NCBI RefSeq assembly: GCF_009389715.1
Contig: NC_052397.1
Location: 17,804,129 to 17,868,128, forward strand
Direction of reading: 5' to 3'
DNA: 64,000 bases
Origin: Phoenix dactylifera
Lineage: Eukaryota > Streptophyta > Magnoliopsida > Arecales > Arecaceae
Of the stretch, positions 1 through 64,000 are shown piece after piece. The notes beneath the pieces are model-generated. The model was not told the DNA's origin, made no database searches, and saw only the letters and a program-made list of their open reading frames with translations. Made by a program: the position numbers and the translations under genes. Positions within the stretch are counted from its first letter, which is position 1. Every line of letters begins with the position of its first letter.

Positions 1-1304
1 ACTGTGACAGCCCTAAATCCATTCGATTACTGTGGCTGAGTCATCTTCCACTGACAGTTTGGTTCGGTTTGGTGTAGCAGTAGATTACATGGACTGGAGC
101 TGCTAGCTGGCCTACAGGTTCTTGCAGTACCACCTGAAGGAGGATTTTGAATTTATAAATGGGACTTCACAATTAAACAATAACGAATTTATGGTTCCAA
201 CCGTTGCTCGGAGACTCCCATAATGAATCATGTAATAAGCGATGGTGTGTCTCGCAACTGTTAGATACAAACTGGGGCACTCGCTCCAATTGCAAGAAGA
301 ATCGTGCTCATTTGAAAAGTCAAAATCAGATGTAACCGCTTTGGCAACAAGCCATGTCATAATATGACGTCCTGAAGTGTTTATATATTCTCTAAACAAG
401 AAATAATCCAGCATGAGAAATTATTTAGCAGATTCAGGCATTAATGGAATCTCGGATGGGTTATCATGCGGAAGATTTCGAATAGTTACCAACTTTTGAG
501 TCCCATCAACTATGAGATTCTATATCAATCAACATTAGGAGGCTGCCAACCTGCCACATGGGGATGTCAACCTAAACAATTGCTGCTTAAAGATGCTGCA
601 ACATTCACGTCAATCTTGCCCAGCCATTTACAAGTCCTTCCATGACAAAAGTTCTCTTCTAATTGGTATACACAGTCATGTCCTTTCACTTTTTTTTATA
701 TTTTATTTCATCAAAACATCCAGAGCTCGAAGCAATCCATTGAAATGCATGAACCTAAAGCAAGATTCACAAGCTTGATTGCTGCACTTACACAGTTCAT
801 GACCGCCTACTAGACCATGAACTTTTCTGAGCTTTCTTGTGGGACCAAAGATCAATAATCGATGATCAAAACCATATACTATAAGAAAAAACTTTTCATC
901 ATCACAAAGATTGAAAGCAAAGGTACACAAAAGAGATCAACAAAGAGGCCTTTCTGCATTCTTTTCTTGAGTGAAAACTATACCCCAGATCTGCATAATC
1001 TGCCTTTTGGTCGCTACATTCAGGATAAGTGAGTAGTGAAAAACTGCATATGATCTGCTGTTTTCCAAAGCATTCATGTAAGAGAAGGTAAACGCCCTTA
1101 AGGCTATTATTGACTGAAGCTGTTTCAATAAATAAAGCAAATGGAAATCAAGACAAAGGGCACAGAAGTGAGTTGGTATACATAAATTGTATTGTTGTTT
1201 TTATAGCACCGGTATCTTCCTGAAGTCATGGGTTATTGGCAACTTGCTGCTCCTGCTTGGCTGCTATCAGAACACCAAGATTCCAGCAACAATAGTGAAG
1301 ACCA
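1..1304. other. 3' flank of the KIAA0930-like gene, no gene seen
   Basis: This stretch lies downstream of the stop codon of the minus-strand KIAA0930-like gene. The part next to 1304 is probably its 3' untranslated region. The short open frames on both strands show no recognisable domain, no codon bias and no paired splice sites. I see no transposon ends or RNA gene here. Confidence 0.5.
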
Positions 1305-4300
1305 TCAGAGACTCACCAGAGGGCTTGCCTGAGAAGAAAAGCAACTAGCAAATTTACCATACAGCCTCTGAAATAAAACCTAACACTAAAAGTTATCTAA
1401 CACAGTCTTTCTGACAGTTGTATTAAGATGAGATTGATGTAATGCAAAACCTATCACAGCAAAATGTTGATCAACAGATGGCATCTGCTAGTCACTCGAT
1501 TGTGAGAATGACATGGATTCATGCATAGTCATATTTCCACAAATACTTGCATAAATAAAAAATGCACTTCAGAAAACTGAAATTTCTATGCTCCCGTACA
1601 GGCCAGAGCAACCTCATCTGTTCAAGTAGCAACCGATATAACTGGTTAAACAGCTTTGCTAGTTGCATGCATCATATACGGAGGCTAAAACAAAAGGCCA
1701 AAAACTTGCCAAAAGTTGCAAACAAAAGCCATCCACAATACAATGCTTGACCCAGTGAAGTGGCACCTGAGAACACTGATTATTTGGGAAACTGGGTCAA
1801 GCAGGGAAACTTTGTACGTATAGCCACAAATATATTAGGAAAAGAAAGGCCATGACAATTGGAAGGATAAAGGAATACAGGAAGTATGATAAATTTATGT
1901 GAGAAATGTTTAGACACTGATAAAGGAGCGAAAAGCAGACATCCCTCATATGAAAATAAGGAATCCATCTGGTGGGTGATGCCATGCACCCCAGCTAAAA
2001 AGGGCGTACACACTACTGAGCCACTTTTGGTGTAACACCCTCACAGCTCAGGTCCATGAAATCATGCTCCAGCTGGACTCCTTATTTTGGATGAGATTTC
2101 TGGTTCTTTTGTGAGTGTCCAAAGCATTGCTCTTAGGTTACTCCCAGAGTACGAAATAGTTTTCCATTATTATGCTGAAAGCCAAACCAAAAATCAGGCA
2201 GGAAGTAGACGATGCTATCCCCCTACCTGTAAGAGCTTATAGGGGGTTATTTAGATAATTATAGGCTCATCATATTGAATCTGGAAATTATCGCCATCAT
2301 CTTTAAACAACCAATACTTGTGGATACATTTGTATCAGAATGGTATGCTGGCAATCTATGCTTCATACTGCAATGTCCTAATTTATAAGGAGAAAATAAA
2401 ATTACTGTAATTAATCACCCAAGCTAGCACAGAGTAGCATACTGACACCAGCAAATCACTTCTTGACATTCACCATGATAGGTCTCAGTTATATGTATCA
2501 ACACCGGAGAACTCACCTTGAACAAAAGGTCGTGTGCAATAACTTCCCAAGGTAAAGAGATGGACATCAAGCAGCACTTGAGGGGCAAAAGTTCTAAATC
2601 AGAATTCCTGTTGGTACCGCCATAAGCATGCTTGGCCAACTCAGAAGCAGCAGAAGCTGCTCTATGCACAATAGTCCCCAGGCCGATGCTCAAACCTCTC
2701 TTCGATAACTGAAGTGGTGAAGGAGGACCTGCATACTGGTGACTTTGATCTACAATGCAACAAAAGCATCATTTTAGATGTGATTAATGTCATCTGAGTT
2801 GTCATTTTAACAGGCAGGTAAATCCATCCCATCACTAAAAACAAGTTTAGAGAGAGATGCTGTTCCCAGAACCATATTGAATTATAAATATATTACCTTT
2901 CATATCAAATATTTGTAAAATCTAACCTGCCAAAAAACATAGCTCCAATGCTACCAAGAAAGAAGGCCATGATTAACATACATAGCTCCAATGCTACCAA
3001 GAAAGAAAGCCGTGCTTAACTCTTAGTGTTCCAGACCATACAAAAAGAGTGAAACTCTCACAGTTTATCAAGTTTTCTGTAAGATACTAGCAAAACAGGA
3101 ATATGAGCACCTGTTGCTAGGAACACATCAAATCTTAGACATTAAATTTAAGGGCTTTGCAAGCTGGGTGTGATGTGTACAACATGTTGGCATGTTTGTA
3201 TAGGCAACAACAACCTGCTAGTAGGCTATGCAGCTTTAACTCATAACCCCTAATGTTAGCATATTAAGGCTGACCTGATCACATATTGCCATCCTGACAA
3301 TATTTATTTTTTCCCTTCTCATGCTGCAAATATGATGGTTGAAAGGTAGGTCAGTCACCTTGTTGAACATCTGAGTACAGTCCATGCCAACCAACCAAGT
3401 CCCCACACCACTCCCCAAAAATAAGGGTCTAGCAATTGTTAGAAGACATGAAGCATTTTGTGATCTCTTTAGTTGCACATTATTAGAGATACTAGCAACA
3501 CTGGTCAAGGTTTTGACTTTTGAGTATGTCTGGTTTTAAATTCACATGAGTCATCTTAGCATCATATGTCGCAGACCATCCACTAAACCATTTTTGAAAT
3601 TCTAGGATAAGATTGGCCATATACCAAAAGCTAACAAATTAATGAGCCAAAGGCTAGCCTATAGGGTCAAAATAAAGAAATGCAAATACCTCTTAGCAAA
3701 AGAAGAAAGAATAGAGAGAAAACCATTGCATCTTGTTTACTTAAAAAGAATAAACACCATATAAACTCTCTAATACACAGATCAGTTCTTATAGTTATAT
3801 ACTTCTATTTTAATCCTATTCCAATTTTATATTGAATCTTTTCTGACAAAGCTCATTCGAAAGATACAAACTGTTTCATTTGTCAATTCTTATTTGTAGA
3901 CTCATGCCGAAGGAGGTGGATGGAGATGGGAATATAATTAAATACTTAATAGTCATCTTTGATATACTTTTCTCAATGAAAATGCTCCAACATAGCCAAC
4001 AAGCTTACCCCATCTGCCTGGTAATAGGAAATACAGCCAAATGGAAAAAAAAAAAGATTTTCAATATTCTCTGGAAGAGAGAATCTATCAGGACCTGGTC
4101 TGCAGTCTACGACAATTGTAGAAACAGAATTAACAAAAAAGATTAATCTAGAAAGCGCCGGACATAAATATTTTGGTCGTTAGCACCATCTTAAAGGTGA
4201 ACTAAAGAACAATAACACGGAAAAGGTGAACTAAAGAACAATAACACGGAAATGTGCATGGATGTTAGACACAAGTCAAGGTTGCTCACATAACTGACAA

Positions 4301-7300
4301 TAGATTTAATTTATCAAGTATTTGCATTCAACTTCACAAGTACCTACATTCAACTTAACATTTATGCGATATACTAAACGTGAGGTCATAAAATCACTTT
4401 TTGAATCTGAAAAATCTTACTCAAATGTCTTTGAGGAAATAAATCAATCAAAAATGTATTGAAAGAAATTTTAGGAACCTGTTATTCCAGAAACAGCAAC
4501 TTCAACTTCCCCACGCCCTCCAGGACCCCTCATGTAAAGCCTGTCTGTTTTAGCCTGAACATGACCAAGTGATAGAAGACTCCCAAATCTAGATTTTCCA
4601 GCTGAAACAGTAAATTAAATACTTCAAACTAGGTATAGATAACTAACCATTCCCAGAAGGGTGCATAACATTTTAAAAAAGTAAACAATATTGAATGATA
4701 ACTGTTTTGGTCAAAACAAGAAATTGCTTGCATGTTGCTAATGGAATATAAATAGCTAGGCATCCTATAAATAACATTGCAAATAAACCTTACAATTGAA
4801 TTAGATAAGAGTCAAATCTGGGAGTGTCAGGGGAATTCTTTAACTTCATGGAAGAAAAATGGTACTAAATTTCCTTTTTTTTCTTTTAATATCCATTCCC
4901 CAACCTATGTAACCAGATCACATGCAACAAGATGTTAACCAGCATATTATACTGCTGTACTTCATCCAAAAGTTAAACAAATACAAATTTGACTTACTAG
5001 ATTTCAACTAAAGCAGACTGACCTAACTTGCTCAAATCATGTGCTTCCATTTGAATGAAGTAAGCACAATATCCATTTTCCTTATTAAATAACTTATAAA
5101 TTGGGGTAATTAGTAAAATTGCATGCTAAAAGTCAATAAGCCTATAAAAGGAAAAAAAAATAATGCAATCCTATCCAAAGAAAGTCTAGAGATATCTAAC
5201 TTCCTACACATCTTCAATTTTCATAAAAGAAAAGAGCTTATAAAAAAATTAGTTTACAAATTTAGCTACAATTTCCAGTGCTACTGGATTTTAGTTTACT
5301 TTTAATCATAATATCGCAATATTAACCCTTTAATGACTAAATATTTTCAGGATAAGATAATGTGATATCATGTGCACATGTTTATGCATTATAGACAATA
5401 AACAACTCGAGTGCAATTAACATTTATAATTTTCATTCATCACATGATGTGTTTTAAATGGTGTCACAAATACATATCTGTGCCCTCTGTATGCCTAGCC
5501 TTTCATTCCTTCAGCAAACTTTCTGCATAGATTATAGATTACAGAATTTTCAGAAGATCCTGTACATGAATCCTTAGTGTGAGATGCCAACTATCAATTT
5601 TTCAAGTTCAAATCATTTAGCCTATTTAGTAATGAGATAGTATGATTGCTTTAACACATTCACCTCAAGTCTAGTGATACAAGAGCTTGGCATCACTGTC
5701 TCAAAACCTTCACACAGGTTCCGAGGGCACTTCAAGTGAGAATTAGATACAGTAAATTTCACTTGCCTCCATGCTTCATTTCTTTTATCATCATATCACT
5801 GCCAGACCAGCCTTATCATATCCTAGTAGCTATCTGCTTAGCCAAACACCAAAATGTTTGCTTCAGAAACACAGAGTAGATGCTCAAATAAGCTCCACTT
5901 TTCATATGTTTGTCCTTTTCGTACCAAGCACACAAGAACTGTCACCAGGTGCTTCATTGTTGGTCTCAGATAATGTACACAGAGAAAGCTATGAAATAGA
6001 TAAAAAGAGGGAAGGCACTAGGGCTGCCTGAAATATCAATAGAGCTTCAAAAGATCAAGGACCAAAACATATCAATTTGGTTCTACCTTATCCACTGATA
6101 CATTAGAATCAGAAAATGGCAAGTGATGGGGGAAAGTATCTGGTACCCACGGACAAGAATAAAGGAGATTAGGAAACAGCAGTAATATCATGGAAATGAA
6201 CTTATACTATGAGGTAATGGAAAGAATGATGAAATAAACATTTACAGAAGTGCTCAATTATAGAGAACCAATTAAAATCTAGGAAAGGAAGGTCAATGGT
6301 CAAGGTTTATTTCTCTTAGGCAACCTATGGGAATATTTGGAGAAAAGAAACAGAATTTACAAATAATCTCTTTCAACTTAGAGAGAGAGTAGGCAAGTAT
6401 CCTGGATGGCTGTGGCGAGACAAGTGAAAATCCAGTCACATTTGAGGTATACACCAAGGATCGACTCCAGGCCCTTGTCTTCTTATATGAACTTACAGGC
6501 TGGTATTCATCAAGATGTACTGTCTAGCATGATACTTGTTATGATACAATTTGACAAAAGGACACAAGGTCAAGGTTGATTGCTGGATGCATTTATGAAG
6601 GATAGGAGCCTAAAAGTCAATTGAACTAGAAGATTGAATAGTATATTTAAAATTGCAATTCACAAACTTAGATGGCAATGAAGAATGGTAAAAACAATCC
6701 CAATAAAATCAACATAAAGGAGAATTTACAAATAAACCGGTATCTGAATATACTAAAGGAAAAACTAGAGGGATTAATGAAAATATATTAATAAAATTAG
6801 AGATCAACAGATGTTTCTGGGTTGCTATGTGATCTGTTCATGTCTCCACAACTCAAGGGAAGTTCTAAGAAAACACAATAAGGCCTGCAATGGCATGTGG
6901 TTCCAGAAGTAAATAAAAAAGATGAACATGGTAGAGTATGTTGACATGGATTTGTGGTACATAAGCAATGGCTGGATGAACATAAGCATGGTAGAGACAG
7001 CCATGGTGCTAGACATATTGACTGAAAGTAAAAGATAAGCTATTGAGATAATATGGACATGTGCAACGAAGTTCTCCTAGTAAACAGAGTTACTCAAACC
7101 TTAGTGGGGATTAAGAAAGAGGAGAGGAAACTCTAAGCTAATATGGATGCTGCAGAAAGAAATTCCCAAAAAGCTTGGAAATCAATTGGAGGCCGCTTTT
7201 AACAGAATAATTGATGAATATAAAAGGACATAAAGCTGACTAAGTTGATGAAAGTCTTGATTTTTGTATGCATATACATATACGTGGAAGGGGAGACAAT

Positions 7301-8622
7301 AAACTGAGATGAAAGTGGGACTTATATTTTTTTTAAAAAAATTCTGAGATGAAATGATGGCTATATTTAGGAGCATATAGAGACAGACTAATGGAAAGCA
7401 TGCTCAGATAGATGGAATAAGCCCACCTGAAAAATTATACTAATATTTCACCCCTTGGTTTGTTGATACTAAAATAATCTTTTATAAAGAAGTCAGCATA
7501 TGGGTCCTCATTTAAGAAGATTCAACTCCCTACCCCCAGTCCATTTCTTGCATCCCTGACGACTCAAAATTATATATTGAACCTGCTGGCCAAGCTGCTA
7601 CTAAAATAATTAATTGATATAATAATTAACACTAAGGTTTGCTTATTTAAAGACGCAAAAGCACCATCAACCACTGTCCTTCAAAAAAAAAAAAAAAAAG
7701 AAAAACACAGACAAACAAAAGATTTAAAAATATCCTAGCTGAACCTCATCAAGAGAGAAAACATCCAAGAATGAGCACTATTTTTCAACTAGACAAGATT
7801 AAAAACTGGCTAGAGAAACATGTACAACACACACCATCATATGCTTCTCGAACCATCTGATAGTTGACAAATCCTGAGAAGAGAGTAAGCTGCAGTCATA
7901 AATAATACCCAGGTCAAGAAACTTACCTAAATGTCATCCAATAATATAATATATGAAGTCAATATGATAATTCTTAAGAATAACGCATCAGATCAAGCAA
8001 CAAACTAATATAGCCAACACAGCATTCAAAAGAAACAAAGAATGATGACATGGATGCTGATGACAGCATATACTTGGTTTGTTCAAAGCTTCAATTATTT
8101 TTTAATGAAAAAAATTCTTTCTTCTTAAATTTTAAGCAATTTTGTTCCACATTCTTAAAACCAAATCCAGTAGTGGAACCATTATACAGATAGATAGCAG
8201 AAACCACCAAAATATCACAAACATAAATTATAAAAAATATTTTCAAAGACCAATAATCATTTTGGAGGCTATAACCAGCACACAGTTTTATAATCATTCT
8301 TCACTAGTCAGCCATATTAAGAGCATCATCCTGAATAAGATTTTTCCAAATTCTTCTGAATAACATCTTACAATTCTCCAGGTAGACCATTTGACAGAAA
8401 CAAGTATACCTCTTAGAATCTTCATGGCACAAGTCCAATACAATTTTCATAATGCCACTACCCACTTTCCTAAACCAGCGCAATTCTTAAGGTTCCTCTT
8501 ATGTACTAAATTATCAAAACTGATCTTTCTTAGTTATACTGTGAAATGCTCCCTGCATTTTAGTGCCTCTGTAGTCTGTACCACCTAATAGTTGTGGATT
8601 ATATGTGTGTGTCTGTGTGTAT

Positions 8623-8678
<56 letters not shown>

Positions 8679-11273
8679 GGCTGCATTCAAGTGTAGCCAG
8701 TCCTAGATCCGGTCGGCTCTCCCACCCCCACTGATCTGCACTGATCCAAGGGTTGGAGAGACAACCGATCCAGGACTGGCTACCCTCAAATGTAGCCAAG
8801 TCCAACTACACACACACTGTACAGTCTTGCAGAACTTTCCCTTGATTTATAGATATGTGGCAACTGACAAACTTTCAAGAAGTCAGGTGTTAGTCCAAGA
8901 TATGAAAGGTGGATGGTCCACATCAGATCAAACTCAAGCATATCTGGGTACTAACTGGTAGTAATATAAAATTATTTTCTCATGTGATGTAGTGAAAGCA
9001 ATAACACAAGCAACAAAAGTTAATCTCAGTAACTGTGTACAACTTTCCATCTTCCATCATCTCATAGTAGGAATTTCAAACCATTAACAAACCATAAACC
9101 TTTAATATTTTTCAAAAAATGAGACAGCAAAATGTAAAGATTACCATTACACCAAGTATGAACTTCCAGGTACGAGGTATGCCAACAATATTTAACCCTC
9201 CAATATAATTATTATAAATAATCAGCATCCTGGACTGTCATTGCCAGAATGACGCAGGAGAGTTGGACCATCCCATTTTTCATGAGCCCCTATACCAGTC
9301 TAAGTCAAAAGTCTGGTCAAAATAGTATTTATTAATAATTAATAACTAATGGTTATTATGTTATAATTATGTTGTTAATGTTGAATGTCTTTTAGTGTTT
9401 CTAGGCTTTATTAATTATAGTTCATGCATGTATCTTTTGGTGTTTGTGAAAGTATTTAATTATCTGTCTTTTAGAAAGTTGTAAGCATTAATGCATTACG
9501 ATATGAAGTGCCATGTGTTATCTGTATAAAGCCACAGTGAAAGTGTTATCTATATAAAGCCATAGTGAATGGTAAAGATTGGATTATTTGACTTATTTCT
9601 ATTTGAAGTTAGGGGTGGATTCCACTTGTTATCTCCTTTCTCCACTTTCTCTTCCTCTTTCCCTATCTCTTCTTCCTCCTTTGCTTAACCCCCTATCATT
9701 AGAGTGAAGCAAATACAAGGTCCACCATCATGAAATTGGTGCATTCCCAATCTTTGGAAGTTTCCCGGCACCCCTAATTGAAAATTACCATATTTCACTC
9801 TTCCAAACATGCCAGAGTTGAGAATAGGCACTTATCGCAAGCTTACTATGCTTCACAGGGACCACTAAAGCTTCAACAAAAATGTATCAATACAAAGTTA
9901 CAAATCCCAAAATCAGATGAACCCACAAAGAACAGTGATTCATAGTATCTCCGGAAAGCATGCATCAGCTGGCAAAATAAAATTCCTAATTTATTGTAAT
10001 AGCTGAAGCAGTCGAGTTTGGTCATATGTCCAAGGCATGACAAGCAAAAGCAAGTTTCACCATCTTGGTACCGAAATCTATACTAGCATCATCCTGGTAC
10101 AATATCGGTATGCCCAATATGAGGGTCCATTCGATGTATCGACATTTGGTATGCCCTCCATACTGACGTTTCAGTATCAGTATGATACGGTATGCTTAGT
10201 ACACACTGGTACCAACTGGTAGAGCATATCATGGGCAGAATCTTAAGAAGGGTTAGTGGATGGTCTATGGAACATATGATTTATGTGAATCAAAAACCAG
10301 ATAGATAAAACTCAAAGCCTTGACTAGTGATGTCAGTATCTCTAATAATGTATGATTAAAGAGAATATTATGAAATGCTCCATGTCTTCTAACAATAGGC
10401 CCTTTTTTTGTGTGGTGGGGGGTGGTGAGGAATAAGCTGAACTTAGATGTCATGGTGCCAACTACTTTCACCCATTGGATTTGCAACATGAAAGAATATA
10501 AAGTCAGAAGGGCAATGTCTGATCAGGTTAGCACTAGCATGAGCTGTTATGAATTATACCCACTTAGCCCATTAGCAGGTTCTTGTTGCCTATCCTGCAA
10601 ATGCCAACAGGTTGGACACATCAGACAAGTGGGACATGTCACACCTATCTTGCAAGACCAACAAATTTTTAACCTCTCAGATCAGACCCACCTGCTCTTT
10701 TTTTTGAAATTGTATCATTTAGCCTTCCTCAAAACAGAGTGTCTTTCAGCGTCTTCTTTTATTACTCTTTTTTCAGAACTGTCAAACACAATAAGTACTG
10801 CCAACGATCTGATGCAAGACTAGTAAAGTAACATTTTCATAGAGAATTCTTATATAACCTAGTCAAAAAGTCTGTTATCAATGAAGTAAATGTCCATACA
10901 TGTTCAACAAACAACCCCCAATAATTAACTTACAAAATGTTACTAACAGACCCACAACCAACACAATTGTGATATGCACACCATAACTCATTTTTAGTGG
11001 GCCAACTGAAGTCGGTTAATGAATAAACTTCATCCTTAAACAGATGGAGCCCACGCACCCTATGATGATGAACAACTGACCTTTAAAGAAATACCAGATC
11101 CTACATTCATGAATACTAAATTCGAATATTTATAGCTCCACAACCTAAAGCAAGGAATGCGGAACCATCTTGAACCGCCCGGTTCGGGGCGTACCGAGCT
11201 GTGTTGGTGGCAAATTGGGACGGTTCCAGCATTCAAAACGAGAAACCGGCAGGAGGGAGAGAGGGAGAAGGAA

Positions 11274-11312
<39 letters not shown>

Positions 11313-14300
11313 AAGGGAGAGGGAGGGAGGGAGGGAGGGCCTTCGGAGGTCGGAGCCCCTCTGGCCCTTCGGCGCCCTTCGGTGCCCTCCGACGGCCTCC
11401 GGAGCCCCTCTCCCCCCCCCTCTCTCTCTTTTTCTCTCTTCTGTTCTCCCTCTTCCTCGCCGTCTCTGCGGTATTGATACGGGCTCGGCACCGAGACATT
11501 ACCAAACCGTGCCACCGACTGACTGATACAGGGTCTAGTATCGGCACGGCTAACCTTGATCTGAAGTTTAGTAGCACAAATTGCTAAAATCATAATCCAG
11601 CTCCCATTTTTACCTTGGAACCGCAAGCTACAATGAACAGCAGAAAAATAATCAGTCTATTTCTACTTGTTCCCACTCATAGGTGATCTAGGCCATTTCC
11701 AATGCACAAAACAGCTCTTTCCATGCCATTTCTATTACCATGAGTCTTCTCCCTACATAGATATGCATTCCATTTTGGTTAAATGGACAAAAACACTTCC
11801 TCGTTAAATATGCAATGAATGAAATATATATGAGCTATGGTAGCATTAGATGCTAGCTTACAATAGATGATTACAATCTGAAGCATCACATATTAGCAAT
11901 TACAATGCATGTGGAGCTGTAAACAGTTATTGTCAATGATGTATCAATCATGGCATGAGTAAAGCAGTTTTTTTCCAAAAAGAAAAAGAAAGAAAGAAAA
12001 AACACATCTTTACATGCAATGGAGGATATTCTTTTGCATATAAACATTTTGGCAGGTAAATTGAACCTTGGATGACCTAGCTTTCTCTGAATCATTCTCA
12101 AGTCTCAAAGGCCCACTAGAGTTGCAGTCAGGCTGATCCTTTTCTGCTGGAAAAGCTGCCCCACCATGGGCATTAAGAAGTACGCAATAGCAATGATCTG
12201 TTTCTGACAAAACCTGCCCAAATTGAACACAACTTTTTTATCTCATATTTTTCTGATGTATCATAGGAGTGTATGCGCATAAGAACAATTTAATGAAGTT
12301 GACCATAAAATGGACATGTGATAAATCTAGGAAAGACAAAGTTCAAAATGAGTACATAAACTAGAGGCTAAAAGCTAACACATAAAAAGTATGATCACGA
12401 TCAACATAGACCAAAGAAGGCCATGATTAGGAAAGGAATGTGCATTGTGTAGACAGAAGAAGGAAGAAAACTTGAAAATGCAAAAAACACTTAAAATAGG
12501 ATCAGAATAGAGAAAAGTATCCTTAATAGGCTCAGATGACAAATAATTCATAATGCTGATCTTTAATATTTAAGATAGCACATGTTAGATAATGGTCAAT
12601 GACTCAATGTTATATATAATATACACTATAACACCAGCCAAATAGGAGAAAGGTATTGGTAATGGGTAAAAACTTCTGCTAATATAGAAGGACCTACTTA
12701 TGGCATTTTGCTTTGGGCCTTTCCCAAACCCAACATTTTATTCACATGTTTAAGTGTCTCTCTTGCCAAATAGAAATGTTTATGACAAGAATTGTTTTAA
12801 TGGTTATGGACCTCATGGTATTAATTCCTCTAATTTTGTTAGTTCATAGAAAGACTAAATAGTCAAAATAAATTTGGTTTATGTTGGTGCAAATGCAAGG
12901 CAAATACTAAAGTCGTCAACGGGTATCATGGGTTAAATGGTTCAAAGAAAGCATTTTCTTTTATCTTAAAATACATGTTAATTTCTCATCATACATAGAC
13001 CAGGAAAACTACGATATCAACTAATTACCCTCATGAGACATCAAAATTGGCAGAATGATTTATGCTCATGTCAGCCATCAATCGCAACGCTATAGACAGA
13101 ATTCTAAGAAAAAGGTCTATGATATTGGACAAAAGGAAGAAAGAATTTTTCAGATTGGCGTACTTCAATTGTTTTCACATAAGTAGTAGTTCAGATATCC
13201 GTAACACTGGAACTACTATGAAGAAGATGAGAAGCTGAAAGCATAAATTAGTCCTCCAACTGCAGTACTAAGAACTAGTAGAAGTAGGACATCTTACCAC
13301 AGCATCAAAAGTATCATCAAAGTCATCAACGGCAAAGCAAATGTTTGGGTAGGCAGGTAGTGTTTCTACAGCCTGAAAAAGAAGATCAGATGGAATTCTG
13401 AATAAAAGACAAACATGAATATGGAACTTAAAATGATAAAGATACCTTCTTATGGTCCAGATGAAAATTAACACGACTGGGAGATGCATAGACTGTCTTT
13501 ACAACCTGTTTCAATGTGTATGTAGACTAAGATAAGGCGCTTTTCACACTATAATCTGAAAATCAGATCAACTTGTAAATAATTGAGACCCTAGGTCTAA
13601 GAAAACAAATAAAGCCAAAATATGGGCCATTATATATAAAAAGGACTTTAAAATAATGTTTTAATATATGGATGAACAACTATGTACTGCACACCAACCT
13701 TGAATGATAGGATAGTAAACTTTCTGCTCTGTGGATATTTTATTCATATTATAAAATGTCAAAGACATAAAATACAGAGCAAAAGATACTCTTATCAGAA
13801 TGAACCAGAAACAAGCACAAACTAGAGAACATCTTCAACTACAACCTGCATGACTTATCCCATCTACATGGGCTAGACTAGATATATAAAAGCAGAACCA
13901 AGCAAGGTTTGAGAATTTTGTATGACCAGCTCTCAACCTTGCATCGACCTTTTCTTTGATAATTGATGATTTCCTGGTGGTATTAGGCAAGAAAGTGTCC
14001 CACCATGAAATCTGATAGACCTGATGCTGGCAAGGAACAACCACCTAATCGGTGATGCTCATGCCTGAATAGCAGCCCTTAGAAAATCCCCTAAGCATAG
14101 AAAAAGTGTACACAAAGATGTCCGACTTCAAAGCATATTATCAGGAAACATTTTCAACTTTGACACAAATTGTAATGGAAGTAAACAAACTAGGATACAA
14201 GTAAAACAGAGACTAACTACAGATTCAACAATAACTTATCCATTATGAAAATTATGTTTTGATGTCCTCCATCAGCTCAAGAGAAAATATCACAAGAGGT

Positions 14301-17300
14301 CATAATAGTCAACAACTATCTTCTAAAAATGATCTAGAAGTAAATTTCTGTTGGAACACATTAGAAAAGAAAATAAAATTACAGCAGTAAAATTTCAGTA
14401 ATCAAAGAGGTTAATAGTTGACAACGTCAATTCTCAAATAATTCTCAAATAATTCTTTTTCATCAAAGAAAGGCATCTGCAAAAGCATGTAGCCCAAATT
14501 AGACTACCTTAACATATATTTGCTATTCTGCATCTTTTCTATGCAAATATACCGCCATCCTAAGAAAAACAAAAACATCCAGAAGATATTTCCAAGTGAT
14601 GACATGCATGCCCCTGTTGTTTAGACTCTCAGTGAATATGGAAAAAGAACCTCCAAGATATAATGCAGCTCTCCTGTATTCGATACTAATCCCCAAGAAA
14701 GTATATTCTCAATATATAAAAGAATCTGATGATGAATATACTTTGTATATGGGAGATAATGATGTCACTTCTCCATTTTGATGTTTGCGCAGATCCTGTG
14801 TACTGCAAAAGTCAAAAAACAAGTAAAAAATGAGTACTATATTAAGAGCTAGGAATGTGAGAAAATGTATAAAATTGTGCCATCAAGCGAATGTGCTAAA
14901 GAAAGGGAAAAATGCAAGCGTCTCGGAACTTGGAAGGAAATGTAAAAACTATGATAATTGCAGACTCTAGTCTACTAAACTGAGATGGGAAATGAACACT
15001 GTTATTTTAGATGTCTAAATGTCAAAAATTAACACAGTTTTGCAAAAGCAAGATTTCCAAGACATGACCAATGCCAAGTAAAACCACTGTTTATGTAGTT
15101 TCTTGCAGACATGGAAATGTATTATACCAACATTAAAAAGTGCTTACTACTTACAATGCTTTTTCTCCCTTATTCTTCTTTCTTTAATATTTTCTGGGAA
15201 TGGCCACCCTGACCATCAAAAACCTATTTAAGTTTTGTACCTTCTATGACTTATTTAATCCACATGCCATATTTTATCCGAGAAATAAATAAATATTGCT
15301 AAAAAAAATCAGAACCTGACTTTTTCTGTCAACGAGTCATTTGCATTAATTCAGCAAGCACAACAAAATAGTAACAGGCACAATGTATTGAGACAAAAGA
15401 AAATGGTCTACCATTCTTTGTTGTGTAGCTGTCACAGCTCACGAGCACTTCTAAAGTGCAGGATGCATAATTTCCTATATGGTGCTTCCAATCATCTACA
15501 TTAAGAAGTATTTATCATGACTTGCAATTTCAGATCAGTCGAAGTTACCAACCGAAAAATGGAGAAAAGAACCTATGTCAGTGGAGATGTGAGTTAGCAG
15601 AAATCAAGACAAGCAAGGTATCCTATTAATATTGCAACATCAATGGAGCAAGTAGAGGCATCAATTATCTGTTACTTGAGATATCAGGCAAGCCATTGTC
15701 CTATTGTAATCTCAAATGTTTCAAGTTTTAAGTTTCTAAACTTAAAAGCCAAAGATTGTTATATCTATATGCCTTGCATGTTTATTATAATGAATTTAAA
15801 TTATACTTGTATTATTCTGAAAGAGCAAAGACTCATGATAAGGAGTCAGTTGACACAATTAAGCTTCCACAATTCTTTGGTTTGCCATGCATTCTCACTA
15901 AAGCAATAGGTCGCCAGGTAGGTCACGATTTGACTTTTCATTTCTTTGTATAAAGCAAAGTTCTTCCTCTTCCGATCTTGTTCGGGTTTGTAAGTCTTTC
16001 TAAATTCCCGAAGTGCTCTTAAACCAAACACCCAAACACCATCTCCCACAAAGACGAGTCATTTTCTGTAACTTTGCTGACTGATAAGACCTTTCAAGAT
16101 TACAGAACCACAGCAGCAAATCATAATAATATTATGAAGGTGTAATCACCTATCAGCAACCCATTTTCTAAATCCTCATGATTGTCGGCATCAGTACATC
16201 ATATTCTGGTATCCTTTTGCTAAAGGTGTTTACAGAGAAGTATGGGGACATCATATCCAAATGAAGCCTCGATACCAATTACTCCTTTGTATCAAAGTCT
16301 CAAGACAGGCAGGTGCACTGTATGTCCCTCAGCTCTCAGCTTAGATAACGAACATGGCTGCAGGTGCTCCAAAACATATAAGCACATAGTAGTCATGCAC
16401 ATCACATAAATGAATAAAGATAAGGCCATCGAATCTCAAAGAACCCTCCCCCTCAAAACCCACGCCTTAAAAAAGAAAACTTAGTTCCAATGTGAGAAGT
16501 GTAACTCATGAAAGCAAGCAACCAAACATAAATCAGATGGGATCCTCTGCTTATATGCTAATTAATGTTGGACATAAACATGACTATTGTGCAATGAATA
16601 GATCTGTGCAAGGGATATGACAAGATTGCAAATTCCAAATACAGAGACAGAATGTGGACTTAACAACATAGAGATAGTGTATGGGTGTAATATACATTGT
16701 AGCATGGATGTCTACTTGTTAATGTTTGTAACAAAACTAATAACTTGTTTTTAAACCTCAGACAGTTCTCTGTATCTGTTTACAGAAATTCAAAACAAGA
16801 TCAAAAGGTATAAGTAACTGTATAATGCACTTGAATGACAGGTTCAACTGTTCGAGTCTATTCAAGTGAAAGAACATTAATATCAGAAAATATCATTCTT
16901 TGATGCTGCCCTCCACTAAGAACTAGGTTACTGATATAGATAGTTACAAGTTTCACTAAGGAATTCAAAAATATTACTTTCATCATCACATTTCTCAAGG
17001 ATTTGTTGGTAAATTTTAGCCAATATAAAAGCTTGTCCTCGAGAACAAACTTAAATTAACTCCATATATAAGCAATTAGACATCCTAAAAAAAAAAAAAA
17101 AAACATTTTAGATGAAAACAATCAAAGAACATATTAGACCAGTCACAAGGCTACCTTTGCAATGTCAAGAAAATAAGGATCATATGATATGATAGACAAG
17201 GGAGAGGATATACCTACAAATTGCAACTGTAACAGTGAATGATGTGTGGGCAATCAAATTCAAATAAAAAGAACATCTCCAGTCCACGTCTGCAGAATTT

Positions 17301-19127
17301 TCACCAACTACTTTTTCCAACTGATTGACATGAAGATCAAAAAAATTTCATTAAGAATATCAACTCTTAGCCAATATTAACAGTCAAAAAAGCATGTCCC
17401 ATAGCAAATAGCCATTTGACTATATCTCAAAGCAATAATCTCCCAAGGTCATAGAAGCTCCACTTATGAGATACTGTAAGAAAAGATGTTCAATTGTTTA
17501 CAAGGCAAGCTAAAGGAGGAAGAAAGTAAGCTAATAGCTAGGAAGAAAACATGAATTTAGAAAACTGAAATCAGGGTAGGAATGTTTTATTTCTACATAA
17601 CACAAAATCTACATTCTCAAACACTTCTTAAAACCCAGTTGTACCTAACTTCCATTTTCGGAAAAAAAAAGAAGCAAAATCACATAAAATCATGATGCCA
17701 CAGTAGTTGGACATGCACATTAAATGATGCAAGGGCTCTAGCATAAGTTCCAATACTTAGCATAACACAATATTCTTTGAAGTCTTATAAATGAATACTG
17801 TCAAAAGCTAGCCTTCTCAGTACCACTAGAGAGAACTCTTTGATTTATAGTCTTCAAAGGAAATTATAGATAGAAATCAACTATAAAGATTAAAAAAAAA
17901 AACACTTTAAAAAGCTAAGAATGTTTTCTGGTTTTTTTTTTTTAAAATACCTGAGGAGCCCATCTACGGACAAAAAAGGGAGGATGGCCTTCCATAGTAT
18001 CATTGAAACCATACCCGTGCAAGCTCTGTTAGTAACAACACAATATGATTAGTTTGGCAAAATGAGGATAAAAAGATAGCAGAAATAGCACATTCACTGA
18101 AACAGTGGGCATTTGGTTAGAATATTACCATATTTCTAACAAAAAAGATAAGGTCATCTTCCTGACGTCCTTTTGATATCCTCCCATGTATAAAATACAA
18201 ATCCAACATTTTATGCCAAAACCGAGTATCCATTCCGACGTCTGATGCATCCTGTTCATCAACTGCCGTCTCACCCAACAAGTTCGAATGCTTTCTCACC
18301 ATACTCAACAGTTCATACCTAGCAATTAGATGGTGGAAGAAGAAACTTAATAATCGAAAGAATGTTCGGCATGAGAATTTACACTCAAAAGATTAGGCTC
18401 TCCGGTACTCTCAAGCAGAACACACTTTGCAAGAGGAACGTCTACTTTGGCAATAAAATGTTTTCCTAATTTAACTATTCATTTGCGCAGGATATGGAGA
18501 AAACACGTAATGTACATCAGCATACTGACCCAAAATTTAATCTTTCAAGGAGAGAAAGGGAAGGGGTGGGGGAAATGAAACTTCCTTGATACTTCTAAAA
18601 AACAATAACATGCTAAGAGCTTGAAATTCTAACTTGGAGAATGATTTTGCTTGATTCATACCAAGGAACCACAGATTTAAATAACCGCAACAAGAGAGCA
18701 TCATTCCCCTAACTAAGCATTGTAGAGATACTAACAAATGAGTCTAGAACAATAAATATTATAATGAAAGTAAAGGCGTATTATGACGATGAGAAACCAA
18801 TTACGTATTCAATTACCGAAGATTATTGCCAGCAATTATCGCAACTCTATCTAGAAAAAATTGCAAACAATCTACCTCATCAGAACATCTGATCACATAT
18901 GAAGCATTAGCAGCATCCACGCAATAGAACTACCTTATTGCCATAGAACACAAACCATCCGAATCTTGTAAAAACCCTAGTTTCGGCAGCATACACGGGA
19001 TCGAAAGTTCGAAAAAACGAGATCACGGACGAGAGAGAGAGCGAGAGATCTTGAAATTGGGGTACCTGGACGGGGTCTCTTCGTCTGAGAGCGCGCTCGA
19101 GATGGTGATCTCCTTCTCCTCCTCCAT
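1305..19127 (-). CDS. KIAA0930 homolog (DUF2045 family), 12 exons
   Basis: Twelve exons join in phase on the minus strand: 19066-19127, 18129-18318, 17951-18025, 17214-17320, 14742-14802, 13446-13505, 13298-13372, 12067-12213, 7835-7889, 4479-4601, 2517-2749 and 1305-1328, giving 403 residues (the human protein has about 404). All introns are GT-AG. Family landmarks appear in order: FWHKMLDLYF and DDLIFFVR (about 50-85), DVDWRCSFYLNLI (about 121-133), VYASPS, YPNICFAVDDFDDTF (about 193-207), LTLFSGFVNYQMVREAYD, KTDRLYMRGPGGRGEVEVAVS and PLKCCLMSISLPWE before the C-terminus FKASPLVSL. Each matches a block of animal KIAA0930. The function is unknown; no catalytic motif, signal peptide or membrane segment is visible. 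The 24-nt last exon rests on a good pyrimidine tract and phase. The start is the first ATG of the GC-rich first exon. Introns of up to 4.2 kb hold repeats. Confidence 0.88.
1329..2516 (-). other. Last intron (intron 11) of the KIAA0930-like gene
   Basis: This intron has a canonical GTGAGT donor next to 2516 and a CAG acceptor behind a pyrimidine tract just above 1328. I see no gene inside. A second in-phase acceptor at 2073-2075 would give an alternative end of 19 residues, but its pyrimidine tract is poor. Confidence 0.6.
2938..3021. repeat. 42-bp tandem duplication in an intron
   Basis: Two adjacent copies of a 42-bp unit start at 2938 and 2980, both opening with ACATAGCTCCAATGCTACC. They differ at a few positions. 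They lie in the 1.7-kb intron 10 (2750-4478) of the KIAA0930-like gene, away from the splice sites. Confidence 0.85.
4193..4250. repeat. 29-bp perfect tandem duplication in an intron
   Basis: The unit AAAGGTGAACTAAAGAACAA plus nine further bases occurs twice in a row (4193-4221 and 4222-4250) with no visible difference, so the duplication is probably recent. It sits about 230 bp downstream, in gene direction, of exon 10 of the KIAA0930-like gene. Confidence 0.9.
4602..7834 (-). other. Intron 9 of the KIAA0930-like gene (3.2 kb)
   Basis: AT-rich intronic sequence with several poly-A and poly-T runs. I found no coding exon beyond those listed and no transposon ends. The short open frames here have no recognisable product. 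Confidence 0.55.
8621..8674. repeat. (GATA)n and (GA)n microsatellite
   Basis: A short run of GATA units (about 8621-8633) passes into about 20 GA dinucleotides. It abuts the fold-back repeat at 8675 inside intron 8 of the KIAA0930-like gene. Confidence 0.9.
8675..8805. mobile_element. Short fold-back (MITE-like) element
   Basis: The left arm (ACTTGGCTGCATTCAAG, then TAGCCAGTCCTAGATC) returns inverted on the right (GATCCAGGACTGGCTACC, then ATGTAGCCAAGT). Arms of about 55 bp at roughly 80-90% match enclose a short loop. It has no coding capacity. I could not define a target-site duplication because the left flank is a GA microsatellite. It may be a decayed hAT- or Mutator-type MITE; the family is unassigned. 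Confidence 0.6.
9290..9790. repeat. Repeat-like intronic stretch, possible LTR remnant
   Basis: This stretch holds two near-identical 28-bp units (GTGTTATCTGTATAAAGCCA and GTGTTATCTATATAAAGCCA, from about 9511 and 9545), each with a TATAAAG core, followed by a C/T-rich leader-like tract. That composition resembles the promoter part of an LTR. I found no paired copy, primer-binding site or target duplication, so the assignment is weak. Confidence 0.3.
10020..10230. repeat. Repeat rich in GGTAC/GGTAT motifs
   Basis: The motifs GGTACCG, GGTACAATATCGGTATG, GGTATGCC, ACGGTATGC and GGTACCAACTGGTA occur in both orientations within about 200 bp. A similar stretch lies at 49960-50130. This looks like a degraded dispersed repeat. 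No ends or target duplication could be fixed. Confidence 0.4.
11150..11560. repeat. GC-rich repeat with purine and pyrimidine arms
   Basis: The left part carries CCGGTTCGGGGCGTACCGAG and then a (GA)n/(GGGA)n purine tract. The right part carries a C/T-rich tract and then GGGCTCGGCACCGAG and ACCAAACCGTGCC. It is partly self-complementary and can fold back. Several overlapping open frames on both strands here are low-complexity artefacts. It lies in the 4.2-kb intron 8 of the KIAA0930-like gene and is probably a dispersed repeat of the same general type as the other GGTACC-bearing stretches. Confidence 0.5.
14803..17213 (-). other. Intron 4 of the KIAA0930-like gene (2.4 kb)
   Basis: Ordinary AT-rich intronic sequence. 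I looked for a further DUF2045 block between exons 4 and 5. None is needed, because the two exons join in phase (AG plus T) across this gap. No mobile element was recognised. Confidence 0.55.
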
Positions 19128-19614
19128 CTCCCGAGCATCACCGAGATTTCCTAATTATTCGAGTTTCTTCTAGGGTTTCTAAAAAGCTTCTTCGCCTTCG
19201 AGGAAGGGAACAAAGGAGAGTGGGGTGGGACTCGTGAGGCGGTTGGGATCGACGACGAGTGTCGGAGCTGCCCTTACTGCCGCGCGAAATCGGACGAAAA
19301 AAGAGTCCGAAAGAAAACTTAAAGAATTCCATGTAGAAAGCCGCTTATTTGTCGTCGTTACTGTTTCATATCCATCTCTTTTCTTAAAAACAAAAATAGA
19401 AGGAAAAAAACGACGGGACGGTGGGCCAAGGCCAAGCACGTGAGACCTGAACAAACGGTCCTAAGCCGGTGTAGGGCCGTATGCACGTCAAGCCTCCTGG
19501 TTTATGGCGTTCAATTTAGTACAAAAATCTTGATGATGGGTGATTGAGCAAATGCTTAATCATAGAACCCTAATTAAATTTGAGAAATGTCATAAGTGAT
19601 TGAACTGAACCTTT
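19128..19614. promoter_or_regulatory. Upstream region of the KIAA0930-like gene
   Basis: This sequence lies immediately 5' of the minus-strand start codon at 19127 and probably holds its leader and core promoter. It is mixed in composition and I see no clear TATA box. The frame running here on the plus strand is not supported as a gene. Confidence 0.35.
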
Positions 19615-19920
19615 TGGTGAGCAATTCGGCTACGGTGATTGGCTGGATTTAGAGTGGCACCCATTGCTACGGGACATCAGACTATGATCAATGGTTGTCG
19701 GCCTTCCAAGCCAAGCATGTATTCAAAGAGATTAACGAAGCCGCGGACTGGGTGACCTTGTATATGGCTAGTCATTCTGGAGGTGCTCTGTGGGTTGGAG
19801 AGAGCAAGTTACCTAGGGCGCTCCGAAACTTATTGTTTCCCGACTTTCTTAAATGTATCCGTACTAGAACCGGCTGAATTATCCGTTTTAGTAAAACAAA
19901 TAAAAAAAAAATTATAACTC
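19615..19920 (+). mobile_element. LINE 3' tail with RNase H remnant (copy A)
   Basis: The plus strand reads SATVIGWI, then FQAKHVFKEINEAADWVTLY and ASHSGGALW. This is the C-terminal part of the RNase H domain that ends ORF2 of many plant L1-type LINEs (the EGDS-TVI-WI and REAN-ADW-A blocks). It ends in an A-rich tail near 19900-19913. Only the last few hundred bases are present, as in a 5'-truncated insertion, and the first part carries an internal stop. Two relatives lie at 29740 and 39690. Confidence 0.7.
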
Positions 19921-21225
19921 GGTGCTACTGATCTCATAGATGTTGATATAAGAAAAAAAATTAATAAAATTGTACCTCAATGGAAGAATCACGGCCAATA
20001 TATCATCCATGTAAACTTGGATCTGCAGGTCTTGTAGTGAGGTTTGCACCTGACGTTCTTGTATGAATGCTTGTAATATTTTTGCATGATATGAAAAGCT
20101 GATTATTTGTCTCGTCCTCAATTTTACAATATGGTAAGCCATGTTGTTTATATTTTATGATAAATTAGTCTTTTAGTTTCAGCTAAGATGGATCTGAGGG
20201 AAACTTGGGGTTGTTGACTAGAAAGATCTTGATCTTTCTTTGCATCTAGCATTAGATATAATGCCAATTGAGGCGAAGATCTCACAACTTCTAACTCCAG
20301 CTTAAAAGTTGTTAAGAGTTCTGCAGTGATTTTTACTATCAAACAATTAAAGGATGGTTATTCAAATAGGGATTTGCAATATTGCTTGGCACTTGTGGAA
20401 CTCAGCCATCTAGAGAACAGAAACAAATAAATTGCCACAACCAGAGAATTCTGGAAGACCTGATGATGAATGCTATGCCTGAGAACTGGACACTATAAAT
20501 CCAAGTTAACTGTTGCAGATTTTATTTTCTGCACTTAGAACCACTTAACTTGCTGGCAACTGCAAGCTAGCATAATGGCTAGTCTAACTTAATTTTCCTT
20601 CTTGCAGTTTGATGCATATAATACTGCCAGCCCAGTACTAAAATTCTCCAAAATAAATAATAATTTACATTCCTAATTGATTTTCTTAAATTAAACAATT
20701 TCCATTGCAGGAAGATTGTTTTACTTGCCTAAATCACAAAGTATAAACCAACAACAAAATTTACATGAAAATTTATGCTCTTTATTTTCATCCCCTCTAT
20801 TCCAATCTACAAATCTATGATGTATACTCTCTATTTAGATAAGCGAGGGCCTCCTTATTTGAGTTGGATTTTTTTTCTAACTCTAAAAAAAATATATATC
20901 CAATTCTCTATTATTTTATAAATGCATATAAATGCACATATATACAATTCCTTATTATTGCTTTCTTAATCTAATCAAAGTTCTCCCTTAATCAAAAAGA
21001 ATCCAAATTACCAAAAATAATGATATACTTTAAGAACTTTTAGATTTGGTGAGAAGGTACGTCTTTACCCCTACGTTACCAAATTCTTCTTAGATTAGAA
21101 TTTATTGCTTTCCAAAATTTTGGTGTTTGATTAAGTCTCGAATATGGCAAGTCTTTGTCCTAGATTGCATCTATACTTATATAGAGTGACTAGAGTGATC
21201 CACCTTGATTCTGATAATCCTCATA
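19921..21225. other. AT-rich spacer, no gene seen
   Basis: Short open frames on the minus strand (19912-20342) lack domains and splice context. There are a few A and T runs. I see no promoter, RNA gene or transposon end. Confidence 0.5.
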
Positions 21226-22385
21226 GATTAAGAGGAGGGAGGGGGAGAGAGGGGAGAGGAGAAAAACAGAGAGGAGAGGAGACAGAGGAGAGAAATCAGA
21301 GAAAGGGAGGGGAGAGGGAGTGGCGAAAGGGGAGGAGAGAGAGATTAGGTGGGAGAGAGAGTTCTGGAGGGAGAGAGTGAACAGAGAGGGTGTGAGGCCC
21401 AACAGTCCCACATCGGAAAGACTCGTTCCAGAGCCTGGGCATATGAGGCGGGTGTCTCCTAATCTTGCAGACGCGTTTTGGGTGGAAAACAAAACCGGGG
21501 AGGGGTGAAGGACGCTTGCGTGAAGCCCCAGAACCGGACAATATCTGGCAGGGGAGCCCCATGTTCCCCCTTTATGTGGTCCCCACGTGGGCACTGGGTG
21601 CCTCACGTGCCTCGTAGAGGCGGAGCGTGACATTTGGTATCAGAGCCGAGGACGGCTCTTGTCCGATGGTGGAAAGGGTGTGAGGCCCAACAGTCCCACA
21701 TCGGAAAGACTCGTTCCAGAGCCTGGGCATATGAGGCGGGTGTCTCCTAATCCTGCAGACGCGTTTTGGGTGGAAAACAAAACCGGGGAGGGGTGAAGGA
21801 CGCTTGCGTGAAGCCCCAGAACCGGACAATATCTGGCAGGGGAGCCCCGTGTTCCCCCCTCATGTGGCCCCCACGTGGGCACTGTGTGCCTCACGTGCCT
21901 CGTAGAGGCGGGGGCGTGACATTTGGTATCAGAGCCGAGGACGGCTCTTGTCCGATAGTGGGAAAGGTGTGAGGCCCAACAGTCCCACATCGGAAAGACT
22001 CGTTCTAGAGCCTGGGCATATGAGGCGGGTGTCTCCTAATCCTGCAGACGCGTTTTGGGTGGAAAACAAAACCGGGGAGGAGTGAAGGACGCTTGCGTGA
22101 AGCCCCAGAACCGGACAATATCTGGCAGGGGAGCCCCGTATTCCCCCCTCATGTGGCCCCCACGTGGGCACTGGATGCCTCACGTGCCTCGTAGAGGCGG
22201 GGGCGTGACAGAGGGAAGAGAAGAGAAAGGGTGGGGGAGAGAAGAGGAGGGAGAGAGTACATGAGGATGGCAGAGAAGGGAAGGCGGGGGACGAGGAGAA
22301 AAAGGAGGTGTCTCTTGATTTGAATGGGAGAGATTGGGGATTGGAGCATAGGAGCGGGAGGGAGGGAGAGGTGGGAGAGATTGGT
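21226..22385. repeat. Purine-rich (GGGAGA)n tract, split by a TRIM element
   Basis: Runs of GAGAGG, GGGAGAG and GGAGAGA occupy 21226-21390 and resume at 22211-22385. The two halves are one tract interrupted by the LTR element between them. Open frames crossing this tract are low-complexity artefacts. Confidence 0.75.
21391..22210 (+). mobile_element. TRIM retroelement with three tandem LTRs
   Basis: A miniature LTR element (TRIM type). Three LTRs of 242-243 bp, each starting TGTGAGGCCC and ending GCGTGACA, lie at 21391-21632, 21679-21921 and 21968-22210. Two 46-bp spacers (21633-21678 and 21922-21967) each open with a primer-binding site (TGGTATCAGAGC, complementary to initiator methionine tRNA) and close with a purine tract (GGAAAGG). 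The 5-bp target duplication GAGGG flanks the whole array (21386-21390 and 22211-22215), so it is one insertion that gained an LTR by unequal exchange or entered as an array. The LTRs are nearly identical, so it is young. It has no coding capacity and depends on proteins from elsewhere. Frames within it are not genes. Confidence 0.9.
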
Positions 22386-22399
22386 GGGTCGAGCCTTGG

Positions 22400-23836
22400 G
22401 CTCAGTCCCGGGCTTGGGCTTCAGACCGTGTTTGAGACAAGCAACTGCCCAAGCCTAAACTCCAAAAGGCTCGATATTCTTTGGGATCTATTTGTAGGCC
22501 CAAACTCGTGCGAATATTCTCGGGCCTAGCTTATGGCCACATGAAAACGACGACCCAATCCTATTGCTTATTGGCGATGATGCAGAGGATTAAAGGGTAG
22601 CAATGATATTATTTAGATGTATACACGCAAGTGCTGAGGTTTCCCTATATTGAAGTCAAATGCAAAAAAATAAATAAAGAATAGAAGTTTGCATGGTCAA
22701 AAGAAAAAAATAGTTTGCTCAAAAAAATAGTTTTGCCCACCTAGAGAGACTCCTTTAGATTATATTTTATATTTTTACCAAAGCGTGGAAATACTAAAAC
22801 CTTGAGAATAGTGCACTATTATTTGTCAACACCTCTTCAACCACCACAAAACTGGTCCCTTATTTCTTACATGCATTTGCAATGAAATGTTCAAGCCCAT
22901 GAAAGAGAATTAGTTGTAATAGTATAATTCTCGCTTGTGGGGGCTCATAATTAAGAGAATAAATCAGATAAGTGTTTTCTTTTAACTTCCTCTTTTGAGA
23001 AACGAAAAAATCCAGATAAGTTTTTAGTGGTGGAGACTGGAAACTTGGAACTTTGTCACCTTTAGCTGTCAGAAATTTAAGGAGAGGAGGAAAAATGGGA
23101 GGAAGGAAGAAGGGCGACGCTTTCCACTGCATGAAGCTTCATATTCATCCAGGTCAGTAGTAAAGAAAAAATATGTTTTTCTGTGGTTATTTCGATCGTA
23201 TTTTTATGCTGCATTAAGGCATGAAGTCAACTTAATATTCCTCACAGTCAGTGATGTCCAAAAATCATTTATTAATAATGGGATATGAGTTACAAATCCT
23301 TGTTTTGCTGTTTGATTATATTAGCTAGAGGAGTTCGATTTCAACAAATCCTATTATTTTGTATATCTTAAGTGGATCTCACTCAAGTTTAACTGAAATA
23401 ACATGTGATTAGTGCCTAAACATAAACAAAATGCATCATATGCACACTACTTCTGATTTTCTTTTCTTTTTTGATCTTTTGATTCTATGAGATTGATGAA
23501 AAGAAACTGCTGTGGATAAAGCGTGTAATTACGTAGGATAATTTTGAATGAAGAATCTGCGTTGGAAAGACAAAGTTATTCATTTATCTAGTTGGCTACG
23601 CCAAGAGAAAGTGGAAGCCAACTGGTAATATCCAAATCCACTTCCTTGAAATGAAAAAAAGTTGAAACAAAAGACTAACTATAAAGAATTCAAACAGATC
23701 CACCAAACTTTCATGCTCTACTCCTCCTCCTCCTCCTTTTTTTTTTTTTTTAAATTTATTCATTTTGGAAGTCGGCACTAAAGAACAAGTACACGTGATA
23801 CTCCTGGGATTGTGCTTGAATTGTAAAAGGCAAGGC
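22400..23836. other. Spacer, no gene seen
   Basis: The part near 22400-22530 has GGGCTTGGGCTTC-type words of a kind common in plant dispersed repeats. The rest is AT-rich with poly-T runs and a short (CTC)n stretch near 23720. I see no supported coding sequence. Confidence 0.5.
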
Positions 23837-24033
23837 AAACCAATCAAAACTTTTTTTTTCTTTTTTTTTTTTGATATTTGTTCATATTGGTCTTATTCTC
23901 ATGGTATAGCAACATACATATATGAATGCAGTTAAACCAATCAAAACCCTTTTTTTCTTTTTTTTCTTTGTTTGATATTTGTTCATATTGGTCTCCTTCT
24001 CAGGGTATAGCAACATACATATATAAATGCAGG
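23837..24033. repeat. 97-bp tandem duplication
   Basis: Two copies of a unit of about 97 bp start at 23837 and 23934, both with AAACCAATCAAAAC, a long poly-T run, GATATTTGTTCATATTGGTC and TATAGCAACATACATATAT. They differ at scattered sites and in the length of the T run. The duplication lies about 2 kb upstream of the phytosulfokine gene. Confidence 0.85.
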
Positions 24034-24497
24034 TGACACAGACTGACAATTCTATTACCTCTGCAAGCTTAAATTATTCCAAATTTCTAGAAAAAAATGG
24101 AGTACATAGAAGTATGGAATATTTTCCAAGAAACTGATCAGCACGATTAATCCGTAAAGTCTTATGGAATCTATCTTATTTTTTTTCCTAAAGAACTAGT
24201 TGACTTTGCTTCAGCCTTCCTCTGGACCTAGACAAAGTACCATTTTGATGATTAAGAAATTTTTTGCTAGAAAAGAAAAGGGTTAAGATATTTCAAAAGA
24301 AGTTTTATCATCTATGTAAGTCATCATAGGTGTCCATGGGTTGTGCTTTGTGAAATGATAAAAAACATCTTGGTTTAGTGACTGGTACAACAGTCTCATT
24401 TCTGACTTTCAACTAAAGATTGGAAGTAAATGGTGGGTGGCTGCTCTCCCATACCGAACATTATTTTATATAAGCTAGCTATTTTGTGGCTTAATTA

Positions 24498-24500
<3 letters not shown>

Positions 24501-24548
<48 letters not shown>
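24501..24548. repeat. (TA)n microsatellite
   Basis: About 22 TA dinucleotides in a row, led in by TGTGTG. A simple repeat whose length may be polymorphic or misassembled. Confidence 0.95.
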
Positions 24549-24549
<1 letters not shown>

Positions 24550-24969
24550 CTTGGAGATTGCCTCTTGGGTTATTTGAAACTTTCTTATACCTCAATCTGG
24601 CTTGATATATGACCTAATAACAGGTGACAGAAAAGGATACATCAATATCTTATCATTCCAGCCATATTTGAATGATTTGTCGAGGGTGGAGGTGGGTTGA
24701 GTTGGTGGCTTCATTATACTTTTGAGGGTGAAGTTGGGTGATGCCATGAAGGCTCTCATTAAACTAAACTAGGTTCAACTAAATATATAGAGGATAATAG
24801 TTAACCCTCTAAACCCAACCCAACCTCACCTATAATATGAGAGACTTGACCTGCACATATTAAAATTGTTCTAGGGTAGTCATCAAGATGATGTTTAAAT
24901 TCATCTTGTCCTCTTTATATGACATGTATATTAAAACAATTGACATGCACCTGCAGAGACAATCTTATT

Positions 24970-25440
24970 TTACTCTTTGGACTTGTTTAGTTTATGGGCC
25001 GAGGAGGAAACAAGTGGGGGAATGGAAAAATAGAGAAAATGAGAAATGCCTCATATTTTGTTCGAATTTCAAAGAAGAAAAATAGGGAAAAATAACTTTT
25101 CTATAGGAAAAAGATTGTTATATTTTATGTGAAAGAAAAATCAATGTGAGATATGGAAAATTTCAATTTTTACCTAGCTAGATTTTAGAATAATTTTTTT
25201 TTCCAAAAATACCCTTAAGCTTTTAGATAGAATGGTGCAAGATCTTTTCTTTTATTAAGGGTATAATAGATACTTTATATATTTTTTTTAGAAAGTAAAT
25301 GCTCAATTAAACATAAACTACCCTGAAATGTATCACTTTTCCATAATTAGCCAAATATACAAAAACAACTTTTCCATCGAACAACTTTCTGCACGAAATT
25401 TGATGCAAAATAAACTTTTATTCGAATAAAATAAAATGAA
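24970..25440. repeat. Possible diverged MITE-like stretch
   Basis: The left side opens with GGACTTGTTTAGTTTATGG and runs into A-rich words (GGAAAAATAGAG, TTTCAAAGAAGAAAAATAGG). The right side has CTTTTCCATAATTAGCCAAA and ACAACTTTTCCAT. The order of words resembles the Tourist-type element at 31505-31983, but I cannot find matching terminal repeats or a target duplication, so this may only be a decayed relative. Confidence 0.3.
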
Positions 25441-25894
25441 TATAATGGTTATTCACCACCGCTCTAATTCAATGCCGAGAGCTCCTACTTGAAGAGAGGT
25501 TGGCACTAATCAGCTGAGCAGCCATTTTAAGATAGGATTCAAAATTTTATGTGTTATCCTCCAAGTTTTCATTCATGAAGCCAAGGGTGTCATTAACAAT
25601 AAAATTAAGGACTAACAAGCGAGAGTCCATTTATTCCTTCCTCGAACTTGGTATTCATACGGTATGAACAGTATGGAGCACGCAATCATAAAAGTCGGCG
25701 TCCAGAAGTCGGCGAGCCCATCCAATTCTACGCCGATACGAACCAATGGGTTGCCCAAAAAAATTGTGAGCGCCTCAAAAGGGCCAAATATTTAATCATC
25801 CCAACTAGATATCGCCGGCCTATTTAAAGACCCTCCCCATACCACCCCTCCCATCTTCACCTCTCTGCACTCTTTGGCCAGCCAACCTCCCCTC

Positions 25895-25901
25895 TATAAA
25901 T
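25895..25901 (+). promoter_or_regulatory. TATA box of the phytosulfokine gene
   Basis: TATAAAT stands about 85 bp upstream of the start codon in a C-rich, pyrimidine-rich context typical of plant core promoters. It leaves room for a leader of about 50-60 nt. Confidence 0.7.
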
Positions 25902-25983
25902 CCATTAAATAAAACCCACCTTCCATTCTCCCTCGACTAACCTATCCCATCTCCTCTCCTCAAACTTCTACCTGATAAAAGAT

Positions 25984-26333
25984 ATGGGAAGGATGTCAAA
26001 GTATAGCACGCTGTTTGTTCTAGCACTTCTCCTCTTTGTCTCCTTCAGCCGAGCAGCACGGCCTGAGCCCGTGGATCCAAGGACTCACCAAGTAGAGGTA
26101 TTTATGTCATAGCTTTGTTGCATGAGTACGTTTGTCGTAGCTAGCTTTATCATGAGGTATGGGATTGGTTTATCGTTTATGCCATCTGATGTTGTGGTGC
26201 GTTTGGTGAATAGGCTGTGGAGGAGGCCAGTTTTGATGAAGGGTGTGGCGTAGTTGGCGAGGAGGAGTGCTTGATGAGGAGGACCCTTGCGGCTCACACT
26301 GACTACATCTATACCAAAGAGAAGAAGAACTGA
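25984..26333 (+). CDS. PSK: Phytosulfokine precursor with YIYTK core, 2 exons
   Basis: Exons 25984-26097 and 26214-26333 join in phase across a 116-bp GT-AG intron to give 77 residues. Residues 1-24 form a signal peptide (basic start, then [15 protein letters not shown]), so the product should be secreted. The C-terminal half has the family signature: two cysteines (49 and 57), [12 protein letters not shown], then Asp68 next to YIYTK (69-73) and a short basic tail. Phytosulfokine is a disulfated pentapeptide, cut from such precursors after tyrosine sulfation and sensed by leucine-rich-repeat receptor kinases; it promotes cell growth. The acidic residue before the first tyrosine, expected for the sulfotransferase, is kept. 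The odd point is Lys (AAA) where the family has Gln, so the mature peptide would differ at position 5. The rest of the precursor looks intact. It could be a variant hormone or a drifting paralog. Confidence 0.9.
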
Positions 26334-26498
26334 TAGGAGGAGGAGCAGTTGGGCTATTTTGGTTCTCTGGTTTTGCTGTTCAAATATGGTGCTTATTCTA
26401 TGTATAGCTTTTTAGTTCTATATGGCGATAGTATCTCAGTTTGTTAAAAGGATATCTTTTGTTGCTATGAGTATGGATTGCAGGGTTTTTCTGGAGAG

Positions 26499-26634
26499 TT
26501 TGTGGATTTAAATGAAGACTGCAAAGATATAGATAGCAAACAAGAAAATGAGCATGGAGTTAAGTCTTTGTGGATTTAAACGAATGTTGCAAAAACATTG
26601 ACAGCAAACAAGAAAATAAGCATGGAATTAAGTC
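26499..26634. repeat. 68-bp tandem duplication 3' of the PSK gene
   Basis: Two copies start at 26499 and 26567, both with TTTGTGGATTTAAA, then GACAGCAAACAAGAAAA (or a close variant) and GCATGGAGTTAAGTC. They are about 85-90% alike. They lie 165-300 bp after the PSK stop codon, so they may fall in its 3' untranslated region. Confidence 0.8.
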
Positions 26635-26639
26635 CATCC

Positions 26640-29600
26640 ATACTCTCAAAAAACCACTCCTTTCTTTCTTTCTTCTCTCTATTTCTTTCATTTGGGAATA
26701 GGGTCTCTGATTTTGCTGAGAGTTCATAAAAAGATCATGACCGAAGGAGCATCTGCCATCGTTGATCTTTTGGAAAAACTGAAGATTCAAGATACTGAGT
26801 GAGTGTTTATATGGATTATAAAAAGCCCAGTGCAGGCAAAATGAAACCTAATCAGGTTTAAAAGGACCCTTGGAAAGTACACGCCTTTCCCTTTTCCTCT
26901 TTGTTCTTCTTTTTTCTTAAAAAAAATTATATTCTAGCTGTTTTAGTCCTTTTGTTTTGTGAAAGATGGATAGCTTAATTTGATTATCTCAAAAAAGCAT
27001 GATGGGTAGTTTTAGATCATGTTTTTCATCAAAAAAAAAAAAGAAAAGAGAGAGAGAGATCATGTTAATTTTATTGCCAGCAGGTGAAGAGGTAAGAATT
27101 AAACCTCCTCTCCTGAATACCACACAATTCCATCCATTTCGTTACGTCCTAATTAGTTGACTTTGTGATCCTCTATCTCTCAAAAATTCCTACATCTTCT
27201 AGAACCAATTGAAGTATGGGGGTGACCTTCTTTCTCTTCTCTCTTGCCTTATAATTCTAGAGGATTTGATAGCAAGACAAGTCTATGATAGGAGGATGAA
27301 TGATAGGGGTTGTCTCTCTCGGATCTAATAAATCTTTGTCTCAAAAGACACACCTTGTCCCTTTGGTTTTGATGAGCTAATTGTAACCAGCTCATTTGAA
27401 GCAATATCCCTACGATTTTTTTTAAGGCCTCCTTCCTATGACTTTGAAGGAGTCCCAAAAGAATCAAGACAGCAACCTTAAAGAGGCACACGTGTTGTAG
27501 TTGAATCTACTAGATAATTTGACAAATACATGACCCTCATGTTTATAGGCTCCACAGGATGACGAGTAGCAGCCCAACAATTATGATTGACCCAAAATTT
27601 ATGATTCAAAGGGGAGCTATTTTCTTTTCAAAACATGCATGCAGACAAGCCATGGAGGTGGGCTTCTAGAGCGTTTGACAAAGCAAGAGGGAGATGGCAT
27701 TTGGCCTTTTGGGAGATCTCAAGTTGGGTTGGATGTTTTATGTTGGCTTTTGTGATGTCGAACATTGACTCCCTATGTTCTTCCATCAATACAAAGAATA
27801 AGTAGGCCTTTCGGATTTATTTTGCTAGGCTCTGGTATTGCTAATATTTGATTGATGTTTGATTTTTATATTTGGAAAAAGAATATGACACCATGACAAC
27901 TTTTTCCTTTTTCTAAACAAAATGATGAAAAAGGTCGCCACTCCATTGAAACTATGGATAAATAGAGATTTCTTTCCCTTAAATTTCATGTGCAAGTGGT
28001 CTATAATCATACTAGTACATAAAGGTTGTTTGTTTCTTTAAGTCTTTTCAAAAAATCATATACATAACAAAGAAACGCCAGCATATATTGTTGATACTAA
28101 GTGCAATGGTTCCAGCTTGCAAACACACAAATAGCACCTCATCTTTTCTTCATCACTCAAGATCATTAGTTTTACATTAGTAGTCGTGATGCTGCAGTAT
28201 GTATAAGAGGTGGAGAGTCTCAAGCAGTCTTAATTAAGTCATATTTATCAATCACTAACTATAAAAGCCTAGAGATATAGTGCCTTCCCCTGGATTGTCA
28301 CAAATAATATTAGAACGGATCCGGCTTATGGCTTATATGAATTGGGGCACGTTGTAGTACGAGGCCATTAGAGCTGACCATGAATCGATCATGGTGCTTA
28401 AATAAAAATTAGATTTAAATGAATTTAAATCTTCAGCCTTGCGAGAATAATAGAACTTAAACAAAGATATAAGGATCCATATAAACGGGTGTTTAGTCCT
28501 ATATCGGCAGTTATAACTTCAAGAGATTTGATGGAACTCAAGTGTTGGCCAATGGAGGAGCGACAACTTTTAATAAATGGAACTCTGGAACCATATAATA
28601 TCATTTCCACTGCATACCCCGCAGCTTACTTTCTTTACCGTATAGGCGAATGCAAATGTGAGTCTAGAAGAAAAGGCCTAGCTAGCTTATCAAACATTGT
28701 GTTCCATCCTTTCCACCAGCAATGTTGGGAACTCACTGACGGCCTTGGCGATGGAATATCCTAAACTTTGAAGGAAGCCCATGCAGTAATAAGAAGAGTG
28801 AAGGGAGCAGACGGATGCTAAGACAAAGGGGAGGAAGGGCTAAAAGCAGGTGGAAAAGCTAGTGGAATTATATAAACATCCATGCATGATGGATACATCT
28901 CTCCCTCTTCAAAAAGCAGCATCATTTACCATCACACTACTATCATGCTGAGTTGACTTCACAAAGTGAAGCAGTCCCAAGGAAACCACTAGAGAAGTTT
29001 GTTAAAGTATGAAGATATGTGAGATTAACCACATTTTTAAATTCGATTGCGTTCTAAACATCATAAGCTTCTGGTATAATAAAAATAAGCATATCCACAG
29101 TTCTAACTGGAGAACTAGATGATGAGGTTTAGTTAATTGTATATCTATCGACAGTGCACTATCATTGCTGCGGCCCCCCACTTCTCTTTTTGTTCGAAGT
29201 GCTCGCTATTCTTTGGATATGTTGCCACTACGTGAGACTTTTTAGAGCTATTAGCTTGTCATTTTGTTCCCTCTCCTATACTGCAGACAACTAAGGATGG
29301 AGCTCGGTCAATGGCTCAAAATGGAGGCCACGAATGTCCAAGCCACTAGTGAAATGAAAGCACCAAAGCATGGTAATGGAGGCAGAAAAGGTGGGCATGG
29401 CGCATCCGAAGGATCCCAATGTCCACATTCAGTGGTCCTCCAGGCTGAGTGCCAGTTGCTAGACTGAAGAGCCTGTTATGCTGTGAAGGCGATGATAAGA
29501 TTTGAAGATTTGGCAGTGGATAGTGGGAACACCCTAAAAGCCACTAGGAAGGCTTAATGCATAGCCATTTCTAGGGTATTTTAAATTGAATACCGGCGTG

Positions 29601-29735
29601 CCATAGCTGTGATGTCATGCTCCGGCTAGGGCTGCCAAATAAGCTAGCGTTCATGGATCAATACCTAAAAAAAAAAAAAAAAAAGCTCAAAACTCTATAG
29701 AAAAGGACTTGGTCCATGGAATTTATTTTTTTAGT
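26640..29735. other. Spacer, no gene seen
   Basis: AT-rich sequence with a small GA run near 27048 and poly-A runs. A 91-residue open frame at 28489-28764 and a 67-residue one at 29264-29467 have no recognisable domain, promoter or partner exons. I found no transposon ends. Confidence 0.5.
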
Positions 29736-29990
29736 ATTTTTTTCAAACAAGGATGGGAGGAAACCTAGAGACTGTAGCGCCTTTCAGGCAATGCATGTGT
29801 ATTAAAAGGCGAATAGGATAGCAGACTGAGTCGCTTCCTATGCTGTGCAGCATTTCGGAGAGGTACGTTGGCCATATCAGGAGGCTCCCCTCGCATTTGT
29901 GCCAGATTGTAGCCCTTAATTCTGCTGGTTGCACCTACACTAGAGTAGGGTGAGCAACTATTGTACCAAAAAAAATAAAAATCAACCTAA
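29735..29990 (+). mobile_element. LINE 3' tail with RNase H remnant (copy B)
   Basis: One plus-strand frame reads VASYAVQHFGEVRW and then a short proline-rich tail. It matches the end of the RNase H region seen in copies A and C; the conserved ADW tryptophan codon has become a stop. It ends in an A-rich tail near 29966-29980 (ACCAAAAAAAATAAAAAT). The copy is truncated and decayed. Confidence 0.6.
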
Positions 29991-30419
29991 TAATTTTGTC
30001 AACCACATTATGCACTCTACTTCGACAAGGCAACTATGAAGGGCTTGATGTCAATTTAAATTAATTGAGTTGGGCTCAAGCTTAATCTAATGTTCCAATG
30101 GATCTTGCTTTTGACTAAACACTGGGGATTTGGTCTCGGTAGGGCCGTTGATTCTGGCAAGCCTCGACTTCCCCTAAGACTCTCTCATTGGTTTTCTGGT
30201 TTTGCCATTAGTTATTTGGTCTCCTTTCTACCTACACGATGAAATTGGTGTGGATTGCTGCTAATCATACACAATCATTTGTTTTATTTTTTTGATTCTC
30301 ATGGATGCATTTCTTCTACATTGGTTTAATATATCCAATTTTTTTTTTAAAAAAGGTTTGCAAATTGAACCCCTCAATATTTGCAAAAAAGAATATAATA
30401 TTCTTGACCGATAGATGAG

Positions 30420-30845
30420 GTATAACAACCTAAGATCTCACCAAAAAAGGCTAGTCGTGGGATGGGTCCTCACATACTTCATTCATTTAAGTTCTGACGT
30501 TCTTATCAGGTTAAGGGTCCAAATCCATTCATATCTAATTACAAGCACCACGACCGGCCCGCAGTCAGCCTCAATAAGCCCTCTCTGATACAATTTGTAA
30601 CAACCTAAAACCTTACCCAAAAAAGCTAATCAGAAAGTATTGTTTGAGTTTCTTGGTCATATATAAGTACTCAAAATCTTTCCACCGAATAACTGATATA
30701 GAACTAAACATACGTCCGTACGAATCGTCATATATTCTTCTCATTTAAGCCCCAACGTTCTTATCGAACTAAGGATTTAAATCTATTCAAATCTAATCAC
30801 AAGCAACACAATTGGTCCGTAGTCAGCTCTAATAGATTCATGCTG
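30420..30845 (-). mobile_element. TRIM-like LTR pair, diverged
   Basis: Two related LTR-like blocks lie in tandem, one from about 30422 and one from 30597, each opening (plus strand) with TAACAACCTAA and sharing CATTTAAG, GACGTTCTTATC-type and CCGCAGTCAGC-type words. Between them CTCTGATACAATTT is the reverse complement of a methionine-tRNA primer-binding site, so the element points to the minus strand. It is a miniature LTR element of a different family from the one at 21391. The two blocks differ clearly, so it is old. It is broken, with no coding capacity. Confidence 0.5.
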
Positions 30846-31504
30846 CAGTGTCCTCTAGTCCACATAGATTATAAGCGAATAACCAATGTACGATTAAATA
30901 CACACCCGCACAAGTGGGACCAACAGATGAGGTGCGTGACCATTCCTTGATGAGGAGATAAGGCAAATGGAAGTCAATAACTGCAGAGATACTGCAATAC
31001 AACGCACTGGATTGAATGTATCATATTCCACGCGGTCCAGAAGCCTCGACAAGGTACGCGCGCGTGGGAATTCCGAAACGTGTCTTCAACCACGTCTAGA
31101 AGCCATGTTGCCCTTTTTTTTTTAGGAAAGGAAACGTGGCTGACAACGGATGATTTTTATTTTTTCGTTTTTTCTAATAACAAAACAAAATTTATTGTTT
31201 CGTGGTTGGACTGCCACAATCTTTTGGCAGAATCGTCTTCCACCTTTTGGGTTTTCGTATAGCAATGTGAATTGCATGCCAACTGCTTTAGATTGATCAT
31301 TATAGTTGGATTCCTTTCAATAGAAAGAATCTAAGGTTCTTGCCTTCCTGGTTTCTACTGTTTCTCCAAACGATTGGCATGGAGAGCTTTTCACCCTTAC
31401 CATCATAACGTTCCGGGTTGTTTTAACTTCAGGATTTGGCCTTGGAAGGGCCTAGGTATGTCCATGCCAAACCCCAACCAATATGGGGGTCGATGTCCTC
31501 TTAA

Positions 31505-31983
31505 GGGCTCATTTGGTTCACGAAAAAAAAGAGAAAAAGTATGGTCAACGAAAAAATAATAAGATGCCTCTTGTTTGATTGGAGTTTTCAAAGAAGAGAG
31601 ATGAAAAAGTTGTATTCCCATGGAAATATAATTCGCACATTTCATGGAAAAATCTTTTCCATGAGAAACATAAAAAAATTACTTTCCCATGAGGCAGAAA
31701 TCACTCCATTTTTATTTTTTCCCAAAAAGACTCTTCAGCATTAAAGAAGCATTAAAAAGGCATTAAAGATCTAATTTTTATTAAGGATATAACAGGAATT
31801 ATACATAACTTTTTCAGAAAAGTGGATGGTCAAGCAAATATAAGCACTTTGGAAATTTGTCATTTTCCCATTGTCAACCAAACATATCAAAAGTATTTTT
31901 CTAGGCATCCTCTTCCTAGAAATATATTTCTCAGGAATCATATTTTTAGAAGGAAAAATGCTTCCCGCAAACCAAACGAGCCC
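31505..31983. mobile_element. Tourist-type MITE (PIF/Harbinger), 479 bp
   Basis: Terminal inverted repeats GGGCTCATTTGGTT (left) and AACCAAACGAGCCC (right) bound a 479-bp AT-rich body, and a 3-bp TAA duplication flanks both ends (31502-31504 and 31984-31986). The size, the TIR start GGGCT...TTTGGTT and the TAA/TTA target are those of Tourist MITEs mobilised by PIF/Harbinger transposases. The body has partial internal inverted symmetry (TTTCCATG and CATGGAAA words). It has no coding capacity. Confidence 0.85.
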
Positions 31984-31989
31984 TAAAAA

Positions 31990-34900
31990 ACATTTGGTCC
32001 AAATTTCAAACCAAGTCATGTGATTTTTATTTAATTCTTCATAAAGGCCAGAGACTTTCCGAGAGACCCAAGTAGTAGGGTGTCACATTTTCTGCTTTTG
32101 AGGCCCATGAATTTCAATAAAAAAAGCAAAAGGTTAATCCTGTTGTAACACTTCATTCACTAATCAAATTTACTCAGGATATGTCCCACACGGTTATGCT
32201 CAGAAATAACCAAAACAGAAGAATTTAAAAAAAAAATGAAAAAAAGACTTATCCAATATGAGCCCATTAAACAACTGAGATTTAACAGGAAAGTTTATGC
32301 TACTTTCCATGCGGACTAATGGAGTCATTAATATGTCTATAAAATCAAGGAAAAATAACATGTCCATAGTTGGCTATTTGAAACTGTTTCAAATAGGAGG
32401 AACCTGATTGTTTAAGCAACATTAGTAAAGTATCAATTGCAAGATAAACACTAAGCTTCAATTACAGAAAGTAACAATGGAGCAACAGAAGATGGTACAC
32501 TGTCAGATGTTTAATCTGGAGATCAGGGTAGCCTCGCCAATACACAATCAACAATTTTACATTGGTGATGAACAGGATCTAGTAGTTTACTACCAGGAGG
32601 TCACTAGAGAGCATGAAACTTTTCCTTGAAAAAAGAAACTGAATAAAAGGGCATATAAGCTACCATTATTCAAAAAAATTCATGCTCTGGGAAGAGTTCA
32701 GCTTACAAAAATCATCACTTTAATTAGTTTTAACAAGAATATGAACAGTGAAGACAAACCACCAAAACTTAGGCAAATGAGAGACCATCACTTCAATTAC
32801 CGTTAACAGACATGCACATTTTTAAAAAAGACTTACAAGTAATCGCAACATGTCCCATAACCAAGAAAAATGCATACAGAAAAAAAAAGGAAAAAAATAG
32901 ACAACTAACTTGCTTGTGTATTCCAAACCATCTGACTCATACAACTTGCTGAAATTTCATGCCTCACATGACAAACCTACATATTTGTATCCTTTTATGT
33001 ATGTATCTTCTTCGATAGTTAATATATATCATCATTAGCCTGGACAACAGCTAGAGTGTCTTATACAACTTAGGACTCAAACATGATGCAGAACATAGTT
33101 ACACTAACAACAAGAAGAGCCTTTTTTCGAGGTTTAACCAAAATTGCAGTTATTTACATTATTTGCACTCTGCAAACTAGAAGAATATACCTAAATGGAT
33201 AGCATCTTTTAGTACAGAGAAAATTCTTGAAATATTATTATAAGTTCTGTAAGGAAAGAAACAATGATGGGAGCCGCTAAAAACTCAAAGATTGTTTATG
33301 TGCTAGCACACTAGACAATCACTTGTAGTTTGGCCTCAGGGAATTAACACAAATCTTAATGCCATTAATCCAATCAATAGTAGTTGGCATATTTTTTTCC
33401 TACAGTAGGGCGTATGGTGGGAAAATGGCATGGTACACATCATAATGTCACTTGGAAAGCTACAAGCCTTAATTTATTTGTCATACTAAATATTACATGA
33501 GCTGGCAAGGATAAGAGAAGGTTACCTAACCACTTCAAAGAAACATATTGAACTGAAAACATCCCAAAAAAATCAGCCTTAACAATACCCAAGTTCACAA
33601 GAAAGGCATGGTTATTTGATGAACTGGACGAGCAGGCAAAAAAAATTGAAGGGTATTGAGGAGAAACTAAATTTATTGCTTAACCTGGAGCCATATATAG
33701 AGGTTCATTTCCACTCAAGACCATTAATTGGATAACCCATGGACCGCCATATGCACCTTAGATCCTATCAAGGAATGCAAATTGTTGCTCAGGACCATGT
33801 GAATTTTGCTTAATAACAGCTAACAGGCAAAGCATAAATTCAGCATCCACACTGAAACAGCATTATTCTGATGACCTTGGCACTGTCCTCCTTCCATGCT
33901 TCGCACGTTTTCTGAGGTAACCAGCCTGCTGATTTCCTCACAAACCTAGGAGTCGACTTGAATCTTAGCCTTCAGTTTTCTCATATTCCCATTGACTTTG
34001 TCTTATCTAGCTCTTGGCTCATGTCAATAGCTGTATCTTTGAGTGTTTTTAGTTGGGTTCCTGCCCTTGTTACTACCAAAAAAAGAGTCAAGATTGAGTT
34101 GTTACAGATACAGCCATTCTAAAATTCAAGGCAACTCATCCCATTCTATGTTAAAGAGCGCCCAGCACAAGAAAGAGAAAATTTCGCCTTAGGTCCAAGA
34201 GAGCTCTCCTTTGGATTACTATCTGAATTACTTTGGCACTCCAAAAAGTCTTTTACACTGCAATTTGATTGTTAGCACAAGTTCGAGGGCAAAGGAAAAA
34301 AGAAAAAAAAGGCTTTCTATGCATTAACATTAATCATTTACGACTTCCAAGTCCTTGGAGTCAATTAAATCTAACCTTCTTGTTTGCAAGCTAGATGTAG
34401 GTTCATGTGAATCACTGTTCTTTTCTTCTCTAACATGTCCATAGTGGATCCCTCACTTAAAAGTCCTCAAAAAGTAGTTTTCATTGGCAATATGTAATAC
34501 TTTATTACTGTGTTGTAGACTTGTAGTCTTACATTTATTAAATGCCCCCAGATAGATTTTCAAGTTAAGCAATTCCGAGTAAAGCTGTCAGAAATCTCTA
34601 TTTGAGAAGCATCAGGTCACATTGATTAACTGAATTTGATTCACCACTTCATTTGAGCATCCACTGAAGAATCATAAGCATTAGTATATACCAAATCAAC
34701 CCCAAGTTCTTCCAACTCAGAAATCATAGTAAACATGGTGTCCTGCCTCAAGTAAATGGATTGATAGAGCATGATGCATCTAGACTTACTAATTATTGTA
34801 ACTGATAGTCACATTGTAAAGCATCCATCGTCCTTTTCCATAGTACAACATAGTCCATCTTAGGTAGTTAAAATTTTTCAGAAACAGTTGAATTCAGACC

Positions 34901-37082
34901 TCTTTGGACCCTTAGCAATCCAAGCACAAACCAATGAGCTTTAGGAACCAGCAGAGTGGAGAGGATAGACTTGTAGATATCACTGATCATCCTAATGCAC
35001 TGCAACTCCATAACAAATGATCATTTACTATCTGCATATATATCTTGAGACAAGACTATCGATCTTATTGCAGAACTAAAGTTTGTCATACCATTTACCT
35101 ATTGACAGAGAAAACTTCCTACATGATTCTACTATACAACCTAGTTGCCAAGTGGATATTGATTATCACTCCGTACTTATCACCTCTTGATGTCAAGTGG
35201 CCTAGTTAGTTGCTAATCTTGCCTATGAAGAGCTTGAACTTAATGCTTTTCAGTTCACTATCATATTGTTGGGTTTACTTCCATGGTTTACTTTGTCACC
35301 ATACAAAGGTGTTCCAAGAATTGTACTCAATTTAAAACTTAGCTCAAACACCAAGAAAATAATGACGAGTAAGAAGAACAAGGAGGATTGAAAATACAAA
35401 TTTAAAGATATCTACAATTCCAGTACTTGATGAAGAGAGAACACAAGCAAAAACCACAAGGACAAAGCACAAGTGCAAATGAAATTTGATCAAAGAAATA
35501 ACAAAAGTGGGATGCCAATATTCATTCTCCTCTTTTATATATAAGGCCATAAAAAGCCACATGCATCTCTCCACTTCCATAAGTATCAAATTTGATAGTT
35601 TTATTTGGAAGATTTAAATTCGTCTAACCCCTCAAGACACTGGACTTAAGTTTGTAGGAAAGCAACAATCTAGAATCTAACACAGCCATTTATAGTTCCA
35701 ACATGACTCTTTAAAATCGTCCATTAGCTACTTGAAAAAGGCAATCCCACATGATAACTTAGAACTATAAAATTTAGGCCATTTAGTACTGTTTCCAAAA
35801 TTCTCTTAAAAAAGATTGTCAGATTCATACTCTCATTGACTCTGTCATGCCGTTTAGGACTCTATATTGTTTAGTTTAAAACAACACTGAACATTCGAAA
35901 TTTTTAAATAGATCATTACAGAAGCAATGTCAGGCATGGCTTTCAAACAGCAGGACAAAAGCATGTTAGCATGTTACGACATTCAAGGTCAATTTTTATC
36001 AGTTGGAGGAGCTCATAACCAAACAGAACATTTTGAAGCTGCATTCCCAGCTTCAGATACATAAAACAGTTGAAGATTAAAGGTAAGAAGAACTAACAAA
36101 CAAATTATCCTAAAGTTTAACCAATGTTTAAATAGGTTGCAAACTATCAGCACAAGTGAATGTGAGCTATCATTATGTACATAAGGATAAAATGAAACAA
36201 AGAGTTTCGAGATCAATCTATTCTTCACAATATAGTAAATATCAATTATATCAGATTTAATCAAGCAATCTTGTTGTTCCCATTAACAAAGACAATTCAA
36301 ATGTCAAACAAGGTCAAAATTGAAGGTTATATCTAAGACTCCAGTAGTCAATTGCATCTGTACTTATCTTGGAAGGAATATGTACCTAATGGTGCCCAAC
36401 CCAATCGTGTAATGAACTTAGTTTCAACACCAAAAAATAACAAAAATGCAATGATATATGCTGATGCAGGCATCTCAGTCTCCAGATCCAATTACCCACA
36501 GCAACATGAAGCACATTGCCATGCTCTGCTGATTGCCACATTTTAAGGGGAAGCAAAGCTATTTGTTATAATCCAACATAGATCAATCATGGAATAGAAA
36601 GAATTTGCTTTCAGAAAACAAAAATAAGCAAGATATTATCGAAAAAATGAAACACAAATAGTAAGTAACTTTCAAAGTTCAATACATAGTGTATTATCAA
36701 TCTTCATGAAACTCCTAGAGCACAATTTTTCTTTTGTCAGGTCCCCTTAAATTTTGTCACTTATATGCCCATTTACACATACAGGGTCCCATTTCGTGTA
36801 AACAACATCAGCCCCTTTTTCCCATAAAACCCAACAAACACTATTATGATCAGGACCAGAAATCACAAAAAATTTTAGCGCATTCAATACATTTGTGCAT
36901 CAGCAATTCAATACATGTGGACAACCAGATTTTTTTTGATAACGGTAATTATCAGTAACCTCTATAAACTAAATTTTCTTTCCTCCCTGCAACGTGGAAT
37001 TGTAGTCTACTTGAAGCAATAAGAGAGAATTCTTACATACAACAACAACTGGAGCTCACTTGGCAAGACAATTGCATCCCGC
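31990..37082. other. AT-rich spacer, no gene supported
   Basis: About 5 kb between the MITE and the 3' end of the membrane-protein gene. The open frames are short (under 85 residues) and have no domain I recognise. The part next to 37082 is probably the 3' untranslated region of the minus-strand gene. Decayed repeats may be present, but I could not define any. Confidence 0.5.
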
Positions 37083-38336
37083 TTAAGCTGGCATCAAAAG
37101 CCTCGTACCGATCGACACATGCAAGCACAAGGCTAGACACATTGTAAATATCGACATGGACTTGGCACTGACATACCTCACTACTTCCAAACCCCTCTCC
37201 ACCACCTCTTCACGGACAACACTGACACTGCTCCTCGCTCCATCGTAGAGCTTCAATAGCAGGAATTCAAGAAAAGACCTCACTGTCTCAAAGGTCACTC
37301 TCCCCGTGACATCGAGAACAAGTCTCCTGTTGCTCGGAACTGCCAATGTGGATGAAACATGGTCGACCCACCCACCATCACCCTTTAGCTTCTTATGCAA
37401 CGAAGATTTCCTACCTTTTTCGTTACAGACTTCGTCTTTTTTATCAACAGCTTCCAGTCCGGCCACAGGGGAGTTTGAGCTTGAGTTCGAGCTCGAGGTG
37501 GTCATCACCTGATGCGAAGTCTTGACTAGAGATTCCACGGCGCCATTGCAAACAGAGACCAAGACATCCTTCACCTTGGCCTCATGCTTCGGATTGGTGA
37601 GGGCGGAGAAGATCTCATCGTAGGCATTGATCGCCATCGTCTTCTCAAGGTACACCGTCACCACCGTGCTCGCAAACAGCTGAATACAATCGGCAATCAG
37701 CTCCCGGCACTTGTCGCCGCAAATCAACTGGACCCACTCCGGCACCGCCGGCGACTCCGAATCCAACCCTGAAACCCCAGCCGTCCGATTCCCCAATTCG
37801 CCGGCGGACTCCTTGGAGTAGAATCCAAGCACCAGGTTCCTCGCGAAGCTCCCGACCACCACGGAGGCGAAGCCGGATCCGGCGTTGGACAAGAGCTTAT
37901 CGAGAAGGCGATTGGAGAAGGTAGAAGAGCTTCTCCGCGGCTCCAATTCAGTGCTCTCAGCCTTCGCGAACCCTCGGATAATCCCGACGGTGAGCGCCTC
38001 GGAAACCCGAGAAATCGAGCCGGAGAACTCCTCCGACCTGGCGATCTTGGAGATTTGCCTCAAGCTGGTGGGGATCCCGTCGGAATCGGACCGAAGAAAC
38101 AGGTTCAAGTCGGCGGAGACGAGATTGACGGTCTCGGCAGCGGAGGACGCCGCCGCGGCGACGGAGATCAGGGCTCTGAGGATACTGGCGAGCTTCTGGC
38201 GCTTCCTGGAGACGGACGGGAGGTGGTAGACTCGATAGGCGCCGTAGCTCGAGATTCCGGCGGCGGCGAGGAGGAGGAACCACCGCCGGCGTCGCCTGGA
38301 GAAATCCAGCACCGAGTCCCCGAATCGGAGAGCCAT
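37083..38336 (-). CDS. Plant membrane protein of unknown function, 417 aa
   Basis: A single uninterrupted reading frame of 417 residues with GC-rich, biased codon use, especially in its first half. The N-terminus has an Arg-rich stretch (RRRRRW) followed by a hydrophobic segment (about 19-38, FLLLAAAGISSYGAYRVY). The middle has several Ala- and Ser-rich helices and moderately hydrophobic stretches (about 160-178, FASVVVGSFARNLVLGFY), then a Ser-rich low-complexity linker (about 282-293), and a second clear hydrophobic helix closes the protein (about 394-415). This suggests an organelle- or endomembrane-anchored protein with two terminal membrane segments. I recognise it only as a plant protein of unknown function. 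No catalytic motif is visible. It is transcribed away from the RsmE gene about 1.9 kb away. The start is the first ATG of the frame. Confidence 0.85.
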   Translation of the reverse strand: MALRFGDSVLDFSRRRRRWFLLLAAAGISSYGAYRVYHLPSVSRKRQKLASILRALISVAAAASSAAETVNLVSADLNLFLRSDSDGIPTSLRQISKIARSEEFSGSISRVSEALTVGIIRGFAKAESTELEPRRSSSTFSNRLLDKLLSNAGSGFASVVVGSFARNLVLGFYSKESAGELGNRTAGVSGLDSESPAVPEWVQLICGDKCRELIADCIQLFASTVVTVYLEKTMAINAYDEIFSALTNPKHEAKVKDVLVSVCNGAVESLVKTSHQVMTTSSSNSSSNSPVAGLEAVDKKDEVCNEKGRKSSLHKKLKGDGGWVDHVSSTLAVPSNRRLVLDVTGRVTFETVRSFLEFLLLKLYDGARSSVSVVREEVVERGLEVVRYVSAKSMSIFTMCLALCLHVSIGTRLLMPA

Positions 38337-38344
38337 AGGGGGAG

Positions 38345-39689
38345 GGATCGATAGGGATTAGCCTAGGGTTTTGGTATTGGGACCTAGAATTTCGGGCATG
38401 GGAGGGTTGGGGTTCTCGAGATCAGCGGCCGTCGCAAAGAGCGGAGGGCGGAGGATGGTTGCGAAATGGAACGGCTTTTCCAGCGGGAAATATAATGGTT
38501 CCTTCAGATATATTAAAGTCGTTACGGTCGTTCCCTTCAAGAAGGGACAAGGAGAAATAGACAGGAGGTCCGAGATGACCGAATTTTGGGAGCCCTAAGG
38601 GTATTTTGGTACTTTAGAAAAGTCGAGGCTGGTTGTGGTTACCGCTCTTCTTTTGTGATCGAAATGGATTAGCGCGTTGACTGGTTGACTTGGACGGAGG
38701 GAGGGAGAGGTGAGTGAACGAAAGCACCAAGGCGGAGGTTGTGATATTCCACGCCATCCGTATAACAGAACAACGCGGTCAACGCGCGCTTAGAAATATG
38801 TATGCGGGATGAGATCTGCCATTCGTGATTGGTTCGGACTCTCGAACGCACATGAGATCATTTCCGCATAGAAGTTTGTCTGCGCAGAAGTTTTCACCGC
38901 GAGGTTGGTCTAGTGTTCTGCGGATTTATTTAATTATTTTCCTTGTCTGGTTTGCCGCTGAGAATGGGTGGTTAGGGGTATTTTTGGAATTTCGTGAGGC
39001 GGAAAGAGGTGCGAGAGGGATTGGAAACTTCGTTGGTTGACGAATAGTAGGGGGCTGTTAATTGGGTGCATCATGGTAGGTGAATGTCGCGGTCATCCAA
39101 CCATCGACGACGTATGCCAATTTCATTCACACTGGATGCGACACTACGCAATATCACCGCATGGGAGAAATTAATGTGGCTTATGTGAATGGATGTCCAA
39201 CTGAGTCTTATTCTTGAGTAGTATTTTGGAGTGTCAAAACTAACAGTTGGTTTTTTAATGAGAAAGGCAAGTCAACAACTTAATCATGCAAAAATTTATG
39301 GGGTAGCTAGGTCATTTAATAATTTATTAAAACAGATCATAAATACCTTCTTGGGTAGCAAGTTATCAGAGAATAAACTTGGGATAAAGAGGCTTAGTTG
39401 CCGCAATCCAAAATCTTACTCCTAGCTAGAAGACATTTTTTAAAAATTTTAATTTTATATAAATATTTAAAATATATCCAATACATAGTCAGGAATCAAG
39501 ATAGAACAAAATATACATTCACATGGATCTTCGTATGAGAACTTGTCCCTAAATACAAAACATATGATCCACAAGTGTGTACCAGTGATCGGCTCCAACT
39601 GGCTAAGCCTAAAAGAAAATTAGCTCTGAATCAAATGGTCATATTTTATTCCAACTGGCCTCGTTCATGCCAGAGTGCACTTAGAGGCT
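38345..39689. other. Spacer between two divergent genes
   Basis: The first few hundred bases should hold the promoter of the minus-strand membrane-protein gene; no TATA box is obvious. The rest is spacer. Short frames here lack any support. Confidence 0.4.
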
Positions 39690-40020
39690 CGGCGGATATT
39701 GTTGAAGGACGATTCGGCCACAGTGATTAAGTGGATCAGGTGTGGGCATGCCAGGCCAGATCTACACTCACTGGCCTAAAATGTTTGCCACATGTTGGAG
39801 AGTCTCGACTTATTTAGAGTTATATATGTATTTTAGGAGGCGAGCAGTGCGGCTGACTGGATCGCCTCCTTCGCAGTACATCATTCCGAGGTCTTCTCTT
39901 GGAATGGCACTGACTCCATTCCGAGGGGACTAGCCCATATTTTATATTTTGATTCCTCATAGCGTACTCACACGTGAATGTCATGAGATGCCGGTGCGCC
40001 AAAAAAAATAAAAAATAAAA
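39690..40020 (+). mobile_element. LINE 3' tail with RNase H remnant (copy C)
   Basis: The plus strand reads DSATVIKWI, then after decayed sequence EASSAADWIASFAVHH and VFSWNGTDSIPRG, the end of an RNase H domain of a plant L1-type LINE. It ends in an A-rich tail (GCCAAAAAAAATAAAAAATA, about 39998-40020). It is 5'-truncated with in-frame stops, and is related to copies A and B. Confidence 0.7.
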
Positions 40021-40258
40021 AATTCTGCATTGGCTCCACTCAATCCAACCCCATCGATGACCTATCTCCTAACCCATCCCAGTCCTTTACCTAAACTAGC
40101 TCAAACCAGCCCCAATCCAATCTAATCTAGCTTAATCAAGTCCCAATTCAATCCGACCCAGCCTAATCTCCCACGCCCGCCCCCGTGTTGGGTTTCCCCA
40201 ACTATAAACCGCATCGTCTCCAAAATCCAAATTCCCTTCATAGCTGGACTTATCGTTC

Positions 40259-43200
40259 ATGGGTGGATTATTACTGGGGAGTAACGCGAGGACAGGAATG
40301 CCATCTCCCGCCGCACGAACTCCATTTCCTGGCCTCCTCTGCCTCTCGTGGCGGAGCCTCCGCACCCTCCGCGCCCAATCGTCCGATGCAGCTGCGAGCC
40401 AAGCCCGTGGCGGTCTCCCTCGATTCCACTCCCCATCCCTTCCCTCATCCAAGGCACGTCTCTGCACTCCTCTCTCCGTGCTGTCGCTCTAATTGTATCG
40501 CATTTTTCTTGTAGGCATTTCTACAAACACTCGGTTCCTCTGTTTTTTCCCTCATGTCAACCCATCTTCTTTCCTTGTTATGTTGGCACAGGGAAGTGTT
40601 GTTCGGGTTCAAGGTGACGAGTCCTGGCACATGACGAGGGTCTTGCGCCTGGGTGTGAATGACAGGTTGGTTCTTTATCTACTGTGAGTTCAAGTGATGC
40701 TTGATCTCTTGGTTCGAATGTGGAGAGTTTAACATCAAAGTGCGATCGTTTACGAGGGATATTTTGGAATTTTAGGGAGTATATGGTCGGGATATTATGG
40801 ATTGAGAAGTGAAGTAGAAAACAGCAAAACCAAGAAGGATGAAAAAATTAGGATGGTAAGCAGTGATTACCAGCTTGGTTTTAGGGGATGAAATGATCAA
40901 CGGCATAAGGTCCCATGTACTAGCAGAACATGGAAACTTGGAAATAGGATAGACGAGTGATCTAATGTAATGCATTCGAGTTGTATATTTTTATGCTCAA
41001 ATGAGCGGTTATACAAAGGAGGTCGTAGAGGATGCATGGCATATTACATATTGTGGATACTTATTGGTAATTCATTAAGCTCGTCAGCAACATATATTTC
41101 CTAGGAAAGATAAATGTTCAGATTTAGAATATTTTTCCTAGAAAAGATCTGGTGCAAGTGTGTAGTGGAGCAGTGAAGCTCTCAGAAAATATTGTGAATA
41201 GAAAGTAGAGAGCAAGATTCCAAGATTTGAAGAGAGAGGAGTGCTAGAACAAAGTGCAGCATGAGCCACAGATACCTCTTTCTTAGGCGGGGAGAAGTGT
41301 TGGCTGAACTAAATAGGTTATTAGTTGGGTAGATCGTTAGCCTACTAATTCACATTTTATGTCATCATATTTGAAACGACTCTCATACAATAATATTTGA
41401 CAATGCCTAGGTTCTACCTTTGATGCTTGAATATAATCGTAGGCAGATCTCATCTCTGTTGGTGGTTGGATACAATTATTCTCGATACTGGTAAGCATTT
41501 TTCTGAATTTCCTGTACTAAAATGCAAGGGTGGAGCTCTTCAATGGGATAGGTGGTCTAGTTGAGGGTTGCATACAGAAAGTCGATCGGACTGGTTTAGA
41601 TGTCATGGCTTTAGAGGAACCAAAAATAATTGCTCCTCAGGGCATTCAGTGGCATGTATTTGCTGCTTTTGGTGAGTCTTACTTGTGTTTCGAAAAAAAA
41701 ACTCAATTTCATTACCATACTATTTGTGTATTTTTTTCTATGTATCTCTTGCTATGTTCTTTCAGGTACCTTGAAAGGTGGTCGGGCTGACTGGCTTATT
41801 GAGAAATGCACTGTATGTTTTTTTCTACTTGTGAAATGTGGAGAATTTTGTTATACTGAAATTTGCAGATGCAGTGGCTTAGTTATTTGCTGTCATTTGT
41901 TAAGGAATTGGGAGCTAGTAGTGTAACACCCCTGCTGACAGAGAGGTCTCCTACAATTACAGAAAATCGGGTAGACAGGTTACAGCGTGTCATATTAGCT
42001 GCAGTTAAACAGAGTAATCACTTCTTCTGATTTTTTCTTTTCAAGTGCATGCATGTATGCATGTATAAATTGTCTTCTTAGATTCATTGTAATACGAATT
42101 TATGTTTTTCTTATACATGCAAGTCAATGCTATAGAACAGAAGTTCTTGACAAGATTGTGGCAAATCATTCATTCACTCTACTTCTCTACTCACCAGCAT
42201 ATGATGTCTTTTTCATAGGTCAGCGGCTACATGAAATGATTCTGAATCCTCCTATGAAATTTCACAGCTTTTTGCCTGTTGTAAGTTCTCTTTGATACTA
42301 AATATTTTAGAACTGGGTTAGATCCTTTTTTTTTTTGACAATTTAAATAACTCATACTGGATTACACCATAGTATGACTTTTGTACAAGTGCATAATACC
42401 TTTTATTATTCAGGAGCTTAGATGTTTTACCTGTAACATAGATTAGCATGAAACAGGAAATGCAATATGTAGCTTGTGTACTCACAAGAGATTGTTCTCC
42501 ATGCTTTAGGGGACCAAAATTTTGTGCCCTCAAATTTCTCAAAGAAATTACAGCCTTATTATGTGCACGCTATTTGCATTATTCAATGAGACTAGGGATG
42601 GCATAAATGTTTAACCGGAAATGTGGAAAGACTAACTTTCAAGGGGAAAAAGGAGTGGGGAGGAAGTGAGAAACTTTAATGAATTATTAAAGAATCAGCT
42701 TGCATTTAGAACTCAGGAATAAGGAAGGGCTGAACTCCCAAGATGACTTGTTTCATTATAAACAGGATAAGGATGCCCAGTTATAACAAAATCAATTTGG
42801 ATTAGGTAGAGATTTGATTATGGAGTATCTGAGTAATTAAGACTTGAAGAGTACTTGCAAACCCGGCTATGTAAAAATAAGTGCAGTTTGTTGACACATT
42901 AAGCTTCTTTTTTTTAAAAAAAAAATTAACATATCATGGTTCGACCAAAATGTAATTGAATGTTTTTGCTTCACAGATTATGACCATTGTGCATCATGTT
43001 TCTTGTGATCCTAGGTTGCCAAATCAAAATTCTCTTTTCTTGCTTCAGCAGAAGCAACTCCTCTTATTAACGTCTTATCCTCATCAAGTGGACAACCCAG
43101 TGGGCTTTTGATTGTTGGACCAGAAGGGGGTTAGTTGCTCTCTCTCTCTCTCTCTCTCTCCACCACCCCACCTCCTGTCTTTCTAGCACGTGCTTTATTT

Positions 43201-45009
43201 GTTCTATATGGTTTAGTTATCTTGATACATATCTTCTGGGTAAACAGGCTTTTTTAACATGTTAAATTATCAGAGCAGTTTATTGTCAGAGAAACTTTAA
43301 TCATAAGACTTAGTAAGAATAATAATTTCGGCTGCATCTTTCCTTTTACATTTTATAAAAATTAATATTTTTCCTTATTTTAGAAGACTGAAGTTAATTT
43401 TTCTTGAGTTTGGTCATGAACCTCCTCTTAATGATTGAAATGATGCTATGATCATTGACCACCACAAAAATTCTCAGTAAAATTAATATATACATGTTCA
43501 GAATCATATTTTGTATTTTATCGGTCCATTTAATCCTACTTATGGTGAAGTTCTATCAAATGAATTAGGAGTGCTCAGAATTTCAATCCAAGCAGTAGGA
43601 TTTCTCTTCTGCTTTTTGATCTTTAATGCGAGTCTTCTCAAACTGTTTATGTTCAATACTATACCTGTCCAGATCATCTGAAAAGATCTCTCTGCTTGAA
43701 ATCTGCTATTGCTGCTGCTCCTAAGATCTTTCTGGTGTGCACAACTGTCTACAATATGTATTCCGTCTTATGTTCATACTGAGATGCTCATTTTTGCTGC
43801 ATTCCTTTGGTGTCCTTGTCACTGTTGCTGTACAACATGTGCATATATGCAATAAAGTCAGTTAGCATACCATGATGTTCTTACACTCTAAAAGCTCATT
43901 TCCACTTCTGTAGTCCTGTTTTAATTTTATGACTGACATCCTAATCCTTCTTCTTCTTGTATATTCAAATTAAGCTAGCGTTCTTTACACCATGCACTTG
44001 TCACTAAATTCGCATTCTACCTACTCTGGCTTTTGCCTTGTTGATTTTTTGGGGAGTATTTACCTGATTGGTTTAAAAAATGTTATTTTCCGAGCCTATA
44101 CTTGTCCGAAAGCCTTAAATGTTTTACACACAACCTGCAGAATGGACCTTTTCCTTTTATGATCGGTAGGAGTGTCTTGTAATAATTATTTTAAACTCTA
44201 CATAGTGATGTTCATTTAGGCCGTCTTCATATCTTTATGCTGTAAAATGATCTTATATTGGAACACCAGATCTGATATGGTAAATTTTCCAGTGGAATGG
44301 TAATATTAGTACTTTAGTTGAAGCATAAATCTCAAAAACCATCAATATACACATGCAAGACTGTTAAATTCTTGAGGGATATTTATGCTTTTCAGTTTAT
44401 TAAAGAACAATTTCTCACATTTCCCCCCTCCTGTCTTATGTCTCCTCTTATCAACTAAACTGGAAGTTATTTTTTAACGGAGACCAAATTTACCACTCCG
44501 CTACCTTTATCCCTTCTATTATGATGTACTTTAAGCTACCTGTCTGTGACTCTGTGAGGCACTGAGCTTCCTGTTTGCAAATGCTGTCCTATATATGCTC
44601 CCTCCTTTTTTTAAAACACCTTACACAGTTCAGTTTTCAGTTTTTTAAAGGAGAAAAGAAAACGCATAAAACAAAAAAGGATTATGGTTTTTAATATCCA
44701 TAAATATAGAAATAGAACTTGATTACATGTGATTCCCTCCATTCACCCTTCTTAAGTGTGCGTTGCAGATGTTTAACGGTAGTATAATGGGCATCTGAGC
44801 ACCATCTGAAAGGTTTCTAAAGAGAAGAAACTTATGGTAGATCTATTGCTGTTTCAGACTTCACAGAGGAGGAGGTGAAGCTGTTGATAAAGGCCGGTGC
44901 TACTGCTGTTGGTCTTGGTCCATGCCGACTGCGAGTTGAAACGGCTGCCATCACTCTACTAGCAACCCTCATGCTATGGTCTGATGCTCAAAAAGTAAAG
45001 CCCCAATAG
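40259..45009 (+). CDS. rsmE: RsmE-type 16S rRNA (uracil-N3) methyltransferase, 8 exons
   Basis: Eight exons join in phase: 40259-40453, 40592-40665, 41529-41671, 41766-41812, 41905-42013, 42219-42280, 43015-43129 and 44858-45009, giving 298 residues. RsmE enzymes methylate N3 of U1498 of 16S rRNA with S-adenosylmethionine. Blocks in order: GGLPRF near the N-terminus, HMTRVLRLGVNDRVELFNG (PUA-like part), KGGRADWLIEKCTELGASSV (start of the SPOUT fold), then GLLIVGPEGDFTEEEV and LGPCRLRVETAAI, the knot and SAM-binding motifs. The N-terminus (to about residue 45) is Ser/Arg/Ala-rich and acid-poor, like a plastid or mitochondrial transit peptide, which fits a bacterial-type enzyme in an organelle. 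ATG at 40259 or 40298 could be the start; the second leaves 285 residues. The first intron seems to use a GC donor (AAG|GCACGT). Confidence 0.9.
43138..43160. repeat. (CT)n microsatellite in the RsmE gene intron 7
   Basis: A run of about 11 CT units lies directly downstream of exon 7 of the RsmE gene, a few bases after the donor. Confidence 0.9.
43161..44857 (+). other. Main part of RsmE intron 7
   Basis: The seventh intron of the RsmE gene (43130-44857) is AT-rich and ends in a clear pyrimidine-rich TTTCAG acceptor. I see no exon, transposon or RNA gene inside. Confidence 0.6.
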
Positions 45010-45372
45010 TACCAATAGGTAAAGCACTATTAAGTTGTTAGTGGGCCTTGCCAAGAGGTTTTGATAATGACATATTTTTCTGAATCTTCCTTGTGTATGC
45101 GTTTGTTAGAATGCATTGATAGTTTCTTTTTTTTTTTGGCTTCCTGAAATTAGGGTTGAATTGCAGATAAACTGCGAAGAAACTGAATTTCTGATTCATC
45201 AAAAAGTTTCAAGGCAATGATTGTCCAGCTCTGTGCAGAGACCACACTAGGCCTAAGGATGGTGCCTGCTTACGGAGAGCAATTCAGCAGCAAGCTAGCA
45301 GTTGGCACAATGAGAAAGGAGCTTAATCTTTGAGATACATTGTATGATATCGGTGCAGGGCACACTATATTC

Positions 45373-45378
45373 AATAAA
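45373..45378 (+). terminator. Candidate polyadenylation signal of the RsmE gene
   Basis: AATAAA occurs 364 bp after the stop codon, in sequence that reads like a 3' untranslated region. Plant poly-A signals are loose, so this is a candidate only. Confidence 0.4.
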
Positions 45379-46140
45379 ATTTCGAAAGAACAACCATTAG
45401 AAATTGTGTGAAGAAGTAAGTGGACTCTGTTTTCTTTTTCTTTTTCTTTTTGGCTATCATTAAACAATTTTTGTCTTGAGGATGTAGTATCTGTCATCTT
45501 GCTGGTGATTGGTTGCCTTAGGACTCAGAAGGAAAAGCACAGGTAGCAGCCTCAGATCGTAAATGATGGCACGGCCATACACTCATATTATATTCAGCTC
45601 TTTACTTTTCATTCGCAAGTTAGCTTCCACGATTTAAGTGAGAATTGCTGTGCGTCACAATTCTGCAGCGTACTAGACTGCTCTCTCTTCGAGACCCAAA
45701 GGTACCTTCCGTGGAATATGCAGCCTGTTGTCCCATTTGCCTTCCTGTACTGAAATGGAACGTGGACCATGATCTTAAATCTCATCCCCCTTGGCACTCA
45801 AGGCACTACGGCCATGGAGCAGCGAATATAGCGGGGAACGGTGGACCCACCTGCATGTCGTTTGAACAAAGTGGCGCAGAATAGAATCAGATACTGGAGC
45901 CGAGTCCCGAGCTGTTCATATGAACAGCCCGATTGATCTGCAGCAGATATCGAATCCAGCTGTTCAAAACAAATCTGCTATTTTGTCGTCATCGTAACGG
46001 CCCTCTGCTTTTGTCTCTGCAGATAATTACGGGGACCACCCGATCACGCACCACCACCCGGGCTACTCCCTAACAGCCTTAACCACGAATAAATATATAG
46101 TCGATTAATTTATTCGACGGGAAGGAATGTACGTAACAGT
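45379..46140. other. Spacer before the small basic gene
   Basis: The sequence becomes more GC-rich towards 46100 and includes CCCACCCACCCACC near 46158, likely promoter sequence of the gene starting at 46249. Open frames at 45609-45884 show nothing recognisable. Confidence 0.4.
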
Positions 46141-46188
46141 CGATCGAAACGTAACACCCACCCACCCACCACCGTCCCTTCCGCATTG

Positions 46189-46199
46189 ATATATATATA
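46189..46199 (+). promoter_or_regulatory. TATA box of the small basic gene
   Basis: ATATATATATA stands about 55 bp upstream of the start codon, directly after a C-rich stretch. It implies a short leader rich in A and G. Confidence 0.55.
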
Positions 46200-46248
46200 G
46201 GACAAGGGGAAGAAGAACGGATCTCTACGCACTCAAACGAAGCAAGCA

Positions 46249-46524
46249 ATGAATTCAGAAGGAACGGAAGAGAATTCGAGACGAGGAGGAGGAAGAGAAA
46301 GAGAGGGAAAGGTGGCTCTGATGCTGGGGAGCATCGTGGATTCTATAAAGGCAAAGGTGATGAAATCTCTGAAGAAGAAGAATAAGAAGAAGAGTAAGAT
46401 GTACGCGAGGATGGAGAAGAGCGGCAGCTTGAAGGTGAAGATCCGCAGCTTGCGGGCGCAGCGCATCATCGATCAAACGCTCAAGGCGGCCGATCGCCCC
46501 GGCAAGATCTCCATCTCTTCCTGA
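46249..46524 (+). CDS. Small basic protein, 91 aa, function unknown
   Basis: An intronless frame of 91 residues behind a well-placed TATA box. The product is strongly basic: an acidic/Arg-rich start (residues 2-20), a segment IVDSIKAKVMKSLKKK, a Lys cluster (about 38-50), then SKMYARMEKSGSLKVKIRS and the conserved-looking end RIIDQTLKAADRPGKISISS. Similar small plant proteins share a (Y/K)-x-(K/R)-(M/L)-(E/D)-K-(S/T)-x-S-(V/L)-(K/R)-V block followed by (R/K)-x-(L/I)-I-D-(K/Q)-T-L-K-x-A-D-R-P; I know of no established function. There is no signal peptide or membrane helix. The Lys-rich part could direct it to the nucleus or to acidic membranes, which is inference. The frame, TATA box and a codon bias unlike the flanks support a real gene. 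Confidence 0.7.
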   Translation: MNSEGTEENSRRGGGREREGKVALMLGSIVDSIKAKVMKSLKKKNKKKSKMYARMEKSGSLKVKIRSLRAQRIIDQTLKAADRPGKISISS

Positions 46525-46589
46525 AGTTGCTCTCATTTTCTCCGCCCCCCCTCGTCACTTTAGATCTCCTAACTAGTGCTGTACAACGA

Positions 46590-46615
46590 TCTCATTCATT
46601 CATTCATTCATTCTT
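46590..46615. repeat. (ATTC)n microsatellite
   Basis: About six ATTC units lie in the likely 3' untranslated region of the small basic gene. Confidence 0.85.
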
Positions 46616-47449
46616 TCATCGTGTCCATCGTTACATGTGTCGCTATGGAATGCATCCCTTCTCCGATCGCTTTTTTGTAAGAGTAGCAATAAGATGTTGC
46701 CTAATTTTTGACAGGAAAAATTTTAAAAAAATCCTCTTATTCTCCAGGCTGTTTCGTTTTATATTGCGTTTATGTACCTATTTATTCATCTATTTTTTTG
46801 GACTTTCCCTCCGTATACACTCTCCTTTCCGTTGCGAAATGCAGGATTGAAACCAAAAATGTTGCTCGGCTTCACTTTTCTTTTAAATTAAATTTATAGC
46901 TACCACAAATTCTAGAAATTAAAATTTCACCGGCTGCCTGTAATAAGCACTCTGAAAAGAATTATCAAGTGACAAATAAAGATTTGATAATTCTATAATC
47001 GACCAACTCGTCTCGGGCAGCAAATATGGTAGGAATCCTTGACACTATTTATTGGTCCCAAAGAGCAAACCTATGACTTAAGCAAAAAAAAAACAAAAAA
47101 AAGATCAATCCCACGATAACTTGTGAAAATCTTCCAAAAAAATTACAAAATTGTACGTGCCCTTAGATTGTAGCTCATAGCTCTTGATTCTACTAGCTGC
47201 ACCGATGGTCTTCCACATCAATTTTTTTTCCAATTTTATCCACCAAAAAAAATTGTTTATTTTAAAATTTTAAAATCCCAGTTAATTCCTAGGGCGGGAA
47301 ACCTCCTCTCCCTAGTTTTTATTTTTAATCACGGCTATCTAAAAGAAAAGTTTCCTGCGTTTCGTTTGTGTTTTTAATTTTTTTTTTATTCATCATCTAT
47401 TGATGGCCAATCACGTGAAGACCAATAGAAGACGCCTTCCCACGTGAAG

Positions 47450-47735
47450 TCCATTTGCTGCTTTTTAACCGCTCGTCTTCCATCAACGCTTTCCCTCCAA
47501 CTACGAAAAAAAAATCCCCTCCCCCCTTTCACCAACCCAACACGAGACCCCTCCGTCGAAACCCCAATCCCACCTTCACCTCTGTCCCCGCTCGTCGATC
47601 CGGAATCAAGCCAAGCCTCGTGATCGATTCCAATCTCTTCCCATTTCTCATGGCGATTTCTCGACGAGCGTCGACGAACACCGGATGAGCATCGCGATTG
47701 CTTCTTGGCCGCGAACCTTTCCACGAAAACCCCTG
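47450..47735 (+). other. Possible 5' exon of an unidentified transcript
   Basis: A C-rich, moderately GC-rich stretch in an AT-rich neighbourhood ends with CCCCT|GTGAGTTAA, a good splice donor. This looks like a leader exon of a plus-strand transcript. I could not connect it to a coding exon downstream. Frames on either strand here (for example 112 residues on the minus strand) are low-complexity and unsupported. It may be a noncoding RNA or the first exon of a decayed gene. Confidence 0.3.
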
Positions 47736-48246
47736 TGAGTTAACGCCCATCTATGGAATTATGGATGCCACTTTGAAACCATTTAATCACTGTTAATTAC
47801 ATGTGGAGATCGATTGTTCCGCTCAATTTCTATAACGCAAATCATTCTTGCTTTCTTCTTTGGTTGTAATTTATGTTTGTTATGCTGCATTGGGAGTACA
47901 ATTGTGCTTTGTGTTGATGATGATAACATCAACAGAAGGTGGAGATTATATAATACTCGTTATGGCAAGAGAAGATACAAGCTAAACACTAGAAGACCTA
48001 ATGGTAGCATTGATGTTTTTTTTTGCCTCGACAAATGAATAGAAAACAGTGTTATGCTTCTTGGATTAAGTGACAGGATTTAGGAAGAGTATTGATGCTC
48101 TCCTGATACAGGAAGAGTAATGGCAGCAGAATCAAAAATGCACTCTTTGAATTCAGTGACTGGATTTAGGAACTGCTCGGTCATAGTTACAGCAGGGCCA
48201 GGAAGGGCAGCGATCCCATTTTATTGTGATTGATGCAACTATGAAG

Positions 48247-48286
48247 ATATATATATATATATATATATATACACGCACACACACTC
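48247..48286. repeat. (AT)n plus (AC)n microsatellite
   Basis: About 12 AT units pass into CACGCACACACAC. A simple repeat. Confidence 0.9.
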
Positions 48287-48299
48287 AGCCTCGATCGTG

Positions 48300-49945
48300 T
48301 CTTCATCTCAGTAATATATGTACATCTATATGAGCAGTGAACTGGCAAATGCAATGGATATAGAGGATGAGTGTGTGGTTCACCAGTTCGAGATGTCTCT
48401 ATAACTCCACAGCATTGACATGTCTAATTGGAGATGTGATACCTCAGGAGTATATTATTTATCACATCAACACTTTGTCAATCATATTTAACTCATGTCT
48501 TCAACCTTCTAAGATAAGATTTACTCTATTTTAGCAATTATGAGTTGTAAAGTTTAGACCACTCACCTTCATTTTTTGATTATAATATGAATCAGATGTA
48601 TGACATTTCCTATGCCCTTGAAGCTAAGGAATGAAGGCCATCAAACTGCAAATCAATTTAGTGGACAATTATTGTGGATATCCTTTGGTAATTACCAGTT
48701 GCCACTCTTCTCTGCACACCAGTATAAAAGAAGATAGTATCTACGGCAGGTCCAAGGTTGCAGATTACAGTAAATCTGAATATCCAACTTTTACACATAT
48801 ATTGGTGAGAAGTCCCTCCAACCAAAAATTTCAGTTTTTGGATTTTTCACAGCTACAACTTCTTTAGTAATTTTTTTCTTTTTTCAGCTTCAGCTTTCAT
48901 ATTCTTTGACAAACTACATTTGTAAGGAAAATCCTGCATCTTTTTTCTTGGAGGCTAGGAGGGGACTTACATGTATTGATTATCTTGAATATTAACTTAA
49001 TGCTTTGAAATTTTTACCAAATCTTTTTGATTGGGAGCTTGATATGTCAAGGCCCAATTATACAGTAAGGTGATGATGATGTCAATGCTATTAGTATGCC
49101 AGCGAATAGCATGACTTTAACACTTTAAGTAATGCACATACATTAACAAGTTTTCTTTAACAATTCTCTTCGTGCAAATCAACACTATAAAGGCTGGAAA
49201 TTGGATATGTGGCTTGTGGCTTTTATATTCTGAACCATTCACTAGTTGTAGTTGGTCGTGTTTGGTATGCAGATTTTTGGAGTTAATTGGGGCAATTTTC
49301 CTCAAAGGGCAAATCTGAACATCTCCCAAGGAAAAAAAAACTGAAAGCCTCTCATTTATAAAATCTTGTGTTCGCCAAACTGCCATGAATACGTTGTTTG
49401 TAGATATTGGTTAATAATATATCTAATGGTTGCTCTTTTTCTGTAATTCCTCCCAAGTGTCTTAGGTAGCTTTTATCATATAAGGGAAAATACACAAAGG
49501 GCTCTTCATGCTTTCAGGTTTCATTTGTTGGTGTGCAGTATCATTTTGAAATTTTCAGGTATGCTAATACTATTAGCATTTGTTTTTCACCTAGTTTTCA
49601 ATACCTCCATCTGTACTTCTATAAGAGAACCATATTTGCAGCTAAAGCATTTGTGGCATTTCTTCAGAAATCTAAGATCCTGATGAAGCAGGAAGAAGCA
49701 AAGACATGGAGAAAATATTTTCCTATATGTGTTCTATTTGGTGCTTCTAGCAAATCTTTCCTCTTTACCAGGTATGCTAGTAATTATCCCCAGAGGGGTA
49801 CAGAATTGTCCTGAATAGCACCATGGATCCAATAAATCCATACCTGGTAATGGCTCTTGTCATCTAGAACATTCTTATATTCTTACTATTTCTTAGTGAA
49901 TTTGAGGCATTCACAGAGCATATGGAAGCCTTAATCAAGGTTAAA
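48300..49945. other. Spacer, no gene seen
   Basis: AT-rich sequence. Short frames (for example 48631-48867 and 49533-49814) show no domain. One exon-like stretch near 49620-49770 ends in CCAGGTATGC, but I cannot link it to any other. Confidence 0.4.
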
Positions 49946-49949
49946 TTAT

Positions 49950-50150
49950 TAGTGTGTATTGGTACACATCGACCGTACTGGATCACACCAGTTACTGATG
50001 CTAGTATAACCCCCATACTGGTATGATACCAATGCTAGTATAACCCCCATATTGTGTGTTGATACTACCATATAGCACCCATCCATGACCGTAGTGCTGT
50101 AGTGGTAAGGCATCAGTAGGGGTGCCAGTACCAATACTTCAAACCTTGCC
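49950..50150. repeat. Repeat rich in GGTA/CCATACTGG motifs
   Basis: TTGGTACACATCGACCGTAC, a near-duplicated GATGCTAGTATAACCCCCAT (at about 49997 and 50031, 34 bp apart), CATACTGGTATGATACCA and GTGCCAGTACCAATAC share words with the 10020-10230 stretch. It is probably a degraded dispersed repeat. The 131-residue frame on the minus strand that crosses it is not supported as a gene. Confidence 0.4.
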
Positions 50151-51106
50151 TTTGATGACCAACCTATACTTAAGCAAATGTGGCAATGGCCAAAAATGAG
50201 AAGAGAGGTAAGTTGATGGAAGTTGAGGTTCAAGTTTGTTACATAACGAAAAGTATTATCTGATTTAAATTCTTTAAAAGGCTTTGGTGGTGGAGTTATG
50301 AAATTTGTTCCTTCAGATGTCAAGTACAGAAAGGTAATGGGCAAATTTTTGTCATTCTATTAGTAATCATGTCATAATTGCTATCCCTATTAATATATTT
50401 TAGTTCACAAAGCAACAAAAGCTATCGGATCAAAGTGAATATATCTCAATATCATCCATGACATATGGTCCATTTTATAATATGAGAATGCTTCATGATG
50501 AAAATTACTTGTCAGCATTTGTCTCAAATATTATTACGGATATATGCATTTGTTTTACATTGTATATTTGTATTATTTGAATCTGAATCGTTAATATTTG
50601 TGCCTCAGGTGATTGTTGATACTGTTGAAAAACCTCTTTATTTCATGTGACATGCGGGACTTTTGCCAAGCATGAGAGTTATTTGAAGTTTGGCTTCCCA
50701 AAGAATGTGTTGCAGGAAAACAAAAATCATTCATACAGAATATCACTTTGGATTCATGTTTACCTTAAGATAAAACCAAATGATGTGAAAGAACAGAAAT
50801 TAAATCCACCAAATTGCCATGTTTTAACTCTAGATAAAACATTCTTGCCTCTTTTTTGATCTAATATCTGGTACTGGTTATTAAAACAAATGTCCTTGCA
50901 TTTGTACCAAAAAGGAAAAAATCCACAATCTGGTGTTGTCATTGCTATTTATTGTGAAGATGTTCAGCCCCCGTATTTATTTCTTTATTTTGTGAAGTAT
51001 GGTGAGAATGCTGCCTTTCAGTTTTGAACTAAATGGTTTCCTTAATTTATAATGATTTACCAAATGTATATTATGCATTATATAAGAAGTCTACTTTGTT
51101 TTGCAG

Positions 51107-51360
51107 ATGGATACCAACTACTGGGTTTTATCAGATGCTAGGGTCCAAATTGCAGGCCTGGGTTATGAGACTAATTATGCAAATCAAGGCTGCAGTTCCA
51201 CAGGAGGGGTTTGCTAGGCCTAATATAGAGGATTACTGATGGGAAATATGTGCTTCCCTTATCGTCTAAACTCCATCATGTGGTAGCATTGAAGTTCCCT
51301 CCAGCACAACCCTACTCGATAATGAATGCAAGGGATGATATCAGATCCAGTTCAGGTTTG
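51107..51360 (+). pseudogene. Exon-like stretch, possible gene remnant
   Basis: After a TTTTGCAG acceptor-like site the plus strand carries coding-like sequence whose best frames change along the way: one reads GFARPNIEDY, the next DGKYVLPLSSKLHHVVALKF followed by PPAQPYSIMNARDD. No single frame covers it. It may be a fragment of a decayed gene. I do not recognise the family, and no partner exons were found. Confidence 0.25.
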
Positions 51361-51369
51361 TACTCCTTG

Positions 51370-54100
51370 ATTAGCATGTATTATTCTTCATCACATAGAC
51401 TTCATAACATAGTTATCTAATCAAGCTGGCCAATACTTCATTGATATGATTTTGTGTTAACAACATAGGTGGCTGTTGTTAGAACATTGTTTTGATGCAT
51501 GCCCTTCACTCTGGGAAACCACAGTTGTCTACCAGAGCAGCCAATACTTCCAGTCATATGATTTAGAAATAAAATAAGATTCACATGATTTCAGTTTGAA
51601 ACCTTTCTTCGGCATCCCTTCTCAAAAATATCAGGCACCTGATTCAGATAGACTGAAGTAACGTCACAGTCTTGTCAAATTTTCCTTCAGTTTCTTGTTA
51701 TTGTTCTCGCTACTTTCGCTCATGTCATGACCTAAAGACACATTTGCACTATTCTGCTGTTGTTCTGCTTGTATGTTTTGACAGTTTAATGATTATCAAC
51801 ATTAAGAAGATCTAAATACTAATTATGAATGAAACGTACACTTTTGGCTTTCATATTCTGCGACCAAGATTAATTTGTTATCTTTGTTCTAGATTCTCTC
51901 AGAGTTGCAGGATTGTTTTGTCCCTTAATTTCATTTCCCTGTTTCTCAACTAAGTTACTTCATTATTGAAGAAGGTGAGTGCCAACATCTTCTCAAGGGT
52001 CCATAATTTAATGCTAGCCTTGCTAGGGGTGTCCACAAGTCAAGCTGCACTGAGCTATACCAGCGAATGGCTCAGGTCCAATAACCCTCAAGTTTGGCAC
52101 AGGTAGATTCTTGTAGGTTTATTGAAGCTGTTAGCTGATCGGCTGCGTGCTAAGGATAATGCCAGTCAAATCAAGCCCAACAACATCCTGCATATATTTC
52201 TAAAACCATCGCTTATGCTGTGGCAGAACCTTTTGTTTTCCTTTTGTGAAAAGTCCGAACTACGTCATAAATTAAGAGCCCTAATTTTAGTTCATATTTA
52301 GACATTTGAGATATTGTATAAGATATGAATTGATGCCCAATTAATTAAATCAAGCCTACTGTTGCTGACCCCGATCATGTTATCCGAGCATGGATCATTT
52401 TGTGGTAAGTAAAGCTATCGAGGGAGCTTGGGTTCCGAACCAGGTTTGCTTGGAATTTAGTTGCCTATCCTTATTTTCTTCTCCTCGTTTTTTAGAAAAA
52501 TTAATTTCATTCTAAGTCTTAGATTATAGCAGTCAAACTATCTTTTTATCTTTAAAAACCAATGTCTCAGTGTCTTGCTTCTTGTAGAAGGGCTTAGCTG
52601 GTGACGTATTTTTTGTGCATGTGTGATGGCAGCTGAAGACGCGTCAATCCATCCATGATATCTGAAAATGTCAGGCTGTCGTGCTTTTAAGTCCTAGCTT
52701 CAAGGTAAAGCATCTTAGGTCCCAAACATCCGTAAAATATCTCTGTTGAAAAGACAGTTGAAGTCAGTGGTGCATCTTATCTAGGAGATATCTTGGAGAA
52801 CCATATCCATGATGATCTAATGCGTGTATCCATTTATTTTGGGACCTTTCCCAGCCGTTAATCTCTTTCTAGAACCATATCTGTAGAGTTTTCTTAAATA
52901 TTTTTGACCAATTGGATAATCATCTGATTCATCATTCTGGTCATGAGAAGTTAGCGTGTTTGTCTGTTGCACAGATATTTCTGTTGCCTATGCCTCAAAT
53001 GTAATACGAAGAGCTTTCGACCAATCGTTGATATCAATCAATCATTTGATGTTCCTTTATTTGAACTCAATCTAAGTCTGATCTCATGCTGCAGTGCTAA
53101 GCATTTCGACTCCTGCTGTCATCTTGTTGGCATGCACAGTAGCGAGATAAGTCCGAATTGACAGCATACTAGCATGGCACGAAATTATTACCTTAAAAAT
53201 TGAAAGGTGATGACAAGAGAAAGGGTTTTGTGTGAATGCCATAATGGAGCTATTAGAGTTTTCCAACAGATATGGTTCTTATCATTCTAAATCTATCATA
53301 CGAAATTTCGCACACCTCATGATACAGTTCATTCACAACCGCTTGTTAGCAAAGGAAGATTTTGGAAGTCTGCTAACATCCAAAGTGGAACAAAAAAATT
53401 TGTTCACGTATCGTTGCTTGCATACTTATTTGATAACTGTACGAAGCAAATGTTTTACAAGCCTAATGCTTATCAACATCAAATGTTGATTTTTATTCAC
53501 TTAATCATTTGATTAATACATGGAATTAGATAATCGATGGCAATTGTTTTTTCTCTTCTTTTTTTTTTGTCTTAAATGACTTTGATGTGATGTTGCATGA
53601 TTGAATCAAAAAGATAAAGCTTTTAGATTTTGAAACAACTTGAAACGGGCATTTAACAATGCCACTTAAGGACAAAATGCTTGAAAACTACAAGTGTGAC
53701 TAGAATTGTTTTAATAAAGCTGTCCCTAATATTTAACACAACAACTATAATGGTAATTATAATGGTTTTGAAGGCCTCGTATAGTCGTATTATATTGTGA
53801 ATACTAATAGCAGAATTTGAATAACAGTCAAATATGTTTTTGTTTTAATGAGTTATGACCATTATATTTCTGAAATAATAATTGTTAGTGGCATCTTTTG
53901 CCTTTTCATTTGGATAAGATAATATTTCAGATATTTTTAGATGACTTATTTTTTCCCTCTTTCGAGGCATGCGGTGCCTCGAGCATCTGTTTTCATTACT
54001 TTTCGTTATAATTGCTGTTAATGACTAGTATAAATCTATCTTAGAGCGAATTCTGTAACTAATATATATTTTTTTGGAAGAAAAAGAAGACATGGTGTGG
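51370..54100. other. Spacer, no gene seen
   Basis: Mainly AT-rich sequence with poly-T runs. All open frames are under 90 residues and unsupported. I see no transposon ends or RNA genes. Confidence 0.5.
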
Positions 54101-54122
54101 GCGTGTGATTTTAGAGCGGCGC

Positions 54123-54282
54123 CACGTGTGGTGATGATAGGCGCATGTTGAGCGAGCGTAATGTTCACGGGAGCTTGGATAGGGAGAACCCCGTCAAAGA
54201 GCACGTGTCCGAGGGTGTCGCTCTAACGGAGCGAGCCGCCGCGCTCGGGCAATGGAGCTCTCCTGCACCACCACGACACGTG
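54123..54282 (+). promoter_or_regulatory. Three G-box/ABRE-like CACGTG sites upstream of the ACR gene
   Basis: CACGTG cores lie at 54123-54128, 54202-54207 and 54277-54282, each followed by TG (CACGTGTG once, CACGTGTC twice), between 70 and 230 bp upstream of the TATA box. Clusters of ACGTG cores are bound by bZIP and bHLH factors and often give response to abscisic acid or light. That regulation is inference from the motif. Confidence 0.6.
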
Positions 54283-54351
54283 TCCGGTTCCGTGGCAGAT
54301 GCAGCCAGATGGATCCCGCCGCTCTCTCTCCGCCTCTCGCGTCGCGACGCC

Positions 54352-54359
54352 TATAAATA
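54352..54359 (+). promoter_or_regulatory. TATA box of the ACR gene
   Basis: TATAAATA follows a GC-rich stretch and precedes a GA-rich leader. The first ATG of the protein is about 640 bp further on, behind a probable leader intron. Confidence 0.7.
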
Positions 54360-54796
54360 AATTCTATCTCATCCCGCACTCTTTCGGAGGAGGATTCAGG
54401 GAGGGGCGCAAGAGAGAGAGAGGGAGGGAGGAAGAAAGGTAGGAAGATTAGAAAGAAAGGAGGAAAAAGAGAAGAAGAGAAGGGCGCACGGGAGAAGCTC
54501 TGGTTCGTTCTGCCCTCCTCCTCCTACCGTTCCTCTGTTTTGTTTGTTAGGCTTTCGTTCTTTGTCTCCTTTTCTTGTCTTCTTTCCCAGCCCCATACTC
54601 TTTTCTTTTCTTTTGCTCTTCTTTTTCTTTTCCTCCCTAACTAACTTTCTCCTCTCTTTCTAGGATCCAGCCTAACTTTCTCCTCAGGGATCCATCGTTC
54701 TCTGGGGTCTGTCCTTGGCCCTACCGCACGAGAGATATATCAGTATCGTGGTGGATTCTCCGATCCGCATGGCACTTCAGAGAACAGAGAAGAGAG

Positions 54797-54988
54797 GTGA
54801 TTCTGAATCACTGCTGCATTGCCGACTTTCTCGAATTAAAGATCTACTTTACTTTTGGGGTTTTTGCCGCTAGTATACATTTTCTTTTTCAATTTTATGT
54901 GGAAACGTCTGCAATACGCGATTTTCAATACAATCAAGGAGGTTTTTTTTTATGGGAGAATGCGATCTGCTTTTCGTTTTGCTTTCAG
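54797..54988 (+). other. Probable 5' leader intron of the ACR gene
   Basis: The donor GAG|GTGATT at 54797 and the acceptor TTTCAG ending at 54988 bracket AT-rich, T-rich intron-like sequence. The acceptor is two bases upstream of the start codon (GG-ATG). The exact donor is uncertain. Confidence 0.5.
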
Positions 54989-54990
54989 GG

Positions 54991-55448
54991 ATGGAAGGAG
55001 GAGGGGCGTCGTACGGGCCTTACTTCGACCCCGATTACGATTCCCTCATCGAGCGGATCCATCCTCCCAGGTCCACTATCTCTCTCCTCTTCAACTTTAA
55101 TCTCTTTGTTCTGCGGAATCTATTGTTCCTTTTTAACGAGTTTAATTCAATCTGTGGTGGTGGTGGTGGTGGTGGTGGTGGTCCTCGATCCAGAGTCTGT
55201 GTCGATAACGAGACGTGTGAAGACTGCACCCTTGTAAAGGTACCCGACAGCTTCCTATCCCCCTTTCCCTTTGGTTTTTTCTAAAAAAAAAATTAATAAT
55301 CCGGTGATAGCGGCGAAGCCTAGTAGTTTTGACGAATCCTGGCTTCCGAGGGTTCGGGTGGCAGTGATGAGATAATGAGAGAGAACCACGTCTTTTTGTG
55401 GCTGTGGGATCTCAGCGGGACCCGGTGATATGGGTGGTTCTATATACC

Positions 55449-55483
<35 letters not shown>

Positions 55484-58202
55484 CCCCCTATTGCTAAGGA
55501 CACCTCCCAAAAACCAAAAAGAAAATACCCAAACTAACCTTTAGTGTAATTACCATATTGCCCTTGAAATTTTCTCATACACCCCCCTTCCTCCTTCTCC
55601 GTTTCGTTTTGAAAAGAAAAAAAAAAAAATCCCTCAAACCCCCCTTAAACCCCTCGATCCATTTACATCGTTTAGGCGATCTTTGAAGGAGATTTAAGCC
55701 CCATTCGAAGCATGGACAAGCAACTAGTGATTTGGGACGAAGAATCGGCCGCAAAGGTACGTGTTCCACCTTGTTTCGAAATTTTTTTTTTTTTCACGGT
55801 TCGTGCTCCGTTCGGTACTGGATCGCCGAACAAAAGGCTTCTGTTCGGCTGAACAGTGCCGAACAGAAGCCTTCTGTTCGGCAACCCTCAACCGAACAGA
55901 TCTGTTCGGCTGCACAGTGCCGAACAGAAGGCTTCTGTCCGGCATTGTTCAGCCGAATAGAAGCCTTTTGTTCGGCGATCCAGTGCCGAACGGAGCACGA
56001 ACCGTGAAAAAAAAGAATTTCGGGAGAAGCCGGCGAGGTGGTCGGAGATCGGGAGAATGCCGGCGACGAGAGGGAGAAAGGGGAACGGGGGGGGTTTTGG
56101 GCGTTGGCGAGGTGTTTTGGAGGGGAAGAGCGGGGTGGGGGGGGGGGTTTGGGGGGTGTAGAGAGCAATTTAGGTGAGGGGGTGGGGAGGGTGGGGGGTA
56201 ATTTAGGAATTTTTAATTTTTTAGGGGTGTCCTTAGCAAATGGGGGGTGTAGAGAGTATTTAATTTTTTTTTAATTTTTGGGGGGTGTCCTGAGCAATAG
56301 GGGGGGTGTATATAGAACCACCCCGGTGATATGCGGCCATTCGTTACCTCTAGGGATCAGAACCCGACTCTTATTGGAACTCGGTTAGACGGTGATTTGC
56401 CACGTGTCATCTACTGGCCCACCAGAAGCGTCGTTTATTTATTTATTTATTTTTTGGTAACATATGATTATTTGTTTTTAACCGACTAAATAGTTGAAGT
56501 CTCTCTAAGCTGGAATTCAGATTTTCCATCGATATAGCGTAACGGATCTACCGCGAGGTTTATCCGTTAACTTAACGACTTTAACGCGTGAATTCTTTGC
56601 CAAATGACTGCTACGTTTCTCACGCTATGAGTTGCTTGATAAAAATATATATAAAAAAAGAGACACTTGGATGTTTTCTTTGTGTTAACGAAGGCATCGC
56701 AATGTCTTAATGGAACTCCCGCCATTTTACTTATCTCATGAAATAAAAGGAGCACAGATCTAAATAGATAGACAAATACATTGGTTTCTTATTGAAGAGA
56801 TAAAAATAGTGAAAAGCTTTCGGCTTCTCGCAATCCAGGTGGACAGCGCCAACAGGCATGGGATACTGCTGGACATGGTACAGGTCCTCAGCGAGCTCGA
56901 CCTCGTCATCTCCAAATCCTACATCTCATCCGACGGTGGATGGCTTATGGATGGTATACGCCGTTACCTTCTCTCTATCTATAGAAATATAGAATCCCCA
57001 CTCGTGTTCTTGGCCCGATAGGCAGCCAACACGGCATCTAGGTGTTTATTTTTCACCGGCAGCTGGCTGAAATATACGTCGGTGGTGGTGCAGTGTTCCA
57101 CGTGACGGACCACCTCGGCAGGAAACTCGCAGAACCCACCCTCATCCGCTACATCCAGAAGGTATTCTAAAATCAAAAAAAGCTGTTATACGATACTTTT
57201 ATTTCGCTGCTTTACAAAATGTTGATGATGAGTGATGATACAGTCGCTGGTGGTGGAGCGGAGCGGAGCGGGCCCCGGGGAGGTGCGGACGTGCTTGGGG
57301 AAATTGGTGGGCCCCGGCCACCGGCTGGCCTCGGAGCACACCGCGCTCGAGCTGACCGCCGCCGACCGGCCGGGCCTCCTATCGGAGATCTCGGCCGTCG
57401 TCACTGCGCTCGCCTGCTACGTGGTCGCCGTCCACGTCTGGACCCACAAACAGCGCGCCGCTTGCATCGCCTACGTCGCCGACCGGTCCACCGGCCGGGC
57501 CATCACCGACGCGGCCCGCCTGGCCCACATCCAGGACCAGGTCGACAGCGTCGTGTGGGCCCACCAGGGCCCCTGCGAGCGCCGCTGGGTGCGGGTGTTC
57601 GGCCCCTTCCCCGGCCGCGTCCACACCGAGCGCCGTCTCCACCAGCTGATGCGCGAGGACCGCGACTACGAGGCCGGCCCGCCCCCGCCGCCGGCCGAAG
57701 CGGACCAGTTCGCGGCGGCCAACATCGAGGTCAGGAGGAATGGGTGGCTGCCCTCATCGTCGATGGGGATGGAGACGAGGGTGTCCATCGACAGCTGGAT
57801 GGAGAGAGGGTACTCGGTGGTGAATGTCAGGAGCCGGGATCGCCCCAAGCTCCTATTCGACACGGTCTGCACCCTCACCGACATGCAGTACCTCGTCTTC
57901 CATGCCGCCGTCAGCTCCCACGGGCCTCTCGCCCTACAGGTAAAATGAGTACCAATGATAGATAGCATATATAAAATAAACGAACCTATTCAAACTTGAT
58001 TTTTCCGCCGCCAGTCCCGCAATAACAAGGGATACGCGGTATCTATATTGACGTATGCGTGACCGTGAGTACTGGGGCTGCTGCAGGAGTACTATATCCG
58101 GCACATGGACGGGTGCACCATTTTGGATACAGAGAGCGAGCGGCAGAGGGTCACCCGGTGCTTGGTGGCTGCCGTGGAACGGAGGGTCTCTCACGTGAGT
58201 TG

Positions 58203-58252
<50 letters not shown>

Positions 58253-58718
58253 TTTGGTGTATATGATGTTTGTGATCCAGAGTTGAGAATAATGCTAGCT
58301 AGAAACTGATAACAGTTTGAACACTTGGCAGGGATTGAGGCTGGATTTGTGCACGAGGAACCGGCCGGGGCTGCTATCTGATGTCACCCGGGTGCTCCGA
58401 GAGAACGGCCTCTCGCTGACGAGGGCGGAGTGTGCGACACGAGGGGAGACGGCAGTGGGGACGTTCTACGTCACAGACGCCTATGGGGGCGGGGTGGACC
58501 CGGAGAGGATGGTGGCCGTGAGGAGAGAGATCGGTGGGAGTGTCAGCCTGGAGATCAAGGAGAATCCAGGATGGCCGCCTATCAAGAAGAGCAAGGATCC
58601 GTCGCCAAAAAGAAGAAACAGGAGTCTGGAGGAAGACCGCCCCAAGGTTTCCCTGGGTAGCCTACTATGGTCGCGCATCGAGCGACTCTCGAGCAACTTT
58701 GGGTCCATCAGATCATGA
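54991..58718 (+). CDS. ACR: ACT-domain-repeat protein (ACR family), 7 coding exons
   Basis: Exons 54991-55070, 55194-55239, 56839-56953, 57094-57161, 57244-57939, 58087-58194 and 58332-58718 join in phase to 499 residues. Four ACT domains appear: 1 at about 38-113 (TLVKVDSANRHGILLDMVQV, ISKSYISSDGGW, VFHVTD), 2 at about 136-215 (TALELTAADRPGLLSEISAV), 3 at about 293-365 (VVNVRSRDRPKLLFDTVCTL) and 4 at about 372-450 (LRLDLCTRNRPGLLSDVTRV, FYVTDAYG). Each has the RPGLL- or KLLFD-type turn of amino-acid-binding ACT folds. This is the layout of plant ACR1-ACR8, thought to sense amino acids. The start ESLxERIxPPRVCVDN-like motif recalls ACR1. A basic/Ser C-terminal tail of about 50 residues follows domain 4. 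Exon 5 is very GC-rich, as in monocots. Intron 2 is enlarged by a Mutator-like insertion. Confidence 0.92.
55450..55482. repeat. Poly-C run, 33 bases
   Basis: Thirty-three consecutive C residues, then one G and five more C, within the left terminal repeat of the Mutator-like element. The length is likely unreliable in any assembly. Single-stranded forms could fold as i-motif (plus) or G-quadruplex (minus). Confidence 0.95.
55777..56022. repeat. Near-perfect 246-bp palindrome built from GCCGAACAGAAG words
   Basis: The left arm begins CGAAATTTTTTTTTTTTCAC and the right arm ends with its complement. The outer core CACGGTTCGTGCTCCGTTCGG (55795 on) pairs exactly with the bases ending at 56006. 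The symmetry continues through repeated GCCGAACAGAAG / CTTCTGTTCGGC units to the centre at about 55900, which reads CCGAACAGATCTGTTCGG, so there is no spacer. Only a few positions of each arm mismatch. RNA from either strand would form a long hairpin. Frames crossing it are by-products of the symmetry. Confidence 0.9.
56333..56838 (+). other. Rest of ACR intron 2
   Basis: Ordinary AT-rich intron sequence between the Mutator-like element and the acceptor before exon 3. Nothing else is recognised. Confidence 0.6.
58208..58249. repeat. (GA)n microsatellite in the last ACR intron
   Basis: About 20 GA dinucleotides lie 14 bp after the donor of exon 6 in the short intron before the last exon. Confidence 0.95.
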
Positions 58719-59209
58719 GATGGGAACCCGCATTGTAGCGTGTGCAGAAGATAAATAGGACGGAGGCTACTACTGCTGGCTCTTTCGATTGCAGTGCAGG
58801 TCTGTGAATATGTTATTTAATATAAGAATTGGGATTTAGTTTGTACAAATTGGAAAACATTACTCTCCTCATCGTCGGCGTGGGCCAGTTTTGGGTCAAA
58901 TCCAGAAATTCCGATGGAAGCGTTGCTAGAGCTACAATTGGAAAGAACAATCGCCCTATGAAATTATAACCACGTGCTGCTAATAACATGCCAGATTCGG
59001 AAAGGATAATAATAAATAAACCAAAGGCAAACTTGAGCAATTCTGCAAGGGAGGCATTCATAGATTTATTTACATTATTCCATATTCCACATGGAAACAT
59101 GTGGAAGTAATGAACAACCTTCATGTACAGAACATCAGCTGCATGCGAATGGCACAAATAAAACCAGTGGTTTAAGACTGACGACATATATATATGATAC
59201 TGGACGCAA
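58719..59209. other. Convergent 3' ends of two genes
   Basis: The 491 bases between the ACR stop (plus) and the stop of the BSD-type gene (minus) should hold both 3' untranslated regions. A frame of 191 residues on the minus strand crosses this area and overlaps the terminal exon. It has no recognisable domain, so I leave it out. Confidence 0.5.
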
Positions 59210-61679
59210 TCAAATATCATCAACACCTGGCCAATCATTTGATTCCTCGTTAGTCTGCCGGATGACAGAATTTCCATCCGTTGCCGAGCCCCCTGAGCTC
59301 TTGTCGACCAACACTGCTTTATCTTTTGGTTGCGCTGAGTTGATTGTCTTGGACTCTGTTTTGGAGCTTGCAGGCACATTTCCATCATCTTCCTCCTCTA
59401 GGTCGCTAAAGGACACATCCTCGTCATTTTCAAAAGGAATGGCGCTGCTTCCTGGAACACCCATTTCTCCTGAATCATCTTCCAACCAGTCATCACCCTC
59501 CTCATCGAATTTAGGAATGGAGATTTTTGAGGTATCACTAAGATCTTTATGTAGTTGGACGAGCGGCTGTTCCTCAATTACAGACTTGTCGATAAATGTT
59601 GTATCGGTTGTTAGAATAGGATGCTTTTCGGTCTCGAAATCTGCAAATGGGACAGAAGTTCCACCTTCTCGAGTCCTTGGTGGTGTTGTTTCATAGATAT
59701 CTCTTGATCCTGTGAACTGCTCCTTGGGTGGAACTGAGGTATCATCTCCTTTCCTATATGATACATCTACTCTAGGTTTCTCTGCTGCTGGCTTTGCCCG
59801 ACTCTGCAACCTCTGTAACAACATTGCCCTGGCTTCCACAATCTGCATAAAACAAGATGCGGTATGTTGAAAAAAAAAAAACCACGGATAAAAGAAACAG
59901 ATTGCAAAAGATCTGGTTTTCAATTGAAACATAAAGTGGTAGTGGTGGCACTAAACCCAAGAAATCATCCTAGATGTTAAGCTCTCCAAGTTATTTGTCA
60001 TAGTGATACAAGTCAATTCAATGATATTTAACTCTAGAACAGACATAGACTTCTTATGCGTCCAATACGACCAACAAGCGTATGAAAGTACACACTGTAA
60101 CCAATACTATTGCAGCGATATCAAGCTGAGCACATCCAGAAAGCAAACCCCAACCCAGAGGCAAAAGTTTCAACTTGATAAACAGAAATCTACAATCTAT
60201 TCATCCAAAACTAGCATTTCTAGTTCTGAAAACAACAAACTTGAACTCTGAAAACCATTTGTCAATATAAAGCACGAATCTACCAACCTCTGCCCATCAA
60301 AAGCAAGCTTAAAACAATCCAGATTCTTAGTTAACATCTCTCCAAACTCTGCAACATCATTCAATCAGGTATGCATTCTGACACTCCTTTGGCGTACACC
60401 TGGTCAAACTAAAGACTTCCTTGTAGTACAAGTCTTTGAAAGTGTTAACCTAGCAGTATCTTGCTCGTCTTGCGATCCTCTTAGATGACCCAAACTCGAA
60501 GAAATCACCAGTACAGAGCTTGATACCACTGTGATAACATTTGCAGGGTAGACAATGGAGGAGAACCACAAACCTCTACAACTGATCTCTTATTCAAATA
60601 TTTCTACCCATAAGCATACCAGCTAATATAGCAGCACAACTTTCCGCAACATAAACCAAGCCTCAAAGATAACATCAACTCAGGTCCCCTTTCAATTCCC
60701 ACTTTTGCAAGAGTAAGAACATTGGTAATGTTACTGATGGAATCTTCATTGTTGTTAAATCTTGCTTATAGCATATGCACAAACCACTTTAAGAGTCATG
60801 TGGAAGGATGCAGACTCAAGGAAATTTTTACATCTTAGACCATTATTTTTGTATTCCAGTGTTCTAAGTAACTCCACTAGAGTCTGCCTTTTGTTAATCT
60901 GGCTTATCCGACAAATGCATTGTTTTTCCTTGTAAATTGGTATCTTCGATTCTTCATTGAGTACTGCAAAGCTAAGAATCCCCAGTTTGGAAATATATAT
61001 CACCCTTAAAAGCTCTTCCATATCTTTGATGTCTAAATCCTCGAGTTCATTTTTAGTTAACAGTACTACAAATAATATGACCCTTTAAGACAATCCTTGA
61101 TCCAATCCTTCTTGTTAGCAGCAATTCTAACTGTTTGAGTAACAGTAGGCAACTTGAATATCAGAGCACCAATCATCAATCCAAAAATATAAAGAATTGC
61201 CTCGTCTCCTTTATAAAGGCCTAAATACAGAAAAGAAAGACAACTTGAGTGTGCATTCCTTCTTCTCAAATCTCTATATATTTATGTTTCTGCATTCCTG
61301 GCTACACTTTCTAGAAACTGTCCATGTCACCAGCAATCAAGTAGATCTTGCCATGAGATTAGTCAATTATAGAGTACCTAGGCCTGCCACTCATTAGGAT
61401 ATTAGCATTTCAGACTCCTTGCAATTTAATAGGACGCACAACACTGTAGAGCCACATATTAGGTCTCTTCATAGTTGAGCATCAAAATGAACCATAACAT
61501 TTTGAATTGATTTTTTTTTAAAACCAGCTAAACATTATTGCAACTTGCTAGCAATTGTAGTCACATATACACCAGCCCTCATAGATAAAGATAACTTTTT
61601 TTTTGGCTTGTCCAAACAAAGACCTATTTAATGAAACCAACTATATATAATAACAATGACTTTCATTCGTTGCCTGCTC

Positions 61680-61712
<33 letters not shown>

Positions 61713-62271
61713 AAAACAAAAGTCCACATTGTGCTAACCATCAAAACAAGCCACTCCTTATTCATATTAGCTGAGTCCGTAGTTTACACGTGCTTCCAAG
61801 GATTTCTACTGTAAAGAAGCTGTTGTCTCCTATCCTCAAAATCCATGTTCGGCTGCCAACAGGTTTCAGCACTAGTATACAACTACCCTCGTAAAGCTCT
61901 ACTATAAGTTATCATCCAAACTAATGATAGAATGTCTTGTAAGGCTTGAATAATTCATCAAGTGTACTAGGTTTCGTATATCCAGCTTGCTGACCTCCAG
62001 TAGAATTATCACTAGCTACTTAAGTTCATTATAAGTTAACAGTACTACAAATAATATGACCCTTTATGTTATCATGTAGATTTTTCATCCCTTTTATTGA
62101 TATAGATACCCCTGATCACAGATGAAATTCTAAATTGAAAAAATTACCTTTCTTTGAATTTCATGGTATGGCTGTGAATCTTCTTTCTCCAACAGAACCA
62201 AGTTTATTCAACTTCTCAGCAAGCTCATCCACCTCAGGAGTGTCAGCTTAGGCGTCTCAATAGTATCCGAC
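59210..62271 (-). CDS. C-terminal exons of a probable BSD-domain-type gene (partial)
   Basis: The last two exons are visible: 62148-62271 (124 nt, entered in phase 2, leaving in phase 0) and 59210-59842 (633 nt including the stop). The final exon reads IVEARAMLLQRLQSR and then a long acidic, Ser-rich region with DDWLEDDSGE and NDEDVSFSDLEEEDD near the middle, ending NDWPGVDDI. This resembles the C-termini of plant BSD-domain-containing proteins, but the BSD domain itself would lie beyond 64000, so the family call is tentative. The penultimate exon gives SDTIETPKLT, TPEVDELAEKLNKLGSV and EKEDSQPYHEIQRK in a coherent order, but the middle piece is in another frame and the outer frame meets a TGA (minus strand, 62208-62210). 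One base seems missing near 62241 and one extra near 62193; the exon length is still 41 codons plus one base. This is either damage or sequence error. Confidence 0.6.
61044..61087. repeat. 44-bp direct repeat, first copy
   Basis: AGTTCATT...AGTTAACAGTACTACAAATA, then ATATGACCCTTTA, occurs here and again 979 bp away at 62023-62066 with only two differences. The sequences between are unrelated to each other. Confidence 0.85.
61681..61711. repeat. Poly-A run, 31 bases
   Basis: About 31 A residues followed by CAAAACAAAA. It could be the tail of an old retroposon, but the sequence before it shows no LINE or SINE words that I recognise. Confidence 0.9.
62023..62066. repeat. 44-bp direct repeat, second copy
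   Basis: Second copy of the repeat at 61044-61087, 82 bp from the end of the penultimate exon of the BSD-type gene. It differs from the first copy at two positions. Confidence 0.85.
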
Positions 62272-64000
62272 CTCAAAAAGAATTAAAGAATTTCTCATTC
62301 TTAATGAAATTCAAAAGGCTCTCTGGTCATTATTTCAATAGACCTCATTATGTTACAACTTTGTCACCTTATCGTTGGAGAGTTAAACCACTTTTCCAAT
62401 TTGATCCTGCCACTATATAACCAATTTGACGCACATGAATGTTATAACCAGGATCCCCGTTTGATGTTTGATCAAATTTGGATAAGAGTTCTTGATTCAG
62501 AATACGTTCCAACAAAAATAAAAACCAACCCAGACGGATTCAGAATATGTTCCAACTAAAATACAAATCAGACCAAAGGAAGAGAGCGTTAGAAAAGAAT
62601 ATAGAGAATACTGAAGAAAAAAGAAGGGAAAACCAGATTTCATGGGGTCTGATAGCATTAAACTTTTGTGCCAACCAAACTTATGTTCCTAATCCTATTT
62701 TATTTCTATCATGTTATATAAATCTTGCTTGATGTCTTGCACTGCCGCATCTACTCTCTTAACCACTGAAAATAACTCTATCATGCGCCAGAGATAATCT
62801 TTTGTTAGCATAGTTCTTCAAAACTTTTCAAGAGTCATTTTCTCCCCTGCCAAGTCTAAAATCAAGTTTCTCTGGCAAAATTACCTCCTCTGTAAATTTT
62901 CGTAGGTTTTATGTACAAGTCATGCATCTCTTCCATTATCACCCCTCATCTCCATCAATTATTGAGTATAACGGAATTAAATTGTTTGGTGTCCATGACC
63001 CTTGGCACTATAGTCGAGGGGTCTTCCATCGCATCAGCATACTTCTTAACCTCTTTTTCAACTTATAACTTGCTCTCACCTCCTAAAAGCACATAGCATA
63101 ATGCATATTGTTATCCAACCACTATTCTGCTATCTTGGTGGAAATAAGTAATTATATGTACAATGGCATGGTACTTAGATTTATTAAATCATATGCCAAA
63201 TTTTGTCTTGATGAACATTCTGAAAATTGAATCACTTGTAAACAGCACATGGATTGAGTAGCAATGAAATGTTTCATATACTAAGATTTTACAAAATATA
63301 TTTAAAAGTTATTATCATACCAACTATGCTAATATCCATATTACAGAAAAGATAATGTGTAAACATGGTTATATTGTCTAAATTAACACATTAAATCTAC
63401 AAGAGGGTTCAAAAGGTGCTACACACATATTGCATAAACATTTTAATTCTCCATAAACCCATTTTGCCTTCCTAGCTTCACATAAAACTGATTACAAACT
63501 ACTGGAAATTGTTCAAGATACAATCTAATATTTCATGAGTAAATTCAATAATCATAGATCTATGTAACAATTAGCGATCCAATACATACATGAATAAGAT
63601 ATTTGATTGAATTGAACCATTAGAACAGAAAAGTAATTGATTATATTTTAATAAGATATACTGATCCATACATATTATTGTCTAATGAAAACAACTGGGC
63701 CTTTGTTCATGTTAGAATCCACCAGGTGAAAATATGTATATGGAAACCTTTAAAAAAAGATTTGCCTTAAAGTAGGATGATATTGCAAATATGATCAAAC
63801 CCCAAATTGATGGGGTAAAGCTTTGCTATTTATGTTGAGAAACAAGATGAATGCTGTTAGACAATACATAGAAGGCAAGTCCAAACAATTGCAGTCATGA
63901 CTACCATACGGAACAAAATCATCACGCACGAGGTATGTAGTTAGTAAGAGCCAAAAAAATGCTCCATGAAAAACCAAGCTCCAAAATGTATATGAGGTCA
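62272..64000. other. Upstream intron of the BSD-type gene, or its flank
   Basis: Going up the minus strand from the exon at 62271 I find no further exon with recognisable sequence. This is probably a long intron, with the BSD domain exons beyond the window. The short frames have no support. Confidence 0.4.

What the first reader, a model, noticed from the sequence alone, without database searches (positions are those of the whole stretch)
26214..26333. Phytosulfokine precursor with YIYTK in place of YIYTQ
The sequence shows an otherwise complete PSK precursor (signal peptide, paired cysteines, RRTLAAH, acidic residue before the core), but the fifth residue of the hormone is Lys (AAA), followed by Glu-Lys-Lys-Asn. 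The canonical peptide ends in Gln. A Lys end would add a positive charge at the part of the peptide that processing enzymes and the receptor see. It could be a variant hormone with its own receptor preference, or a paralog losing function. Intact splice sites, TATA box and reading frame argue for expression.
Basis: partly seen in the sequence, partly recalled or inferred. Interest (0 to 1): 0.75.

Follow-up and report, generated by a model that had tools for sequence, protein, structure and literature searches.

The report
Natural lysine-ended phytosulfokine hormone gene
A plant gene for the growth hormone phytosulfokine spells its last letter as lysine instead of glutamine, the same change that researchers recently made on purpose to get a more active hormone, so it may be a natural booster version, if the gene is expressed.

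Summary
The window carries an intact two-exon phytosulfokine (PSK) precursor gene, 25984-26333, 77 aa, Pfam PF06404 E 2.9e-15. In the same plant genome 6 of 7 PF06404 matches read YIYTQ; only this one reads YIYTK. It is an old paralogue (dS 1.0-1.2, dN/dS about 0.25) with frame, splice borders, cysteines and Asp(-1) kept, so it is not long dead.

The telling context is in print: a 2025 study designed exactly this peptide (Q5K) and found it more active than PSK on roots of Arabidopsis, rapeseed and rice, through PSKR1-BAK1 (PMC11994915). The sections I read call it a design; two searches for 'YIYTK' found no paper. Best reading: a natural PSK variant, probably a full or stronger agonist of the ordinary receptor. 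Expression, sulfation, C-terminal cleavage, the receptor and orthologues could not be tested. Recent decay (as suggested for AtPSK6, YIYTH), trimming to the weak tetrapeptide, or a private allele or base error remain possible.

The parts
25984..26097 (+). Exon 1 of the PSK precursor: signal peptide ([24 protein letters not shown], by eye) and start of the pro-region; alternative start at M4, 25993
   Evidence: Spliced frame open; exon 1 matched at the loci of L006 (E 1.5e-4) and, weakly, L004 (E 0.08) by protein search; paralogues start at the second Met
26098..26213 (+). Intron, 116 bp, GT...AG, phase 0
   Evidence: same position and phase in paralogues L004 (165 bp) and L006 (123 bp)
26214..26333 (+). 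Exon 2: acidic pro-region, two Cys, RRTLAAH, Asp(-1), YIYTK, EKKN tail, TGA
   Evidence: Pfam PF06404 at residues 40-77
26301..26303 (+). Asp codon at position -1, needed for tyrosine sulfation and used by phytaspase
   Evidence: role from PMC10796568 section 5
26304..26318 (+). Pentapeptide YIYTK
26316..26318 (+). Lys codon AAA in place of Gln (CAG in five and CAA in one of the six other PSK matches)
25895..25901 (+). TATAAAT, TATA-box candidate 89 bp before the ATG
   Evidence: consensus match only
25821..25828 (+). TATTTAAA motif, 163 bp before the ATG, with counterparts upstream of L004 (-104) and L006 (-97)
   Evidence: consensus match only

Best explanation
It is a working phytosulfokine precursor gene whose product is a natural position-5 variant, sTyr-Ile-sTyr-Thr-Lys. 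Inferred route: signal peptide into the secretory path; TPST sulfates both Tyr (Asp at -1 is kept); subtilases cut around RRTL-AAHTD and after Lys; the pentapeptide binds the ordinary PSKR. Its free C-terminal carboxylate keeps the receptor contacts, and the Lys side chain can pair with the peptide's own sTyr3 sulfate, giving equal or stronger PSKR-BAK1 signalling. Shown here: gene structure, the Lys codon, conservation, uniqueness in the genome. Shown in print for the synthetic peptide: agonism and higher activity. Inferred: expression, sulfation, cut after Lys, in planta effect.
For: Intact gene and Pfam match. Same intron position as two paralogues. dN/dS about 0.25 at dS 1.0-1.2. Neutral simulation: keeping the frame and 12 conserved residues has probability 0.024 at 0.1 and 0.00025 at 0.2 substitutions per site. 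No second copy or allele found in the assembly by DNA search. Synthetic Q5K: computed ddG -1.38 +/- 0.68 kcal/mol, stronger root growth in three species, more PSKR1-BAK1 association (PMC11994915 sections 3.4, 3.5). Natural variation at residue 5 with activity is known: PSK-delta YIYTN and PSK-epsilon YVYTN (PMC10796568; PMC9662189).
Against: No transcript, peptide or orthologue evidence could be obtained. Residue 5 is Gln in 6 of 7 matches here and in the tea and Brassica napus surveys. The one Arabidopsis position-5 variant, PSK6 (YIYTH), is poorly expressed and may be a pseudogene. The C-terminal cut between Lys and Glu is untested; SBT3.8 is described as specific to the AtPSK1 precursor, whose core is followed by Asp. 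Not every change at residue 5 is tolerated: Q5L, Q5F and Q5W were computed to weaken binding. Omega is an average over the whole history and would not see a recent loss of constraint. The own-genome receptor could not be read.
Confidence: 0.55

Rival explanations
1. The paralogue is at the start of decay: constraint was lost recently, redundancy with the six YIYTQ matches hides it, and Gln-to-Lys is one of the first changes, as suggested for Arabidopsis PSK6 (YIYTH).
For: AtPSK6 precedent: low expression and possibly a pseudogene (PMC11534595 passages). Six other PSK matches in the genome could cover for it. The neutral simulation allows a short relaxation: 47% of runs keep frame and motif at 0.02 substitutions per site and 15% at 0.05.
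Against: No frame break, splice-border loss or loss of the other residues shared with both nearest paralogues in the core, Cys pair and RTL..AH motif. Lys is a substitution shown to raise activity, which would be a coincidence under decay.
Confidence: 0.22
2. The Lys is removed after cleavage by a basic-residue carboxypeptidase (SOL1-like, recalled), so the gene mainly makes the tetrapeptide YIYT (PSK-beta), a weak agonist.
For: PSK-beta occurs and has about 8% activity (PMC10796568 passages). C-terminal basic-residue trimming of plant peptides is known (recalled).
Against: PSK-beta also arises from YIYTQ, so Lys is not needed for it; added Q5K was more active than PSK in three species, which argues against quick destruction there.
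Confidence: 0.1
3. Assembly base error or a private allele: the true or common codon is CAA.
For: CAA to AAA is one base; no reads were available to check; one of six other matches uses CAA.
Against: The window holds no N and the frame around it is intact. Five of six other matches use CAG, two bases away. No second allele was found in the assembly, though that says little about the reads.
Confidence: 0.1
4. Neofunctionalised ligand with its own receptor, or one that acts as an antagonist.
For: Old paralogue with a charge of its own at a receptor-facing residue.
Against: The synthetic peptide activates ordinary PSKR1 signalling.
Confidence: 0.03

Closest known systems
PSK-alpha (YIYTQ) precursors, Pfam PF06404
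   Same: Precursor architecture, Cys pair, dibasic site, Asp(-1), YIYT core
   Different: Residue 5 is Lys, not Gln; tail EKKN
Designed PSK Q5K peptide (Ye et al. 2025, PMC11994915)
   Same: Identical pentapeptide sequence, if sulfated
   Different: Synthetic, added from outside; here it is encoded in a genome
PSK-delta (YIYTN) and PSK-epsilon (YVYTN) of legumes
   Same: Natural variants at residue 5 that are active
   Different: Asn, neutral; legume-specific; PSK-delta seen by LC-MS
Arabidopsis PSK6 (YIYTH)
   Same: Single family member with another residue 5
   Different: His; low expression, may be a pseudogene
Own-genome paralogues L004 (YIYTQEKHN) and L006 (YIYTQKGKGKGNGN)
   Same: Same intron position, two Cys, RTL..AH motif
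   Different: Gln at residue 5; they are closer to each other (dS 0.29) than to the window gene (dS 1.0-1.2)

Membership tests
PSK precursor family (PF06404) | Curated profile match | tested here: met
   57.5 bits against cut-off 25
PSK precursor family (PF06404) | Precursor of about 80-120 aa, hormone near the C-terminus | tested here: met
   77 aa (74 from M4), core at residues 69-73; slightly short of the stated range, but AtPSK5 also has 77 aa
PSK precursor family (PF06404) | N-terminal signal peptide | tested here: inconclusive
   Hydrophobic stretch [12 protein letters not shown] and SRA-A site by eye; no predictor run
PSK precursor family (PF06404) | Asp immediately before the core | tested here: met
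   GAC at 26301-26303
PSK precursor family (PF06404) | Intron position shared with family members | tested here: met
   Phase-0 intron at the same site in L004 and L006, the two compared
PSK-alpha type | Pentapeptide YIYTQ | tested here: not met
   YIYTK
PSK-gamma, -delta, -epsilon types | YVYTQ, YIYTN, YVYTN | tested here: not met
   YIYTK; type sequences
Bioactive PSK hormone | Two sulfated Tyr and release as a pentapeptide | not testable with these tools
   Needs mass spectrometry
Bioactive PSK hormone | Activates PSKR | not tested
   Shown in print for the synthetic peptide only (PMC11994915)

The most novel reading that the evidence does not exclude
A plant lineage has naturally evolved, in one old and retained PSK paralogue, the very Gln5-to-Lys hormone that was recently designed as a super-agonist. 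The internal Lys5-sTyr3 sulfate pair would give a high-potency PSK released only where this paralogue is expressed: a fifth natural bioactive PSK type, and the first of them with a basic fifth residue. It could have been overlooked in peptide surveys because Lys and Gln differ by only 0.036 Da.
Probability: 0.35. Interest if true: 0.78.

Novelty: new variant of a known kind. Interest (0 to 1): 0.6.

Why it matters
Bioactive natural PSK types other than YIYTQ are reported from legumes only (PMC10796568). A natural YIYTK would show that residue 5 is a tunable site in evolution and give an in vivo counterpart to a designed growth-promoting peptide. It also makes a question testable: why do most known PSKs keep Gln if Lys is stronger (over-signalling, growth-defence balance, or processing)? 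And it warns that Lys5-PSK and PSK-alpha have almost the same mass (846.278 against 846.241, 43 ppm).

Tried and rejected
Second copy or allele of the gene: of 3 DNA matches in the assembly, one is the window itself (100%) and two are the paralogues at 73-74%. Other YIYTK genes: 7 pattern places, 6 without PSK context. PSK-like solved structures: none at E up to 1. Known RNA families at gathering score and tRNAs in the window: none. Bacterial-type promoter and terminator scan: nothing found, not meaningful for a plant gene.

Receptor of the same genome: a first, badly written pattern for the island-domain motif gave no hit; the corrected one gave 41 hits, no more than its reversed control (73). 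All 41 were read: the motif lies in stop-free frames of at most 112 aa, and by eye none is a leucine-rich-repeat protein. This does not show that PSKR is absent. A homology search with a receptor kinase domain did not complete, so receptor co-variation was not tested.

Neutral simulation: substitutions only, no indels; the 12 residues were chosen by me after seeing that they are kept, so it bounds a long neutral period and is not a formal test. dS near 1 from 74-77 codons is imprecise. The family search scored 9 candidates and reported 7, so the gene count is a lower bound. L003 was first read on the wrong strand and then reversed.

Recalled, not from a call: the assembly looks like date palm (Phoenix dactylifera) by size and contig count (one search gave only the taxonomy of that name, only a listing of 13 papers); [Lys5]PSK derivatives were used long ago as affinity probes for the PSK receptor (brought up no text on it in the 5 of 6 listed papers opened); SOL1-type carboxypeptidase.

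Mended: statements on that paper, on the surveys and on the receptor pattern.

Full report
What is there. The + strand carries a two-exon gene: exon 1 25984-26097, intron 26098-26213 (GT...AG, 116 bp, phase 0), exon 2 26214-26333 with TGA. The spliced frame is 234 bp and gives [77 protein letters not shown]. It matches the Pfam PSK family at 57.5 bits, cut-off 25, E 2.9e-15. Translation may start at 25984 or at the second Met, 25993, where the two closest paralogues start. A TATAAAT lies 89 bp before the first ATG, and a TATTTAAA motif at -163 has counterparts at -104 and -97 in the two paralogues.

Is it unusual in its own genome? The window lies in a 773-Mb plant assembly of 2391 contigs; the size fits date palm, but that is recalled and untested. 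A search with PF06404 scored 9 candidates and reported 7 matches, all above the cut-off. Six read YIYTQ and one, the window, reads YIYTK. Two of the six (L001, L002) agree at 693 of 700 bases around the gene and may be two haplotypes of one locus (inference). The codon for residue 5 is CAG in five of the six others, CAA in one, AAA in the window. Seven places fit a degenerate pattern for DYIYTKxK, and only the window one has the PSK context. A DNA search found no second copy or allele of the gene, only two paralogues at 73-74%.

Is the gene alive? The nearest paralogues, L004 and L006, have the intron at the same place and phase. Counts by the Nei-Gojobori method give dS 1.21, dN 0.30 against L004 and dS 1.03, dN 0.25 against L006, so omega is about 0.25 for both; L004 and L006 are closer to each other (dS 0.29, omega 0.53). 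The window gene is therefore an old, separately kept paralogue. In a neutral simulation, the chance of keeping frame, start, stop and 12 conserved residues falls from 0.47 at 0.02 substitutions per site to 0.15 at 0.05, 0.024 at 0.1 and 0.00025 at 0.2. A long-dead copy is thus unlikely; a recently relaxed one is not excluded. The simulation ignores indels, and the residues were chosen after looking.

What would the Lys do? I read the abstract, introduction, sections 3.1, 3.3, 3.4, 3.5, conclusions and further passages of Ye et al. 2025 (PMC11994915). Receptor residues R310, T335 and N356 bind the free carboxyl group of residue 5, and F514/F516 pack on it. In computed alanine scanning, Ala at residues 1 to 4 weakened binding and Ala at residue 5 did not. 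Of six further changes at residue 5 computed there, Q5K alone improved binding (by 1.38 +/- 0.68 kcal/mol), with the Lys pairing with the peptide's own sTyr3 sulfate; Q5L, Q5V, Q5Y, Q5F and Q5W had ddG from +0.25 to +2.54. Synthetic sulfated Q5K at 100-200 nM promoted root growth more than PSK in Arabidopsis, Brassica napus and rice, and at 2 uM raised PSKR1-BAK1 association. The abstract gives about 20% enhancement. In what I read, Q5K is a design; the word 'natural' occurs twice, once on residues 2 and 4 and once in a funder's name. The window gene encodes the same five residues.

Processing is the weak link. TPST needs the Asp before the core, and phytaspase cuts after it (PMC10796568 section 5); that Asp is kept. 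At the C-terminal side, SBT3.8 cuts Gln-Asp in AtPSK1 and is described as highly specific to that precursor; a Lys-Glu bond has not been tested. Because the receptor holds the free carboxylate of residue 5, a clean cut after Lys matters. If Lys is trimmed, the product is PSK-beta, with about 8% activity.

What is known. Bioactive natural types are PSK-alpha (YIYTQ), -gamma (YVYTQ), -delta (YIYTN) and -epsilon (YVYTN), the last three from legumes (PMC10796568 passages; PMC9662189 part 1 of 4). Arabidopsis PSK6 reads YIYTH and may be a pseudogene, the other six of seven read YIYTQ (PMC11534595 passages; PMC2667306 passages). Surveys report YIYTQ in 14 of 14 tea genes and in all the Brassica napus genes (PMC11942274, PMC12841938 passages); in five Rosaceae species the YIYTQ motif was present in all but one of 36 genes (PMC7734187 passages). 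One review gives YIYSQ for rice (PMC12349381 passages), while the Brassica survey counts its rice genes among YIYTQ. A full-text search for YIYTK with phytosulfokine and another for YIYTK anywhere found no paper; that library holds open-licence papers only, without figures, supplements were not read, and sequence records of other plants were not searchable. So 'not in print' is limited to those two searches, and the synthetic peptide is in print under the name Q5K. Of the other papers opened, I saw passages only (PMC11658183, PMC11756074, PMC13074997, PMC13082318, PMC11507999, PMC6749341).

Verdict. It belongs to the PSK precursor family, but it is not a PSK-alpha gene: the defining pentapeptide was tested and differs. 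It is best read as a natural Lys5 PSK, probably an agonist of the ordinary receptor. I put 0.55 on that, 0.22 on recent decay, 0.10 each on trimming to the tetrapeptide and on error or private allele, and 0.03 on a private receptor or antagonist. A practical point: disulfated YIYTK and YIYTQ differ by 0.0364 Da, 43 ppm, so low-resolution mass spectrometry would not tell them apart.

Noticed in passing
window 57232-58715 (+): Exons of an ACT-domain (ACR-like) protein: ACT domain matches at E 1.8e-10 and 1.2e-8.
   Followed up: partly
window 37086-38357 (-): A 424-aa open frame with no Pfam match at E 0.01; by its length perhaps a real exon of a plant protein of unknown family.
   Followed up: no
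window 21193-22420 (-): Three adjacent or overlapping open frames share a block of roughly 90 residues (STRHVRHPVPTWGPHEGG...), so probably a DNA repeat (seen; no repeat search run).
   Followed up: no
L006 1498-1638: A paralogous PSK precursor whose tail after YIYTQ is expanded to KGKGKGNGN; the Lys-rich tail may bear on C-terminal processing.
   Followed up: no
L007 1450-1605: A divergent PSK exon (YIYTQDINDP) with Asp right after Gln, the kind of site described for AtPSK1 and SBT3.8.
   Followed up: no
L001 and L002: Nearly identical PSK loci on contigs C734 and C10 (693 of 700 bases), one with KRRMISEAH and the other KGRMISEAH; probably two haplotypes, differing at the basic processing site.
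   Followed up: no
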